A DNA stretch of 64,000 bases from Pantoea endophytica (GTDB lineage: Bacteria > Pseudomonadota > Gammaproteobacteria > Enterobacterales > Enterobacteriaceae): contig NZ_PJRT01000005.1 of the NCBI RefSeq assembly GCF_002858935.1, positions 310,001 through 374,000 of the forward strand, in the 5' to 3' direction. Position 1 is the stretch's first letter; each line of letters starts with the position of its first letter. A program made the translations under genes and the position numbers. Of this stretch, positions 1-64,000 are shown piece after piece. The notes under the pieces are model-generated. The model worked only from the letters and a program-made list of their open reading frames with translations, was not told where the DNA came from and ran no database searches.

Positions 1-239
1 TCATTAAGCCCGGCATTCTGGCCGGAGCGGTATTTGCGGCGGTGACCTCGTTTGGTGAAGTCTCCGTGAGCCTGTTTCTCAGCGCGCCAGACACCATCAC
101 CGTGCCGGTTCGGGTATTTAATTACGTCGATCAGACTTTCGATCCTACGGTGAATGCGATTTCGGTAATCTTTATTATCTTCGCGGTGCTGATTTTAATG
201 GTAATTGAGAAAACGATTGGGCTGGTGAAGTTGAGTTAG
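1..239 (+). CDS. ABC transporter permease, C-terminal fragment
   Basis: The frame is open from the left edge of the window (codons in phase with base 3) and ends at a TAG at 237-239, so only about the last 79 residues are present. They hold a hydrophobic segment ending in VSLFLSAPDT, a short loop, and a final membrane helix rich in Ile, Val and Phe. This is the layout of the last two helices of inner-membrane permeases of the spermidine/putrescine-iron-thiamine type (BPD_transp_1). The protein would form half of a membrane channel with a partner permease and ATPase encoded upstream, outside the window. The substrate cannot be told from this piece. Confidence 0.75.
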   Translation, partial: IKPGILAGAVFAAVTSFGEVSVSLFLSAPDTITVPVRVFNYVDQTFDPTVNAISVIFIIFAVLILMVIEKTIGLVKLS

Positions 240-349
240 ATTGTTCGGTTATCGCCGCCGTGATGGGGAAATAATGGGATCGTTGCGTGATAAATAATGG
301 ATATTGCGTTTACGGGTCTTTCTCAGAAAATTCTTTAGTTAAACGAGTA

Positions 350-377
350 AACCGCACTGGTAAGTGCGGTTTTTTTT
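350..377 (+). terminator. Rho-independent terminator after the ABC permease
   Basis: A perfect 9-bp stem (AACCGCACT / AGTGCGGTT) with a GGTA loop is followed directly by a run of T. It lies about 110 bases after the permease stop, as expected for the end of that operon. Confidence 0.85.
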
Positions 378-430
378 ATGAATAGGGATCACAACTGGCT
401 AAATTTTCGCTTCACTGAATTTTATTATTC

Positions 431-468
431 CCCTATGGTTTGCGTGGTTAACGGGATTAACTATAGGG
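431..468 (+). promoter_or_regulatory. Inverted repeat covering the Shine-Dalgarno of the 475 gene
   Basis: CCCTATGGTT (431-440) and AACTATAGGG (459-468) are complementary at 9 of 10 positions. The right arm contains the AGGG that serves as Shine-Dalgarno for the ATG at 475. Folding of the RNA would hide the ribosome site. That this controls translation is inference; the element could also be an operator. Confidence 0.35.
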
Positions 469-474
469 ATATTT

Positions 475-1170
475 ATGTACCACAGTGATGCGGTGATACG
501 GCAGCTACAGGCGCAAAGGATTCTGGCAGAAAAGCTCGACAATGCCGTTTCCGGCGTTATTGATGTAGTTTCGGATCAGGTCAGTAAGATCAATAAAGGG
601 GCGACCCGGCTTTCATTTTATGCATCGTGTTTTACTGATGAATACATGGACGTCTGTAAAAATCAGATGCTGGAAGATAATCGTTTTAGAAAAGCAGTCG
701 TTCGGTTAATAAAAGACAGAGATATTATTTTTGCACTGTTGCAAACCTACATAGACTATCAGCTTGGAGGCAGATCTTATCGCCAACTCGAAGCAATTAA
801 AATTCATCTAATGCGAGCAAACATTCACATTGCAGCCAGCACACTAACTACGCGCGCATTTGGTGCTGGAGCGGCTATGGCTGTCGTCATGGGGATGAAT
901 ATAACGCTTCCTGTTGGCCGTAATGTTGGTACTGCAGTTGGTGCGGCAGCGTCAGTATAGGGAATTTATGCCATAGTTCAAAACGCAGCAGACAGCGCAA
1001 AGCGCTTGCAAATAATGCACCCTCCTTTTTACCACGCATTGTATATGCGAGAACTCGAAATGATGTATTTCCTTATTGAACCTTCATTTATGCGGGCTGG
1101 TGCGCTAAAAAATCAATGGCTTTCAGATTACGAAGTCGCTGGAGTATTGATGAAGTTAGTGGGGAAATGA
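475..1170 (+). pseudogene. hcp-island protein interrupted by an in-frame amber stop
   Basis: Translation from ATG 475 runs 161 codons to a TAG at 958-960. Past this TAG the same frame stays open for 69 more codons to a TGA at 1168-1170 and clearly encodes protein (HPPFYHALYMRELEMMYFLIEP and on), so the gene was about 231 codons and carries one nonsense change. The N-terminal part is helical and charged. Residues of about 125-165 form a Gly/Ala-rich hydrophobic stretch on both sides of the stop that could be a membrane hairpin. I do not recognise a named family. Its place just before two small membrane proteins and an hcp gene suggests a T6SS-linked effector or accessory protein, which is inference. 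The 161-residue N-terminal half may still be made. Confidence 0.7.
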
Positions 1171-1355
1171 TGAAGAAATTTTTAAAGCAATGGTTAATAT
1201 CAGAATCGAAGTTCCTGATCTGCACTTACGTGCCGATAGTATTAACAATACTTTTTGCGTTACTACAAATTTACTTTTTCCCAGATAGCAGTATGTTAGG
1301 TGTGGGGATATTTTATTTGTGCTCACTATCATTTGTCATCTACAAATGTCGTTAA
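1167..1355 (+). CDS. Small membrane protein, copy 1 (possible immunity protein)
   Basis: A 62-residue protein is read from ATG 1167, which overlaps the stop of the interrupted upstream gene as ATGA, so translation was probably coupled to it. A longer reading from 1116 would run inside the upstream gene and is less likely. A basic N-terminus (KKFLKQW) is followed by two hydrophobic helices separated by a short FPDSS turn, and the protein ends in a conserved YKCR. It is about half identical to the 63-residue product at 1514-1705. Small two-helix proteins coupled to a membrane-active partner are often immunity proteins, but here that role is only inferred. The premature stop upstream would break the coupling. 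Confidence 0.6.
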   Translation: MMKKFLKQWLISESKFLICTYVPIVLTILFALLQIYFFPDSSMLGVGIFYLCSLSFVIYKCR

Positions 1356-1513
1356 ATTTAAGTTTGAAGTATTTTTGTTTAGGTGCCTATTTTTGCAGGC
1401 TAAACATATGTTCTTGATTGTGAATTTAAGACTCTTAGAGAAATAGCATATGTTCAATGTAATTAGGTGTAAATGCTCGTCAGACTTGTATACGAGTAGG
1501 TTGGAGTAAAACT

Positions 1514-1705
1514 ATGAGAGGGTTTTTAAATCGGTGGTTGATAACGCAATTGCAATTTCTATTACGCATATACGTTCCCGTTTTATGTGCGCTTGTGTTT
1601 GGTATGTTGAAATTTTATTTCTATCCTGAGAGTGGGATGATGAGTGTATGTATAGTTTACCTGTGCGCGTATATTTTTGTTGTTTATAAATGTCGAAAAC
1701 TTTAA
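1514..1705 (+). CDS. Small membrane protein, copy 2 (paralogue of copy 1)
   Basis: A 63-residue protein with a clear GGAG ribosome site nine bases before ATG 1514. It has the same plan as the product at 1167-1355: basic start, two hydrophobic helices, an FYPES turn in place of FFPDS, and a YKCRKL end. About 29 of 61 aligned residues are identical, so this is an old tandem duplication. About 160 AT-rich bases with no other gene separate the copies. It is followed 10 bases later by the hcp gene. A role as immunity protein to a T6SS-linked toxin is a guess from position. Confidence 0.6.
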   Translation: MRGFLNRWLITQLQFLLRIYVPVLCALVFGMLKFYFYPESGMMSVCIVYLCAYIFVVYKCRKL

Positions 1706-1715
1706 GGGATTAAAT

Positions 1716-2194
1716 ATGTCAACTCCAGCACATATCTGGTTAGAAGATGAAAGCGGTTCGCCGATTGTGGGCTCGTGCATGATGCCGACCAGACTCGGTT
1801 CGATAGAGCTCAACTCCGTCATGCACAACATTACCATCCCGGTGGATCCGCACACGGGAAGGCTTACGGCCACAAGAATTCATGCACCAATATCCGTTCA
1901 AAAGGAGTTCGATAGAACAACGCCGGTGCTGTTTCGTGCATTGTGTCAGGCCAGAACGCTGAAATCAGCGACCATCAAGATGTACCGAATTAACGAAGCG
2001 GGTATTGAGGTCGAGTATTTAATATCCGCCTGGATAACGTCAAAATCTCCAGCATCTCACCGGCTCTGCTGCCAAACGGCCAGACCAGCACGCATCTGGA
2101 AAATATTGAGCTACGATCTGAAACGATTACATGGAAATACGTGGACGGTAACATCGTGTTTAAGGATGGATGGAATGAGAGGATGATTGCTTAG
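1716..2194 (+). pseudogene. hcp: Hcp-family T6SS tube protein, frameshifted
   Basis: From ATG 1716 the first 102 or so codons match the Hcp1 family (MSTPAHIWLEDESGSPIVG start, typical HAPISVQKEFD and TIKMYRINEAG segments). At about 2018-2021 the sequence TATTTAATATC lacks one T. Restoring it gives VEYFNIRLDNVKI and carries the protein on, in the codon phase of the TAG at 2192-2194, through ITWKYVDGNIVF to NERMIA. The repaired protein of about 159 residues aligns end to end with the intact Hcp at 49009-49494. Hcp forms the hexameric tube that the T6SS expels and can carry effectors. As written the gene gives a wrong C-terminus. A homopolymer sequencing error is the main alternative. Confidence 0.85.
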
Positions 2195-2233
2195 CTTCTG
2201 GCTAAGATTGCTGACGCTGAGGATTAGAAATAC

Positions 2234-2752
2234 ATGAACAAAATAGTATTGCTCAAAGACGATATAACCAAGGTCCCAGTGGAAGCCATTGTGAACGCCG
2301 CCAATACCTCCTTGCTTGGCGGCGGCGGAGTTGATGGCGCCATCCATCGTGCGGGCGGGCCAGCGATTTTGGCTGAGTGTCAGAAAATCAGAAATCGACA
2401 AGGTGGCTGCAAAGTCGGAGATGCAGTGATCACCACGGCGGGTGATTTGCCAGCAAAATACGTCATTCACACCGTTGGACCACATTGGCATGACGGACGA
2501 CATGACGAAGAAACGCTGTTAAAAAATGCTTATCTGAGCTGTTTTAAACTGGTAGAAGAATATGGCATCCAAACCGTTTCGTTTCCTAATATCAGCACTG
2601 GTATATACAGATTTCCGAAAGTGCTGGCGGCTGAAATCGCACTAGCCGTGATTGATCAGTGTTTGCGTGAGAACGCCAATATCGAGCAAGTCAATTTGGT
2701 CTGCTTTGATGAGGAAAATTACGACCTGTATTCAAAAATGCTTGGGCAATAA
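2234..2752 (+). CDS. ymdB: Macro-domain O-acetyl-ADP-ribose deacetylase (YmdB-like)
   Basis: The 172-residue protein is one macro domain. It shows the ADP-ribose binding and catalytic segments of the YmdB branch: DDITKVPVEAIVNAANTSL near residues 9-27, GGGGVDGAIHRAGGP near 29-43, and NISTGIYRFP near 117-126. Members remove ADP-ribose or acetyl groups from O-acetyl-ADP-ribose and from ADP-ribosylated targets in the cytosol, and E. coli YmdB also binds RNase III. Here it sits 40 bases after the hcp pseudogene on the same strand. Whether it is the housekeeping YmdB or an island-linked paralogue that reverses ADP-ribosylation by a toxin cannot be decided from the window. Confidence 0.85.
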   Translation: MNKIVLLKDDITKVPVEAIVNAANTSLLGGGGVDGAIHRAGGPAILAECQKIRNRQGGCKVGDAVITTAGDLPAKYVIHTVGPHWHDGRHDEETLLKNAYLSCFKLVEEYGIQTVSFPNISTGIYRFPKVLAAEIALAVIDQCLRENANIEQVNLVCFDEENYDLYSKMLGQ

Positions 2753-2902
2753 AGTTCTGTATAATTTCATTCAGCCGCACTCGAATAACGATATATTTAC
2801 GGTTGGCTAGACAACATTGATGGCTATCTTATCGCCATCTTAAGCCGGGAAAAATGGCATTTTTTTACCCTTACTCAATAATCAAAAGGAATGGTTAATA
2901 AC

Positions 2903-4114
2903 ATGGGGTTTAGATTTCGAAAATCGATAAGCATTATTCCCGGTGTAAGGATGAACCTGAGCTCCTCGGGTGCGAGCATGAGTGTTGGGCCGCGAGGGGC
3001 ATCCGTTTCGTTCGGCAAACGCGGTACTTATGCCAATCTGGGACTTCCAGGGACGGGATTGAGCTATCGAACTCGTTTAGATCGAGCAAGTGCAGCGAGC
3101 AGAAAACGCAATGCTTCTCGACAAGAGGATCCCTATTTACGGCAAGAGCTTGAGCAAGAGGTGGAAGCGCTTAATCAGGCTGTAGACGATATTGTGAATA
3201 TCTATCTCCTTACACCTGATCCTCGTACGGTGCATTCCTACTCCGAGCTCGAAGCGCATTATCGGCAGTTGATGTTGCAGCCCTACAATGTGCCTGCACC
3301 TGTCCGTCCCGAAAAGCCCGTTCCTCTTATTGCACCTGAACAACCTGAAGACAATCAAGGTCGTGGTCTTATTGGACGAATATTTGAATCAGCTTCTGCT
3401 CGCCAGGATCGGCAAACACGTAATATTGAGCAATGGCAACGAGAAGTAAAAGAGTGCGAACAGGAAAACGAACTTTTTCTGAAGCGATATCAGGCGATGC
3501 GTCAGCGCTGGGCGGAGCTATACGCTAACTGGAAATTCGATGCGGCTGAACATGAAAAGAAGATTGCAAGCAAGTTGGCAAATATTGAATCGCAATTCGC
3601 CACCGATAACAGCTATTTCGAATCACTTCTGTCCGAAGTCATTCAAGCTGCAGACTGGCCACGCGAGACGCTGGTGTCGTTTCAGGTGAATGCCTCCACA
3701 TCTGAAATTCTCATTGAAGTAGATTTGCCAGAATATGAAATGCTGCCTACTTCATCAGTACGGGTGAATACCCGTGGAACAGAGATTATTGAAAAAGAGT
3801 TGTCACAAAAGGCGATGCGAGAACGTTATGCTTTGCATGTGCACGGTATCGTATTGCGGCTGGCTGGTATGGCTTTTTGCGCGCTGCCATTTAATACCGT
3901 TATCATTAGCGGCTTTACTCAGCGAATCAGTAAACAGACCGGGCACTTAAATGATGAATACATCCTATCCTCACGTATTGAACGTTATTTATTTGAACGG
4001 CTCAACTTTAGCAATCTGGAAAATGTCAGCCCGATTGACGCTTTTGATAAATTCCAAACACAGCGTCGCATGAGCGCAACATTCATTTTTCAACCCGTTA
4101 CACCTATTGTTTGA
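2903..4114 (+). CDS. DUF4236 domain protein
   Basis: About 403 residues. The first 55 residues (MGFRFRKSISIIPGVRMN, then SSSGASMSVGPRGASVSFGKRG and GLPGTGLSY) are a textbook DUF4236 domain, a short Gly/Ser beta-rich module found at the start of many bacterial proteins of unknown role. Residues of about 75-240 are charged, helical and Gln/Glu rich, with coiled-coil character. The C-terminal part of about 150 residues is mixed alpha/beta and I do not recognise it. I prefer ATG 2903 because the domain starts there; ATG 2891 would add four residues and lies directly on the AAGGA. Function unknown; it may be cargo of the hcp island. Confidence 0.75.
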   Translation: MGFRFRKSISIIPGVRMNLSSSGASMSVGPRGASVSFGKRGTYANLGLPGTGLSYRTRLDRASAASRKRNASRQEDPYLRQELEQEVEALNQAVDDIVNIYLLTPDPRTVHSYSELEAHYRQLMLQPYNVPAPVRPEKPVPLIAPEQPEDNQGRGLIGRIFESASARQDRQTRNIEQWQREVKECEQENELFLKRYQAMRQRWAELYANWKFDAAEHEKKIASKLANIESQFATDNSYFESLLSEVIQAADWPRETLVSFQVNASTSEILIEVDLPEYEMLPTSSVRVNTRGTEIIEKELSQKAMRERYALHVHGIVLRLAGMAFCALPFNTVIISGFTQRISKQTGHLNDEYILSSRIERYLFERLNFSNLENVSPIDAFDKFQTQRRMSATFIFQPVTPIV

Positions 4115-4224
4115 GAAGATGATCGCGGCCTCTACTACTCGGAAACCCTAACCAAATTTGACGCGACCGCATTGATTCAGTCTATATCGGGTGACAAAAG
4201 GATCTTTAATAACCCCACACCCAT

Positions 4225-4247
4225 AAAAAAAGCGGCCCTAAGGCCGC
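4225..4247 (-). terminator. Terminator of the malEFG operon
   Basis: Read on the minus strand, GCGGCC and GGCCGC form a 6-bp GC-only stem with a TTAG loop, followed by seven T. It lies about 50 bases beyond the malG stop. The plus strand has no T tract, so it serves malG only. Confidence 0.85.
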
Positions 4248-4296
4248 CAAAACCCTCAACTGCAGTGAACATTGAGGAAGGAGGATAATAAACGGG

Positions 4297-5187
4297 TTAG
4301 CCTTTCACGCCACCAGCCGTCAGGCCGCTGACCAGCCAGCGTTGGGCTAGCAGGAACACCAGCGTAATCGGAATTGCAGAGAGCACCGCCGCTGCCGCAA
4401 AGTCGCCCCACAGATAGTTTTGCGGGTTCAAATATTGCTGCATGCCGACCGCCAGCGTGTAGCTATTCACATCGCGCAGCAGCAATGAAGCAACCGGCAC
4501 TTCGGTGACAGCGGCGATAAATGCCAGAATAAACACCACCGCCAGAATCGGCACCGAAAGCGGCAGCAGCACCAGCCGGAATGCCTGCCACGGTGTGGCG
4601 CCATCCAGCGCGGCGGCTTCTTCCAGCGAACCGTCGATGGTTTCGAAATAGCCTTTAATGGTCCAGACGTGCAGGGCGATGCCGCCGAGATAGGCAAAAA
4701 TCACGCCGCCATGCGTATTCAGGCCGATAAACGGCAAATATTGTCCCAGGCGATCAAACAGCGCATAGAGCGCCACCAGCGACAGCACGGCTGGAAACAT
4801 CTGGAAAATCAGCATGCCTTTAAGCAGCGTGGCGCGCCCGGCAAAACGCATGCGCGCAAAGGCATACGCGCAGGTGGTAGAAAGCGCCACAATGCCAATC
4901 GCGCTGATGGCGGCGATTTTCACCGAGTTCCACAGCCAGAGCAGCACCGGGAAGGGCGGCGGCGTCACGCGGCCATCGGCGTGCTCCACGCTGAAACCTA
5001 ACGCCAGCTGCCAGTGCTCCCAGGAAATCTGCTCCGGGATCAGCGAGCCGGTGGCGAAGTTACCGGCGCGCAGTGAGATAGCGAAGACCATCAGCAGCGG
5101 AAACAGAATTCCCGCAATAAACGTCAGCAGCAGCAGATGCGTCATCAACAGACGCAGCTTTTGCGATTTGGGTTGCACCATAGCCAT
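4297..5187 (-). CDS. malG: Maltose ABC transporter permease MalG
   Basis: The 296-residue product matches E. coli MalG in length and nearly throughout, from [10 protein letters not shown] to LTAGGVKG. Six membrane helices are visible. The cytoplasmic EAA loop ([15 protein letters not shown], around residue 190) is the site that docks on MalK. With MalF it forms the inner-membrane channel that moves maltose and maltodextrins delivered by MalE, powered by the MalK dimer. It is last in the malE-malF-malG operon, nine bases after malF, and is followed by a strong terminator. Expression should depend on MalT and CRP through the promoter in front of malE. Confidence 0.97.
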
Positions 5188-5196
5188 AACGCCTCC

Positions 5197-6717
5197 TTAA
5201 TCGAATTTCATCCGCACGGCTTTGAGATTGATCACCGCCAGCGCGCCCACCAGCAGGAAGATCAGCGTGGCAATCGCCGCCGCCAGACCAAAGTCCTGAC
5301 CGCCGCCGCCTTCAAACGCAATGCGCCAGGTGTAATTGACCAGCAAATCGGTGTAACCCGCTGGCGTGGTGGTGCCGATACGATCCGGTCCGCCGTTGGT
5401 CAGCAGCTGCACCAGCACAAAGTTATTGAAGTTAAAGGCAAAGCTGGCGATCATCAGCGGCATCAGCGGCTTCAACAGCAGCGGCAGGGTAATCAGGAAG
5501 AAGTTCTGCAGCGGCCCGGCGCCGTCCATCGCCGAGGCTTCGTAGAGATCGTCCGGAATCGCTTTCAGCAGCCCCATGCAGAGAATCATCATGTAGGGAT
5601 AGCCGAGCCAGGTATTGACGATCACCAGCATGGTGCGCGCCAGCGTCGGATCGCTGAACCACGCGGGCTGGAAGCCAAACAGCGCTTTGAGCATCACGTT
5701 GATTTCACCGAAGCTCTGGTTGAATAAGCCTTTGAAGATCAATATCGAGATAAACGCCGGCACGGCGTAGGGCAAAATCAGCATCACGCGATACACCGCT
5801 TTGCCTTTCAGCGCTTCCCACTGCACTAAGCAAGCCAGCACCATGCCGACCGCCACGGTGAGAATCACCGTCACGAACGAAAACAGCAGCGTCCAGCCAA
5901 AGATCGCCAGAAACGGTTTTTGAATCCCCTCATCGGTAAACACACGAATGAAATTCTTCCAGCCGGTATTCACCGTAAAGCCCGGACTCAGCGCTTCGCC
6001 GCTCGTGTTCTGATAGAAACCGCTTTCACGATTGGCCTGATAAAGCGCGCCGCTTTGCTGATTTTTCAGGTCGCCGTTGGCTTGCAGTACATACAACGGG
6101 CGCGTGCCGGAGAACTGACGCAGCGAGCTCATCACCACCAAACGACCATCCGGCAGTTCGGCCTGAATCTGGTTCAGCGCCTGGCGGTTGGTGGTGACGA
6201 TGCGCAGCGTGGCGCGTTCGCCCGGCGGTGGCGGGGCGCTGGTCAGTTTCAGCTTTTGTGCTCCGCCAAAGGCAAATGCAGGCGAGACGAAGGTTTGCCC
6301 GTTGGCGGCTTCGGTCAGCACCAGCTGCCAGCGATCACCCGCCGGGATCAGCGAGAAGTTCAGCGCCGACCCATCCTGATACTGACGGCTCAGCAACACC
6401 TGTTGCGCACGTTCCAGCGTCAGCTGGTTGGTGCTGCTGTAGTTGGTAAAGGCAATCGCCACGGTACAGGCGAGCGGAAACAGTACGAACAGCGCCATGC
6501 CGGCGAGTCCGGGATAGACATAGCGCCAGGCGTAAGCGCGACGATTGGCATAAATCCAGATGCCGACGGCGCTGATAATCAGCGTCACCAGCGCAAACAG
6601 ATATTCACCTTTTGCATACATCAGCACGAGCAGATAGCCGACCAGCAGACAGCAGATACCGAGAAAAAGAGCCTTCAGCACGGCGCTGAACCGTGCTGTT
6701 TTCGGTTTTCCTGACAT
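5197..6717 (-). CDS. malF: Maltose ABC transporter permease MalF
   Basis: The 506-residue protein (about 514 in E. coli) has the MalF layout: an N-terminal group of membrane helices, a large periplasmic domain of about 180 residues (roughly 95-275) that touches MalE, then the conserved permease core with the EAA loop (YEASAMDGAGPLQNFF) near residue 400. The core region VQLLTNGGPDRIGTTTPAGYTDLL is highly conserved and helps form the sugar site. It pairs with MalG in the membrane. It starts about 60 bases after malE on the same transcript. Confidence 0.97.
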   Translation of the reverse strand: MSGKPKTARFSAVLKALFLGICCLLVGYLLVLMYAKGEYLFALVTLIISAVGIWIYANRRAYAWRYVYPGLAGMALFVLFPLACTVAIAFTNYSSTNQLTLERAQQVLLSRQYQDGSALNFSLIPAGDRWQLVLTEAANGQTFVSPAFAFGGAQKLKLTSAPPPPGERATLRIVTTNRQALNQIQAELPDGRLVVMSSLRQFSGTRPLYVLQANGDLKNQQSGALYQANRESGFYQNTSGEALSPGFTVNTGWKNFIRVFTDEGIQKPFLAIFGWTLLFSFVTVILTVAVGMVLACLVQWEALKGKAVYRVMLILPYAVPAFISILIFKGLFNQSFGEINVMLKALFGFQPAWFSDPTLARTMLVIVNTWLGYPYMMILCMGLLKAIPDDLYEASAMDGAGPLQNFFLITLPLLLKPLMPLMIASFAFNFNNFVLVQLLTNGGPDRIGTTTPAGYTDLLVNYTWRIAFEGGGGQDFGLAAAIATLIFLLVGALAVINLKAVRMKFD

Positions 6718-6777
6718 GATGCGGTTTTCCTTAACAGCCAGTAACGAGCCGGATTGCGCCGGCTCTGGTAGAGAGGA

Positions 6778-7968
6778 TTACTTGTTGAGTCGTGCCTGCG
6801 CATCTTTCAGCGCCGCATCGACGCTTTGACGTCCGCTCAACGCATTCAGCGTGGCGGTGCGCATCGCGTACCAGAAGGCGGCCATCTGCGGAATGTTTGG
6901 CATGATGTCGCCGTTGCGCGCGTTGGTCATGGTGGCGGCAATGCGCTCATCTTTTTCCAGCGTCTGCTGGAACGATTTCAGCGCCACCGCGCCGAGCGGT
7001 TTGTCTTTGTTGACCGCATCAAGACCGGCGTCGGTCAGCAGGTAATTTTCCAGGAACTCTTTGGCCAGCTCTTTATTCGGGCTGGCGGCATTGATGCCGG
7101 CACTCAGCACGCCGACGAAGGTTTTGGAGTTTTTGCCATGCAGCGTGGGCAGCAGCGTGACGCCGTAGTTGATTTTGCTCTTATCGATGTTGCTCCACGC
7201 CCACGGCCCGTTAATGGTCATGGCGGTTTGCCCCTTGTTAAAGGCGGCTTCAGCGATGGAGTAATCAGTATCGGCATTCAGCGTTTTGGCCTTCACCTGA
7301 TCAACAAGGAAGCTCATGCCCGCTTTTGCCCCTGCGTTATCCACGCCGGTATCTTTCACGTCGTAACGGCCATCGTTGAGCTTAAAGGCATAAGCGCCGC
7401 CCGCCGCCAGCAGCGGCCAGGTGAAGTACGGCTCCTGCAGGTTAAACATCATGGCGCTCTTGCCCTGCGCGCGCATTTTCTTATCAATGGCGGCGATCTC
7501 TTCCCAGCTTTTTGGCGGCTCAGGCAGCAGATCTTTGTTGTAGATCAGGGATAAGGATTCAACCGAAATTGGATAACCGATCAGCTTGCCGTTGAAGCGC
7601 ACCGCATCCCAGGTGAAGGGGAAGATTTTCTCCTGGAAGCGCGCGTCCGGGGAGATCTCCGCTAACAAGCCTGACTGCGCATAACCGCCGAAACGATCGT
7701 GCGCCCAGAAGATGATGTCCGGGCCGTCGCCGGTGGCGGCCACCTGCGGATACTTCTCTTCCATTTTGTCCGGATGCTCAACCGTCACCTTGATGCCGGT
7801 CTCCTGCTCAAACTTTTTACCCACTTCAGCCAGGCCGTTGTAGCCCTTGTCGCCGTTGATCCAGATGACCAGCTTTCCCTCTTCAATCTTTGCAACGGCA
7901 GAAGCTGAAAACAGCACGGCCGTCAGGGCGGAAAGGGCAAAAATGCGTGCACCGGTTTTCATTGTCAT
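6778..7968 (-). CDS. malE: Periplasmic maltose-binding protein MalE
   Basis: A 396-residue pre-protein. A classical signal peptide ends at AVA near residue 26 and leaves [19 protein letters not shown] as the mature start, as in E. coli MBP. The two-lobed solute-binding fold and sugar-contacting stretches ([26 protein letters not shown]) are all present. The protein binds maltose and maltodextrins in the periplasm, hands them to MalFGK2 and presents maltose to the Tar receptor in E. coli. It is the first gene of malEFG and is transcribed away from malK, from a shared regulatory region of 363 bases. Confidence 0.97.
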
Positions 7969-8331
7969 AACTCCATCCTGTTAGCGGAAACGGAAATCGT
8001 TTTACCTGCTACATTGTGAGTATCTGCCGCCGCTTCTCATCCTCCCCGGCTCTACGCCTGCTTATCACCTGATGTGATCTGCGTTGCAAAACCACCCGGT
8101 TATCACGGGCTAGCGCACACAATCGTCGCTCTGCTCTGCGTCATAGCTCACAAAAATGGTTGCCTGCCGCGTTTTATCAGACAGGTCTGCAAGATCTCCT
8201 CCTCCCGTCTCCTCCCCCACGCTGACGCCATGCGGTGGAGGATGTCGGCGGTTATCTCCTTGCCCATAGTGGTCGCCGGGGTCTGTCCGCCGACTTGCGG
8301 ACAAGGAATAGCAAGCTGAGAGGAAAGCATC
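7969..8331 (+). promoter_or_regulatory. malE-malK divergent control region with MalT boxes
   Basis: This stretch holds no gene. On the malE side, bases 8036-8047 read as GGGGAGGATGAG on the minus strand. On the malK side, the minus strand has two further MalT-like boxes at 8195-8206 and 8208-8218 (the second GGGGGAGGAGA), and the plus strand has GGAGGATG at 8237-8244. The E. coli MalT box is GGGGA(T/G)GAGG. Half CRP sites (TGTGA at about 8015 and 8074, CTCACA near 8146) lie between. This mirrors the E. coli malEp/malKp region, where MalT and CRP act together on both promoters. Confidence 0.7.
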
Positions 8332-9441
8332 ATGTCGAGCGTTACGTTGCGCAGTGTCTCCAAGGTGTGGGGCGAAACCGAGGTGTCGAAAAACATCAGC
8401 CTTGAGATCGCCGAAGGCGAGTTCGTGGTTTTTGTCGGACCTTCAGGCTGCGGCAAATCGACGCTGCTGCGCATGATTGCCGGTCTGGAAACCATCACCA
8501 GCGGCGACCTGTTTATAGGCGACAAACGCATGAATGAGGTGCCGCCCGCCGAGCGCGGCATCGGCATGGTGTTTCAGTCCTACGCGCTGTATCCCCACCT
8601 TTCGGTGGCTGAGAACATGTCGTTCGGCCTGAAGCTGGCCGGCACGCGCAAAGCGGAGATTCAGCAGCGGGTCAATCAGGTGGCGGAAGTGCTGCAGCTG
8701 GCGCATCTGCTGGATCGCCGTCCGAAAGCGTTGTCGGGTGGTCAGCGTCAGCGCGTGGCGATTGGCCGAACGCTGGTGGCGGAACCGCGGGTGTTTTTAC
8801 TCGATGAGCCGCTCTCCAACCTTGACGCGGCGCTGCGCGTGCAGATGCGCATCGAGATCTCACGCCTGCATAAGCGTTTGAAGCGCACCATGATTTACGT
8901 CACCCACGATCAGACCGAAGCGATGACGCTGGCCGATAAGATCGTGGTGCTGGATGGCGGCCACGTTGCCCAGGTCGGCAAGCCGCTCGAGCTGTATCAC
9001 TATCCCGCCAATCGTTTCGTCGCCGGTTTTATTGGCTCACCGCGCATGAATTTCTTACCGGTAAAAGTCACCGCCACCGCCATCGATCAGGTTCAGGTGC
9101 GTTTACCCAATACCCAGCTGGTGTGGCTGCCGGTCGACAGCGCCGGTGTGCAGGTGGGCAGCAACATGTCGTTAGGCATTCGTCCCGAACATCTGCTCTC
9201 CAGCGATATCGCTGACGTCACCCTCGAAGGCGAGGTGACGGTGGTGGAGCAGCTGGGACACGAAACGCAAATTCACATCCAGATTCCCGCCATTCGTCAA
9301 AGCCTGGTTTATCGCCAGGAGGACGTCGTGCTGGTAGAAGAGGGCGCCCTGATGGGCATCGGCCTGCCGCCAGAGCGTTGCCATCTTTTCCGTGAAGATG
9401 GCAGCGCCTGTCGCCGGCTACATCAGGAACCCGGTGTTTAG
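8332..9441 (+). CDS. malK: Maltose transport ATPase MalK
   Basis: 369 residues. Walker A is GPSGCGKST (36-44), followed by a Q-loop, the ABC signature [10 protein letters not shown] (around 135), Walker B VFLLDEP and the switch His in YVTHDQTEA. The C-terminal regulatory domain, from about residue 240 (RPEHLL region), is the part that in E. coli takes inducer-exclusion signals from EIIA-Glc and holds MalT inactive. Two copies drive MalFG. The gene is first in malK-lamB-malM, 41 bases before lamB. Confidence 0.97.
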
Positions 9442-9479
9442 CCCTGCAAAACAATAAAAGCAATGACCTCAGGAGATAG

Positions 9480-10784
<1,305 letters not shown>

Positions 10785-10825
10785 TGCTCCCGCATGTGGC
10801 TTAACTGAGACGATCTCTTTTCGGC

Positions 10826-10854
10826 GCGGCGCGCCATTGCCTGGTTCGCGCCGC
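10826..10854 (+). other. lamB-malM intergenic hairpin
   Basis: An 8-bp GC stem (GCGGCGCG 10826-10833 with CGCGCCGC 10847-10854) and a 13-base loop lie between lamB and malM, with no T tract. In E. coli this junction carries REP elements that protect the upstream mRNA, and a similar RNA-stability or attenuation role is plausible here. Confidence 0.5.
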
Positions 10855-10880
10855 CGCCTGACAGTTTTTGAGGTTATACA

Positions 10881-11804
10881 ATGAGAATGAAAAAAACGGT
10901 TTTTGCGCTCTGCCTGAGCGCCGCGCTGCTGGCCGGCCAAAGTTTACCGGCGCTCGCGGATGTCAATCTGGTGCCACAGGATCTCTCTGCCGCGCCCACA
11001 TTCCCCGCCGCCAGCCTGCAAACGCTGAGCTGGCTGCCGGTCGATACTTCCCGCACGCAGGTCACCACGCTGAGCGGGAGCCACAGCAACCTGAATGCAG
11101 CGGGCGTGACGGGTTCGGTGGCGGCCTACAGCTTGCCAGCCAATATCGGTGAACTCACCATTACGCTGAGCAGTGAAGTGAAACAAAATCAGGTGTTCGC
11201 ACCGAATGTGCTGGTGCTGGATGAGAACATGCGTCCGGCGGCCTGGTTCCCGGCGCGCTTTTTCACCTACCAGCAGCCGGGCGTGATGGCGGCGGATCGG
11301 CTGGAAGGCGTGATGAAACTGACGCCTGCGCTGGGTCAACAAAAGATTTATCTGCTGGTATTCACCACCGATAAGGATTTAACCGAAACCACCACGTTAT
11401 TGGATCCGGCGAAAGCCTACGCACGCGGTACTGGCAATGCGGTGCCGGATATTCCCGATCCGATTGCGCAGCACAGCCGCGATGGCACCCTGAAACTGAA
11501 AGTGAAAACCAGTTCAGGTTCATCCATTTTGGTTGGACCACTGTTTGGGTCATCGAGTCCTGCGCCGGTAACGGTGGGCAATACGCAGCCGGTTGCGCCG
11601 GCGACTTATCGTGCTGCCCCGGTTTCGGATGCAAAACCTAAACCGATCATGACGGATACCGAAGGTTACTTTAATCAGAACATCCGCGAGGCGGTTGAGA
11701 AGGGCAATATCGATAAGGCGTTGAAGCTGCTGGACGAGGCCGAGCGTTTAGGCTCCACGTCGGCCAGACAGGTGTTTATCAGCAGTGTTAAAGGCAAGGG
11801 GTAA
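10881..11804 (+). CDS. malM: Maltose operon periplasmic protein MalM
   Basis: 307 residues, like E. coli MalM. A signal peptide ends at ALA near residue 26. The mature part starts with a segment rich in Ala and Pro, then a beta-rich domain, then a Pro/Ala linker (about 225-250), and ends in a helical region (GYFNQNIREAVEKGNIDKALKLLDEAERLG). MalM is periplasmic and co-expressed with the maltose system; its exact role is not settled. It is last in malK-lamB-malM and is followed by a strong terminator. Confidence 0.93.
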   Translation: MRMKKTVFALCLSAALLAGQSLPALADVNLVPQDLSAAPTFPAASLQTLSWLPVDTSRTQVTTLSGSHSNLNAAGVTGSVAAYSLPANIGELTITLSSEVKQNQVFAPNVLVLDENMRPAAWFPARFFTYQQPGVMAADRLEGVMKLTPALGQQKIYLLVFTTDKDLTETTTLLDPAKAYARGTGNAVPDIPDPIAQHSRDGTLKLKVKTSSGSSILVGPLFGSSSPAPVTVGNTQPVAPATYRAAPVSDAKPKPIMTDTEGYFNQNIREAVEKGNIDKALKLLDEAERLGSTSARQVFISSVKGKG

Positions 11805-11835
11805 TCCGCCCCGGCAGTGCTGATTTGTCCCATCT

Positions 11836-11860
11836 GGTGCGCTTCGGCGCACCTTTTTTT
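11836..11860 (+). terminator. Terminator of malK-lamB-malM
   Basis: A perfect 7-bp stem GGTGCGC / GCGCACC closed by a TTCG tetraloop and followed by seven T, 32 bases after the malM stop. This is an ideal intrinsic terminator. Confidence 0.93.
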
Positions 11861-11869
11861 CAGGAGTGG

Positions 11870-12076
11870 GCACTGGCGTATCTGCTTCGTCACGGGCCGT
11901 CCTCGCGCCGCTAGCGCGGTGCCTTCAGCTTTCACGTCGTGCCGACGGACCATTCGGGGATCGGCCTTCCTGGCCGGCCCCGAACTGCCTCACGCATCCA
12001 TGCGTGAGTCTCCTGGCTCAACGTAAAAGCCTCAGCGCTGCGGATAGCCCTTATGCCGAAGCAGATACGCCAGTGC
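11870..12076 (+). repeat. Structured GC-rich repeat element, copy A
   Basis: A 207-base noncoding element closed by perfect 20-bp inverted arms (11870-11889 and 12057-12076; left arm begins GCACTGGCGTATC). Inside, in order: hairpin P2 CGCGC/GCGCG (11904-11918), P3 CGTCG/CGACG (11935-11947), P4 TTCGGGG..CGGCC-TTCCT-GGCCG..CCCCGAA (11953-11984), and P5 CTCACGCA-TCCA-TGCGTGAG (11989-12008). A conserved tail with TCTCCTGGCT and TCAGCGCTGCGGAT follows. The core sequence and stem order are shared with copies B and C, but the arms differ. It starts ten bases after the malM terminator, in the direction of malM. No reading frame is convincing. Confidence 0.75.
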
Positions 12077-12120
12077 TGCTAGCAATGTGCCCATTTAACA
12101 GCAGGCACTCGAGCTCATTG

Positions 12121-12320
12121 GCAGGCCGGGGTCACTTTCGGGCAGGCGATCCGCAGCGCTGAACGAAGCGAGGAAGCCAGGAGAGCCCGCAGGACGCGGG
12201 CGAAAGGCGGAGCCGGGACAGGGAAGTCCCGTCTCCGCCGGTCCGTCAGGCTGACGAGTGAAGTGAAGGTACCGCGCATGCGGCGCGAAGGCTGCCGGAC
12301 CGAAAGTGACCCCGGCCTGC
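12121..12320 (-). repeat. Structured GC-rich repeat element, copy B
   Basis: A 200-base element closed by perfect 21-bp inverted arms (12121-12141 and 12300-12320), whose sequence is unlike the arms of copy A. Read on the minus strand it has the same order of parts: P2 CGCGC/GCGCG (12287-12273), GGTACCTTCACT, P3 CGTC/GACG (12256-12244), CTGACGGACCGGCGG, P4 GGCGGAG..CGGGAC..CTCCGCC with a TTCCCT loop (12239-12206 read inward), P5 GCCCGC/GCGGGC (12201-12185), then TCTCCTGGCTT and TTCAGCGCTGCGGAT. In this direction it lies 25 bases after the malQ stop, so each of copies A and B follows the end of a converging mal operon. Confidence 0.75.
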
Positions 12321-12345
12321 AACTATGCAAGGCAACCAATAGCGA

Positions 12346-14388
12346 CTAAGCATTACGCCTCCGTTGATCGATATCCGCCAACAACGCATTGATCTGCGGG
12401 TCAGCAAACATCGCCTCCAGCGAAGCGCTGAGTTTGCGGCGCCAGTTGGGATATTGGCGGGTGGTGCCGGGAATATTCACCGGGGAAGCCATATCCAGCC
12501 ACTCTTCGGGTTGCAGGCCGAGCAGCGCGCTATTGCTGTCGGCCAGATAACGCTGCATCGCCGCACTTAACGCGCGATCCATCACCTGCGGTTCGGCCTG
12601 TTCGGGCAAGCAATTGCTGCGTTGCAGGCTCCTAATCAGGGCGCGGCGCGCGGCTAAGCGTGACTTATTCAGCCCGGCAAGAATTTGCTTATCAGGATAA
12701 AGCCCCAACTCGCTGCCCAGCCGTAAATCGTCGCTTTGCCACCAGCCGCGCAGTGTCGGCATATCGTGGGTAGTAGCGACCGCCATCGCCTGACGTGGCC
12801 AGTGGTCGGGGGCGCGAAAGGCCACTTTGGACGTCTGCTCAAAATAGAGCACTTTGTAGGAGTAAACGCCCGCCTGGTAAAGCTTGCCGATGATCTTCTC
12901 CGGCACCGTACCCAAATCCTCACCAATCACCATGCAGTGATGACGCTGACTCTCCAGCGCCAGAATCGCCAGCAGATCGTCGATGGGATAATGCACATAC
13001 GCGCCTTCGGCCGCGCTTTCGCCCTGCGGGATCCACCACAGTCGCAGCAGCGCCATCACGTGATCGATGCGCAGCGCGCCGCAGTCGTGCATGTTGGCGC
13101 GCAGCAGATCAATCCATGGCTGGTAGGCGCGCGCCTGCATAATCTGCGGATCCATAGGCGGCAATCCCCAGTTCTGGCCCAGCGGGCCGAGGATATCCGG
13201 CGGCGCGCCGACGCTGGCCTGCAAGCAGTAAAGCTCGCGATCGCTCCAGGTTTCCGCGCCGCCCTGCGCCACGCCCACCGCCAAATCGCGGTATAAGCCA
13301 ATCGGCATCGCCTGCTGCTGGCACACCGCCCAGCAATCAGCAAACTGGCGCGCGGCCAGCCATTGCAGCCACAGATAAAAGCGCACTTCATAGGTGTGTT
13401 CGATGCGGAATGCCCGCACCGCTGCGCTGTCTGGCGACTGCAACGCCGCAGGCCAGGTTGTCCAGTCGTAGCGCTGAGGGGCTTCGGCGATCTGCGCAGC
13501 GTGCAGCGCATCAAACACGCCCTGATGCAGCAGACTTTCACCGCCTTGCTGCATAAAACATTCAAAGGCGACAACCAGGCCATCATCCGCACCGCGCTGC
13601 CTGAACTGCTGCCAGGCGAGACGCAGCGCCTCCAGCTTGAGGTGAGTAACCGCTGAGTAATCGACCCACTCAGCGTCCCGCGCCGCCTGTAACGCCTGCT
13701 GCGTGCTGGTCGCCTGCCACCAGCGTTGCGCTTCTTCACTCAGCGTAAAATCCTCAACGGCGGCGACATCGATATACAGCATATTGAGCCAGCGCCGCGA
13801 CGAAGGGCTGTACGGACTGGCGCTTTCCGGCGTTGCCGGGAACAGCGCATGCAGTGGATTCAAGCCAATGCAGGCACCACCGCGCTGCGCAACCTCAACC
13901 AGCATCTGCTTTAAGTCGCTGAAATCGCCGATTCCCCAGTTGGACGCCGACCGCAAGGTATACAGCTGAATGCAGGCGCCCCACAGCGATTGCCCTTGCT
14001 GGATGGCTGGCGGCTCGTAACAGCGCACGGGCGCGACAATAATCCGGCAGTGAAATGCCTGTTGCTGGACGCTAAAGCTGAGCTGGTGATAACCCAAAGG
14101 CAGCGCAGGCAAAGCGATCGGCCGGTTGGCGATTGCGCGACCTTGCCAGCGTTCGCCCTGTTCCGCGATCAGCTGCCATTCGCCTGTTATGCCGGGCGCA
14201 GGCAGCACAATCTCCGCCTGTTCTCCCTGAACGATCAATACCGGCGGCAGCGGCGAAGCGTGCGGTTGCGCGGGATGCATCGCCGCCAGCAAACGCTGGC
14301 GGGTAACGGCAGAAACCGATTGCAGCTGGCCGTGCGCGTCGATGTATTCGCTGGCGATTTCGGCGGTTGGCGTCATGGTGCTGTTCAT
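12346..14388 (-). CDS. malQ: 4-alpha-glucanotransferase MalQ (amylomaltase)
   Basis: About 680 residues (E. coli 694), family GH77. I start it at ATG 14388 ([17 protein letters not shown]), which overlaps the malP stop as ATGA; the frame extends further upstream but only inside malP. Catalytic segments are visible: the Asp of [15 protein letters not shown] and the Glu of [11 protein letters not shown]. The enzyme moves glucan units between maltodextrins in the cytosol, releases glucose and makes longer chains that MalP can attack. It is the second gene of malPQ. An N-terminal extension of about 130 residues before the barrel is typical of enterobacterial MalQ. Confidence 0.95.
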
Positions 14389-16778
14389 CGCGCGGCCTGC
14401 CAGATGCGTTGCTGATAGTCGCGGATGGCGCGATCGGCGCTGAACATGCCGCAGCGCGCGGTGTTGAGAATCGCGGCGCGCGTCCAGCCATGCTGATCGG
14501 CCCACAAGGTTTCTGCCTGCGCCTGCGCGTTGAGGTAGTGACGAAAATCGGCCAGCACCAGATAAGGATCGCCGCCTTTGGCGCTCAGGCTGTGCAGCAG
14601 CGGCTCGAACGCGGTGACGTCGCCGTCGCTAAAGGTGCCGTCTTCTAACGCTTTCAATACCCGATCCAGCTGCGCATCTTTTTTGCGCCACGCGTCAGGC
14701 GAGTAACCTTCTGCTTGCAACGCGCTGACCTGATCAACGGTATGACCAAAGATAAAGATATTGTCGCGCCCAACCTGCTCAGCGATCTCCACATTGGCGC
14801 CATCCAGCGTGCCGATGGTTAAGGCGCCGTTCAGCGCCAGCTTCATGTTGCCGGTGCCGGATGCCTCTTTGCCAGCGGTAGAAATCTGCTCGGAGAGATC
14901 CGCCGCCGGGATCAGCCGCTCGGCAACCGTAACGTTGTAATCAGGCACAAACACCACTTTCAGGCGATCGCCAATGCGCGGATCGTTGTTGATGGTGGCC
15001 GCCACTTTGTTAATCGCATAGATGATGTTTTTGGCCAGCACATAACCCGGCGCGGCCTTGGCACCAAACAGCACCACGCGCGGCGTCAGGTTGGCCTGCG
15101 GATCGCTCACCAGCGTTTGCCACAGCGCGATAATGTGCAGTAGCGCCAGATGCTGACGCTTGTACTCGTGCAGGCGCTTGATCTGTACATCAAACATCGC
15201 CTCAGGATTCACCTGGATGCCGGTGCGTTCTGCAATCCAATGCGTCAGCGCAACCTTGTTCTGCTGCTTGATGGCGCGATACTGCGCCTGGAATGCGGCG
15301 TGATCGGCGTAGGTTTCTAACGCTTTCAGCTGATCGAGATCGGTGAGCCACGGCTGATCGAGGGTTTGGCTGATCAACGCCGCCAGCGCCGGATTGCACT
15401 GATTAATCCAGCGGCGCGGTGTGATGCCGTTGGTGACGTTATGGAATTTCTCCGGCCACAGCGCGTGATATTCCGGGAACAGATCTTTCACCACCAACTG
15501 CGAGTGCAGCGCCGCCACACCGTTCACCGCAAAGCCGCTGGTGACGCAGAGATTGGCCATGCGCAGCTGGTTATTGTGAACCAGCGCCAGTTTCGCCCAA
15601 GTCACTTCGTCGCCCGGCCAGCGCGCTTCCACCTGCTTCTTCAACTGAGCATTTAGTTGGGTAACGATCAGCATGTGGCGCGGCAGCAGGGCGCGCACCA
15701 TGCGCACATCCCAGCACTCCAGCGCTTCAGGCATCAAGGTGTGATTGGTATAGGCAAAGGTGTGCTGGGTAATATGCCACGCCTCGTCCCAGCTCAGCGC
15801 GTGTTCATCCAACAGCAGGCGCATCAGCTCGGGGATCGCCAGCGTGGGATGGGTATCGTTGAGCTGAATCACTTCATGATCCGGCAAGCTGGCAATGCTA
15901 CGGCCGGCGCGCTGATGACGGCGCAGAATATCCGCCAGCGAGCAAGCGCACTGGAAATACTGCTGCATCAGGCGCAGCTTTTTGCCGTTGTCGTGATTGT
16001 CGTTGGGGTAGAGCACTTTAGTGAGTTTTTCAGCTTCAATGCCCGGCTGCTCGGCGCGCAGAAAATCCCCGTTATTGAAGCGCTGCAAATTAAACGGCTG
16101 CGCATGTTTCGCCTGCCACAAGCGCAGCGGCTGAGTGACGCCATTCTGATAACCGACCACCGGCAGATCCCAGGCTTCGCCGAGAATTTGCACCGCCGGC
16201 TCCCAGCGCGCAACGCCATTGTGCGTGATGACTTTGCCGCCGAGATGCACCGGCACAGTTAACGCCGCGTTATGGTTAAACCACGGATAGCTGTCGCGCT
16301 GCCAGTCATCCGGCATCTCCTGTTGCGCACCATCAACAAAGTGCTGGCGGAACAGACCGTACTGATAACTGAGTCCGTAGCCGGTGGCGGGTTGTCCCAC
16401 GGTTGCCATCGAATCGAGAAAACAGGCGGCGAGCCGGCCCAAACCGCCGTTGCCCAGCGCCGGATCGGTTTCACACGCTTCCACGTCGCTCAGCGTGATA
16501 TTCCACTCGGCCAGCGCCTCGTTCACCTCGTCATACCAGCCAAGGTTGAGCAGATTGTTGCCGGTGAGACGACCAATCAAAAACTCCATCGAAATGTAGT
16601 TAACGTGACGCTGCGGCGTGGCCGCTGGTGGCGCAGGCATCTCCGCCAGCATGTCGGCCAGTGCGCCACTCAGCGCCTGCCACCATTGGTTTGGCGTCAT
16701 CTCTTGCGCATCGTGCAGACCAAAACGTTGCCATTGTCGGGTTAGCGCGTGTTTAAAACGGGTACGGTCAAATTTCAT
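14385..16778 (-). CDS. malP: Maltodextrin phosphorylase MalP
   Basis: A 797-residue glycogen/maltodextrin phosphorylase, the same length as E. coli MalP. The PLP-binding region [23 protein letters not shown] is near residue 640, with the cofactor lysine in GNMK. The N-terminal [10 protein letters not shown] and [15 protein letters not shown] segments are conserved. It splits terminal alpha-1,4 bonds of maltodextrins with phosphate and gives glucose-1-phosphate. It is the first gene of malPQ, transcribed away from malT, and has MalT boxes upstream. Confidence 0.96.
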
Positions 16779-17052
16779 AATCAGTCCTGTCAGGGCGGAG
16801 GTGAGTGTGCTTCATTCTGCGCGTCAGCCATGACGCGCTCCTCCTCCTGCACCAAATTCAGCGGGGAGGATGAGCGGGGAGGAGAGGCTGAGGGAAATCT
16901 TAAAGTGTGACAGGAATGTGATAACCGTCGCTTTTGTTAAGACTGCTTAATGGGTTAGCTTGCATTAGGTAAACGAATATCTGAACGTATGTGACTATTA
17001 ATTACGAAGCGTAAAATAATGATGCGCCACGTTTAGGGAGAAGCGTTTACCG
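16779..17052 (+). promoter_or_regulatory. malP-malT divergent control region
   Basis: MalT-like boxes lie as two direct repeats, GGGGAGGATG at 16863-16872 and GGGGAGGAGA at 16876-16885, with an inverted CTCCTCCTCC run near 16838-16848. These would drive malPQ, as in E. coli. Toward malT, GTGTGACAGG and ATGTGATAAC (about 16913-16924) carry two TGTGA units spaced as one helical turn. In E. coli malT is CRP-activated, so these are candidate CRP half sites. The boxes are clear; the CRP reading is tentative. Confidence 0.65.
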
Positions 17053-19755
17053 ATGTTAATACCCTCCAAACTTAGCCGACCGGTCCGCCTTGAGAACACG
17101 GTTGCGCGCGAGCGCCTGATGCAAAAACTCGGCGCGGCGGGCAATTACCGTTTGGTGTTGGTGACCAGTCCGGCGGGATATGGCAAAACCACGCTGATCT
17201 CGCAATGGGCGGCGGGGAAAGCCAATCTGGGCTGGTATTCGCTGGATGAGGGCGACAATCAGCCAGAACGCTTCGTCGATTACCTCATCGCGGCTCTGCA
17301 GCAGGCAACGCAGGGCGGCTGCGCCTCCAGCGAAGCGCTGGCGCAGAAACGGCAGTATATTAACCTGAACGCGCTATTCGCCCAGTTGTTCAGTGAGCTG
17401 GCGGCGTGGCAGCAACCGATTTGGCTGATCATCGATGATTACCATCACATCACTAATCCCGCGATTCACGACGCGATGCGCTTCTTTCTCCGCAATCAGC
17501 CGGAAAATGTGACGCTGATTTTGCTGTCACGTAATTTGCCGCAGCTCGGCATTGCCAACCTGCGCGTGCGCGAACAGCTGATTGAGTTAGGCAGCCAGCA
17601 GCTGGCGTTTACCCATCACGAAGCCAAACAGTTTTTTGATTGCCGCCTGACAACGCCGCTGGAATCGGAAGAGAGCGGGCGTCTGTGCGATGACGTGGCG
17701 GGTTGGGCGACGGCGCTGCAGCTGATCGCGCTCTCGACGCGTCAGGGCGCGAGCTCCGCTCAGGATTCCGCGCGCCGTCTTTCCGGCATTAACGCCAGCC
17801 ATCTGGCGGATTATCTGGTTGAGGAGGTGCTGAATAACGTGGATAGCGCCACACGACATTTCTTACTGAAAAGCGCGCTGCTGCGATCGATGAACGATAC
17901 GCTGATCGCCTGCGTAACCGGCGAAGAACAAGGGCAGATGCGGCTGGAGGAGATTGAACGTCAGGGCCTGTTTTTGCAGCGCATGGATAACTCGGGCGAG
18001 TGGTTTAGCTATCATCCGCTGTTTGGCAGTTTTTTGCGTCAGCGCTGTCAGTGGGAACTGGCGGCGGAACTGCCTGCGCTGCATCGCGCGGCGGCAGAAA
18101 GCTGGATGCGGCTGGGTTTCCCTGGCGAAGCGATCCATCATGCGCTGGCGGCTGGTGATGCGTTGATGCTGCGCGACGTGCTGCTGCAATACGCCTGGAC
18201 GCTGTTTAATCAGAGCGAACTCACGCTACTGGAAGATTCTCTCAAGGCGCTGCCGTGGGAAATTCTGCTGGAAAATCCAAAGTTAGTGCTGTTACAGGCG
18301 TGGCTGATGCAAAGCCAGCACCGGTTTTCCGAGGTGAGCAGTTTGCTCACGCGCTTTGAGCACTCCTGCAGCGAACAGATTGATGATGTGCTGCGCGGCG
18401 AATTCAACGCGCTGCTGGCGCAGGTTTCTATAAATGATGGCAACGCCGAAGAAGCCGAGCGGCTGGCGTTGCTGGCGCTCGACGCGCTGCCGGAAAGCCG
18501 TCAATACAGCTGCATCGTGGCGACGTCGGTATTGGGCGAAGTGATGCACTGCAAAGGCGAGCTGAGCAGTTCGCTGAAGTTGATGCGCCAGACCGAGCAG
18601 ATGGCGCGCCGCGAGGAAGCGTGGAATTACGCGTTGTGGAGCCTGATTCAGCAGAGTGAGATTCTCTTTGCGCAGGGGTTTTTACAGTCCGCATATGAGA
18701 TACAGGAGCGGGCATTTGTGCTGGTGAAAGAGCAGCATCTGACACAGTTCCCGATGCATGAATTCCTGCTGCGAATTCGCGCGCAACTGTTGTGGGCGTG
18801 GGGCCGACTCGACGAAGCAGAACAGGCGGCGCGCGAAGGGATAAAAGTGCTGAAAGGCTATCAGCCGCAGCAGCAGATTCAGTGCCTCGGTTTGCTGGTG
18901 CAGTGTTCGCTGGCGCGCGGCAATCTCGATAATGCCCGCAGCCACCTGAGTCGGTTGGAGAATCTGCTTAACAACGGATCGCTGCACAGCGACTGGATCG
19001 CCAATGCCGATAAGGTGAGAGTGATTTTTTGGCAGATGACCGGCGACAGCCAAAGCGCCAGTAGCTGGATGCGCCAGACGGTGAAACCGGAGTTTGCCAA
19101 CAATCATTTCCTGCAAGGTCAGTGGCGCAATGTCGCGCGCGCGCAGATCTTGCTGGGAAATATGAGCCAGGCCGAAGTGGTGCTGGATGAGCTGAATGAC
19201 AATGCGCGCGCGCTCAACCTGATGAGCGATATGAATCGCAATCTGCTGCTGTTAAATCAGATTTACTGGCAAACCCAGCGCAAAGCGGAAGCGCAGCAGG
19301 CGCTAACCGAAGCGCTGAAACTGGCGCGCAGCACCGGTTTCGTCAGCCATTTTGTGATCGAAGGTGAAGCGATGGCGCAGCAGCTGCGTCAGCTGATTCA
19401 GCTCAACACGCTGGATGAACTCGATAATCATCGCGCCAGACGCATTCTCAGCGAGATTAATAAATATCATCGTCATAAGTTTGCCCATTTTGACGAGGGC
19501 TTTGTTAGCCGCCTGATTAATCATCCCGATGTGCCGGAGCTGATCCGCACCAGCCCGCTAACCCAACGTGAATGGCAGGTTTTGGGGCTGATCTATTCGG
19601 GATACAGCAACGACCAAATTGCTGGCGAGCTGGATGTCGCTGCTACCACCATCAAAACGCATATCCGCAATCTGTACCAAAAACTCGGCGTGACGCACCG
19701 CGCGGAAGCGATGAATCAGGCGCAGTCGATGCTGCGGATGATGGGGTATGTTTAA
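17053..19755 (+). CDS. malT: Maltose regulon activator MalT
   Basis: 900 residues (E. coli 901). It starts [22 protein letters not shown]. Walker [10 protein letters not shown] is at 39-47 and Walker B-like LIIDDYHHI near 130-137. A long helical-repeat region of about 250-800 senses inducer, and a C-terminal LuxR-type helix-turn-helix ([22 protein letters not shown] to [16 protein letters not shown]) lies at about 835-890. It is a STAND ATPase activated by ATP and maltotriose and binds the MalT boxes noted upstream of malE, malK and malP. It stands alone at the right end of the mal block. Confidence 0.97.
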
Positions 19756-19775
19756 GGCGGACAGCGGCTCGCGGT

Positions 19776-20609
19776 TCAGACATATTCCAGAAAATAATGT
19801 CCCTCTGAAGGGGAGCGGATATATGCAAACCCAGACACGCCCAAGTGCATACCTGCAATCAATAGGTTTTCTCGTGAAGCGCGCTCAAGAATTGCTCTTC
19901 GTGTTTGCTCTGCCTGGTCAGGATCGTAATCAAAGGCGATTGAAACTTGCGGATGGGCAATTTGAATATGCGGATAATGCGTAATATCACCCCAAATCAG
20001 TAATTTTTCATCGCGGGAATCTATCAGGTAGCCGCTGTGACCAGGCGTATGTCCCGGTAGGCTGACTGCGGTGATATCTTCAGCAATCGCTGTTTCTTCC
20101 GTAAATCGAACAGTTGAATAAGCTTCGAACGTGCGACGAAACAGCGAACCATTCATCAGTGCGCGTTCACTCAGGCTAGTTAATTTTTCATTATCCAGCC
20201 AGAAGTTTGCTTCTGCTTTGCTAATGTAGAGTGCTGCATTTCGGTAAGCGGGTCGCCCATTCTCATCCAGCAGACCGCCAATATGATCGGGATGTGCGTG
20301 GGTCAACAACACGGTATCAACCTCGTCAGGCATGATGCCGGATAAAAGAAGGTTTCGTCTTAATTCTCCACCGATATGATTGAGGTTTCCCATACCCGAA
20401 TCGATCAATATTATTCGTCCCGCTCCACGGATGAGATAGCTATTAATTTGGATATCATCCGCTGCTTTTATTCCGGCGTGTTGCTGTATATTTACCGCTG
20501 CTTCAGGTTCTATTCCAGATAACAGGCTCAGGCTGGCTTTCATCACGCCATCACTAAGCGCAGTGACCTTATAATTGCCGATATCCCTTGTGCTGAATAC
20601 GTTCGTCAA
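19776..20609 (-). CDS. MBL-fold metallo-hydrolase
   Basis: 277 residues with the metallo-beta-lactamase fold. THAHPDHIGG (103-112) supplies most of the zinc ligands, LPGHTPGHSGYLI near 190-200 gives the next His, and LLIWGDITHYPH gives the bridging Asp. MTNVFSTRDIGNYKVTALSDG at the start and the late GMHLGVSG are typical of the quorum-quenching-lactonase-like subgroup. The substrate is unknown. No signal peptide is seen, so it is cytosolic. It is divergent from the LysR-type gene at 20749 across 139 bases, so that regulator probably controls it. Confidence 0.85.
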   Translation of the reverse strand: MTNVFSTRDIGNYKVTALSDGVMKASLSLLSGIEPEAAVNIQQHAGIKAADDIQINSYLIRGAGRIILIDSGMGNLNHIGGELRRNLLLSGIMPDEVDTVLLTHAHPDHIGGLLDENGRPAYRNAALYISKAEANFWLDNEKLTSLSERALMNGSLFRRTFEAYSTVRFTEETAIAEDITAVSLPGHTPGHSGYLIDSRDEKLLIWGDITHYPHIQIAHPQVSIAFDYDPDQAEQTRRAILERASRENLLIAGMHLGVSGFAYIRSPSEGHYFLEYV

Positions 20610-20748
20610 AATTACCTCGTCAAATGTAGATAATAAAAATAGAAGATGACTCTGTTTGCTTAATTAAACGTCGCATTACTTAAGATGTTGCGGCAATATT
20701 TATTGTGTGGCTATCATCATTCTCGACTGAGTTGTGACCGGAAAAGTT

Positions 20749-21627
20749 ATGGACATTAAGTTATTGCGCTCTTTTGCTCTCGTCGCCGAACTCGAGCACA
20801 TCGGTCAGGCAGCTGAGAAATTGCATATTTCAGCATCCCCTTTGAGCCGCCAGGTTCAGCAACTGGAAGATGAGTTAGGTGTGGCACTTTTTCATCGGGA
20901 AAAGAAACGCCTCTATCTCAGCGCCGAGGGCAAGCAGTTCCTGACAGAAGTGAAGGCATTGCTTTTGCACCATGATCGTCTGAATGGACTGGGTAAAAGT
21001 TTGAAGAATGGTCAGTCGGGCAGGCTTGATATTGGCTATGTCGAAGCGGCCATTCACTCACTTCTACTTCCTGAAAGCCTTGCCCGGTTAAATTGCTCGT
21101 CAAAAGTTGATATACAGCTCCATGCCTTACGCTCACAGGCACAAATCGATGCGCTAGCGAATCATGCGCTGGATCTGGCACTGGTTTATAACGAGCCGGA
21201 AGAGGATGACTGTTTTGCCTTTCAAAGCGTGTTAGTTGAGCCGGTGGTGCTGGCTATGCCAATAGAACAGGCAATTAGGGATCCCAGACCTGAGCAGTTA
21301 CACATGAAGCGCTGGATCGCCGATAAGCAAAGTCTAAATACGGCAGTGTCCAACCGCTTGCTTGAGGTGTGTGAAGTGAGTGGGTTTACGCCTGATATTC
21401 GGCTTGAGGTTAGCGGACCACTGGCGGCGCTCTCCTGTGTTGAAGCAGGGCTGGGATTTACCTTTATTCAGCGAAGTCTTGCGCGGCTTGCTTCGTCGTC
21501 TGTCATTGTTGTTGAAGTACCCTGGCTGGCGCTGTATGTGAATCTCTATGCGATATGGCGGAGAAATGAGGCCAAACCGCTGGTCAGCCGCTTACTGACG
21601 GCATTGAGGGAACACGTTCCCTCTTGA
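20749..21627 (+). CDS. LysR-type transcriptional regulator
   Basis: About 292 residues. The N-terminal winged helix (MDIKLLRSFALVAELEHIGQAAEKLHISASPLSRQVQQLEDELG) is a clear LysR helix-turn-helix. The rest is the periplasmic-binding-protein-like effector domain. I choose ATG 20749 because the conserved start MDIKLLRSF follows it; a GTG at 20734 would add five residues. It is divergent from the MBL-fold hydrolase, the usual arrangement for a LysR regulator and its target. The effector is not known. Confidence 0.88.
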   Translation: MDIKLLRSFALVAELEHIGQAAEKLHISASPLSRQVQQLEDELGVALFHREKKRLYLSAEGKQFLTEVKALLLHHDRLNGLGKSLKNGQSGRLDIGYVEAAIHSLLLPESLARLNCSSKVDIQLHALRSQAQIDALANHALDLALVYNEPEEDDCFAFQSVLVEPVVLAMPIEQAIRDPRPEQLHMKRWIADKQSLNTAVSNRLLEVCEVSGFTPDIRLEVSGPLAALSCVEAGLGFTFIQRSLARLASSSVIVVEVPWLALYVNLYAIWRRNEAKPLVSRLLTALREHVPS

Positions 21628-21629
21628 TG

Positions 21630-22166
21630 TTAATTTGATAGCCACTCATCGCGGGTTAATTCCCACAATTCATAATCGAGAACACCCGCGACATACTCTT
21701 TTTTGCCAGTTTCTATCAGACGCATGCCGGATTTACGTGAGATCTTCACTGAGCCTGTATTCACCGCCGCTTTTGGCACATGTAATACTTCGCGGCCCAG
21801 CGTTTTAAACCAGAAATCATTCACGGCGTTGCACGCTTCACTCATATAGCCACGTTGCTGCCACTCAGGTACCAGCCAAAATCCGCGGTTATCATTTTCT
21901 CCATCGCGCAGTTCGATCAGACCGATCAATTCCTCAGGCTTCTCCTGACGTCTGATACTCCAGCACCAGCCTCGACCTTCCTTAACGGCGGGCAACACCA
22001 CGTTATCAACGTAATTCTGTGCGGCACCTTCAGGGTAAGGCCACGGCACGGCAGCATTGAGATAACGCACGATCTCCCAGCGCGGAAAGGCGATTTGCAC
22101 CGACTGCCCATCACCGCTTTCCAGGGGCTTCAGGATTAATCGTTGCGTTTTGATTTCTGGCGTCAT
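21630..22166 (-). CDS. GNAT-family N-acetyltransferase (RimJ/RimL-like)
   Basis: 178 residues, Acetyltransf_3 type. The start is TQRLILKPLESGDG, the middle strand is GFWLVPEWQQRGYMSEACNAVNDF (acetyl-CoA loop, QRGYMSEA), and the segment VNTGSVKISRKSGMRLIETG near the end is typical of the RimJ/RimL branch that acetylates protein N-termini or small amines. The substrate cannot be named. It is 24 bases downstream of eptB on the same strand and converges on the LysR gene with a two-base gap. Confidence 0.85.
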   Translation of the reverse strand: MTPEIKTQRLILKPLESGDGQSVQIAFPRWEIVRYLNAAVPWPYPEGAAQNYVDNVVLPAVKEGRGWCWSIRRQEKPEELIGLIELRDGENDNRGFWLVPEWQQRGYMSEACNAVNDFWFKTLGREVLHVPKAAVNTGSVKISRKSGMRLIETGKKEYVAGVLDYELWELTRDEWLSN

Positions 22167-22190
22167 AGTTCCTCCCTAAGAAACGTCAAA

Positions 22191-23858
22191 TTACTTCTGA
22201 ATAGTAGAATGATCGCACCAGTTTCGCATTGAATTAATTCCGCCATCTGGTGAGGTAAAGCCAGCGCAGCCTAATATCGAGTCGAATAACTTCTCATGGA
22301 ATACCGGCGTTTTGTCGTTCTGCAATTGCTGCAGTTTGGCAAACGACGCTTTGTTATTACTGTCACTTAAAAACTTATCGGATGCCCAAACCATAATTGG
22401 CACCGTGCGCTGCGCCATCGGCGCATGATCGCGTGGCGTGCCGTGGAAATGCAGGTTGTCGGAAATCGATTCTCCGTGATCGGAGGCATAAAACACGATG
22501 GCATTTTTATCTTTCAGGCTATCGAACGTCTGCTTAAGAAAATAATCGGTATACAAAAGACTATTATCGTAAGAATTTATCATCTCCTGCGTGCTACAGG
22601 CATCATCAATGCCCTGACACTCCGGTGTGTAACGCGCGAATGCCCGTGGATAGCGTTCGGTATACATATAATGTGAACCTTTGGTGTGAAGAATTACAAT
22701 ATGTTTACCCTGCGGATGGCGCTGAATGGAGTCCTGCAGTTCATTAATTAACGCCATATCATCCACCGGCTTACCGACATTACGCTTCTCCGCCTGAATA
22801 GATTCGCGCATTGAATAACTGTCGGCCATGACTTTGTTATAGAACCAGGCTTCGCTCTGCATGGAATAGAGATCTTCCGAGAAACCTTGCTTCTTCATCA
22901 CCGTAAACACATTCATCTCTTTCAGGGTGCGCTGCGGAGCTTCTGAGGCACCGCCTTCTCTGACAAACATACAGCGCAGCGAGAGCTTGGTTGAGGTATC
23001 ACAGGAATAACCCTGCAAGTGAACGAGGTTTTTCTCGTGATCGAGATAAGGTGTGTTGTCGCGATCGTAACCGTATAAACCCATATGATCGCGGCGGGCA
23101 CTTTCACCAATCACAAATACGATATACAAGTTATCCGCATTTTTCGGTGGGACGTATTTAAAGTGTTCAGCGGGATCGTATAGATTACGGTTGTCTTCAG
23201 CCTGACTGAATGAACTGTATGCCAACAAGCCAACGCCTGATAACCAGTTAGACGGTGAATAAGTACCGGCCACAATGCCGCCGTAGCTGGCCATCATGCG
23301 GTTATTTTTCTTGTCCTGTTCATCCTGCACCTTGCCCATTAAATTCAACGGTAACCAGCAACCCAATGCGGCAATCACAATGGCGATAGTTTTATAAGAC
23401 CAATAACGCTTTTTGCTGATATTTGAAACGGGTTTACTGCGCATTCCGCGCCAGATTAGCCATAGCGGAATGACGTTGATAATTACCATCCACAGCACAA
23501 AGTGCCAGCCAACGGATTCCTTAGAAAGATCCAGTGAATCGGTGGCTAAAACGGCGGCGATGATTCCATAACCAATATCAATATTAAAGAAAATCATGTA
23601 ATAACTGGCCGTGCTGGAGAAAATCACCAGCATGGTCATCAATACGCGCGACAGATATTTTCCGGTTAATGAGGTTAACAACGTTAACAGCATCACCAAA
23701 CAAAATGCAGCGATGACCTCAGTCACTAATGAAAGGGTATTATCAAACTGCAATTGCGTATAGCGGCGGATAAAAATCGGAATGTTAAGCAGTACGCCGA
23801 TATAGAGCGAAATAAATGCCGGTAGATAAAACTGTTTAACCCAACCCTTTATAAACAT
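22191..23858 (-). CDS. eptB: Kdo2-lipid A phosphoethanolamine transferase EptB
   Basis: 555 residues (E. coli EptB 563). Five N-terminal membrane helices are followed by a periplasmic alkaline-phosphatase/sulfatase-type domain. Key parts seen: VIGESARRDHMGLYGYDR (metal ligand), CDTSTKLSLRCMFVREGG with the Thr nucleophile, and FYASDHGESISD (metal ligands). The STKLSLRCMFVR and GKPVDDM segments are closer to EptB than to EptA or CptA. The enzyme adds phosphoethanolamine from phosphatidylethanolamine to the outer Kdo of LPS in the periplasmic leaflet, which lowers negative charge. In E. coli eptB is repressed by the sRNA MgrR; no such site was sought here. Confidence 0.9.
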   Translation of the reverse strand: MFIKGWVKQFYLPAFISLYIGVLLNIPIFIRRYTQLQFDNTLSLVTEVIAAFCLVMLLTLLTSLTGKYLSRVLMTMLVIFSSTASYYMIFFNIDIGYGIIAAVLATDSLDLSKESVGWHFVLWMVIINVIPLWLIWRGMRSKPVSNISKKRYWSYKTIAIVIAALGCWLPLNLMGKVQDEQDKKNNRMMASYGGIVAGTYSPSNWLSGVGLLAYSSFSQAEDNRNLYDPAEHFKYVPPKNADNLYIVFVIGESARRDHMGLYGYDRDNTPYLDHEKNLVHLQGYSCDTSTKLSLRCMFVREGGASEAPQRTLKEMNVFTVMKKQGFSEDLYSMQSEAWFYNKVMADSYSMRESIQAEKRNVGKPVDDMALINELQDSIQRHPQGKHIVILHTKGSHYMYTERYPRAFARYTPECQGIDDACSTQEMINSYDNSLLYTDYFLKQTFDSLKDKNAIVFYASDHGESISDNLHFHGTPRDHAPMAQRTVPIMVWASDKFLSDSNNKASFAKLQQLQNDKTPVFHEKLFDSILGCAGFTSPDGGINSMRNWCDHSTIQK

Positions 23859-24004
23859 GTGTTCCCCGTTCTTATAATAAACAACTCAATCACTTGCCTG
23901 AAAATTGACAACCTTAAGTGAGAGGGTGGATTTGGGGAACAGTTCAATCGTTGCTGGGCCTAAAGTATGTTATATTGTAACAAAATCAGGAGCTGACGCT
24001 TTTC

Positions 24005-24457
24005 ATGAACATTAAAATCCAGCAAGCCGATCCCCACTCATCAGAATCCCAATTACTGGTTGAGAAGTTATCAGCCGAACTCGCCGTCATAACCGGCGAT
24101 AACGGCAAAAGTCATTTCAACGCCCAGGAGCTCAACAATCAGCATTCTTTGTGGGTGCTTGCCAGAGATGAAGCGGGCAATGCCGTGGGCTGCGGAGCAT
24201 TGAGACCACTTGCAAAACAAATTGCTGAAGTAAAACGTATGTACTCCGATCGTAGCGTGCCAGGCGTTGGCGCTGCGCTGCTGGAGTATCTGGAAACGTG
24301 GGCCAAAAGTATGGGATATTGCGAAATTCGGCTATCGACCCGCGTAATCAATAGCCGTGCCGTGGCTTTTTATCACCGTTGCGGCTACGCGCAAATCCAG
24401 AACTACGAACCTTACGTCGGAAGAAACGAATCGATCTGTTTTGCTAAAATGCTGTGA
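24005..24457 (+). CDS. GNAT-family N-acetyltransferase
   Basis: 150 residues, single GNAT domain. The acetyl-CoA site is VKRMYSDRSVPGVGAALLEYLETWAKSMG near 77-105, and AVAFYHRCGYAQIQNYEPY is the C-terminal motif typical of MarR-linked and EPS-I-like acetyltransferases. The substrate is unknown. It stands alone between eptB (divergent) and the NQO-TetR unit, whose promoter begins at its stop codon. Confidence 0.85.
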   Translation: MNIKIQQADPHSSESQLLVEKLSAELAVITGDNGKSHFNAQELNNQHSLWVLARDEAGNAVGCGALRPLAKQIAEVKRMYSDRSVPGVGAALLEYLETWAKSMGYCEIRLSTRVINSRAVAFYHRCGYAQIQNYEPYVGRNESICFAKML

Positions 24458-24459
24458 GT

Positions 24460-24499
24460 TTGACAACCTACCAATGGTAAGTTACTACTAGTAGCTTAC
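24460..24499 (+). promoter_or_regulatory. Promoter with palindromic operator for the NQO-tetR unit
   Basis: A consensus -35 TTGACA lies at 24460-24465. A 23-bp near-perfect palindrome, GTAAGTTACTA C TAGTAGCTTAC (24477-24499, one mismatched pair), covers the region where the -10 should lie, 17 bases downstream. A TetR-family repressor is encoded by the second gene of the unit. Binding of that TetR here is inference, though the size and position of the palindrome fit well. Confidence 0.65.
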
Positions 24500-24519
24500 T
24501 CATAACGGAGGTTGTCGCT

Positions 24520-25113
24520 ATGCATGCTCTGATCGTTACTGCTCATCCGGACCAACATTCACACACGCACCACATCGTCTCGCAGGTGGCACAAGGAATT
24601 GCTGCTGGTGGCCACAGCTATGAAATTGCCGATCTGGCGGCGGAGCAGTTCGATCCGCGCTTCAATCAGGCCGATTTCGATCAGTTCAAAAGTGGTGCGC
24701 CATCGCCGACAGATGTGTTGGCGGAACAGCAACGTCTGGATCGCGCCGATGCATTGATTCTGGTTTATCCCATCTATTGGTGGTCGTTTCCGGCGCAGCT
24801 GAAAGGCTGGATCGATCGCGTTTTCACTCAAGGTTGGGCGTACGATGATGATGGCCAAACTGTGGTGAAAAAGCTCGGCCATTTGCAGGTGCATTTGCTG
24901 GCGCTAGGCGCGGCGAGCCAGCGCACCTATGTGCGTCGGGGCTATTTCAGCAGCATGCGCACGCAGATCGATGAGGGGATTTTTGGCTATTGCGGCGCGC
25001 CGGTGGTGACCAGCGAATTGCTGCTGCCAACCGATGAACATTATCCCGACGCGCATTACACGCTGGCAAACCAACTCGGACAGCGACTTTTTAACGTGAA
25101 GGAAATGGCATGA
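24520..25113 (+). CDS. NAD(P)H quinone oxidoreductase, flavodoxin-like fold
   Basis: 197 residues. MHALIVTAHPDQHSHTHHI is the FMN/FAD phosphate loop of the flavodoxin_2 (NQO1/KefF/MdaB) family; YPIYWWSFPAQLKGWIDRVFTQGWAY (around 85-110) is the family hallmark that holds the flavin ring. It is likely a cytosolic two-electron quinone or azo reductase. The ribosome site ACGGAGG is strong. Its stop overlaps the start of the TetR gene as ATGA, so the enzyme and its probable repressor are made from one message. Confidence 0.87.
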   Translation: MHALIVTAHPDQHSHTHHIVSQVAQGIAAGGHSYEIADLAAEQFDPRFNQADFDQFKSGAPSPTDVLAEQQRLDRADALILVYPIYWWSFPAQLKGWIDRVFTQGWAYDDDGQTVVKKLGHLQVHLLALGAASQRTYVRRGYFSSMRTQIDEGIFGYCGAPVVTSELLLPTDEHYPDAHYTLANQLGQRLFNVKEMA

Positions 25114-25685
25114 ATCAACCCACTCGCCAGCGCATGACGCATCAGGCGCGTCGTCAGCAACTGATTGGCGTGGCGTGGAACCTGGTGCGCGAGCAGGGCA
25201 GCGATGCGCTGACGTTAGGACGCGTGGCGGAAGAAGCGGGCGTCAGTAAACCGGTGGTCTACGATCATTTTGGCACGCGCCACGGTCTGCTCGCGGCGCT
25301 GTATGAAGATTTTGATCTGCGCCAGAACGCGATTATCGAGGCGGCGATGCACGCTGCCGGTGCCAGCCTTGCCGAGCGGGCTAATGTGGTGGCGTCGAGT
25401 TACGTCGATTGCGTGTTAACGCAGGGACGTGAAATTCCCGATGTGCTGTCGGCGCTCGATAGCACGCCGGAACTGGCGGAAGTGAAACGTAAATATCAGC
25501 TCGATTTCATTGAAAAATTCCGCAGCTGGTTTGCGGAGGCAACGTTGCCGCAAGCCAGCATGTGGGGAATGTTAGGCGCCGCCGATGCGATTTCCCATGC
25601 GGTGGTGTGCGGTGACATCAGCCAGCAGCAAGGATTAGCCGAACTTCAGGCGCTGATTCTGGCGCTGGTGGAACGTCACCAGTAA
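25110..25685 (+). CDS. TetR-family transcriptional repressor
   Basis: 191 residues. The helix-turn-helix is TLGRVAEEAGVSKPVVYDHFGTRHGLLAALY (about 34-64), a standard TetR N-terminus. The ligand-binding half resembles TetR_C_33-type regulators but its ligand is not known. The start overlaps the stop of the quinone reductase. The palindrome at 24477-24499 is its likely operator, giving autorepression of the unit. Confidence 0.88.
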   Translation: MNQPTRQRMTHQARRQQLIGVAWNLVREQGSDALTLGRVAEEAGVSKPVVYDHFGTRHGLLAALYEDFDLRQNAIIEAAMHAAGASLAERANVVASSYVDCVLTQGREIPDVLSALDSTPELAEVKRKYQLDFIEKFRSWFAEATLPQASMWGMLGAADAISHAVVCGDISQQQGLAELQALILALVERHQ

Positions 25686-25713
25686 CCTTTTATCCAGCCA
25701 ACAGGAACAACAG

Positions 25714-26262
25714 ATGTCATTACGCGAGATTGATAGCGATTGCTGGCAACAACTGGAGACCGGCGCAAGCGAACCCGATGCCGGTTTTCACTTCTTAACA
25801 CTCGCGTCGGTTGATCAACAGGGCAAGCCGCAGGCAAGGACGCTGGTGCTGCGCGCGGTTGACCGCGTCAAACGCACGCTGGAGTTGCACACTGATATGC
25901 GTAGCCCGAAATGGCAGGCGCTGGCGGTTAATCCAGACGTTACGGTTCTGGGATACAGCGCAAAAACGCAGCTGCGGTTGCAGGGAACGGTCGAGCTGCA
26001 CGCCGCGCACAGCGCAGTAGCTGAAGCGGCGTGGCAACGATTATCGCGCCGGACGCAGCAAACCTATGCTGGCGCTGCGCCGGGAAGTGACATTGACCAC
26101 CAATCCAATGATGTCGCTAACGCCGAGGATAATTTTGGCGTGTTGCTAATCCGAATTACCCAACTGGATTGGTGCCTGCTGGCGCGGGAAGATAATCAAA
26201 GAGCGTTGCTGAATTACACCGACGACGGCGCGCTAGTCAGCAGCAAATGGGTGCATCCGTAG
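25714..26262 (+). CDS. Pyridoxamine 5'-phosphate oxidase family FMN-binding protein
   Basis: 182 residues of the Alr4036/Npun_F5749-like PNPOx group: FHFLTLASVDQQGKPQARTLVLRAVDR, LELHTDMRSPKWQAL and a late TQLDWCLLAREDNQRALL with a final W-x-x-P (KWVHP) as the family's usual C-terminus. Members bind FMN; the group's reaction is not established. It follows the TetR gene by 28 bases and may belong to that unit. Its last bases overlap the 3' end of the truncated MFS gene on the other strand. Confidence 0.8.
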   Translation: MSLREIDSDCWQQLETGASEPDAGFHFLTLASVDQQGKPQARTLVLRAVDRVKRTLELHTDMRSPKWQALAVNPDVTVLGYSAKTQLRLQGTVELHAAHSAVAEAAWQRLSRRTQQTYAGAAPGSDIDHQSNDVANAEDNFGVLLIRITQLDWCLLAREDNQRALLNYTDDGALVSSKWVHP

Positions 26263-27231
26263 CGCGCCAAAGCGCACCGCCAGTTTCTCGCCCAGCGGCG
26301 GCATCAGTAGGGTCGGCAAAGTGTAAGTCAGCAGCGCCAAACCGGTTGCCATGCTGCTGTAGCCAAGGCCGCTTTGATAATAGACCGGCAGATAAATCAT
26401 CAGCGGCCAGAAGCTGAAGTTCATGCCAATCGAGCCCATTAATGCCCCGGAAAAGGCGCGGAAACGGAATACGGAGAAATCAAACATCGGATGTGGATGG
26501 CGCTTCTCAATCCATACAAATAGCAGCGCGCTCAGCAGTGTAAGCAGCAAAATCAGTTGTGCCGCGACGCTGTTCCAGCCGAGGCTGCTGCCCTGCGTAA
26601 TGAGATAGGTGGCGCCGACCACGCTGAGCGATAAGGTAATCAGGCCGCTGAGATCGAGCTTTTGGGCTTCAGCATCGCGCGATTCGACCACATTTTTCAG
26701 CGCGAGGATCAGCGTCAGCAGCGCGATAAATCCGTGTACCAGAAACACCCATTGCCAGCTAAACCAGGCAACTAGCATGCCGCCGATGATGGGTCCGAAT
26801 CCCAGCCCAAAGCCAAAGGTAATGCCCCACGCGGCGAACGCACGGCTACGCGCTTTGCCCTGCGGAAACTGGAACGACAGAATGGCAATCAGGCAGGTTA
26901 ACATCGCGCCACCGCTTAATCCTTGCAGCAAACGTCCGACAATCAGCCACAGCGCATTGCCCGCCAGTCCGCACATCACCGATGTCACGCCGAAGGCGAT
27001 AATGCTGATGATGAAGATGCGCTTGCGTCCATAAGTGTCGGCCAGCGTGCCGGTTGCCATTAACACCGCGGTGCAGGCCAGCGTATAGGCGTTCATGATC
27101 CACTGCAATTCGCGGAAGCTGGCGTGCATCTCCCTTTCCAGCACCGGCAAAATCACCGGTACGCTGGATATCTCCAGTCCCGACATCAATGCGGCCAGAC
27201 AAACCGCCATCAGCGCCAACATGTTCTTCAT
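26233..27231 (-). pseudogene. MFS (DHA2-type) drug transporter, C-terminally truncated
   Basis: From ATG 27231 (MKNMLALMAVCLAALMSGLEISSVPVILPVLER) the protein shows the first nine or so helices of a 14-helix DHA2 exporter: motif A GTLADTYGRKRIF, motif C-like FGLGFGPIIGGMLVAW. It stops after about 332 residues at LAVRFGALRMHPFAAD, where relatives go on for a further 120-150 residues. The last seven codons are the antisense of the end of the PNPOx gene, so the real 3' part has been lost and a stop was picked up by chance. A transporter with this cut is unlikely to work. It is divergent from ftrA. Confidence 0.75.
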
Positions 27232-27347
27232 ACTCAATCCCTGCGATACGTTAAGAGCGTGCCAGCATGAAAGATTGGCGTGCGAGTGGAAATCTGCCTG
27301 CATGCCATATATCGTCAAGATCGTGCCAATTTCTCCGGTGACCTTTA

Positions 27348-28352
27348 ATGCAAATGATTGCTCCGCTTCATGGCCATTCGCCTGCACCGTTCAACCGCCG
27401 ACTGGTTTTGCTGGCGTATGAATGTCTGTGTACCTTTGAGTTCGGCATCGCCGTTGAGGCTTTCGGGCGTGCCGACGAAGTGTTCGGCCAGCCTTTATAC
27501 GATTTGAGCGAGGCGTCGGTGGAAGAGGGCGTATTCGGCGCGCAAGGTGGCGTGCGGCTGGTGGTCGACGGCGGACTTGAGCTGCTGGAAGAGGCGGGCA
27601 CTATCGTGATTCCCGGCTGGCGCAGCGTACATGAACCGGCATCGGATCAACTTATCGCCGCGTTACAAAAAGCCCATCGCAACGGCACGCGTATTGTTTC
27701 GATCTGTGCAGGCAGTTTCGTGTTGGGCGCTGCCGGATTGCTAAATGGTAAGCGCGCGACCGCACACTGGAACAGCACCGAGATTCTGGCGCAACGCTTC
27801 CCGCAGGTGCAGGTTGAGCACGGTATGATTTATGTTGATGAGGGCAGCATCATTACGTCAGCGGGTGGCGCAGCGGGCGTGGATTTGTGCCTGCATCTGA
27901 TCCGCCGTGATTATGGTATTGAAGTGGCAAACCGCACCGCGCGCCGCATGGTGACACCGCCGCTGCGCGAAGGCAATCAGGCGCAGTTGGTTCAGCAGCC
28001 GGTGCCGCAGCGTGCGGCAAAAAATCTCTCGCCGTTACTTGATGATTTGCGTAATCACCTCAATACGCCGCTGGTGATTGACCAACTCGCCAGGCAAGCT
28101 GGCATGAGCCGCCGCACCTTTTTACGCCGTTTCCATGACGCTACCGGCACCACGCCGGGAGAATGGATGTTGAGCATGCGGCTGGAAAAAGCTTGCGCAC
28201 TGCTGGAGAGCGGCAAGCTGAGCATTGATCAGGTTGCTGAACAGGCGGGATTTGGATCGCCAGAAACCTTACGTCATCACTTCAGACAGCGGCTCAACAC
28301 TACCCCGACCAACTGGCGCAAGTCATTTAGTGAAAGAGGGGTAACACAATAG
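27348..28352 (+). CDS. ftrA: AraC-family regulator with DJ-1/PfpI domain (FtrA-like)
   Basis: 334 residues in two domains. The N-terminal half is a DJ-1/PfpI-like sensor (RLVLLAYECLCTFEFGIAVEAFG, then SICAGSFVLGAAGLLNGKRATAHW with the nucleophile-elbow Cys). The C-terminal half (about 225-330) is an AraC double helix-turn-helix (RQAGMSRRTFLRRFHDATGTTPGEWM). The layout matches regulators annotated FtrA/GlxA. It is divergent from the truncated MFS gene across 116 bases, and that exporter was probably its target. Confidence 0.85.
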   Translation: MQMIAPLHGHSPAPFNRRLVLLAYECLCTFEFGIAVEAFGRADEVFGQPLYDLSEASVEEGVFGAQGGVRLVVDGGLELLEEAGTIVIPGWRSVHEPASDQLIAALQKAHRNGTRIVSICAGSFVLGAAGLLNGKRATAHWNSTEILAQRFPQVQVEHGMIYVDEGSIITSAGGAAGVDLCLHLIRRDYGIEVANRTARRMVTPPLREGNQAQLVQQPVPQRAAKNLSPLLDDLRNHLNTPLVIDQLARQAGMSRRTFLRRFHDATGTTPGEWMLSMRLEKACALLESGKLSIDQVAEQAGFGSPETLRHHFRQRLNTTPTNWRKSFSERGVTQ

Positions 28353-28360
28353 ATTCCGTG

Positions 28361-28384
28361 GGTCGCCGTTAAAGGCGACCGTTT
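28361..28384 (+). terminator. Terminator-like palindrome after ftrA
   Basis: GGTCGCC and GGCGACC form a 7-bp stem with a GTTAAA loop, followed by GTTTT. The same GGTCGCC..GGCGACC unit recurs at about 42549, 50428 and 62365, so it also belongs to a family of extragenic palindromes. Confidence 0.6.
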
Positions 28385-28389
28385 TACAT

Positions 28390-28812
28390 TTAATTCCCGC
28401 GATAAGTCGAATAACCAAACGGGCTCAACAGCAGCGGAATATGGTAGTGCTCGCCGGTGCTTTCCATATTGAACTCGACCGGAATTTCCGGGAAGAAGGT
28501 TTTCTGGTTGTTCATTTTGTAATAGTCACCGGTTTTAAACACCACGCGATAGCTGCCTGCGCTGGCGGTTTTATCTTCCGGGAACAGCGCGCTAATCCTG
28601 CCGTTGCTGTCGGTTTTGCCGCTGGCTAATTTCACCCAGTTATTGTTCTGTTTCTGATCGAGTTCAACCTCAATACCCGCTGTCGGCGAGCCTGTTTGCA
28701 GGTTCAAAACATGTACGCTGAGCGGATTTTTTGGTGCTGCCGGTTGTGCTGCTCCCGCTGACAGGCTGGTCGCAATCAGGATGGCGCTGGCTGAGGTAAA
28801 GAGAGTTTTCAT
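28390..28812 (-). CDS. hiuH: Hydroxyisourate hydrolase, periplasmic transthyretin-like
   Basis: 140 residues from ATG 28812. A signal peptide ends at about SAGA/AQ near residue 22, so the enzyme is periplasmic like E. coli and Salmonella HiuH. The transthyretin-like domain shows [21 protein letters not shown] at its start, [10 protein letters not shown] in the middle and [21 protein letters not shown] at the end. The classical C-terminal signature is YRGS; here the last residue is Asn. The enzyme hydrolyses 5-hydroxyisourate, the product of urate oxidation. No other purine-catabolic gene is near. Confidence 0.9.
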
Positions 28813-29399
28813 TAAAATATCCTTTTTAAGCAGGTGAATGTGCTGCAATCCTGGATGCTTCGACAACAAAATCATAATTGATAAGACTAAATGTGAAATT
28901 TCTGAGATCTGACGAGCAATCTACCAAGTGCTGACATCTTAGCGGGCATTGATGCAAACCTGGTTGCCATGAAGGGCGAGCATACGTAATGCAGGTCATT
29001 GTTGTTGTCACTCCCTCAGTGCAAATGGCGGTTAATTTAATTACCAGCGAGCGACAACTACGCTAATCCACCTCCGATTATTCTGAGTCATCTGTCAGAA
29101 TTCTTCTCTAAAAGTTGTACCAGTTTAAGTAACATGTACATATATAATTTTGAGTCAGGCATTTATTATTAGCTTGCAAATGTAATTTTGTGGTTAATAA
29201 GCGAAGGGTAAAGCCTGGATAAGCGAAGCGGTAAATAAATTGAAGTTGATCAAGAAATAATCGATTATACGGATTTTTAGCTGGAAATAACCCTCCTGAC
29301 ATGGATAAATCTGTATTTAAGCGAAGCGTAAATACAGTATCAGGAGAGTGTTGTGCAGAAGTAAAACGATGTTAGATGTTTATTCTTTTGGGAAGAATG
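28813..29399. other. AT-rich intergenic stretch with repeat motifs
   Basis: No convincing gene is present; open frames here are short and lack good ribosome sites. The stretch contains three copies of a TAAGCGAAGCGGTAAA-like motif (29198, 29220, 29318). The third sits inside a 9-bp inverted repeat CTGTATTTA / TAAATACAG (29311-29337). Confidence 0.6.
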
Positions 29400-29945
29400 T
29401 TATTTGCGTCGGCTGATTTTCCCTCCTTTTCTTCCTGCTTCAATGGCGCGCTCCGGGTCGTTTTTGAAGTTACCGCTGCTAGCCTGACCGCCTTTGCGCC
29501 CGGCTTCAGCCGCGCGTTCCTTGTTCTCTGCGAAGTTGCCTGCACCACCACGACGTTGCGGCTTTTTTTCTTCCTCATCGGGTAGCTTCTTAGCGTCCGT
29601 CATTGGTTCTCCTCTTTTATAAATACCAACATGATGCAAAATAAATGTAGTGCCATTTTTTCCAGTTTCAAGCCTGGGTTTCTCGTAAGTCTTAATTCTA
29701 AGAGGCTTGCTTATGTTACTTCCAGTTAAATTTTCACTTCTCTCTAAATGTAACTACCATTAGTTACTTGCTTAAGATTTTTAACATTAAAAAGAAAGCT
29801 TCTCTAGCCAGATAATAAGCGAAGCGGTAAGCACATTTACTTATAACCTCAATCGCAATTCTTGCGCACATTACTTGCAGCTTGACGCTTGCTTGCTACG
29901 TTTAATTAATCTTCTTGTTTAGCCTAAATTAACGCTTCGCTTATT
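29198..29945. repeat. Five dispersed copies of a TAAGCGAAGCGGTAAA motif
   Basis: Copies at 29198-29212 (GGG variant), 29220-29235, 29318-29332, 29816-29830 on the plus strand and at about 29930-29945 on the minus strand. The core GCGAAGCG is kept in four, with GCGAAGGG in the first. They flank the KGG gene on both sides, and the last two precede the YciF-like gene. They could be regulator sites or remnants of a small repeat. Confidence 0.6.
29400..29603 (-). CDS. KGG-motif stress protein (YciG/Con-10-like)
   Basis: 67 residues from ATG 29603, behind an AGAGGAGAA ribosome site. It carries the repeated RGGAGNFAENKERAAEAGRKGG / SGNFKNDPERAIEAGRKGG units of the KGG family and ends KISRRK. Such small hydrophilic proteins are induced by stress and stationary phase under RpoS in E. 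coli (YciG). A YciF-like ferritin-fold protein lies on the opposite strand at 30029, matching the yciG-yciF partnership. It has a close paralogue at 33701-33889. Confidence 0.88.
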   Translation of the reverse strand: MTDAKKLPDEEEKKPQRRGGAGNFAENKERAAEAGRKGGQASSGNFKNDPERAIEAGRKGGKISRRK

Positions 29946-30028
29946 TTGCTCAATTAGCCTAAATGAGCTGATGTCATACCCATCAGGCAGCTAACTGTCG
30001 ATGTTCTTCTCACTACCGGAGCAAATTG
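29604..30028. other. AT-rich spacer between the KGG gene and the yciF-like gene
   Basis: Apart from two of the TAAGCGAAGCG motifs (29816 and 29930) I see no gene. It must hold the divergent promoters of the two stress genes. A good Shine-Dalgarno (CCGGAG) precedes ATG 30029. No clear -10/-35 pair could be assigned. Confidence 0.5.
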
Positions 30029-30523
30029 ATGACCAAGGAATTTGTATATCTGGATTGGTTGCGCGATGCGCATGCGATGGAAAAACATGCAGAGCCTTTG
30101 CTGCAGGCAGCTACGCTGCGGCTGGAGGAGTTCCCGCTGTTGCAGGCACGTATGAAGCAATATGCACAACAAACCGCTGAACAGCAGCGGTGGGTGAAAG
30201 ACGTTTTGAAACGCTACGACAGTAACTGGTCAGCGCTGAAAGACGCGTTAGGACGATTGTCGATCGTTGGGCAAGCCGCGAGTGATATGTTGCGCAATGA
30301 AGAGGGCGTGCGCATTGCGGTGAGCAGCTACGTGTTCTGTAACTATAAAGTGGCAACCTACACCGCATTACTGGCCGCAGCGCAACAGGCGGCGGACAGC
30401 AAAGGTATTAAGACTTTCCAGCTGATCCTGCAACATGAAATCCAGATGGCAGATTGGCTTCTTCATCAGCTGCCGGACGTGGCGAACGAGGCCATTTTGC
30501 ATAGCGCGGTAGCCGCAGTCTGA
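30029..30523 (+). CDS. DUF892 ferritin-like protein (YciF/YciE-like)
   Basis: 164 residues, almost entirely helical, in the pattern of DUF892: a YLDWLRDAHAMEKHAEPLL start with EKH ligand-type residues, and FQLILQHEIQMADWLLHQLP in the last helix. The family has a four-helix ferritin-like fold with a di-metal site and is stress-induced. I choose ATG 30029, eight bases after CCGGAG, over the TTG at 30026. With the KGG gene it repeats the yciG-yciF-yciE theme of E. coli. Confidence 0.82.
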   Translation: MTKEFVYLDWLRDAHAMEKHAEPLLQAATLRLEEFPLLQARMKQYAQQTAEQQRWVKDVLKRYDSNWSALKDALGRLSIVGQAASDMLRNEEGVRIAVSSYVFCNYKVATYTALLAAAQQAADSKGIKTFQLILQHEIQMADWLLHQLPDVANEAILHSAVAAV

Positions 30524-30825
30524 CGGATAACTATAAGTGGTCGGCAGCCTTGCTCTGCTGACCGCTCAATTTGGCTTGCAGGTTAAACGCTACAGAGAAA
30601 CTAACTGTTTTCCCTTAGTCAAATTGCTGCAAATAATAAAATCAGGATCATTCTTTGCTATTTGTTAGCCTGGCGAGAACCTTTATTCTAAATTAAGTAA
30701 AAAAACCAGGCTTAGAATTTTATGTTATTCCCTATCAGTAAATGGAACTGATCAATGAAATCGATTTCAGCAAAATAACACTCCGCGTCTGATATTTGAA
30801 ATGTGACCCTATCAATCATCGTCTC
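30524..30825. other. Intergenic spacer before the chemoreceptor gene
   Basis: About 300 AT-rich bases without a gene. A stem GGTCGGCAG .. CTGCTGACC (30540-30570, with a bulged pair) lies just after the yciF-like stop and may help end that transcript. Confidence 0.4.
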
Positions 30826-30852
30826 TAATGTTAATGAAATTGCTGACGATAA
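30826..30852 (+). promoter_or_regulatory. Sigma-28 (FliA) promoter candidate of the first MCP
   Basis: TAAT (30826-30829), a 15-base spacer, then GACGATAA (30845-30852). The FliA consensus is TAAA-N15-GCCGATAA, so two positions differ. It lies about 100 bases before the MCP start. Confidence 0.5.
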
Positions 30853-30954
30853 CAGCAGAGATGCTGCCGATTAACGCCCGTAGCCTCTTCTGTTTTTTTT
30901 AAAACAACATTATTGTCTTCACTACTTTTCAATCAAAATCATTGAGGTTTCTAA

Positions 30955-32520
30955 ATGGACGTAGTTCAAAGATTTTCACGTAATGTAAAGTTGCGAACCA
31001 AACTTACAATATCCTCTATGCTCAATATCGCGATGCTACTTTTAGTGGCGTTACTCGGATTAAATTCGCTGTTCTTAGCTGAAACCGGCGTTAACGGCAT
31101 GATGAAAGACGATTATCCCACTATTGCATTGGGCAACCGATTAATTGATGAGATCAACGTAACGGTGCAGCAGCAGGCGCTGCTGCTGAGCCCGATTGAT
31201 GCGCAACGCCGGACAACGATTCAGAGCAATCTTCAGGATGCCTCAAAGAAAATTACCGAAACCTACAAGCAGTTAAATAAGCTGGCTACCGATGATGAAT
31301 CAATCGCATTTCTCAAGCGCGTGGAAGTGAGGCGAGCAGAGTTCCTTAAAGAGCGAAATGTATTCTTCGATTTAGTGAATAGTGATGTGACAAAAGCAGT
31401 GAATTTCTATTTTTCTACGCTTGCCTCAGCGCAAAGAAATTATATCGATGAGGTTGAGGGGTTTATTACCCTGCAAGAGCAGCAAATGGATGGCTCCTAT
31501 AATAATTTTATGGCGTCATACGGCAAAACTAAAATTTCCATGCTGATTATTTTTGTAGTGGCTATTTTACTTTCAGCATTTATTGGCTGGATTATTATTC
31601 GCTCGATTACAGTGCCATTGAAAAAAGTGATCGCCTTTCTTGGTCGAGTGGCGGATGGCGATCTCAGTTCTGATTTTCATGAACAGCGAAAGGATGAAAT
31701 GGGGCAGTTAATTAACGCCATCCAGCAGATGCAGGAAAAGATGTCGGATATTGTCAGCCATATTCGCATTAGCGCAGAACAGATATCCGGCGGTGCCAGT
31801 GAAATCATGTCGGGCACCAACGATCTCGCGGCGCGTACGGAAGAGCAGGCCAGCTCGGTAGAGCAAACGGCGGCCTCGGTGGAGGAGTTCAGTGCCACCA
31901 TTAGCAACACGCGTAATAATACCTACGTTGCCGCCGATCTCTCCGCTAAGGCGGAAACCACGGTAGGACGCAATGCCAGCATGATGGACAACGTCGCCAG
32001 CAAAATGGCCGAAATCAATGATTCTGCCAGCCGCATGGCGGAGATCATCAACCTGATCGATTCCATTGCTTTCCAGACCAATATTCTGGCGCTTAATGCT
32101 GCGGTAGAAGCCGCACGCGCGGGTGAACATGGTCGCGGTTTTGCCGTGGTGGCGCAGGAAGTCCGCGCGCTGGCGCAGAAAACCGCCACCTCATCGCATG
32201 AGATCCGTAATTTGATTGAGGAGTCGTCCACCCGTATTGCCGATGGGCGCGATATGGTGACGGATGCCAATAAATTGATGAACGGCATGATGTCGAACGT
32301 GGCTGAGATGAAAGAGTTGCTGGTGCAGATCAATCAGGCCAGCAGTGAGCAGGCAGACGGCATCAGCCAAATCAACACCGCGATTAGCCAGATTGATATC
32401 ACCACGCAGCAGAATGCGTCGCTGGTGGAACAATCGCTGGCGGCGTCGGCGATGCTGAGCGAGCAGGCGGCGAATATGGTGAATAGCGTAAGCGTGTTTA
32501 CGCTGCGTCAAACCGCTTAA
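30955..32520 (+). CDS. Methyl-accepting chemotaxis protein
   Basis: 521 residues. One membrane helix lies near the N-terminus (about 15-38), then a periplasmic four-helix-bundle sensor domain (about 40-190), a second helix ([20 protein letters not shown], about 195-215), a HAMP domain and a long signalling coiled coil. The tip is conserved: [30 protein letters not shown]. The C-terminus (SVFTLRQTA) has no NWETF-type CheR/CheB docking peptide, so methylation would need help from another receptor. The ligand is unknown. Confidence 0.93.
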
Positions 32521-32529
32521 TGCGAGGGT

Positions 32530-32565
32530 GATCCAGAACGGCATATGCGTTCTGGATCTTTTTTT
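32530..32565 (+). terminator. Terminator after the first MCP
   Basis: An 11-bp perfect stem GATCCAGAACG / CGTTCTGGATC with a short loop is followed by seven T, nine bases after the MCP stop. It faces the end of map. Confidence 0.92.
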
Positions 32566-33346
32566 AAATTGCCGGATATTCGCCGGTACCTTCTGGCCAC
32601 GGCGTCAACAAATCAAAGCCGGTTTCGGTCACGGCGATGGTGTGTTCCCACTGCGCTGACAGCGAGCGGTCTTTGGTGACCACCGTCCAGCCATCGGACA
32701 GTACACTGGTGCCGGCTTTACCCGCGTTGATCATCGGTTCGATAGTGAAAATCATGCCCGCCTGTAACGCCAATCCCGTGCCTGGCGTGCCGTAATGCAG
32801 AATCTGCGGATCGCCGTGATACACCTCGCCAACGCCGTGACCGCAATATTCGCGCACCACCGAGAAACCGGCTTTTTCCGCTACCTGCTGAATGGCCGCC
32901 CCGATATCGCCTAAGGTCGCGCCCGGTTTTACCACTTTGATACCTGCCACCATCGATTCGTAGGTGATATCCACCAAACGTTTGGCGCGCACCGACGGCT
33001 GGCCAACGTAATACATGCGGCTGGTGTCGCCGTACCAGCCATCTTTAATGATGCCGACGTCTATGTTGACGATGTCGCCATCCTTGAGCTTTTTCTCGCC
33101 CGGAATGCCGTGGCACACCACATGATTCACCGACGTACAGGTCGTTTTGCTGTAACCGTGATAGCCAATATTTGCTGGCACCACTTTTAGCTCGTTTACC
33201 ACGTAATCATGACAAATCGCGTCCAGTTGATCGGTGGTGACGCCCGGTTTAACGTACGGAGTGATGATCTCCAGCACTTTAGCGGCGGCGTGTCCAGCGG
33301 CACGCGCCAGTTCGATCTCTTCAGCGGTGTGCAGTTTGATGCTCAT
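32564..33346 (-). CDS. map: Type I methionine aminopeptidase, ParD-like-linked paralogue
   Basis: 260 residues of the pita-bread metallopeptidase fold. The five metal ligands are seen in VNIDVGIIKDGWYGDTSRMY (two Asp), CGHGVGEVYHGDP (His), FTIEPMIN (Glu) and QWEHTIAVT (Glu). The enzyme removes the first Met from new proteins. The usual essential map of Enterobacterales lies next to rpsB; here neither rpsB nor tsf is present, so this is probably a second copy. Its ATG overlaps the stop of a small ParD-like gene by one base (TAATG), so the two are co-translated. That pairing suggests a regulated or toxin-antitoxin-like module. Confidence 0.92.
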   Translation of the reverse strand: MSIKLHTAEEIELARAAGHAAAKVLEIITPYVKPGVTTDQLDAICHDYVVNELKVVPANIGYHGYSKTTCTSVNHVVCHGIPGEKKLKDGDIVNIDVGIIKDGWYGDTSRMYYVGQPSVRAKRLVDITYESMVAGIKVVKPGATLGDIGAAIQQVAEKAGFSVVREYCGHGVGEVYHGDPQILHYGTPGTGLALQAGMIFTIEPMINAGKAGTSVLSDGWTVVTKDRSLSAQWEHTIAVTETGFDLLTPWPEGTGEYPAI

Positions 33347-33588
33347 TACGCGATTCCCTGCGAGGTGAATAAAGGATGGTCGAGCAGTTGCGCTAAATCC
33401 GCGCCGCTGTCGCGTTCAACGCGCATCAGCAAGCGCGTCAATTCCTGATGATTGAGTGACGGATAAATCTCGGCCAGCATGCCGATCTTCATCCAGTGTT
33501 CCGCCTGCGCGTTGATGGAACGGCTCATCGCCGTGCTGGCGATGCGCAGATTCTCATGCATTAAGTCAGAGATTTTTACGATGCCCAT
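33346..33588 (-). CDS. ParD-like small DNA-binding protein (putative antitoxin)
   Basis: 80 residues from ATG 33588: MGIVKISDLMHENLRIASTAMSRSINAQAEHW is the basic ribbon-helix-helix-like start seen in ParD-like antitoxins, where MSRSINAQAEHWMKIGMLAE is the family hallmark. The rest is acidic and may wrap the partner. It precedes map with a one-base overlap. A 10-bp inverted repeat lies just before its start, as expected for an autoregulated antitoxin. Toxin-antitoxin behaviour with Map is inferred, not shown. Confidence 0.78.
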   Translation of the reverse strand: MGIVKISDLMHENLRIASTAMSRSINAQAEHWMKIGMLAEIYPSLNHQELTRLLMRVERDSGADLAQLLDHPLFTSQGIA

Positions 33589-33593
33589 GGTGC

Positions 33594-33631
33594 AACCTAT
33601 ATATGAATCGTATGTGATATGTATATAGGTT
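33594..33631 (-). promoter_or_regulatory. Inverted-repeat operator before the ParD-like gene
   Basis: AACCTATATA (33594-33603) and TATATAGGTT (33622-33631) are perfect inverted arms with an 18-base spacer, starting six bases before the ParD-like ATG. The position is typical for an autoregulatory antitoxin operator. Confidence 0.65.
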
Positions 33632-33700
33632 ACCGTTTTAGGCTGGGATATGCAAAAAGGGGGTGAAGCCAATCCATGGCGGACAAAATCCTAAGGCGCC

Positions 33701-33889
33701 TTACTCAGACTTCGTTGGAGGACGACGACTTATTTTGCCTCCTTTCCGTCCCGCTTCAACGGCGCGTTCAGGATCGTTTCTGAAGTTGCCTCCACTGGCT
33801 TTGCCTCCCGCCTTGCCAGCTTCTTTCGCACGTTCTGGATCGTTAGCAAAATTCCCTGCGCCGCCTCTGTAGCTCTGTTTGTTCATAGG
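33701..33889 (-). CDS. KGG-motif stress protein, second copy
   Basis: 62 residues from ATG 33889 with an AGAGG ribosome site. Sequence units RGGAGNFANDPERAKEAGKAGG, SGGNFRNDPERAVEAGRKGG and KISRR repeat the motif of the product at 29400-29603, to which it is clearly paralogous. General stress protein family (YciG/Con-10). It stands alone between the map module and the sugar porter. Confidence 0.87.
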   Translation of the reverse strand, partial: PMNKQSYRGGAGNFANDPERAKEAGKAGGKASGGNFRNDPERAVEAGRKGGKISRRPPTKSE

Positions 33890-34030
33890 AAGACCTCTTA
33901 TCAATGTTCCGTTAGATTTGAGGACTAGCTAGTCACGCTGCAATTTTAGTTCGCCGTTGCGTTAAAGCCAGGCCGTAAACGCCGATCATTGAAAATGATC
34001 ATTAAGCGCGATGAAATTTGTCGAATTAAT

Positions 34031-34068
34031 AGTGACCTTCGTCACAATTTACAATTCCTGACTATACT
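34031..34068 (+). promoter_or_regulatory. CRP site and -10 box of the MFS sugar porter
   Basis: AGTGACCTTCGTCACA (34031-34046) fits the CRP consensus TGTGA-N6-TCACA at nine of ten positions. TATACT (34063-34068) is a good -10 element downstream. The spacing suggests activation from a site that overlaps the -35 region. Confidence 0.65.
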
Positions 34069-34113
34069 TCTGCCTTTTGGGTTTCAACCTTTGCGCTACA
34101 AGGCGCGTTCAAT

Positions 34114-35577
34114 ATGCAGGGAACAGGAATGGACACATCGCAGCAAAACAGTGACGACGATTCAGCGCTAAGTAATCTCACCGTTAAACAGCGCATCTTC
34201 TTTGTGGTACTCGTAGCGACAATGGGTGCTCTGGCTTTTGGTTATGACACCGGGATTATCTCGGGTGCCTTGCCGTTTATGACCTTGCCGCCTAATCAGG
34301 GCGGTCTTGACCTCACACCGTTCACCGAAGGTTTAGTCACTTCATCCCTGATCTTCGGTGCCGCGCTGGGTGCTTTCCTTAGTGGTTATTTCTCCGATCG
34401 CTTTGGCCGACGCATTACGCTGCGTTCTCTGGCGCTAATTTTTGTGCTGGGCGCGATTGGTACCGCGTTAGCGCCAAACCTGCACGTAATGGTGGCGATG
34501 CGTTTTCTGCTGGGGATTGCGGTGGGTGGCGGTTCCTCAACCGTACCGGTGTTTATTGCCGAAATTGCCGGGCCAAAACGGCGTGCGCCGCTGGTGAGCC
34601 GCAACGAGCTGATGATTGTTTCCGGTCAGCTGCTGGCTTATGTGGTCAGCGCGGTAATGAGTTTCACGCTCAACGATCCGCATCTGTGGCGTTATATGCT
34701 GGCGATGGCGATGATTCCTGGCGCGTTGCTGTTTATCGGCACCTTCTTTGTGCCAGCGTCGCCACACTGGATGGTGGCAGAAGGGCGCATCAAAGAAGCG
34801 AGCCGTATCCTGCACAAACTGCGTGAAACGCCGCGCGAAGTGAAAAAGGAGATGACGGAGATGCGCCAGCACGCTAAAGCGGCGCGTCAGGGGCCCTCAG
34901 CGCGTGAACTGCTGCAAGAGAAATGGATTCTTCGCTTATTATTGGTGGGCGCGGGGCTCGGCATTGTTATCCAATTCACCGGCGTGAATGCCTTTATGTA
35001 CTACACGCCCGTGATTCTGAAAACCACCGGCATGGGCACCAACGCCTCGATTGCGGCGACCATCGGTAACGGGATTGTTTCGGTGCTGGCGACCATGGTG
35101 GGCATCAAAGCAGTGGGACGTTTTGGTCGTCGTACCATGCTGATGACCGGTTTGTCGGTAGTGATCGCCATGCAGCTGGCACTGGGCTGCGTGCTGCTGT
35201 TGATGCCACAGGACATGACGCAAAGCATCTTCGCGCTGGCGGCGATCCTGGTGTTCCTGTTCTTTATGCAGATGTGCATTTCGCCGGTTTACTGGCTGCT
35301 GATGTCGGAGCTGTTCCCGATGAAAGTGCGCGGCGTGCTGACCGGCGCTGCGGTTTCGTTCCAGTGGATCTGTAACGCGGCGGTGGCGTTTGCCTTCCCG
35401 CCGCTGCTCTCCGCCACCGGCAATGGCGCGTTCTTTATCTTTGCAGCCATCAACGTCGGCTCGCTGATCTTCGTAATCACTATGCTGCCGGAGACCAAAG
35501 GCAAATCGCTCGAGCAGATCGAAAATGAGATGCGCGAGCGGTTCAGCGAGCAGGAGCAGGATCAGCAAACCGCGTAG
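34114..35577 (+). CDS. MFS sugar porter (SP family; inositol/xylose/galactose type)
   Basis: 487 residues with 12 predicted helices. Family marks: GYDTGIISGALPF in helix 1, SDRFGRRITLR after helix 2, FVPASPHWMVAEGR before the central loop, GRFGRRTML in the second half, and PETKGKSLEQIENEM at the end. These define the sugar porter group (GalP, XylE, IolT), which imports a sugar or polyol with protons. Which one is not evident. ATG 34129 with AGGGA six bases ahead is an alternative start (MDTSQQN). A CRP-type site upstream fits catabolite control. Confidence 0.88.
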   Translation: MQGTGMDTSQQNSDDDSALSNLTVKQRIFFVVLVATMGALAFGYDTGIISGALPFMTLPPNQGGLDLTPFTEGLVTSSLIFGAALGAFLSGYFSDRFGRRITLRSLALIFVLGAIGTALAPNLHVMVAMRFLLGIAVGGGSSTVPVFIAEIAGPKRRAPLVSRNELMIVSGQLLAYVVSAVMSFTLNDPHLWRYMLAMAMIPGALLFIGTFFVPASPHWMVAEGRIKEASRILHKLRETPREVKKEMTEMRQHAKAARQGPSARELLQEKWILRLLLVGAGLGIVIQFTGVNAFMYYTPVILKTTGMGTNASIAATIGNGIVSVLATMVGIKAVGRFGRRTMLMTGLSVVIAMQLALGCVLLLMPQDMTQSIFALAAILVFLFFMQMCISPVYWLLMSELFPMKVRGVLTGAAVSFQWICNAAVAFAFPPLLSATGNGAFFIFAAINVGSLIFVITMLPETKGKSLEQIENEMRERFSEQEQDQQTA

Positions 35578-35641
35578 CGGCGCTTGAGAATTCCTGGTCA
35601 CGGGAGGAAGATACGCATCTTTCACCGGGCCAGGATTTCCC

Positions 35642-36346
35642 ATGCTAATCACCGCCGAGAACACGCGCACCTTCAATACCGACATTCGCCTGGCCTGCAC
35701 GCTGGCCGCCGTTGCGGGCGCACTTAACACCGCAGCGTTTGAAACGGTCGGCTTCTTCTCGGCGAACATGACCGGCAATGTCTCCTCACTTTCCGACCAT
35801 CTGGCCAAAGCTAATCTGCACGTCGGCCTGTTTTTTCTGCTCATCGTGCTGCTGTTTATCGCCGGATCTTCTGTCTCAACGCTGATAATCAACTCCGGCA
35901 GACGGCGCCAGATTCGCGGCATCTACGCCATCAACATCCTGATTGAAGGCATCGCTTTGCTGCTGCTCGGCGTGATTGAAAGCTGGTTTCGCTTTAGCGG
36001 CTCTGGCGTGTTGCTGGTGCTGAGCCTGAGTTTTTTGATGGGATTGCAAAACGCCGTTGTGACGCGCATCTCCAACGCCCGCGTGCGCACCACGCACGTT
36101 TCTGGCACCACGACCGATATCGGCATTGAGCTGGCGATGCTGTTTGATGTGCTGCGCCGCAAAGAATCCCCCAAAGATGCGCCGCTTTACATTGAGCGGC
36201 TTAAGCTGCATTTTTACACCGTGCTGGCGTTTTTGGGCGGCGGTGTGTTGGGGATTTGGCTGCTGCAGTGGATGAGTTATCTGCTGCTGATGGTGATCGG
36301 TGTGCTGCTCAGCGTGCTGGCTTTGGCGGCACTGCAACGGATCTGA
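35642..36346 (+). CDS. YoaK/DUF1275 family membrane protein
   Basis: 234 residues with about six membrane helices. The segments AGALNTAAFETVGFFSANMTGNVSSLSDHLAK and LQNAVVTRISNARVRTTHVSGTTTDIGIEL are the conserved cores of DUF1275 (YoaK). The function of the family is unknown. It begins 64 bases after the sugar porter, separated by a CCTGG..CCAGG inverted repeat, and could be co-transcribed. Confidence 0.88.
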   Translation: MLITAENTRTFNTDIRLACTLAAVAGALNTAAFETVGFFSANMTGNVSSLSDHLAKANLHVGLFFLLIVLLFIAGSSVSTLIINSGRRRQIRGIYAINILIEGIALLLLGVIESWFRFSGSGVLLVLSLSFLMGLQNAVVTRISNARVRTTHVSGTTTDIGIELAMLFDVLRRKESPKDAPLYIERLKLHFYTVLAFLGGGVLGIWLLQWMSYLLLMVIGVLLSVLALAALQRI

Positions 36347-36348
36347 TC

Positions 36349-36364
36349 GGTGAGCAGCTTCACA
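36349..36364 (+). promoter_or_regulatory. CRP-binding site upstream of bglF
   Basis: GGTGAGCAGCTTCACA fits TGTGA-N6-TCACA at nine of ten positions and lies 85 bases before the RAT of the bglF leader. The bgl operon of E. coli is CRP-dependent too. Confidence 0.65.
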
Positions 36365-36433
36365 GTTTTCCGCATCGTTCGCTAAAACTGCTTGCCACTT
36401 TTTCCGCGCTGTTAGCATGATAGCGCCCGTTAA

Positions 36434-36459
36434 GGATTGTTACTGTTCGGCAGGCAAAA

Positions 36460-36461
<2 letters not shown>
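36434..36461 (+). promoter_or_regulatory. RAT antiterminator target in the bglF leader
   Basis: GGATTGTTACTG-TTC-GGCAGGCAAAACC matches the ribonucleic antiterminator sequence bound by BglG-type proteins. Its last two bases are the first two of the following terminator stem, so BglG binding would block terminator folding. The cognate antiterminator is encoded at 39971. Confidence 0.93.
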
Positions 36462-38429
<1,968 letters not shown>

Positions 38430-38432
38430 TAG

Positions 38433-39839
<1,407 letters not shown>

Positions 39840-39867
39840 CCAGTGAATAATTAAGCGCCGCACATAT

Positions 39868-39940
39868 CGTAGCGGCGCAATTTATTGCGCAAAGTCGGGA
39901 TGGGCACGGTGCCGCCATTGAAATGCGCGATAAATCGCGC
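39868..39940. repeat. Extragenic palindromes between bglB and bglG
   Basis: GCGCAA-TTTA-TTGCGC (39875-39890) follows GTAGCG, and GCGCGAT-AA-ATCGCGC (39925-39940) is followed by TGCTACG. The GTAGCGGCGCA unit recurs in the 55717-55754 palindrome. They lie between converging genes and may act as bidirectional terminators. Confidence 0.6.
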
Positions 39941-39970
39941 TGCTACGCAACGTGCGCGATACAAATTTGG

Positions 39971-40834
39971 TTATGCCTCATTCGCATCATCCTGCAACGC
40001 CAGCGTCTCTTTGCGTACCCGCTCAATGTGAATGGTGAGGAACATGCGTTCCTCGCTGGAGAGCTGATACAGGTATTTCTGCTGAATGTGCTGATCAATC
40101 TTCACTGCACATTGATAGGCGAGCGGATATTTGTCGCGCACCACATCATGCAGCGATTCATCCTCGCTCCACACGCCGCGTTTGCCCAACATGCGTTGCG
40201 CAAAGAACTTCAGATGGTTGACGAAACGGTTGTAGCTCAAGCTCTCTGTGCGGTAATCCAGCTGCAGGCGATACTTCACGATATGCAGGATTTCCTGCAT
40301 AAATTGCGTGATGTGAGAAACATCGGCGAAATCACTACCAAGCTGCGCATTCACCAGATGCAGCGCGATAAATCCGGCCTCATCTTCCGGCAACGCTACG
40401 CCCAGCCGCTGGTTAATCAGTTCCAACGCTTCGATACCCAATGAAAACTCTTTCGGATAGAGCGTTTTGATCTCCCACTTCAACACGTTGCGAATCGGGA
40501 TACCTTGCTGGTGGCGCTCAATCGCAAAATGGCAGTGATCGCACAGTGCGATGGAGAGGCTTTCATGCAGCGGCTGGCCCAGCTGCTGACGTGCGTTGGC
40601 AATGATCAGTTCGCTGGTGGTGATCACCTCGAGCGGGATATCCGACAGCAGTTCGCTGAGCCGGCCCGTTAAGGTGTCGCTTTGTAGCGCAAACACTTTT
40701 TCGATCTGCTGTGCATCCAGTTCGTCGCCAACGCGCTTCTGAAACGCCAAACCGCGTCCCATCACCACCTGTTCTTTGCCGTTGTCGCCCAGCACCACCG
40801 CGACATTATTGTTGAGGATTTTCGCGATTTTCAT
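39971..40834 (-). CDS. bglG: BglG-family transcriptional antiterminator
   Basis: 287 residues from ATG 40834 (MKIAKILNNNVAVVL); the longer frame runs through the leader terminator and is rejected. An N-terminal CAT RNA-binding domain (about 1-55) is followed by PRD1 (about 65-170, His in ALCDHCHFAIER) and PRD2 (about 175-280, His in AGFIALHLVNAQ and MFLTIHIERV). It binds the RAT in the bglF leader and the one in its own leader and prevents termination. It is activated by PTS phosphorylation on PRD2 and silenced through PRD1. It converges on bglB rather than leading the operon as in E. coli. Confidence 0.94.
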   Translation of the reverse strand: MKIAKILNNNVAVVLGDNGKEQVVMGRGLAFQKRVGDELDAQQIEKVFALQSDTLTGRLSELLSDIPLEVITTSELIIANARQQLGQPLHESLSIALCDHCHFAIERHQQGIPIRNVLKWEIKTLYPKEFSLGIEALELINQRLGVALPEDEAGFIALHLVNAQLGSDFADVSHITQFMQEILHIVKYRLQLDYRTESLSYNRFVNHLKFFAQRMLGKRGVWSEDESLHDVVRDKYPLAYQCAVKIDQHIQQKYLYQLSSEERMFLTIHIERVRKETLALQDDANEA

Positions 40835-40853
40835 TTTTATCTGCCCTGAAAAT

Positions 40854-40889
40854 AAAAAACCTGACCCACCGGGAGGACGGCGTGTCAGG
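40854..40889 (-). terminator. Conditional terminator in the bglG leader
   Basis: On the minus strand CCTGAC (40889-40884) pairs with GTCAGG (40865-40860), with further pairing inside (CGCC with GGTG), followed by six T. It overlaps the RAT 3' end by two bases. Confidence 0.85.
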
Positions 40890-40919
40890 TTTTGCCTGCG
40901 CTGAACGCAGTAACAATCT
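40888..40919 (-). promoter_or_regulatory. RAT antiterminator target in the bglG leader
   Basis: Minus strand AGATTGTTACTG - CGTTCAG - CGCAGGCAAAACC matches the BglG/LicT-type target. It shows that the antiterminator controls its own gene. Confidence 0.88.
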
Positions 40920-40970
40920 CGCCAGATCATAATCGGCTCTGCTTTCCCGACAAGCAGAGCGACAGTTAAA

Positions 40971-40986
40971 TGTGAAACGCATCATA
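40971..40986 (-). promoter_or_regulatory. CRP-like site upstream of bglG
   Basis: TGTGAAACGCATCATA fits TGTGA-N6-TCACA at eight of ten positions and lies about 50 bases upstream of the RAT on the bglG side. It may also sit within the upstream region of fliD, but the sigma-28 promoter there is 80 bases away. Confidence 0.5.
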
Positions 40987-41067
40987 TTTCCAGCGCAATT
41001 AATCAGATGCGTTGATGGCGCAATTTAATGAATGTAAGGATAGCGTAAGGAAATGATCAGATTTCTA

Positions 41068-41094
41068 TAAAGTTTGCGTTAAGGCTGCCGATAG
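41068..41094 (+). promoter_or_regulatory. Sigma-28 (FliA) promoter of fliD
   Basis: TAAA (41068-41071), GTTT and a total spacer of exactly 15 bases, then GCCGATAG (41087-41094). It differs from TAAA-N15-GCCGATAA in the last base only, and lies 33 bases before the fliD ATG. Confidence 0.85.
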
Positions 41095-41127
41095 TACCGT
41101 AACGTTAAATTAACAGGAGTTGCGTAC

Positions 41128-42539
41128 ATGACTGGGATTTCAACATTAGGCGTCGGTTCAGGACTGGGTTTAAGCACCATTCTCGACAAACTGACCGCGG
41201 CAGAAAAACAATCGCTGGCACCGATTTCCAAACAACAATCCGCTGCGACCGCGAAGTTGTCCGCCTACGGCACCCTTAAAACCGCAATTCAGACCTTCCA
41301 GACGGCAAACAATAAATTAAACGATGCCGCGCTTTATACTTCGACGACCACAGCATCCAGTTCCAGTGCGTTTAGCGCCGATTCCAACGGCAATGCGCTG
41401 GCGGGAAAATACACCATCAGCGTGCAGAAGCTGGCGCAATCCCAGACGCTAACCAGCGAGACAAAAACCGATATCAAAGCGGCGATAGGTAGCGATGCCG
41501 CGTCCAGAACCCTGAAATTTGTTAACGCGGAAGGTAAAGAGAAAAGCATTACGCTAACCAAAGATCAGACTTCGCTTTCGGCGATTCGTGACACCATTAA
41601 CAAATCCGACGTTGGCGTTACTGCAAGCCTGATCAAGGTCTCCGCCACGGAATACCGTTTGTCGCTGACATCATCGGCATCCGGCACCGCCAATGCGGTG
41701 AAATCGCTGAGCGTGACCGGCGATGATACCTTGCAGGATTTTATCGGCTTTGATGCATCAGATGCGGCCAGCAGCGGCATGGCGCAAAGCGTCGAGGCGC
41801 AGAATGCCAAGCTGACCGTAAACAATGTGGCGATTGAGAGCAGCAGCAACGTTATCACCGACGCGGTGGAAGGCATCACGCTGAAGCTTAACGATGAAAC
41901 CAGCGGCAACCAAACGCTGACGGTGAGCAGCGATACCAACAAGGCGAAAACCGCCATTACCGATTGGGTGAATGCCTATAACTCGCTGCAGGATACGATG
42001 GCGAGTTTGACTAAATACACGCCAGTGGATGCGGGTAAGGATCCGGACGGGAAGAATGGAGCGCTACTCGGTGATGGCACACTGCGTAATATTCAGGTGC
42101 AACTGAAAAGTATTCTGGCCAACAGCTCGGGTTCAGGTGTTTATAAAACGCTATCTCAGGCGGGCATTACTACCGATCCCACTAACGGCCAACTTAAGCT
42201 GGATGCCACCAAACTGACCACCAGCTTGCAAGTGAAACCAGAAGCGATTCGGGACATGTTTGTCGGTGATGGCAAAAAACCGGTGTTTCGACGGTGCTGA
42301 ACACCACATTCACCGCATTTCTCAGCAGTAAAGGTGTGTTGCAGGGCGCGACGGATTCGATCAGTAAAAAACTGAATACGCTAACCGATCAGTACAATAC
42401 CGCCAGCAAACGTATTGATGACACGATTGCGCGGTATAAAAAGCAGTTCACCAATCTGGATAAGATGGTCAGCGTGCTGAATAACACCAGCAACTATCTC
42501 ACCGAGCAGTTCAGCAATAGTACAAAGACCAATAAGTAA
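41128..42539 (+). pseudogene. fliD: Flagellar filament cap FliD, split by a frameshift
   Basis: The first frame (41128-42300, 390 codons) starts MTGISTLGVGSGLGLSTILDKL and follows enterobacterial FliD to VGDGKK. There an A6 run (42274-42279) stands where seven A would keep the frame: GGC AAA AAA ACC GGT GTT TCG would read GKKTGVSTVLNTT. The second frame (42294-42539) then continues to the C-terminal coiled coil DDTIARYKKQFTNLDKMVSVLN. Repaired, the protein is about 470 residues, the family's normal size. FliD caps the growing filament and is exported by the flagellar machine. No other flagellar gene is in the window. A homopolymer miscall cannot be excluded. The intact sigma-28 promoter argues for recent use. 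Confidence 0.9.
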
Positions 42540-42547
42540 GCGTAAAG

Positions 42548-42571
42548 CGGTCGCCATAAATGGCGATCGCT
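42548..42571. repeat. Extragenic palindrome, GGTCGCCA family
   Basis: GGTCGCCA-TAAA-TGGCGATC lies between the converging fliD and yajD genes. The same core occurs near 28361, 50428 and 62365. Confidence 0.6.
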
Positions 42572-42587
42572 ATTTCTGAAACTAGCC

Positions 42588-42935
42588 TTACTTTTTCTTA
42601 TTCAGCATGGCCTTCAAATCGGCAAAAGGATTATAGGTGGCTTCACCAACATCCTTCTGCGCATCTTCACCCGCCACAACACGCGTGCCGTACTGATCCG
42701 CTTCGGTGTATTTCGAGTGCTCGTGATCGTGACAATAGAGGCACAACAACTCCCAGTTACTGCCATCTTCCGGGTTATTGGTATGGTCGTGATCGATATG
42801 GTGAACGGTTAATTCGCGCAGGTTGGAATAAACAAATTCACGCGAGCAGCGGCCGCATACCCACGGATAGATTTTTAATGCTTTCTCACGATAGCCGCTT
42901 TCCAGCCGCGAGTAGTTTTTAGGGATCAGAGCCAT
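42588..42935 (-). CDS. yajD: HNH nuclease family protein YajD
   Basis: 115 residues that follow E. coli YajD closely: MALIPKNYSRLESGYREKALKIYPWVCGRCSREF start, zinc-type CxxC pairs (CGRC and CLYC), and the HNH core LTVHHIDHDHTNNPEDGSNWELLCLYCHDHEH (about 44-75). HNH proteins of this kind bind a metal and nick DNA; the biological target of YajD is not known. It converges on fliD. Confidence 0.92.
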   Translation of the reverse strand: MALIPKNYSRLESGYREKALKIYPWVCGRCSREFVYSNLRELTVHHIDHDHTNNPEDGSNWELLCLYCHDHEHSKYTEADQYGTRVVAGEDAQKDVGEATYNPFADLKAMLNKKK

Positions 42936-43109
42936 TGCCGACGTTGCCTGTTAGAAAGAGATAAAGCGACATGTTATCTGCACATCCCGCAGCTGCCAAT
43001 GATGTTTATCATTCCTGAGCATCCGTTCTAAAAAACCGCCTACACTAGTTTGTAACTACGCGGAAATAAAAGGCCGCCCGACCCCGTTCGATGGAAATTC
43101 ACTCATAAA

Positions 43110-44615
43110 ATGATGCCCGTTAATGATTCTCCGTCGGTAAGCCGGATGCAGCGTATCGCTTTGACTATGATGGTGGCATTGCTGGCCACTATCCCTCTAT
43201 GGACCAACAAAATTTATTATCGGGATGATCTTTACCGGATATTAGATGGGGATAGATCAACATGGCTAAGTAACGGGAGGCCGGGCACCTGGTTATTACA
43301 ATCCCTGATCTCTTTTGGTGATACGGTCAGCGATATTTCTCCGCTTAATTTACTGCTCGGATTGCTGGCGCTAAGTATTGCTGCGGTATTTTTCACGGAA
43401 AGATTGAGAATTCCGCTGGCGGGTTTCTGGTCATTTCTCCCGCCGCTATTTGTCATTCTTAATCCCTTTCTGACGCAGGGAATGCTCTATACCTATGACA
43501 GTCTCACCATACTTCTGTCATTTGCAGGCGCCATGCTGGCAAGCATGGTTAATCGCGCAAAGCCTTTTCAGGAGATCGTTTACACGGCGCTGATATTATT
43601 GCTGATTCAGACACTCTATCAGCCAGGGCTCAATGTCTATATTGCCTGCGTAGCCTTGCTGGTCGTCTCTCGACTGGTAAATGATCAATCCAGCTGGAAG
43701 TGGCTGTGCGGGAAAATAGTGGCGCTGGGCATTGCCATCCTGGCTTATAAACTCGCGATGAATTATTTATTGCCAGTGAAGATCGACTGGTACAGCATGA
43801 AACACAGCAAGCTGTTATCACTGAATTCCGATTCTCTGCAAGTCCTTATCAACACTATTAAGGCGTTCAGTGACCTTTTTCTCAGCGCTTATCCGCGCGG
43901 CATGATGGTATTTATAGGGCTGCCTATGCTGATAATGTTTTCAGGCCTTATTGTGATGGTTCGAAACTTAAAACAGCAGCAGAAGTTGACGCTAAGTGCG
44001 GTCTTAATGCTGTTCAGTGCGGGATTGATCGTCATCATCGCCATCCCCGGGCTTTCATTGGCCTTAGCCACGCCGTTATTTGCACCGCGTATGCTGGGCG
44101 CATGCAGCATTACTTTCCTGTTCTGTTTCTATGTAGCCGTTTATTCATTACCTGCAATAAGAAGCTGGCTGGCGGGATTGAGTGCGATATTGCTGTTTTA
44201 TCATCTGGTGGTGATGCTGGTCACTTTTAACACTGTAGTTAACGATCAACGTTATCAAATGGAGGTGATGAATCAGATCAAAATCACGCTTTCTGCTCCC
44301 GCTGCCCAATCGATTGATTCACTTGCCTTTATTGGGCAGTTGAATGATGCTCCAGAAGTACAAACCAATATTCGTAACTTCCCCATCATCGAACATATCC
44401 GCATGAAAATGTTGGGTGAGTCTGAACCGTGGATATGGCTGGCGCTGATCAAACATGTAGGTTTGAGATTGAAAGCGGTGAAAGCAACGGATGAGATGAG
44501 AGTAATTATACCGCGCCACTATCTGGCGCAGGGACCCGATTTTGACGCCTTTCAGGATGGGCAAACGATGGTGATTGATTTCAGAAAATCGGGTGGGCAG
44601 ATTAATAAACCTTAA
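43110..44615 (+). CDS. GtrII-like glucosyltransferase-type membrane protein
   Basis: 501 residues with about ten membrane helices. The first periplasmic loop NKIYYRDDLYRILDGDRSTWLSNGRPGTWLLQ holds the acidic DD and the W..NGRP segment found in glucosyl transferase GtrII (PF14264-type) proteins. These use polyprenyl-phosphate-glucose to decorate O-antigen in the periplasm. The C-terminal 120 residues are soluble. A partner flippase (GtrA) and GtrB synthase are missing here, so it may be an orphan or act on another polymer. ATG 43113 is a possible alternative start. Confidence 0.72.
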   Translation: MMPVNDSPSVSRMQRIALTMMVALLATIPLWTNKIYYRDDLYRILDGDRSTWLSNGRPGTWLLQSLISFGDTVSDISPLNLLLGLLALSIAAVFFTERLRIPLAGFWSFLPPLFVILNPFLTQGMLYTYDSLTILLSFAGAMLASMVNRAKPFQEIVYTALILLLIQTLYQPGLNVYIACVALLVVSRLVNDQSSWKWLCGKIVALGIAILAYKLAMNYLLPVKIDWYSMKHSKLLSLNSDSLQVLINTIKAFSDLFLSAYPRGMMVFIGLPMLIMFSGLIVMVRNLKQQQKLTLSAVLMLFSAGLIVIIAIPGLSLALATPLFAPRMLGACSITFLFCFYVAVYSLPAIRSWLAGLSAILLFYHLVVMLVTFNTVVNDQRYQMEVMNQIKITLSAPAAQSIDSLAFIGQLNDAPEVQTNIRNFPIIEHIRMKMLGESEPWIWLALIKHVGLRLKAVKATDEMRVIIPRHYLAQGPDFDAFQDGQTMVIDFRKSGGQINKP

Positions 44616-44622
44616 ATCAATG

Positions 44623-44667
44623 GCTCAGTCCGGTTGCGGGTGGGTAATAATCCCGGACTGAGCTTTT
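44623..44667 (+). terminator. Terminator after the GtrII-like gene
   Basis: An 11-bp stem GCTCAGTCCGG / CCGGACTGAGC (44623-44633 with 44653-44663) followed by TTTT. It lies between converging genes. Confidence 0.8.
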
Positions 44668-44675
44668 ATCTGGTG

Positions 44676-45707
44676 TTATTTATTCAACAGTTCTTTGCGA
44701 ACAATTTCTGCACCTGCACTCAATGCATCTAGCTTGCCTCTTGCCACACCGCGTGGCAGAGGAATCATGCCGCAGTTGGTGCAAGGGTAGAGTTTATCAG
44801 CATCAACAAACTGCAGGGCTTTACGCAGCGTTGCTGCAACTTCTTCTGGCGTTTCAATGGTATTGCTTGCCACGTCAATGGCACCAACCATCACTTTTTT
44901 GCCGCGAATCAGTTCCATCAACTCCATTGGCACATGCGAGTTTTGACACTCCAGTGAGATGATATCGATATTCGACTTTTGCAGTTTAGGGAATATCTCT
45001 TCATATTGACGCCATTCTGTGCCCAGCGTCTTTTTCCAGTCGGTATTCGCTTTGATGCCATAGCCGTAGCAAATATGCACTGCGGTTTCGCATTTCAGCC
45101 CTTCAATGGCTCTTTCTAAGGTTGCGATACCCCAATCATTCACTTCGTCGAAGAAGACGTTAAATGCCGGCTCATCAAACTGAATAATATCGACGCCCAC
45201 CGCTTCTAACTCTTTCGCTTCTTCATTGAGAATTTTAGCGAATTCCCATGCCAGTTTTTCGCGGCTTTTATAGTGGTTGTCATAAAGCGTGTCGATCATG
45301 GTCATTGGACCCGGCAGTGCCCATTTAATAGGACGATCCGTTTGCTGACGTAAAAACTTTGCATCTTCAACAAACACTGATTTTTGACGACTCACCGGAC
45401 CCACAACTGTTGGCACACTGGCATCATAACGATCGCGGATTTTAACGATCTCGCGCTTCTCAAAATCTACGCCGTTGAGATGTTCAATAAAGGTGGTGAC
45501 GAAGTGCTGGCGGGTTTGCTCGCCGTCACTGACGATATCAATTCCTGCCTGCTGTTGATCGTCCAGGCACAAACGCAGCGCATCTTGTTTGCCGTCGGTT
45601 AATTCCTGATCTTGCAATTTCCACGGTGACCACAACGTTTCCGGCTGAGCCAGCCACGATGGTTTCGGTAAACTACCAGCAGTGGAAGTCGGTAATAATT
45701 TTTTCAT
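44676..45707 (-). CDS. mesD: Folate-independent methionine synthase, core-MetE type (MesD)
   Basis: 343 residues from ATG 45707 (MKKLLPTSTAGSLPKPSWL), i.e. only the C-terminal catalytic barrel of MetE, without the folate-linked N-terminal half. Zinc ligands are visible in VHICYGYG (His, Cys), the Glu/Cys segment IISLECQNSH and PCTNCGMIPL. FDEPAFNVFF carries the homocysteine-side Asp/Glu. The upstream gene is DUF1852. Core-MetE proteins paired with DUF1852 have been described as MesD with its required partner MesX, which methylate homocysteine in an oxygen-dependent way with a methyl donor that is not folate. Here function is inferred from that pairing. Gap to mesX is 29 bases. Confidence 0.88.
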   Translation of the reverse strand: MKKLLPTSTAGSLPKPSWLAQPETLWSPWKLQDQELTDGKQDALRLCLDDQQQAGIDIVSDGEQTRQHFVTTFIEHLNGVDFEKREIVKIRDRYDASVPTVVGPVSRQKSVFVEDAKFLRQQTDRPIKWALPGPMTMIDTLYDNHYKSREKLAWEFAKILNEEAKELEAVGVDIIQFDEPAFNVFFDEVNDWGIATLERAIEGLKCETAVHICYGYGIKANTDWKKTLGTEWRQYEEIFPKLQKSNIDIISLECQNSHVPMELMELIRGKKVMVGAIDVASNTIETPEEVAATLRKALQFVDADKLYPCTNCGMIPLPRGVARGKLDALSAGAEIVRKELLNK

Positions 45708-45736
45708 AGCAGGTGACCTTATATTTTTATCGGTAA

Positions 45737-46717
45737 TCAAAGAACGGGAGTAAACCATTGCTCAAGAAGAGTTTGATATGGCTTGATGAAGCGCTCTTCC
45801 GTGAACTTTCCTTGTTCAATAGCCAGTTGGCTACGTTCTTCTCGATCATAAACAATTCGCGTTAAAGAATAATCCTGATGGCTCAGGCTTGGCTGATAGT
45901 GTCTACCAGCTGCAGAATTCGCATTGTAAATCTCAGGGCGGTAGATCTTCTGGAACGTCTCCATGGTGCTGATGGTGCTAATCAGCTCAAGATTGGTGTA
46001 ATCACTGAGTAAATCGCCATGGAAATAGAAGGCCAGAGGCGCAGCACTGTTTGCCGGCATGAAATAGCGTGCCCGCAGGCCCATTTTGCCGAAATATTCG
46101 TCAGTCAGAGAAAGTTCATCCTGCTGATATTCAATACCCAACACCGGATGTTCATTACCGGTGCGGTAATAGGTATTTTTACTGGATACGCTCAGGCAAA
46201 TAACCGGCGCTTTATTGAAATTCGCTTTGTAAGCTTCTGAGTTAACGAAATTCTTGAAGATGTTGCCATGCAGATCGCCAAAATTATCTGGCGTGCGGAA
46301 TTCAGTATGGTTCTTGTTGTGCTCAGACAATAAAACGCTGAAATCATAATCACGCACGTAAGAAGAGAAGTTATTTCCAACAATCCCTTCAATGCGTTCG
46401 TTGGTTTTTTTATCAACGATATTGGTCTTCAATATTTCGATCACCGGGAAGGTGCTGTTGTTGCCCTCGGCACCCAGATTTAGCTCAGCAGAAATAATCT
46501 CTAGCTCAACCGCGTAACGATCGCTTTTAGGGTTGTCCCAATACGCCAGTGAATTGAAACGGTTATCAATCATCACTAAGGCGTTGCGCAGGTTCTCCTG
46601 ACGCTTCTCACCACGCGCCAAATTAGCAAAGTTGGTGGTGATGCGTGTATTGCCAGAAGGATTGTAATTTTCGTCGAAACGAAGGCTCTTAACCGTAAAA
46701 GTAAAGGCGTTGTTCAT
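45737..46717 (-). CDS. mesX: DUF1852 protein, MesD partner (MesX)
   Basis: 326 residues of DUF1852: MNNAFTFTVKSLRFDENYNPSGNTRITTNFANLARG at the start, KNTYYRTGNEHPVLGIEY and AAGRHYQPSLSHQDYSLTRIVYD later. No signal peptide or membrane helix is seen. The family is known as MesX, needed for methionine synthesis by MesD; its own reaction (perhaps supplying the methyl group) is not settled. It is first in the mesX-mesD operon, with a MetR-type palindrome 180 bases upstream. Confidence 0.88.
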   Translation of the reverse strand: MNNAFTFTVKSLRFDENYNPSGNTRITTNFANLARGEKRQENLRNALVMIDNRFNSLAYWDNPKSDRYAVELEIISAELNLGAEGNNSTFPVIEILKTNIVDKKTNERIEGIVGNNFSSYVRDYDFSVLLSEHNKNHTEFRTPDNFGDLHGNIFKNFVNSEAYKANFNKAPVICLSVSSKNTYYRTGNEHPVLGIEYQQDELSLTDEYFGKMGLRARYFMPANSAAPLAFYFHGDLLSDYTNLELISTISTMETFQKIYRPEIYNANSAAGRHYQPSLSHQDYSLTRIVYDREERSQLAIEQGKFTEERFIKPYQTLLEQWFTPVL

Positions 46718-46895
46718 TCTAGTCTGCTATCCCGGTTAACAATAAAAAGCCATGCTGTCGCTGGATTTCAGGATTTCCCAATGCTTTTGCAGGGTACTTT
46801 CATTCAGCAGGCTTGATATTATTTTAAGTTATTAACAATGGTACTTTTATGCCTGAGTCACTGGTTGAAAAAAAGTGATTTAATTTCATCGAACA

Positions 46896-46908
46896 TGAAG
46901 GAATTTCA
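46896..46908 (-). promoter_or_regulatory. MetR-type binding site upstream of mesXD
   Basis: TGAA-GGAAT-TTCA is an exact match to the MetR consensus TGAANNNNNTTCA. A second palindrome, TTCAT-CGAAC-ATGAA (46885-46899), overlaps it. MetR activates methionine synthase genes with homocysteine as coinducer, so this fits mesXD. The site also lies 116 bases before yaiL. Confidence 0.6.
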
Positions 46909-47023
46909 TGATGAGGAGGGGAGGATGAACGGCGCTCACTGTAGCCAGCCTGTTCAACCTGGCAGAGGCTCTACAATTAAAGGTATACTCTTCCACAAAT
47001 TTTTAACCGGTTAAGACACGACA

Positions 47024-47563
47024 ATGGCAAAACTCACCTTACAAGAGCAGCTGCTGAAAGCAGGCTTAGTCAGCAGCAAAAAAATGGACAAGGTCCAGAG
47101 AACCGCTAAGAAATCACGCGTTCAGGCTCGTGAGGCCAGAGAAGCGGTGGAAGAGAACAAAAAGGCTCAGCTTGAGCGTGATAAGCAATTGAGCGAACAG
47201 CAAAAGCAAGCGGCGTTATCGAAAGAGTACAAAGCGCAGGTTAAGCAGCTGATCGAAATGAACAAAATCGATATCTCTAAAGGCAATATTGGTTTTAATT
47301 TCACCGACAATAATCTGATCAAAAAAATCGACGTTGATAAGCAAACGCAGACGCAACTGATTAATGGCCGATTGGCGATTGCGCGCCTGGCCGTCGATAG
47401 CAAAGGCGAGAGCCAGTACGCGATTATTCCCGCCAGCGTCGCCGATAAAATTGCACAGCGTGATGCGAACAGCATCGTGTTGAATAGTGCATTGAGTCAG
47501 GAAGCGCAGGATGAAGACGATCCGTACGCTGATTTCAAAGTGCCTGATGATTTAATGTGGTAA
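47024..47563 (+). CDS. yaiL: DUF2058 protein YaiL
   Basis: 179 residues: MAKLTLQEQLLKAGLVSSKKMDKVQRTAKKSRVQAREAREA then a long charged coiled coil (about 25-80) and a C-terminal globular part ending DDPYADFKVPDDLMW. This matches YaiL/DUF2058, a nucleoprotein/polynucleotide-associated family of unknown role, highly basic in its first half. It is divergent from mesX over 306 bases that hold the MetR-type site. Confidence 0.92.
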   Translation: MAKLTLQEQLLKAGLVSSKKMDKVQRTAKKSRVQAREAREAVEENKKAQLERDKQLSEQQKQAALSKEYKAQVKQLIEMNKIDISKGNIGFNFTDNNLIKKIDVDKQTQTQLINGRLAIARLAVDSKGESQYAIIPASVADKIAQRDANSIVLNSALSQEAQDEDDPYADFKVPDDLMW

Positions 47564-47583
47564 GCACAACGCCGGTTGCGCTG

Positions 47584-48282
47584 TCAGAACGGGCAGGCAC
47601 ACTTGGCGTTCATGCACTCGCCGCTGACCGGATGAACAAACTTCAACTCGCTGGCGTGTAACATCAGACGCGGGGTGTGTTCGGTCCCCGCCAGCATAAG
47701 ACCGCCATACAGGTCGCAACCCAAAATCGGATGGCCCAACAGCTGGCAATGGATACGCAGCTGATGGGTGCGTCCAGTCTCTGGCGTAAGTTCCACCCGC
47801 GTTAATGGCATGAACGTCTTATCTTCCAATAGGTGATGAGTGCGCTCAATCACCTGATAGCGTGAGCGAGCTGGCTTACCATTGATTGGGCAAATTGACA
47901 TCAATGGAAATAGCGTCGGATCTTTGGCAATCGGCGCGTCAATCACACCTTCGTCGTCATGCAGATGCCCGCACAACAGTGCACGATAAATCTTGGTCAC
48001 GCTGCGCTGGCTAAACTGCTGGCAAATTGCGGCATTGATCGCCTTATTGCGGGCAATCACCATTAACCCTGATGTGCCGAAATCCAGACGATGCACCAGC
48101 GTGCAGCCGGGGAAAAGCTTCACTAACCGATGATGCACAGAATCGAGATTGCGCGGATTCTTCCCCGACAGGCTGAGCAGACCAGCTGGTTTATTGATCA
48201 GCAGCAGATGATCGTCCTGGTAGAGAATCTCAATCTCTTCAAGACATTGCGGGGCAATAAAGGTATCGATAATCGTAGACAT
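47584..48282 (-). CDS. RluA-family RNA pseudouridine synthase
   Basis: 232 residues from ATG 48282 (MSTIIDTFIAPQCLEEIEILYQDDHLLLINKPAGLLS). The catalytic motif is LVHRLDFGTSGLMVIA (about 83-98), with the Asp of HRLD as nucleophile; TPETGRTHQLRIHCQLLGHPILGCDLYGG is the second RluA signature. It turns uridine into pseudouridine in rRNA or tRNA; no S4 domain is present, as in RluA and TruC. Closest to RluA in size, but not clearly the same. It converges on yaiL. Confidence 0.88.
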   Translation of the reverse strand: MSTIIDTFIAPQCLEEIEILYQDDHLLLINKPAGLLSLSGKNPRNLDSVHHRLVKLFPGCTLVHRLDFGTSGLMVIARNKAINAAICQQFSQRSVTKIYRALLCGHLHDDEGVIDAPIAKDPTLFPLMSICPINGKPARSRYQVIERTHHLLEDKTFMPLTRVELTPETGRTHQLRIHCQLLGHPILGCDLYGGLMLAGTEHTPRLMLHASELKFVHPVSGECMNAKCACPF

Positions 48283-48472
48283 CAGGCTGCCCGGCTGGCG
48301 AAGGGATGCGGATAATAGCGAATTTTGCGGCAACTGGCGAATCCGGGCATGTGTCTATTCGCTCAGGCGAAATTTATCGTCCAGACTTAAAGCAAAGACG
48401 TGGTCTGCGCAGGCAATGTGCTTTACACTGCGCGCTGAAAAAACTGAGTAGATAACGATTAGGTAGGCGGCA

Positions 48473-48955
48473 ATGGCGATGAACGGAACGATCACAACCT
48501 GGTTTCAGGATAAAGGTTTTGGATTTATCAAAGATGAAAATGGCGATAACCGCTATTTCCATGTGATTAAGGTCGCTAACCCTGAGCTGATTAAGAAAGA
48601 CGCGGCGGTGACCTTTGAACCCACCACCAATAATAAAGGTTTGTCAGCGTATGCGGTGAAGGTCTCGCCTGAGAGCAAATACATCTATATTGCCGGCGAG
48701 CGCCTGAAGCTCACCTCGATCAAATCTTATGTGGTTTACAGCGAAGACGTGCCGGTTGAAACGCGCATCGATAAAGAGAATACCGTGCTGTCGGTAGGTA
48801 TTCTGATGAATAGCATCAAGCCGAAAACAGACGTTAAGCCGGATGAAACGCGCTCACTGAAAAAACTGGCGGTAACCACCTTTCAGGGAACGACTTTGAT
48901 TTTCACGGCGGATGAAATTGATATTGATGCCACGGTGAAAATGCTTAAGGTGTGA
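48473..48955 (+). CDS. Cold-shock-domain protein with an extra C-terminal domain
   Basis: 160 residues. Residues 1-65 form a CspA-like OB fold: MNGTITTWFQDKGFGFIKDENGDNRYFHVIKV carries RNP1-like KGFGFI and RNP2-like YFHV. Unlike CspA (70 residues), it continues with about 95 residues with beta-strand-rich character (KYIYIAGERLKLTSIKSYVVYSE, GILMNSIKPK, FQGTTLIFTADEIDIDATVKML) that I do not recognise. Likely a single-strand RNA/DNA binding protein with an added partner-binding module. MNG at 48479 is an alternative start. Confidence 0.8.
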   Translation: MAMNGTITTWFQDKGFGFIKDENGDNRYFHVIKVANPELIKKDAAVTFEPTTNNKGLSAYAVKVSPESKYIYIAGERLKLTSIKSYVVYSEDVPVETRIDKENTVLSVGILMNSIKPKTDVKPDETRSLKKLAVTTFQGTTLIFTADEIDIDATVKMLKV

Positions 48956-48976
48956 AGATATTGTGATTAATTCTCA

Positions 48977-49003
48977 GCGGAAATCCTCACGCAGGATTTC
49001 CGC
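48977..49003. terminator. Hairpin between the CSD gene and hcp
   Basis: A perfect 11-bp stem GCGGAAATCCT / AGGATTTCCGC with a CACGC loop between two converging genes. It lacks a T tract on either side, so termination may be weak. Confidence 0.6.
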
Positions 49004-49008
49004 ATTGA

Positions 49009-49494
49009 TTATGCCGTTGGCCTTTCGTTCCATGCGTCGGTGAATTGAATATTTCCATCAACATATTTCCACGTAATCTTCGCGTAACGCAGCGCAACGC
49101 TTTCCATATGTCCGGTTCCTGGACAATTACGCGTGTCATGCATGATCGGCGATATCGATATGACCTTTACGTCTTCCATTAATATGTTGAAGTACTCTTC
49201 TTCCTGACCAGCATCACTGATGCGGTACCATTTGATTTCAGCTTCTTTTAACGTCTGACCTGTTGCCACAGCCTTGTATAAATAAGGTGACGCAGAATCA
49301 ATTTCTTTCTCAAACATAAATGGAGCATGTTGCCGTGTGCCTGTTAGCTTGCCGGTATTGTTGTCGGTGGGAATAGAGAGAAGATGCTGTACACCCCGTA
49401 ATTCAATGCTGCCCTCACGGTGCATCACGTCTGAACCGCCTCTGATTACTGCGCCGCCATCATCTTTAATAAACATATGAACGGGTATAGCCAT
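49009..49494 (-). CDS. hcp: Hcp-family T6SS tube protein (orphan locus)
   Basis: 161 residues, the normal size for Hcp1: MAIPVHMFIKDDGGAVIRGGS start, then REGSIELRGVQHLLSIPTDNNTGKL, QHAPFMFEKEIDSASPYLYKA, AEIKWYRISDAGQEEEYFN and ALRYAKITWKYVDGNIQF. Hcp hexamers stack into the inner tube of the T6SS and carry small effectors in their lumen. No other T6SS core gene is in the window, so this hcp works with a system encoded elsewhere. It is last of a three-gene unit whose first two products are unnamed. Confidence 0.95.
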   Translation of the reverse strand: MAIPVHMFIKDDGGAVIRGGSDVMHREGSIELRGVQHLLSIPTDNNTGKLTGTRQHAPFMFEKEIDSASPYLYKAVATGQTLKEAEIKWYRISDAGQEEEYFNILMEDVKVISISPIMHDTRNCPGTGHMESVALRYAKITWKYVDGNIQFTDAWNERPTA

Positions 49495-49508
49495 GTGAAT
49501 CTCCTTAG

Positions 49509-49835
49509 TTAGTCATACAACCAGCGTCCAGCTTTAGCCGACTCCACAAACATACGTACAGTTAGTGGTTTAACGTCTTGTTGAATTGGATCCTTAGAAA
49601 AGTATTTTCGGAAAACTGTTTCTGTTTTCCAGGGATAATAAGCATCAAAATTTATAACTGTTGTATCGACATGATATTTTTTACCAAAATCCTGAATGGC
49701 ATAGGGCAACTCATCCCATCCGGCGTAGCCTTGTAATGGAGTATCAAATTCGATTGGAATGGGTTTTAAACTCCATGTAGTCATGAGAGATAACTCGCCA
49801 CGAAAAAAATCTAATATTTGATGTTCGTCTACCAT
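49509..49835 (-). CDS. DUF1493 family protein
   Basis: 108 residues. The C-terminal PLTVRMFVESAKAGRWLYD and the central YPWKTETVFRKYF are the marks of DUF1493, a small family often found beside hcp genes and in plasmid or phage-like islands. Its start overlaps the end of the upstream gene by seven bases. A role as immunity or chaperone to a neighbour is possible but not shown. Confidence 0.82.
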   Translation of the reverse strand: MVDEHQILDFFRGELSLMTTWSLKPIPIEFDTPLQGYAGWDELPYAIQDFGKKYHVDTTVINFDAYYPWKTETVFRKYFSKDPIQQDVKPLTVRMFVESAKAGRWLYD

Positions 49836-50284
49836 ACTCGATCTTCTTCTCTCACGATCATGTTGTAGGTTGAAACAGTCTTATAGACTATTTGAGAAAG
49901 ATCATTTGCCAGTAAGACCCATCCTACAACCGGCACAGTTCGGCCAACAAAAGCCCCAAGATTGTTTGTCCACATCGGCTTGAGTAACTTAATGCTGGTA
50001 TTAGTGAACGTTGGCAAAGGTCTGGGCAATTTCACATTCAGAATTTGACGCGAATATTTAGAGGCGATCGAAGTACCAGGTGTAGCATTGCCGGGCTTAC
50101 CTCTTGTACCCAGAATAGGAAGACCAAGAATGATGCTGCTCACCGCAACAATGTTATTGATGCCACCTACATGCTCATCAATTTTGTCCAAAAGTATCCA
50201 AAAAAATAATTCACCAGCTGAAACATTGCTGACTCCTTTGTAAAAGTACGTCCCATTAAGCTGCTCAACCGTATCCATAATCAT
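49829..50284 (-). CDS. hcp-island membrane-associated protein, unknown family
   Basis: 151 residues. A hydrophobic stretch NNIVAVSSIILGLPILG (about 40-56) and a second FVGRTVPVVGWVLLANDLSQIVY (about 112-134) suggest a membrane hairpin or two helices; between them is a basic Pro/Thr-rich part. It is first in the unit with DUF1493 and hcp. I do not recognise the family. Position and hydrophobic design make it a candidate T6SS membrane-acting effector. ATG 50278 is a possible start as well. Confidence 0.65.
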   Translation of the reverse strand: MIMDTVEQLNGTYFYKGVSNVSAGELFFWILLDKIDEHVGGINNIVAVSSIILGLPILGTRGKPGNATPGTSIASKYSRQILNVKLPRPLPTFTNTSIKLLKPMWTNNLGAFVGRTVPVVGWVLLANDLSQIVYKTVSTYNMIVREEDRVW

Positions 50285-50427
50285 CCTCCCTGAATTACAG
50301 GCGGCCAGATTACAACGTGATGAACGCTATTTTTTGTTCAAAAGAGAGGAGTGGAACCACTAATAGCGGGTTAACTATTGGAGAGTTTAGGGAGACTATG
50401 GCAGCGTTTGCCTGGCAAAGGCAGCGT

Positions 50428-50482
50428 GGTCGCCATGATTGGCGACCCAGCGTTTTCGTAGGGTGCACATTTATGCGCACCG
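50428..50482. repeat. Two extragenic palindromes before the second MCP
   Basis: GGTCGCC-ATGATT-GGCGACC (50428-50447) and GTAGGGTGCACATTTATGCGCACC (50458-50482, one mismatch). They are two distinct palindrome types placed side by side at the MCP 3' end. Confidence 0.65.
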
Positions 50483-50493
50483 GCTAAATCAGC

Positions 50494-52137
50494 TTAAAAA
50501 CTCTGCCAATCCGCATCATTCACCACCGCAACGCGCGAGGGTTTAACGAATGAAGGCGTACGCACCACAGCCTGCTTTTGCTGAACTTCGCCAGCCGCCG
50601 CGACATGGAATTTACCCACCAGCTGATTCAAATTCCCGGCCTGTTCCTGCAGCGATTGCGAAGCGGCAGAGGCTTCTTGCACCAGCGCGGCGTTCTGCTG
50701 CGTAACGTCGTCCATCTGATTCACCGCTTGCTGCACCTGCACGATGCCCTGACTCTGCTCGACAGCGGCAGCGGCAATTTCTTCCACCAGTTGGCTTACC
50801 TGATGAATGGCATCGTTCATCACGCTCATATTACGGCCTACGTCGCTGGCCTGCGCAGCACCGGCTTCGGTCAGACGATGTGACTCTTCGATCAGCGTTT
50901 TGATTTCGCGCGCGGCGGTGGTTGAACGTTGCGACAAGTTGCGCACTTCACCGGCGACTACGGCGAAGCCTTTGCCGTGTTCACCGGCACGTGCGGCTTC
51001 AACGGCGGCGTTCAGCGCCAGAATGTTGGTTTGGAAGGCGATGCCTTCAATGATCGAGACGATTTCCGTCACTTTGCGCGAGCTACCACGAATGTTATCC
51101 ATGGTTGAAAGCATGGTAGTCAGTGACGTGCTGCTCTTCTCTGACAATCCGCTGGCGTTAGCGGCAAGCTGACTGGCCTGGCGCGTGTTATCGGCGGTTT
51201 GACGCACGGTTTCACTCAGCTCGGTCATGCTGGCCGCGGTTTGCTCCAGCGATGCCGCCTGTTGCTCGGTGCGTGATGAGAGATCTTCATTGCCCGCGGA
51301 AATCTGTACCGATGCGCTGCTCACTGATTGTGACGCCTGACGCACCGAGGAGAGCGCGCCTGATACGCGATCCATCAGGACGTTAAACGAGTGCGCCATG
51401 TTGCCCACTTCATCACGACGGCTCTCATCTGCTTTCAGCGTTAAATCGAGGTTCTCGCTGGCAGTCATCATCACTTTGCCCGCAGCAGACAAGCTGCGAC
51501 GAATGCGCAATACGGTGAACAGCGACAGCACGCCAAAAATCAGCACGGTGGCGATAACGCCGGTGATGGTGGTCCATAACACCGAGTGGAACGTGCTGCG
51601 GTTGGTGGCGCGCAGTTCATCGCCAATGGTGATATTCAGCTGCAGCTGTTTTTGATAATCGCTAATTAGCTGGCGAATGGCGGCTCCGATACCGGTTTGT
51701 CCATCAATCAGCTTGAGGCTGATATCATTTTGATGCGCACGCGAGGCGGTGATAAACGGCGCCAGTGCGGCGGTGACGTGCTGAATATTGGCATAAGCGA
51801 CTTCGGTTAAGCGCTTATCTTCATCGCTGGAGATATCGTGCGCCATGTAGTAATCGGTCTGCGCCTTCAAATCCGCCAGCTGTTTCTGGATCTCGTCCTC
51901 AATAGCCGGCATTTTGCTGTCGTCGGTCTGGCTTTTGTGTTTGTAGAGCGTTAACGCCAACTGGTTACTGCCATCAATCAGTTTCCCCAGATCTTTGATC
52001 GAGGGAATCGCATTGGCCTGTACATATTCAAAGCGATCCTGAAAACCAGAGAGTAAGGAAATGGCGAGTATCGCTTGCAGGATGATGGCGCTAAACAGTA
52101 TGGAAAAGGTGGCAAACAGACGTTGAGAGATGTTCAT
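50494..52137 (-). CDS. Methyl-accepting chemotaxis protein with docking peptide
   Basis: 547 residues from ATG 52137 (MNISQRLFATFSILFSAIILQAILAISLLSGF). The layout is helix 1, periplasmic four-helix sensor (about 35-185), helix 2 (VLWTTITGVIATVLIFGVLSLFTVL), HAMP, signalling coiled coil with the conserved tip [30 protein letters not shown]. The C-terminal residues DWQSF match the NWETF-type pentapeptide that tethers CheR and CheB. The receptor can thus be efficiently methylated, unlike the first MCP of the window. Ligand unknown. Confidence 0.95.
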   Translation of the reverse strand: MNISQRLFATFSILFSAIILQAILAISLLSGFQDRFEYVQANAIPSIKDLGKLIDGSNQLALTLYKHKSQTDDSKMPAIEDEIQKQLADLKAQTDYYMAHDISSDEDKRLTEVAYANIQHVTAALAPFITASRAHQNDISLKLIDGQTGIGAAIRQLISDYQKQLQLNITIGDELRATNRSTFHSVLWTTITGVIATVLIFGVLSLFTVLRIRRSLSAAGKVMMTASENLDLTLKADESRRDEVGNMAHSFNVLMDRVSGALSSVRQASQSVSSASVQISAGNEDLSSRTEQQAASLEQTAASMTELSETVRQTADNTRQASQLAANASGLSEKSSTSLTTMLSTMDNIRGSSRKVTEIVSIIEGIAFQTNILALNAAVEAARAGEHGKGFAVVAGEVRNLSQRSTTAAREIKTLIEESHRLTEAGAAQASDVGRNMSVMNDAIHQVSQLVEEIAAAAVEQSQGIVQVQQAVNQMDDVTQQNAALVQEASAASQSLQEQAGNLNQLVGKFHVAAAGEVQQKQAVVRTPSFVKPSRVAVVNDADWQSF

Positions 52138-52201
52138 TTTATTATCCTTAATCTTAAAGCGTCCCGGCAAAAGCCGCGTAGGGAAGAGGGCAGATTAATA
52201 A

Positions 52202-52228
52202 CCATCGGCAGATTGAGGAAATTAGTTA
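52202..52228 (-). promoter_or_regulatory. Sigma-28 (FliA) promoter candidate of the second MCP
   Basis: On the minus strand TAAC (52228-52225), a spacer of exactly 15 bases, then GCCGATGG (52209-52202). Three of 12 consensus positions differ. It lies 65 bases before the MCP start. Confidence 0.5.
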
Positions 52229-52426
52229 ATTTTTTTATTCAGGGTTTAAGTCTTCAACTGGTTATCACGCTAATTTTTAACATTTTTGCCGGATACCAGC
52301 GCTGTATTGCATCGGATAAGTAAAGGACACCAAAACTCCGCGCTCCCTCCGATATTGCCTTACAGACCCGCTCTCTAACATTTCGGAAATCGTGAAAGTT
52401 TCTGAACTTAAAGAGAGTAAAATCCC

Positions 52427-55400
52427 ATGAATAAAATTTTCCGCGTGATTTGGCATGCTGCAACGCAGCGTTATGTGGTGGCCTCGGAGCTGGCTAAGGG
52501 CAAGGTTAAATCCCATTCCTCTTCGGTGTTAACGCCGTCCGCAAGCAAAGCCATGGCGTTAACCGGTGTGGCGCTGGCAATTACAGTGGCTCTGCATGCT
52601 ACAACGGCAATCGCTGCCAGAACCATCATTGCTAATGACAATCCGGTCATTGTAAATAATCAGGATATTGTAGGTGCGGGAACCGGCCAATATGTGCGCG
52701 GCGTAAGCGCCACAAATAATGGGACAGTTGATTTCACCACTGGTACCATCACCACTTCAAATACCTATGGGCACGGTGCATTCGCAGATACTGGCGCTGG
52801 GGTGACCTTAAAAGATATCGATATCAAAACCTCTGCAGCCACGTCGCATGGACTCTATGCGCGCGGTGCCGGCTCTATCACTGGTGACGGTATCAATATC
52901 ATTACATCTGGCAAAGGTTCATACGGGGTCCAAACCAGCGATGGTGATATCACGCTGACTAACGGCACCATTAAAACCAGCGGAGCCAATTCCTTCGGTG
53001 CGTTTGCGGCAGCGGGTGCTGGGCATCTTTTCATCAGTGATAGCAGCATCAGTACCACGGGCGATGGTGCTCATGCGGTCAACGCCACTGGTGGCGAGAT
53101 AACAATTAACAATAGCGTCATCAAAGCAGAAGGCCACATGACTAATGGCGTTAAGGCCGCAGGAAACGCCAGCGTAGTTAATGTTAATAACAGCGAGATC
53201 AGCACGGCGGGCTCATCCTCCGAAGCGGTATATGCGCAAAACGGCGGTACGGTTAATCTGACTAACACCAATATCTTTACCGATCGCATTAATAACTACG
53301 GTCTGCGTGCCAATGGAGGCAATTCAGTGGTGAATTATGATGGCGGCACCATTACCACCACTGGAGGTACAATAACGGTTCAGGCATTCAATGGCGGGAC
53401 ATTAAATATCCGTAATGCCACCATTAACGGTGGAGCAACAACAGTTGATGCTTATGCAACTGGCGCAATTAATCTCGATAACGTCATTATCAATAATGAT
53501 GGGTCAATGGCGACTAATGCGGCGGGTGTGTTTGTTCATGGTGTAGGCACAACGCTGAACGCCAAAAATGTCCAAATTAATACGACGGGAACCAATATCT
53601 TCGGTATTCAACTGGTTGGTAATAACTCAACGTTGGAAAATGTCGAAATTAACAGCGCTGTCAGAGGCTCCGGCCTGCAGGCATACGACGGCAGTCATAT
53701 TGTTGCAAATAATTTGCGCATGAGTATTCAAAGCCAGGAAGGGTTGGACATCTCCTCTGGTCTTACCATGAGATCAAATGGTGGCGACAATAACGTGGCG
53801 ATGGAAAATTCCCAGATCGTTATGCAAGGCACGAATAGCGCAGCGTTACTTTTCAAATCTACAGCTAACAATACTAATAACTTGTCACTGATTAACAGCG
53901 CCGTCACTGCCAGTGAAGGCATCGCCATGAAAGTCACTGATACGGCGAATGCACAGGTGACCGCCTCTGGTGCTTTATTATCCGGCGCGACGCTGTTATC
54001 TACTGGCGTTAGCAGCACAGGCACGGTTAGCAATGTGACATTGACCGGTGATAACGGCTCAGTATTTAACGGTGATGTCATCATCGATCGCGCCAACACC
54101 GCGACTAACATCATCAACCTCGATAACAACTCCGTCTGGAGTGGTGCGACCAGCTCACTGGAAAATCTGAACCTGGCGAATGGCAGCCAGTGGAATGTTA
54201 CGTCGAGCTCTGCGGTGGATAATCTGACGCTGAATAACGCCACGCTGAATATGACCGCGGCCGGCACCGGCTTTAGCAAGGTGACCTTGAGCAGCCTGAA
54301 CAGCACCAACGGTACCATCGACTTCAAAACCCATCTGATGGATGATCATTCAGAGACCGATCACCTGCACATCACCGGTGATTACGCCGGTAACAGCAAC
54401 GTGGTGGTGCAGAACGCCGGCGGCACCGGCGCGCAAACCATCGATGGTATCGAGCTGATTCGCGTCGATGGCAACGTAAACGGTACGTTCACCCAGCAGG
54501 GCCGTATTGTGGCCGGTGCTTACGATTATCATCTGGTGCAGGATGCCAATAAATGGGTACTGGAGAGCAACAGCAACAACGTGGCACCGGGCAATCCAGG
54601 CAGCAATCCGGTTAATCCTGGCGATCCTGACAACGGCTCCGGCACGCCAGGCGATGATACTGGCACGCCGGGCAGTGGTTCAGGTAATGCGGGCGATGTG
54701 GGCAAGCCGGTTAAAGGCTTCCCGATTACGCGTCCGGAAGCGGGCAGCTATGCGGCTAACCTCGCTGCGGCGAATACCTTATTTACCACCTCGCTGGATG
54801 ATCGTCTGGGTGAGACCCACTACATTGGTGCAGATGGTAAGAAACACGCCACCAGCCTGTGGTTGCGTAACGCAGGTGGACACACGCGCTTCAGCGATAG
54901 TTCCGGCCAGCTGAAAACCACCGGTAACCGTTATGTGATGCAGTTAGGCGGCGATATCGCCAAGTGGAGCAGTAATGGTGCGGACCGTTTCCATCTGGGT
55001 GTCATGGGCGGCTACGCTAATGCGCAAAGTAACACACACTCCAACGTGACGGGTTACACCGCAAAAGGTCAGGTGCACGGTTACAGCACGGGCGTTTACG
55101 CGACCTGGTTGCAGGACAACGCTGACAAGACCGGAGCTTATGTAGACAGCTGGATGCTCTACAACTGGTTTGATAACAGCGTGAAAGGTGATGGCATCGC
55201 GGAAGAGAGCTACAAATCGAGAGGCATCACCGCGTCAGTGGAAGCCGGTTACAGCTTCAAAGTCGCGGAGATGAGCGAGCGTTCCAGCGTCTATCTGCAG
55301 CCGAAGGCGCAGACGACCTGGATGGGCGTGAAAGCCAAGGATCATCAAGAGCAAAACGGCACGCGCGTGGTAGGTGAAGGCGACAACAACCTGCAAACGC

Positions 55401-55693
55401 GTCTGGGTGTTCGCGCTTACATCAAAGGCCACAATGCCATTGATGATGGTAAAAACCGCACCTTCGAGCCGTTTATCGAAGCCAACTGGGTGCACAACAC
55501 CGAAACCTTTGGCAGCAGCATGAATGGCATCAGCGTGCAGCAAGCCGGGGCGCGTAACCTCGGTGAAGTGAAGCTGGGCGTCGATGCGAAGCTGAATAAA
55601 ACCGTTAATCTGTGGGGCAATTTGGGGCAGCAGATGGGTGATAAGGGTTACAGCGATACCAGCGCAATGGTGGGCGTGAAGGTTAATTTCTGA
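52427..55693 (+). CDS. Autotransporter (type V secretion) with ESPR signal
   Basis: 1088 residues. The start MNKIFRVIWHAATQRYVVAS is an extended signal peptide region (ESPR), followed by a hydrophobic core ending ATTAIAA near 64. The passenger (about 65-715) is a string of short Asn/Gly/Thr-rich beta-helix repeats (for example ITTSGKGSYGV, IKTSGANSFGA, ISTTGDGAHAV), typical of adhesin-like surface proteins. A Pro/Gly/Asp/Asn linker lies at about 718-765, then the 12-strand beta-barrel (about 790-1088) ends in VNF with a final Phe for Bam insertion. No protease or lipase motif is seen. The likely role is adhesion or aggregation. Confidence 0.93.
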   Translation: MNKIFRVIWHAATQRYVVASELAKGKVKSHSSSVLTPSASKAMALTGVALAITVALHATTAIAARTIIANDNPVIVNNQDIVGAGTGQYVRGVSATNNGTVDFTTGTITTSNTYGHGAFADTGAGVTLKDIDIKTSAATSHGLYARGAGSITGDGINIITSGKGSYGVQTSDGDITLTNGTIKTSGANSFGAFAAAGAGHLFISDSSISTTGDGAHAVNATGGEITINNSVIKAEGHMTNGVKAAGNASVVNVNNSEISTAGSSSEAVYAQNGGTVNLTNTNIFTDRINNYGLRANGGNSVVNYDGGTITTTGGTITVQAFNGGTLNIRNATINGGATTVDAYATGAINLDNVIINNDGSMATNAAGVFVHGVGTTLNAKNVQINTTGTNIFGIQLVGNNSTLENVEINSAVRGSGLQAYDGSHIVANNLRMSIQSQEGLDISSGLTMRSNGGDNNVAMENSQIVMQGTNSAALLFKSTANNTNNLSLINSAVTASEGIAMKVTDTANAQVTASGALLSGATLLSTGVSSTGTVSNVTLTGDNGSVFNGDVIIDRANTATNIINLDNNSVWSGATSSLENLNLANGSQWNVTSSSAVDNLTLNNATLNMTAAGTGFSKVTLSSLNSTNGTIDFKTHLMDDHSETDHLHITGDYAGNSNVVVQNAGGTGAQTIDGIELIRVDGNVNGTFTQQGRIVAGAYDYHLVQDANKWVLESNSNNVAPGNPGSNPVNPGDPDNGSGTPGDDTGTPGSGSGNAGDVGKPVKGFPITRPEAGSYAANLAAANTLFTTSLDDRLGETHYIGADGKKHATSLWLRNAGGHTRFSDSSGQLKTTGNRYVMQLGGDIAKWSSNGADRFHLGVMGGYANAQSNTHSNVTGYTAKGQVHGYSTGVYATWLQDNADKTGAYVDSWMLYNWFDNSVKGDGIAEESYKSRGITASVEAGYSFKVAEMSERSSVYLQPKAQTTWMGVKAKDHQEQNGTRVVGEGDNNLQTRLGVRAYIKGHNAIDDGKNRTFEPFIEANWVHNTETFGSSMNGISVQQAGARNLGEVKLGVDAKLNKTVNLWGNLGQQMGDKGYSDTSAMVGVKVNF

Positions 55694-55716
55694 TAACACA
55701 AATCGCTTGAAAAATC

Positions 55717-55754
55717 GCGCCGCTACGAATGCGTGCATGTTTCTGTAGCGGCGC
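55717..55754. repeat. 10-bp inverted repeat between the autotransporter and glgX
   Basis: GCGCCGCTAC (55717-55726) and GTAGCGGCGC (55745-55754) are perfect inverted arms with an 18-base loop, between converging genes. The arm sequence also occurs near 39870, so it is an extragenic repeat. It may act as a two-way terminator or RNA stop. Confidence 0.7.
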
Positions 55755-55778
55755 AGTTTATTAAGCAAATTTATATAA

Positions 55779-57851
55779 TTACGGCCTGCGGAACAGCGCC
55801 ATACTGCGGCCTTCCAGTTCGAAATCCTTCTCTTTGGTAATCACTAACCCTTTCTCAACGCTGTCAGACGTCGAAAGCTCCAGCACCCAGCCGCCTTCAC
55901 CAAACTGTGGAATACTGAACGGCACATTGCCTTCATATGGATTAAACAGCATCAACACGTCATGCCAGATGCCTTCCTCCGGCACTAAATCCGGGCGACC
56001 GAGATACACCCCGAGCGTGGTGCCATCATCCCATTGATCATCCTGCTGGAAGCCGCCACCGGCGTTAAACCATTTGATTTCCATACCATCGCGCCAGCTT
56101 TCACGCCGCAGCAGCGGTTGTTGAGCGCGTAACGCCAGAATATGCCGGGTAAAGTCGCGCAGTGCATCAGCAGAAGGCGGCAGGTTTTCCCAATGCAGCC
56201 AGGAAATCTCGCTGTCCTGGCAGTAGCCGTTATTGTTGCCGAGTTGACTGCGGCCAAACTCATCGCCCGCCAGCAACATCGGCGTGCCGTGCGAGAACAG
56301 CAGCGTGGCGAGGAAGTTGCGTTTCTGCCGCTCACGTACCGCGTTGATGCCTTCATCGTCCGTCGGGCCTTCCGCACCGTAATTGTACGAACGGTTCTCG
56401 TTATGGCCGTCATTATTGTCTTCACCGTTAGCTTCGTTGTGTTTCTCGTTGTACGAAACCAAATCGTTGAGCGTGAAGCCATCATGCGCGGTAAGGAAAT
56501 TGATGCTGGACCAGGGACGGCGACCGCGCTGATCGTAGAGATCGCCAGAACCCAGCAGGCGCGCGGCGAAGTCATTAGTGACCATGTCACCTTTCCAGTA
56601 CTCACGCACCGTATCGCGATATTTATCGTTCCACTCCGCCCAGCCCGGCGGGAAGCCGCCAACCTGATAACCGCCCGGCCCAATATCCCACGGCTCACCG
56701 ATCAATTTCAGTTTGGACAACACCGGATCCTGCATGATGGCATCGAAGAAGCCACTACGCTGGTCAAAGCCTTCCGGTTCACGGCCCAGCACGGTGCCGA
56801 GATCGAAACGGAAGCCATCAACGTGCATGGATTCGGCCCAATAACGCAGCGAATCCAGAATCATCTGCAGCACGCGCGGATGCGACGTATTCACGGTGTT
56901 ACCGGTGCCGGTGTCATTGATGTAGTAGCGATGCTGATCCGGCAGCGTGCGGTAATAAGAGTAGTTATCAATGCCTTTAAACGACAACGTGGGGCCGAGT
57001 TCATTGCCTTCGGCGGTGTGGTTGTAAACCACGTCGAGGATCACTTCGAGGCCAGCATCGTGGAAGGCGCGCACCATATCGCGGAAGCCCTGAATCCCGC
57101 GCGGGCCAAAGTAGCGCGTGGCCGGGGCGAAGAACGCCAGCGTGTTGTAGCCCCAGAAGTTTTTCAGACCGCGATCCAGTAGATGCTGATCGTCCGGGAA
57201 ACCGTGCACCGGCAGCAGCTCCACGGTGGTTACGCCCAGGCTTTTGATGTAATCGATCGAAGCCTGATTGCTTAAACCGTCGTAAGTGCCGCGCATCTCT
57301 TCGGGCACCGCCGGATTAAGCTGGCTAAAACCTTTAACGTGCGCTTCATAAATGACCGTTTTCGACCACGGAATATTCGGTCGATTAGCATCCTGCCAGT
57401 CAAATTCATTGGGATCGATGACCACACATTTGGGCGTAAACGGTGCGCTGTCGCGGGTATCGAAACTCAAATCCTTATCTTCATGCAGCAGGTCATACGC
57501 GAAGTGCGACTCGTCCCACTGCAATTCGCCCGCCAGTTCGCGTGCGTAAGGGTCGAGCAACAGTTTGTTAGGGTTAAAGCGATGGCCATTTTCCGGCTCG
57601 TACGGGCCGTGCACGCGATAGCCATAGAGCGCGCCGGGCTGCAAGCCGGGAATGTAACCGTGCCACACTTCATGGGTGTATTCCGGCAAATCGAAGCGGG
57701 CGATTTCGTTTTCGCCGCTCTCATCGTACAAACACAGTTCGACTCGCTCAGCGCAGGCCGAAAACAGCGCAAAGTTCACGCCCTGGCCATCATAGTTAGC
57801 GCCAAGCACTTGTCCCGAACCTGCTGTAATTTCTAGAGGCTTACTTGTCAT
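55779..57851 (-). CDS. glgX: Glycogen/maltodextrin debranching enzyme GlgX (TreX)
   Basis: 690 residues of GH13. An N-terminal CBM48 (GANYDGQGVNFALFSACAERVELCL), then the barrel with the nucleophile Asp in HVDGFRFDLGTVLGRE, acid/base Glu in LKLIGEPWDIGPGGYQVGGFP and the third carboxylate in NFLTAHDGF. It removes alpha-1,6 branches and gives linear maltodextrins. E. coli GlgX (about 657 residues) sits in the glg operon; here it is last in treZ-treY-glgX, 35 bases after treY, so its product feeds TreY. Confidence 0.94.
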   Translation of the reverse strand: MTSKPLEITAGSGQVLGANYDGQGVNFALFSACAERVELCLYDESGENEIARFDLPEYTHEVWHGYIPGLQPGALYGYRVHGPYEPENGHRFNPNKLLLDPYARELAGELQWDESHFAYDLLHEDKDLSFDTRDSAPFTPKCVVIDPNEFDWQDANRPNIPWSKTVIYEAHVKGFSQLNPAVPEEMRGTYDGLSNQASIDYIKSLGVTTVELLPVHGFPDDQHLLDRGLKNFWGYNTLAFFAPATRYFGPRGIQGFRDMVRAFHDAGLEVILDVVYNHTAEGNELGPTLSFKGIDNYSYYRTLPDQHRYYINDTGTGNTVNTSHPRVLQMILDSLRYWAESMHVDGFRFDLGTVLGREPEGFDQRSGFFDAIMQDPVLSKLKLIGEPWDIGPGGYQVGGFPPGWAEWNDKYRDTVREYWKGDMVTNDFAARLLGSGDLYDQRGRRPWSSINFLTAHDGFTLNDLVSYNEKHNEANGEDNNDGHNENRSYNYGAEGPTDDEGINAVRERQKRNFLATLLFSHGTPMLLAGDEFGRSQLGNNNGYCQDSEISWLHWENLPPSADALRDFTRHILALRAQQPLLRRESWRDGMEIKWFNAGGGFQQDDQWDDGTTLGVYLGRPDLVPEEGIWHDVLMLFNPYEGNVPFSIPQFGEGGWVLELSTSDSVEKGLVITKEKDFELEGRSMALFRRP

Positions 57852-57886
57852 CCATTATTCTCCACACAGATTAATCGGGTAATGCA

Positions 57887-60373
57887 TCAGCTGCTCAGCA
57901 GCACTAACGGCGCACTTGAGGCCGCCTCATCCAGCGCGATGTAATCGCCAATCGTCACGGTTTCGCCACTCCATAAGTTGCGATAGTGACGATGGGCGAG
58001 TGACTCGGGCAGTACCACTTCGGTTTGCGTCCACTGCGCGTTGTCAAAACTCAGGCGCGGCAGAATGACCAGCAGCGCGTGGTTACTGTCCTGACGCGCA
58101 AAGGCGATGACTTTCTCCTGATGTTCACCGCTGACGTCCAGCGGCTGATAATCGCCCACACGGAACAGCTGCGGATAATCGCGACGCAGATGCAGAAGGC
58201 GTGCAATCACCTGTTGTTTCAGTTTGCCACTCAGCCAGTTTTGCGCGTCGTTAAAGTCGGGCGAAGAAGACTCTTCCAGCTGCTGCTCCAGCAGCGCGAA
58301 GTCCGGCGTGCGGCGGTTGTCGGGATCGACCAGGCTGAAATCCAGCGCTTCGCTACCCTGATAGATATCCGGCACGCCCGGCGCGGTGAGTTTAATTACC
58401 GTTTGCGTCAGGCTATTGATTAATCCGGCCTGAATAAACGGTTGCAACGCGTGGCTGAAATCGCTGAGGAACAACTGATTGGCCGGTGAAAGCAGATGAC
58501 GCGCGTAATCCAGCACCGCTTTTTCGTAGGCTTCGTTGCTCTCTGCCCAGTCGGTGCGCAGTTTGGCTTCGCGTAACGCTTTTTCGACAAAAGGAATAAA
58601 GCGCTCTTCAAGTTGGCTGGCATCCTGCGGCTGCAAGGTGGTCGGCCACACGCCAGCTAACGCCTGATACAGCATCCATTCCACTGCCGGTTCCGGCGCG
58701 GCGCCATCGTCCAGTTCCACTACCTGCGCCTGATTAATCTGCCGCCAGCGCGCTACGTGTTCCGCCCACAGCGCGGGGGCTTCGCTTAGCGTATACAGCC
58801 GCGCACGCGCATCTTCACCACGCTTGGTGTCGTGGGTTGAGGTGGAAGAGATGCCATCGGGCTGCTGTTGCAGCCGCGTTTGCATCTCGCTGTGGAAATG
58901 CGCCAGCGAGAAGGCGTGCGGCAGCGGTTCTGCGCCCACTTCATTGATCGCTAATGCGACGTGATTGCGGAAGAACAGCGTGTCTTCAACCGATTTCGCC
59001 ATCAGCGGTCCGGTCAGCTGCTGGAAGCGCATGCGGAATTCGTGCGCGTCTTTTTCGCTCTCTTCAGAAACCGCGCCCAGCAGCATCGCCTGCAGCAAAC
59101 TCAACACCGTTGGCGACGCACTGTTTTTCACCGTTTCCAGCACCTGTTGCAGCAGCTCTTCGCCTTCGAGCGGCATGCCGTCCTGCTGGCCGTAGGTGCG
59201 ATACACCGGGAAGGCGATGAGGATTTCGCGCAGTGCGACGTGCAGTTCCGCTTCGCCAAGGTTGCGATGTTCGGAACCGGCAATCTGCGTCGCCAGCTTA
59301 AGCAGACGCGCAAACTCACCGGCGAAATTGCGGTCAACCATCAATTCACGCGCCACGCGCAGTCCGCCTTCAACGTCGTTGCGTTGTCCGGTGGTGGCTT
59401 CATAGGCCAGATGCAGCGTATCGATCTGCGAATCATCCACCAGCGCGTGCGACAGCGCGGCAATAAATTCGTAGCCGGTGGTGCCGGAAATGGGCCAATC
59501 GTCAGGGATCTTTTCTCCTTCGGCGAGGATCTTTTCCACCGTGATATAGCAATCCGGGCCGGTGGCCTGGCGCAGCTGGCGCAAATAGCCTTGTGGATCG
59601 GCAAGGCCATCAACGTGATCGACGCGCAGGCCGCTGACCGCGCCCGAGCGCACCAGTTCAAGAATCAGCCGGTGGGAATCGGCAAACACCGCTTCATCTT
59701 CAACGCGCACGCCGACCAGACCGGTGATCTCAAAGAAGCGGCGATAAGAGAGCTCGCTGCGTGCATCGCGCCAGCTGATCAAACGCCACGGCTGCTGCTC
59801 ATGCAGTTCAGCAATCGCTTTGGCTTCAGTCATCGCCAGCACCTCGTCGGCGCGATCCTGCCAGCTGGCGGGCGTCAGCGGGTAAAAGCTGTCGTAGTAC
59901 GCCAGCGCGGGATGGCCAGTTTGCGGATGTGCTTTAATGCTCAGCTCACCGTTTTCCAGCACGTTCTCGAAGCTGTCGCCGAGAAACGGCAGCGTCAGAC
60001 GGCGTGTCCAGTCGATATCAAAATGATTGGCGTAGCGGCTGCTCTCGCCATACTCGATCACATCACGCCACCAGGCATTCTCCAGCGAGGCCGCCATATG
60101 GTTTGGCACGATGTCGAGAATCAAGCCGATCTCCGCGTCCTGCAACGCCTCAACCAGACGATTAAAGCCGTCGCGGCCGCCAATCGCCGGTTCGATCTCA
60201 TTGGCATCGATGACGTCGTAACCGTGGGTGGATTCGGCGGTGGCGCTAAATATCGGCGACGCGTAAAGATGGCTGATGCCAAGGCGTTGCAGATAGGGCA
60301 CCAGCGCCGCGGCGCGATCAAACGTCATGCCGTTGCGAAACTGAATGCGATACGTCGCGGTTGGAATACTCAT
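57887..60373 (-). CDS. treY: Maltooligosyl trehalose synthase TreY
   Basis: 828 residues. The start PTATYRIQFRNGMTFDRAAALVPYLQRLGISHLYASPIF is typical of TreY. The barrel shows the nucleophile Asp in GLRVDHVDGLADPQG and the acid Glu in ITVEKILAEGE. SSTSTHDTKRGEDARARL is the TreY-specific late motif. It turns the reducing-end alpha-1,4 bond of a maltodextrin into a trehalose (alpha,alpha-1,1) end. Its ATG overlaps the treZ stop as ATGA. Confidence 0.95.
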   Translation of the reverse strand: MSIPTATYRIQFRNGMTFDRAAALVPYLQRLGISHLYASPIFSATAESTHGYDVIDANEIEPAIGGRDGFNRLVEALQDAEIGLILDIVPNHMAASLENAWWRDVIEYGESSRYANHFDIDWTRRLTLPFLGDSFENVLENGELSIKAHPQTGHPALAYYDSFYPLTPASWQDRADEVLAMTEAKAIAELHEQQPWRLISWRDARSELSYRRFFEITGLVGVRVEDEAVFADSHRLILELVRSGAVSGLRVDHVDGLADPQGYLRQLRQATGPDCYITVEKILAEGEKIPDDWPISGTTGYEFIAALSHALVDDSQIDTLHLAYEATTGQRNDVEGGLRVARELMVDRNFAGEFARLLKLATQIAGSEHRNLGEAELHVALREILIAFPVYRTYGQQDGMPLEGEELLQQVLETVKNSASPTVLSLLQAMLLGAVSEESEKDAHEFRMRFQQLTGPLMAKSVEDTLFFRNHVALAINEVGAEPLPHAFSLAHFHSEMQTRLQQQPDGISSTSTHDTKRGEDARARLYTLSEAPALWAEHVARWRQINQAQVVELDDGAAPEPAVEWMLYQALAGVWPTTLQPQDASQLEERFIPFVEKALREAKLRTDWAESNEAYEKAVLDYARHLLSPANQLFLSDFSHALQPFIQAGLINSLTQTVIKLTAPGVPDIYQGSEALDFSLVDPDNRRTPDFALLEQQLEESSSPDFNDAQNWLSGKLKQQVIARLLHLRRDYPQLFRVGDYQPLDVSGEHQEKVIAFARQDSNHALLVILPRLSFDNAQWTQTEVVLPESLAHRHYRNLWSGETVTIGDYIALDEAASSAPLVLLSS

Positions 60374-62154
60374 TTTGTTGCTCCCTGATCCAAACGCACC
60401 ACGATGGCGTTTTGTGATAATGCTTCAGTTTCTTGCGGCCAGGCGAAAATCGTGCGACCTGGCGTGGCGGGTAAAGATTGCGTCTGCTTGCCGATATTCA
60501 GCGCCAGCGACAGTTCGCCCTGTGGGAAATGCCAGCTGACGGCTACAAAGCTTTCAGCGGTGGCGAGCACCTTGCCGCTGTTGCCGCCCGCATCGGCCAG
60601 CAGCGGCACGATATATTGCTGACGCAGCGCCAGCAGCTCGCGCGTGAGCGCCAGCCAGCTCTGGCCTTCAGGCGTTTGTAACTTATCCCAGTCAAGTTTT
60701 GAGCTGGCAAAGGTCTGCTCGGCGTTGGGATCCGGCACCTCTTCGTCATGCCCGGCGTGCCCGGTGAACTCCTTCGCGCGCCCTTCACGCACCGCTTTGG
60801 CCAGATCGCCGTGGAAATCGGTGAAGAACAGGAAAGGATTCGTTTCCCCATACTCTTCGCCCATAAATAGCAGCGGAATATGCGGTGACAGCAGCAGCGT
60901 CGCCAGCAGCACTTTGGTGCGATCGCTGCCCGCCAGGCTGATCAAACGATCGCCCTGCGCGCGGTTACCCACCTGATCGTGGTTCTGGATGAAATCAACA
61001 AACGCCACCGGCGGCTGGCTGGCGCTTGGCACGCCGCGCCGCTGCCCACTCTGCGGTGAAAGTTCGCCCTGATAAGCAAAGCCTTCAGTCAGCACACGCG
61101 CCACCAACTTCTCCGGCACGTCGGCGAAATCTTCGTAATAGGCGTGAGTTTCACCGGTTGCAAACACGTGCACCGCGTTGTGGAAATCATCGTTCCACTC
61201 ACCGGTAAACAGCGGCGCGTTGCCCTGTTTGTCACGCGGATGCAGGAAGATAACGTTGCGGCAATCTTCGGTGGTGAGATGAATAGGGCGCTCGGGAATG
61301 TCCTGACGGATGCGTTCGGCAATCTCAATCAGCGCATGCTTACTGGAGCTGTCTTCAATCTGGTCAATGGCATCAAAACGCAGGCCATCAAGATTAAATT
61401 CCTGCAGCCAGTAGAGCGGTGCTTCGACAATGTAGCGCCGCACAGCATCGACATCATATGCAATGCCTGCGCCCCACGGCGTCATGCGTTCCTGGTGGAA
61501 AAACGCCGGCGCCAGCAGCGGCAGGTAGTTGCCTTCCGGGCCAAAGTGGTTGAGCACGATATCCAGCACCACCGACAAACCGTGCGCGTGCGCGGCATCG
61601 ATAAAGGCTTTGAAATCATCCGGCGATCCGTAAGCCGCATGCGGAGCGTAGAGCAGCACGCCGTCGTAGCCCCAACCGCGATTGCCACCAAACTGCGACA
61701 CCGGCAGCACTTCCAGCTGCGTGATGCCTAATTCGGCCAGCCACGGCAATTTAGCTATCGCAGCCTGGAAAGTGCCTTCGGGCGTGAAGGTACCGATGTG
61801 CATTTCATACACCACCGTTTCATGCCACGGACGACCTTGCCATTCGGTGTACTGCCAGCGATAGCTTTGCGGATCGACCACCAGTGAAGGGCCGTTAACA
61901 TCAGCCTTTTGCGCACGCGCGGCGGGATCCGGCACCACCGTGCCATCGTCCAGCACAAAGTTATACTCTGCACCGGGCGCCACGCCGCTGACTTGCAGCT
62001 CAAACCAACCGTCGCCTGCGTCGAGCATGGCGGTGTCGTTATCGGCAAGTCTTAAGGTGATGTGCTGCTGCCCTGGTGCCCAAACACGAAAACGGACGCT
62101 GTCATCAGCAAGAATCTCAGCGCCCCAGGATTTTTCAAATGATCTGAATTCCAT
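60370..62154 (-). CDS. treZ: Malto-oligosyltrehalose trehalohydrolase TreZ
   Basis: 594 residues of GH13. An N-terminal sandwich domain (WGAEILADDSVRFRVWAPGQQHITL), barrel motifs GYDGVLLYAPHAAYG, LDGLRFDAIDQI with the nucleophile Asp, and HLTTEDCRN with the acid Glu; VDFIQNHDQVGNRAQGDR holds the third carboxylate. It frees trehalose from the end made by TreY. First gene of the operon. Together with TreY and GlgX it makes trehalose from glycogen or maltodextrin without OtsAB. Confidence 0.95.
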   Translation of the reverse strand: MEFRSFEKSWGAEILADDSVRFRVWAPGQQHITLRLADNDTAMLDAGDGWFELQVSGVAPGAEYNFVLDDGTVVPDPAARAQKADVNGPSLVVDPQSYRWQYTEWQGRPWHETVVYEMHIGTFTPEGTFQAAIAKLPWLAELGITQLEVLPVSQFGGNRGWGYDGVLLYAPHAAYGSPDDFKAFIDAAHAHGLSVVLDIVLNHFGPEGNYLPLLAPAFFHQERMTPWGAGIAYDVDAVRRYIVEAPLYWLQEFNLDGLRFDAIDQIEDSSSKHALIEIAERIRQDIPERPIHLTTEDCRNVIFLHPRDKQGNAPLFTGEWNDDFHNAVHVFATGETHAYYEDFADVPEKLVARVLTEGFAYQGELSPQSGQRRGVPSASQPPVAFVDFIQNHDQVGNRAQGDRLISLAGSDRTKVLLATLLLSPHIPLLFMGEEYGETNPFLFFTDFHGDLAKAVREGRAKEFTGHAGHDEEVPDPNAEQTFASSKLDWDKLQTPEGQSWLALTRELLALRQQYIVPLLADAGGNSGKVLATAESFVAVSWHFPQGELSLALNIGKQTQSLPATPGRTIFAWPQETEALSQNAIVVRLDQGATK

Positions 62155-62423
62155 TCAATTGCCTCGTTTAGCCCACGCAGGGGCAATGGACGACATCAAG
62201 CGATTCGCTACTGGCTGAAAACGATAAATAATTTGGGATGAAAGTTAGGTCGGACAACAAATCATAGTCGATATTTTGGCGTTTTCTGGCGCGCGCGAGA
62301 GGATTTCAGGTGGGTTTAAGAAATTATCGAATTAGCGGGGGATTTTTACGCTTCGGTTAGATGAGGTCGCCATGAATGGCGTAATGCTGCTCAGTTAAGC
62401 GCCGAGCGACTTTCGTTCGCCCT
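62155..62423. other. Upstream region of treZ
   Basis: No gene seen. It must hold the treZYX promoter on the minus strand. A GGTCGCCATGAATGGCGT palindrome (about 62365-62382) belongs to the extragenic palindrome family noted elsewhere. No clear CRP or MalT box is found, so the operon may be under stress control. Confidence 0.5.
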
Positions 62424-62662
62424 ATGCTGAGGCAGTTGCAGTATCTTCGTGCGGCGACCGAGCAGAGGACGCCTGGCCGCGCCCTCTGCACTCCCGGGCC
62501 TTGCGCCAGCCCAACCCGCCGCTGCGCGGTGCCTTCACTCATTCACGATTCCTGACGGACCGGCGGCGATTCGCTCCTGCTCAGCGCCACCTCTCGCCGC
62601 ATCCCTGCGGCTCGCCCTGGAATCCCTCATTCGTTCAGCGGATTGGGATGTCGCCTCAACAT
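62424..62662 (+). repeat. Structured GC-rich repeat element, copy C
   Basis: It shares the core of copies A and B: CGCCGCTGCGCGGTGCC, TTCACTC, CTGACGGACCGGCGG (about 62552-62566), hairpin P5 GCCGCA-TCCC-TGCGGC (62596-62611), then CCCTGG and TTCGTTCAGCGGATTGGGAT. The outer arms are weaker here (ATGCTGAGGC 62424-62433 with GCCTCAACAT 62653-62662, nine of ten pairs). It has an extra hairpin GCAGAGG/CCTCTGC (about 62463-62490). It lies between treZ and the ProP-like gene, on the strand opposite to both. Confidence 0.65.
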
Positions 62663-62748
62663 CCGCGCTGCAGCAGTCGTGCGTATTCTTAACTCAAAAT
62701 CGCTTTAAATCCCGCAGGACTGCGGCCCTTGTTAATGCCGACTCGAAA

Positions 62749-64000
62749 CTACGCCGGTTTATGCTTAACCTTACGTTTACGCAATTTATCGATCAAACGA
62801 TGCGCTTCCGCTTCTGTTGCCACCGCAGGCGATGAACCTTTCAGCGGTTTGCGGGCCGTTTCACTCAAGGTTAAAACCGTCAGCAAACCAATAATCCCGG
62901 CACCGATCATGTAATACGCCGGCATCAGATTATTGTGCGTGGTATCCACCAGCCATGCGGTAATCAGCGGCGTGGTGCCACCAAATAGCGAAACCGATAA
63001 GTTAAAACCAATTGCCAGTGCGCTATAACGAATATCGGTGACAAATAGCGCCGGTAACGTTGCCGGCATGGTGCCGCTGAAACAAGTATGCAATAAGCCC
63101 AGAATCGCCAGTCCGGCAAACACCAGTAGCATATTGCCGGAACCAATCAACATGTAGCTCGGAATCGCCAGCACGATTAAGCCTAACGCGCCTAAACCAA
63201 TCACCGGACGGCGACCAATGCGGTCGGTGAGATATCCCCACATTAACGTCAGCGGCATCATGATAAACATAATCACCATCACCAACATCAGGCCGGATAA
63301 TTCACTCATTCCCAGCACGCCGGTTAAATAGCTCGGCATATAGGCGGTCAGCATATAATTGGAGACGTTGAACAACAGTACCAGACCAATACATTTCAGC
63401 AGCGGTTTACGTTGATCGCGCAGCATCTGCCACACGCTCAGGCGCGGCTTGTTGTGCTCCATCTCTTCGCGCTTATCCATGTGATCTTTAAACGCGGGCG
63501 TCTCTTCCAGCTTTAAGCGGATATACAAACCGAACAGACCCAACGGCGCGGCGAGGAAGAACGGCACACGCCAGCCCCAATCCATCATGGTTTGATGCGG
63601 TAAGAAAGCGATCATTGCTGTCACCAGGCTGGCGCCCAGCAGATAGCCACCCAGCGTACCGAACTCAAGGAAGCTACCCATAAAGCCGCGACGTTTGTCG
63701 GTGGAGTATTCCGCGATAAAGGTCGCGGCACCGCCATATTCACCGCCGGTGGAGAACCCTTGCAGCAAGCGCGCCAGCAGCAGCAGAATCGGCGCAGCGA
63801 TACCAATGCTGGCATAGCTCGGAATCAGACCGATACAGAACGTACCGATCGACATCATGATCATGGTCAACGCCAGCACCTTCTGACGTCCAATGCGGTC
63901 GCCGAGTGGGCCAAACACCATGCCGCCAATCGGACGCACCAAAAACGCCGCGGCGAAGGTACCGAACGAAGCGATCAGCTGCGCGGCAGCGCTGGCATCG
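62749..64000 (-). CDS. proP: ProP-like proton/osmolyte symporter (MHS family), 5' end cut
   Basis: The gene enters from the right edge; 416 C-terminal codons are present. Metabolite:H+ symporter marks are GPLGDRIGRQKVLALTM, RLLQGFSTGGEYGGAATFIAEY, GFMGSFLEFGTLGGYLLGA and YLTDRIGRRPVIGLG. The sequence is close to ProP, which imports proline and glycine betaine at high osmolarity. ProP of E. coli ends in a long antiparallel coiled coil; here the tail is short and basic (HRLIDKLRKRKVKHKPA) and no coiled coil is seen. Could be a ProP paralogue with a different substrate or threshold. Confidence 0.82.
   Translation of the reverse strand, partial: DASAAAQLIASFGTFAAAFLVRPIGGMVFGPLGDRIGRQKVLALTMIMMSIGTFCIGLIPSYASIGIAAPILLLLARLLQGFSTGGEYGGAATFIAEYSTDKRRGFMGSFLEFGTLGGYLLGASLVTAMIAFLPHQTMMDWGWRVPFFLAAPLGLFGLYIRLKLEETPAFKDHMDKREEMEHNKPRLSVWQMLRDQRKPLLKCIGLVLLFNVSNYMLTAYMPSYLTGVLGMSELSGLMLVMVIMFIMMPLTLMWGYLTDRIGRRPVIGLGALGLIVLAIPSYMLIGSGNMLLVFAGLAILGLLHTCFSGTMPATLPALFVTDIRYSALAIGFNLSVSLFGGTTPLITAWLVDTTHNNLMPAYYMIGAGIIGLLTVLTLSETARKPLKGSSPAVATEAEAHRLIDKLRKRKVKHKPA

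Follow-up and report, generated by a model that had tools for sequence, protein, structure and literature searches.

The analysis of a 64-kb stretch of Pantoea endophytica DNA (64,000 nucleotides, hereafter the window) reveals two structured elements, A and B, in the gap between malM and malQ, which almost certainly belong to the RNA family TwoAYGGAY (RF01731) and form part of a dispersed repeat. The best overall explanation, which we place somewhat above an even chance, is that this divergent TwoAYGGAY pair in a dispersed repeat is a mobile 3′-region module binding CsrA dimers. A and B are one half each of a single non-autonomous dispersed repeat, whose conserved cargo is the divergent TwoAYGGAY pair. 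The features concerned are given below, where R1 is a covariance model built here from 23 cores, with a training set that includes A, B and L028, the close copy of a third element, C.

11870 to 12076, minus strand: element A, an A-type TwoAYGGAY with its closing arms (RF01731 match and R1 core)
11870 to 11889, no strand assigned: one half of the A outer arm, pairing perfectly with 12057 to 12076 over 20 bp
12057 to 12076, no strand assigned: other half of the A outer arm (inverted-repeat search)
12077 to 12120, no strand assigned: linker separating the divergent A and B, recognisable in other copies (alignment and flanks)
12121 to 12320, plus strand: element B, a B-type TwoAYGGAY with its closing arms (RF01731 match and R1 core)
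12121 to 12141, no strand assigned: one half of the B outer arm, pairing perfectly with 12300 to 12320 over 21 bp
12300 to 12320, no strand assigned: other half of the B outer arm (inverted-repeat search)
12343 to 12359, no strand assigned: terminal-sequence remnant of the repeat, with GCATTACGCC at 12350 to 12359 (by-eye comparison with the flanks of other copies)

The gap hosting both elements lies between the convergent genes malM (10881-11804, plus strand; PF07148) and malQ (12346-14505, minus strand; PF02446 and MalQ_N), the gene names being confirmed by Pfam, and the A+B element, with its terminal-repeat remnant, extends to approximately 12359. The only terminator-like site, at 11836-11853, follows malM and precedes A on the plus strand; the consensus scan gave zero promoter-like sites at 11800-12400 and, at A and B, no independent sRNA gene of the CsrB type with its own promoter and terminator. 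The malQ stop codon in the window seems, from the sequence, to be supplied by the repeat. The remnant overlaps the final codons of malQ (window 12343-12372), and the C-terminal end of the malQ product in genome G004 reads DIDQRRKRV-stop, differing from that of the window.

An Rfam cmscan of the 64 kb at gathering thresholds gave two matches, both to RF01731, namely B at 12178-12254 on the plus strand (45.8 bits) and A at 11903-12055 on the minus strand (43.8 bits), each reaching the gathering score of 43, so that the statement of the initial annotation, made from the letters of the DNA, that no named family with this plan was known (though one was not excluded) has to be given up. Using R1, the matches with E below 0.01 were B at 12177-12250 (+, 72.5 bits), A at 12016-11941 (−, 65.0 bits) and C, and the next window matches, with E of 0.084 and 0.43, were taken as chance. 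The combined covariance-model and Rfam check that had been suggested thus gave A, B and C with R1 and A and B with RF01731. The earlier proposal of three copies holds in that R1 matches all of them, but C is a diverged relative of A and B that falls under the RF01731 cut-off:

62551 to 62620, minus strand: core of copy C (R1 50.1 bits, E below 0.01; under the RF01731 gathering score)
62365 to 62387, minus strand: terminal repeat GCATTACGCCATTCATGGCGACC near copy C (exact match; 0 in 100 shuffles)

Round copy C, within 62300-62720, the repeat finder detected no inverted arms as long as 10 bp. The words described as common to the cores were recovered as inverted copies in A and B, TCAGCGCTGCGGAT within 12032-12049 and 12145-12162 and CTCCTGGCT within 12009-12018 and 12175-12184. 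Against dinucleotide shuffles, the A and B cores have the better fold on both strands (z on the TwoAYGGAY strand of −3.1 and −4.0, with a lesser −2.0 for C), and the two strands of the elements fold about equally well, a point against the CsrA reading. The TTCCT and TCC loops of the initial annotation were seen, but they correspond to GGA loops on the sense strand, the minus strand in A and C and the plus strand in B. Both hairpins carry such GGA loops; the literal AYGGAY is present only in loop 1 of A, and the other loops deviate from it. The TwoAYGGAY motif was described by Weinberg et al. in 2010 and is listed, in the part of that paper covering it, as likely to be an RNA and unlikely to be cis-regulatory (PMC2864571), unlike the Rfam type of RF01731, which is Cis-reg. 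RF01731 belongs to Rfam clan CL00106, and in the region 11800-12400 a member family of the clan also matches, with overlap and a lower score. A and B resemble RF01731 in their two GGA-loop hairpins in the same order and their external stem, and differ in that the loops are CA(N)GGA(N)G, not strictly AYGGAY, and in that the modules form a divergent pair within a dispersed repeat, a setting that the consulted portions of the published descriptions do not give; likewise, in those portions of the literature on TwoAYGGAY/RF01731, no description of the motif as a repeat or as a pair was found.

The case for a structured RNA is carried by the core. In the alignment A2, fitted to the R1 structure and comprising 150 of 163 hits (116 distinct cores), the paired share of cells is 93.6%, compared with 60.9% after shuffling and 31-49% in slid controls; both sides have changed in 522 cells (154 after shuffling), and the covariation score is 0.696 against 0.159. 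The earlier claim that pairing is kept while bases change is therefore sustained, and the larger alignment that had been named as its check agrees with it. Counted by pairs, double changes do not exceed the shuffled level (14 pairs with at least one against 13.4, and 210 of 500 shuffles reach as many), because nearly every pair has one. Compensatory change is also seen in 14 of the 16 pairs when 23 cores are aligned without fitting to the structure. Among the non-Watson-Crick cells of the core on the TwoAYGGAY strand, G-U exceeds A-C by 30 to 8 (two-sided p 0.0005; the rows are related). Such an asymmetry is expected of RNA, and a DNA hairpin should be symmetric. Core covariation and the G-U bias together point to a structured RNA. 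Identity with a mobile repeat had been offered as grounds for refuting the fold: the elements do form a dispersed repeat, but the covariation and the G-U excess of their cores still indicate a structured RNA.

The outer arms present a different picture. The perfect inverted arms reported earlier for A (20 bp) and B (21 bp) are present at the positions listed above, and they are two of the three perfect inverted repeats of at least 16 bp (gap at most 260 bases) in the 64-kb window, a class with zero members in each of 20 single-base shuffles of the window. The third is at 36456-36474/36488-36506 (19 bp, 13-base loop). Perfect arms are peculiar to the window copy: over the compared stretch, the A arms have 2 mismatches of 24 in the window and 4-8 in ten other A copies, the B arms have 1 of 23 in the window and 2-5 in eleven other B copies, and the C types fail to align. 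Several arm positions in the window copy are altered identically on both arms relative to other copies. After removal of duplicates and of rows with less than 60 nt of flank (136 of 150 remaining), G-U and A-C arm mismatches stand at 45:46 in the P. endophytica genome (25 copies), 83:81 in other Pantoea and the order (81 copies) and 59:58 in Lachnospiraceae (23 copies). Template switching in replication has been proposed, in the part of the source consulted, to create and repair RNA stems of this kind (PMC8794818). As the arms have no G-U bias, DNA events of this kind would suffice for them. The differing perfect arms of A and B had been read as a sign of selection on a fold, an argument that the equal G-U and A-C mismatches undercut; the long arms lend it no weight, and this is a case where perfect compensatory arms alone are no evidence of RNA selection.

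This pattern bears on an alternative that we regard as improbable, in which the elements are DNA hairpins or cruciforms recognised by a trans-acting transposase, as RAYT acts on REP/BIME, and the RNA-like features are incidental. The lack of a G-U preference in the outer arms favours it, as do the arms in 13 of the 33 copies of genome G060, with a likeness of 91% inside a copy, 43% from one copy to another and 30% after shuffling, although the arm limits were set by the best local alignment inside each copy, a procedure that favours the first value. It is opposed by the preference of the core helices for G-U, by the short outer stems of Shewanella and Pseudomonas, whose G-U:A-C ratio of 14:1 (7 copies) is RNA-like, and by loop letters that are almost fixed across two phyla. 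In the preferred reading, that of an RNA module carried by a repeat, the long outer arms close the module, and their mutual identity would be kept at the DNA level, by template switching or DNA hairpins, since they have no G-U bias.

The dispersed character of the repeat is evident in the P. endophytica genome, which has 23 RF01731 matches (20 above cut-off) and 35 blastn matches to the A+B stretch. The loci fetched contain 26 cores by R1, comprising six A+B pairs, five A alone, six B alone and three of C type, the types being assigned by alignment and by eye. The terminal sequence of the repeat is ...GCATTACGCCATNNATGGCGACC, placed in opposite orientation on its two sides; with at most 5 mismatches, 7 of the 21 loci L009-L029 have both ends and 5 have one, and the window copy, whose ends are truncated, has neither. 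The end pattern has 47 genome matches (at most 3 mismatches) against 0 for a reversed control. One pair of terminal repeats serves several cargoes. A shorter element, bounded by these repeats at a distance of about 147 bp, has both ends at ten loci (L030-L038 and L040, at most 5 mismatches), and its inner palindrome TGTAGCGGCGCAAT...CGCGCCGCTACGG replaces A/B. Of the 19 own loci scored, 18 are on the 3′ side of one gene or more (9 convergent, 9 tandem and 1 divergent; crude gene calls by longest frame, with no expectation computed).

The element is like REP/BIME in being intergenic, dispersed and mostly 3′ of genes, with inverted, REP-like palindromic ends, of which the window copy keeps only a remnant; it differs in its much longer cargo and in residing in a genome that has no match to the Y1 transposase (RAYT, PF01797), whereas the same search was positive in 5 of 14 control genomes. 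A BIME driven by RAYT was rejected for want of a Y1_Tnp match. With bacterial MITEs it shares short, apparently non-coding copies in large number, terminal inverted repeats, and presence or absence at orthologous sites, including absence from sister loci; its cargo, in contrast, is an RNA module known from two phyla. A protein partner in cis was sought among 1,247 stop-to-stop frames of at least 90 aa at 111 loci and rejected, as no family was seen to recur beside the copies (the 25 largest frame clusters, judged by eye, are in-element frames or common orthologous neighbours). A phage or plasmid vector was likewise rejected, with 0 matches in phages or E. coli and 48 matching plasmid records, all Pantoea. 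For the DNA-hairpin alternative, dispersed copies with REP-like ends count in favour, and two results count against: the genome gave no Y1 transposase match, and no protein family was seen to recur beside copies.

The history of the unit can be followed at orthologous loci. The malM loci of 29 of 39 other genomes of the genus, each extended 1.5 kb past the malM match (malQ does not adjoin malM in all, as in G002), have no R1 core in any, which again accords with a transposase acting on DNA hairpins, and the sister site of the window copy differs in sequence. By eye, the malM-malQ gap of G004 and G032 has REP-like GTAGGGTCGYCATTWATGGCGACC sequences and no element, and this gap seems to be a frequent insertion site. 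In the malM-malQ gap of other genomes, L242 and L243 are small two-gene modules that resemble, by eye, toxin-antitoxin pairs. At four orthologous loci with flanks 92-96% identical, P. endophytica and G004 differ in content: P. endophytica has only B at L018 and only A at L019 where G004 has A+B (L277 and L278), and it has B at L022 and an A-like copy at L025 where G004 has A (L282) and a B-like copy (L283). The junctions at L018, L019 and L022 retain one arm stub and 2-3 bases of microhomology (by eye, the alignment being poor at the ends), which is why the single elements are read as deletion products of pairs; from sequence they look like deletion products of A+B pairs. An insertion that copies target flank into a new arm had been considered from one-armed "empty" copies and was rejected, as the P. 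endophytica and G004 orthologues resemble whole-hairpin deletions; arm renewal at transposition in Lachnospiraceae may remain compatible with the deletion pattern in Pantoea. At the L025 site, an A-like copy is retained in G023 and a pair is present in G009 (L058), and the element there is probably an old insertion kept vertically. This site, beside a gene that we take to be MurJ-like, carries the element in several genomes, as A-type, B-type or pair (L025, L053, L054, L058, L283, L287, L289).

Such losses are also what would favour the least probable of the alternatives weighed here, namely a selfish or dying repeat with no present function in Pantoea, its copies alike through recent common descent. 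The loss of A or B at orthologous loci, copies that are truncated or fused (L026, L027) and one with empty arms (L045) are in keeping with it, but it is at odds with the recurrence of these loops and this structure, compensatory changes included, in Lachnospiraceae, in Shewanella and elsewhere in the order. Under the mobile-module reading, the unit would be inherited as a pair and decay by deletion of one hairpin, as the orthologous loci suggest; as copies decay freely, many may be without function.

The distribution of the family extends well beyond this genome. With stricter filters, RF01731 matches were found in 31 of 36 genomes searched in the genus (up to 28 copies) and in 5 of 24 in the rest of the order; G026 has no match under these filters, yet BLAST copies are present. 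Three Lachnospiraceae genomes have 33, 27 and 12 matches and Shewanella corallii has 17. Across the Lachnospiraceae family, 39 of 250 genomes have RF01731 (37 above cut-off), with stricter filters and at most 10 candidates scored per genome, so that some negatives may be false. A wide DNA pattern run over genome contigs gave 95 stretches, many by chance, and of 29 genomes chosen among the matches listed (80 of 95), 10 have RF01731 at E 0.001 (8 over cut-off) and 19 have none. Of the cores that have a neighbour within 700 nt, 35 pairs are divergent, 2 convergent and 11 tandem (162 of 163 hits, L203 excluded, with identical pairs removed; the 35 divergent pairs are not independent). These 35 comprise 29 from Pantoea and the order and 6 from four Lachnospiraceae genomes, and all six Lachnospiraceae pairs are divergent. 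The sole convergent pair outside the genus is L202/L233 of Pseudomonas fontis, about 340 nt apart. In a core tree (78 columns, midpoint root), the members of Pantoea pairs split into an A clade and a B clade; as each spans species, the Pantoea unit is read as an old heteropair, and on this sequence evidence the intact unit is most readily taken as a divergent pair of two old paralogues. At L091, L094, L095 and L097 in the same genus, pairs lie within islands of approximately 1.1-1.4 kb containing tandem units of 60-120 bp and GTTCGCGCAGCGAAC palindromes.

The loops provide the link to CsrA. The form CA(N)GGA(N)G is present in loop 1 of 113, in loop 2 of 109 and in both loops of 106 of the 116 distinct cores, with a spacing of 27-30 nt between the two GGAs. 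Counted by group, both loops conform in 22 of 23 cores from Lachnospiraceae, 20 of 23 from P. endophytica, 57 of 63 from other Pantoea and the order (77 of 86 with P. endophytica included) and 7 of 7 from Shewanella and Pseudomonas. CsrA favours short hairpins exposing ANGGA, and its dimer can hold two of them, according to the sections consulted of PMC7366521. The CsrB of the same genome (183.6 bits) served as a yardstick: it has five sites of the CA(N)GGA(N)G form, with CAGGACG in two predicted hairpins, CTTCAGGACGAAG and CTCCAGGACGGAG, and CAGGATG and CATGGATG among the others. The commonest loop-1 strings of TwoAYGGAY, CAGGACG and CATGGATG (44 and 33 of 116), both occur in this CsrB. Each module thus resembles CsrB/CsrC/RsmX-Y-Z in its hairpin loops exposing ANGGA, two of the CsrA-site type per module, and in loop strings shared with its own CsrB, and differs in having two sites per module, in being dispersed and in having no promoter of its own in the consensus scan. 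CsrA binding by TwoAYGGAY had been suggested in 2014 on the strength of motif matches within its Rfam family, as given in the relevant part of PMC4333381, and no experimental or other test of the link was found in the consulted portions of the literature on TwoAYGGAY and CsrA motifs, repeats and sponges. The Rfam 12 paper, considered as a precedent for a MITE with CsrA, proved unrelated.

Co-occurrence with csrA was examined in the 250 Lachnospiraceae genomes, 121 of which have csrA (PF02599 over cut-off). It is present in 38 of 39 RNA-positive and 83 of 211 RNA-negative genomes (Fisher p 1e-12, without phylogenetic control), and the flagellar gene flhA is present in 39 of 39 and 84 of 211, respectively (the same handles being taken as the same 250 genomes). 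As flhA also tracks the RNA, csrA is weakened as a clean predictor, and flagella or clade could explain the association. The sole exception among the 39 RNA-positive genomes is G247 (one RNA copy, 1.6-Mb genome), with no csrA match. Outside this set, csrA is present in 9 of 10 RNA-positive genomes, with no match in G062 (12 RNA copies), and genome incompleteness could account for both cases; all 11 near-complete genomes compared have csrA, RNA-positive or not. Taking loops and genomes together, CsrA binding by the A and B modules is judged, from sequence comparison, to stand just above an even chance. The GGA loops could serve a protein other than CsrA, and it is quite improbable, in our estimate, that the element is a structured 3′-region RNA that binds another protein or stabilises mRNA ends with CsrA uninvolved: core covariation and the position of 18 of 19 scored loci 3′ of a gene (on crude calls) would suit such a role, but the loops match the CsrA-site pattern, with strings common to the genome's own CsrB, and the RNA co-occurs with csrA, an association that is itself confounded.

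By sequence and covariation, each module forms, on its own strand, two short hairpins with CA(N)GGA(N)G loops and GGAs about 30 nt apart; the mechanism we propose around CsrA builds on these. Read-through transcripts, mostly in the 3′ regions of genes, would fold these hairpins, and one CsrA dimer may be held across both loops of a module. The module would then act as a CsrA site on its mRNA, or the approximately 26 cores would jointly titrate CsrA. At the window locus, malQ transcripts would read A in sense, and plus-strand read-through from malM would meet the terminator at 11836-11853; as the element has no promoter-like site and is preceded on the plus strand by this terminator, the window copy would rely on malQ read-through. 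Any physiological effect of this particular copy is doubtful. Slightly more doubtful is the broadest form of the idea, in which TwoAYGGAY pairs would be mobile CsrA-binding heteropairs that spread CsrA-responsive 3′ regions in two phyla and jointly titrate CsrA, their arms rewritten copy by copy via a hairpin DNA intermediate.

TwoAYGGAY, described in 2010, has stayed an orphan RNA family, and the CsrA reading provides a testable guess at its role. What the analysis adds is the evolutionary setting, that of a dispersed divergent pair decaying by hairpin loss, together with the use of the CsrB loops of the same genome as a yardstick and a csrA co-occurrence whose confounder is named. If the reading is true, the repeat would spread sites for a global post-transcriptional regulator, in the manner of some transposons that carry transcription-factor sites.
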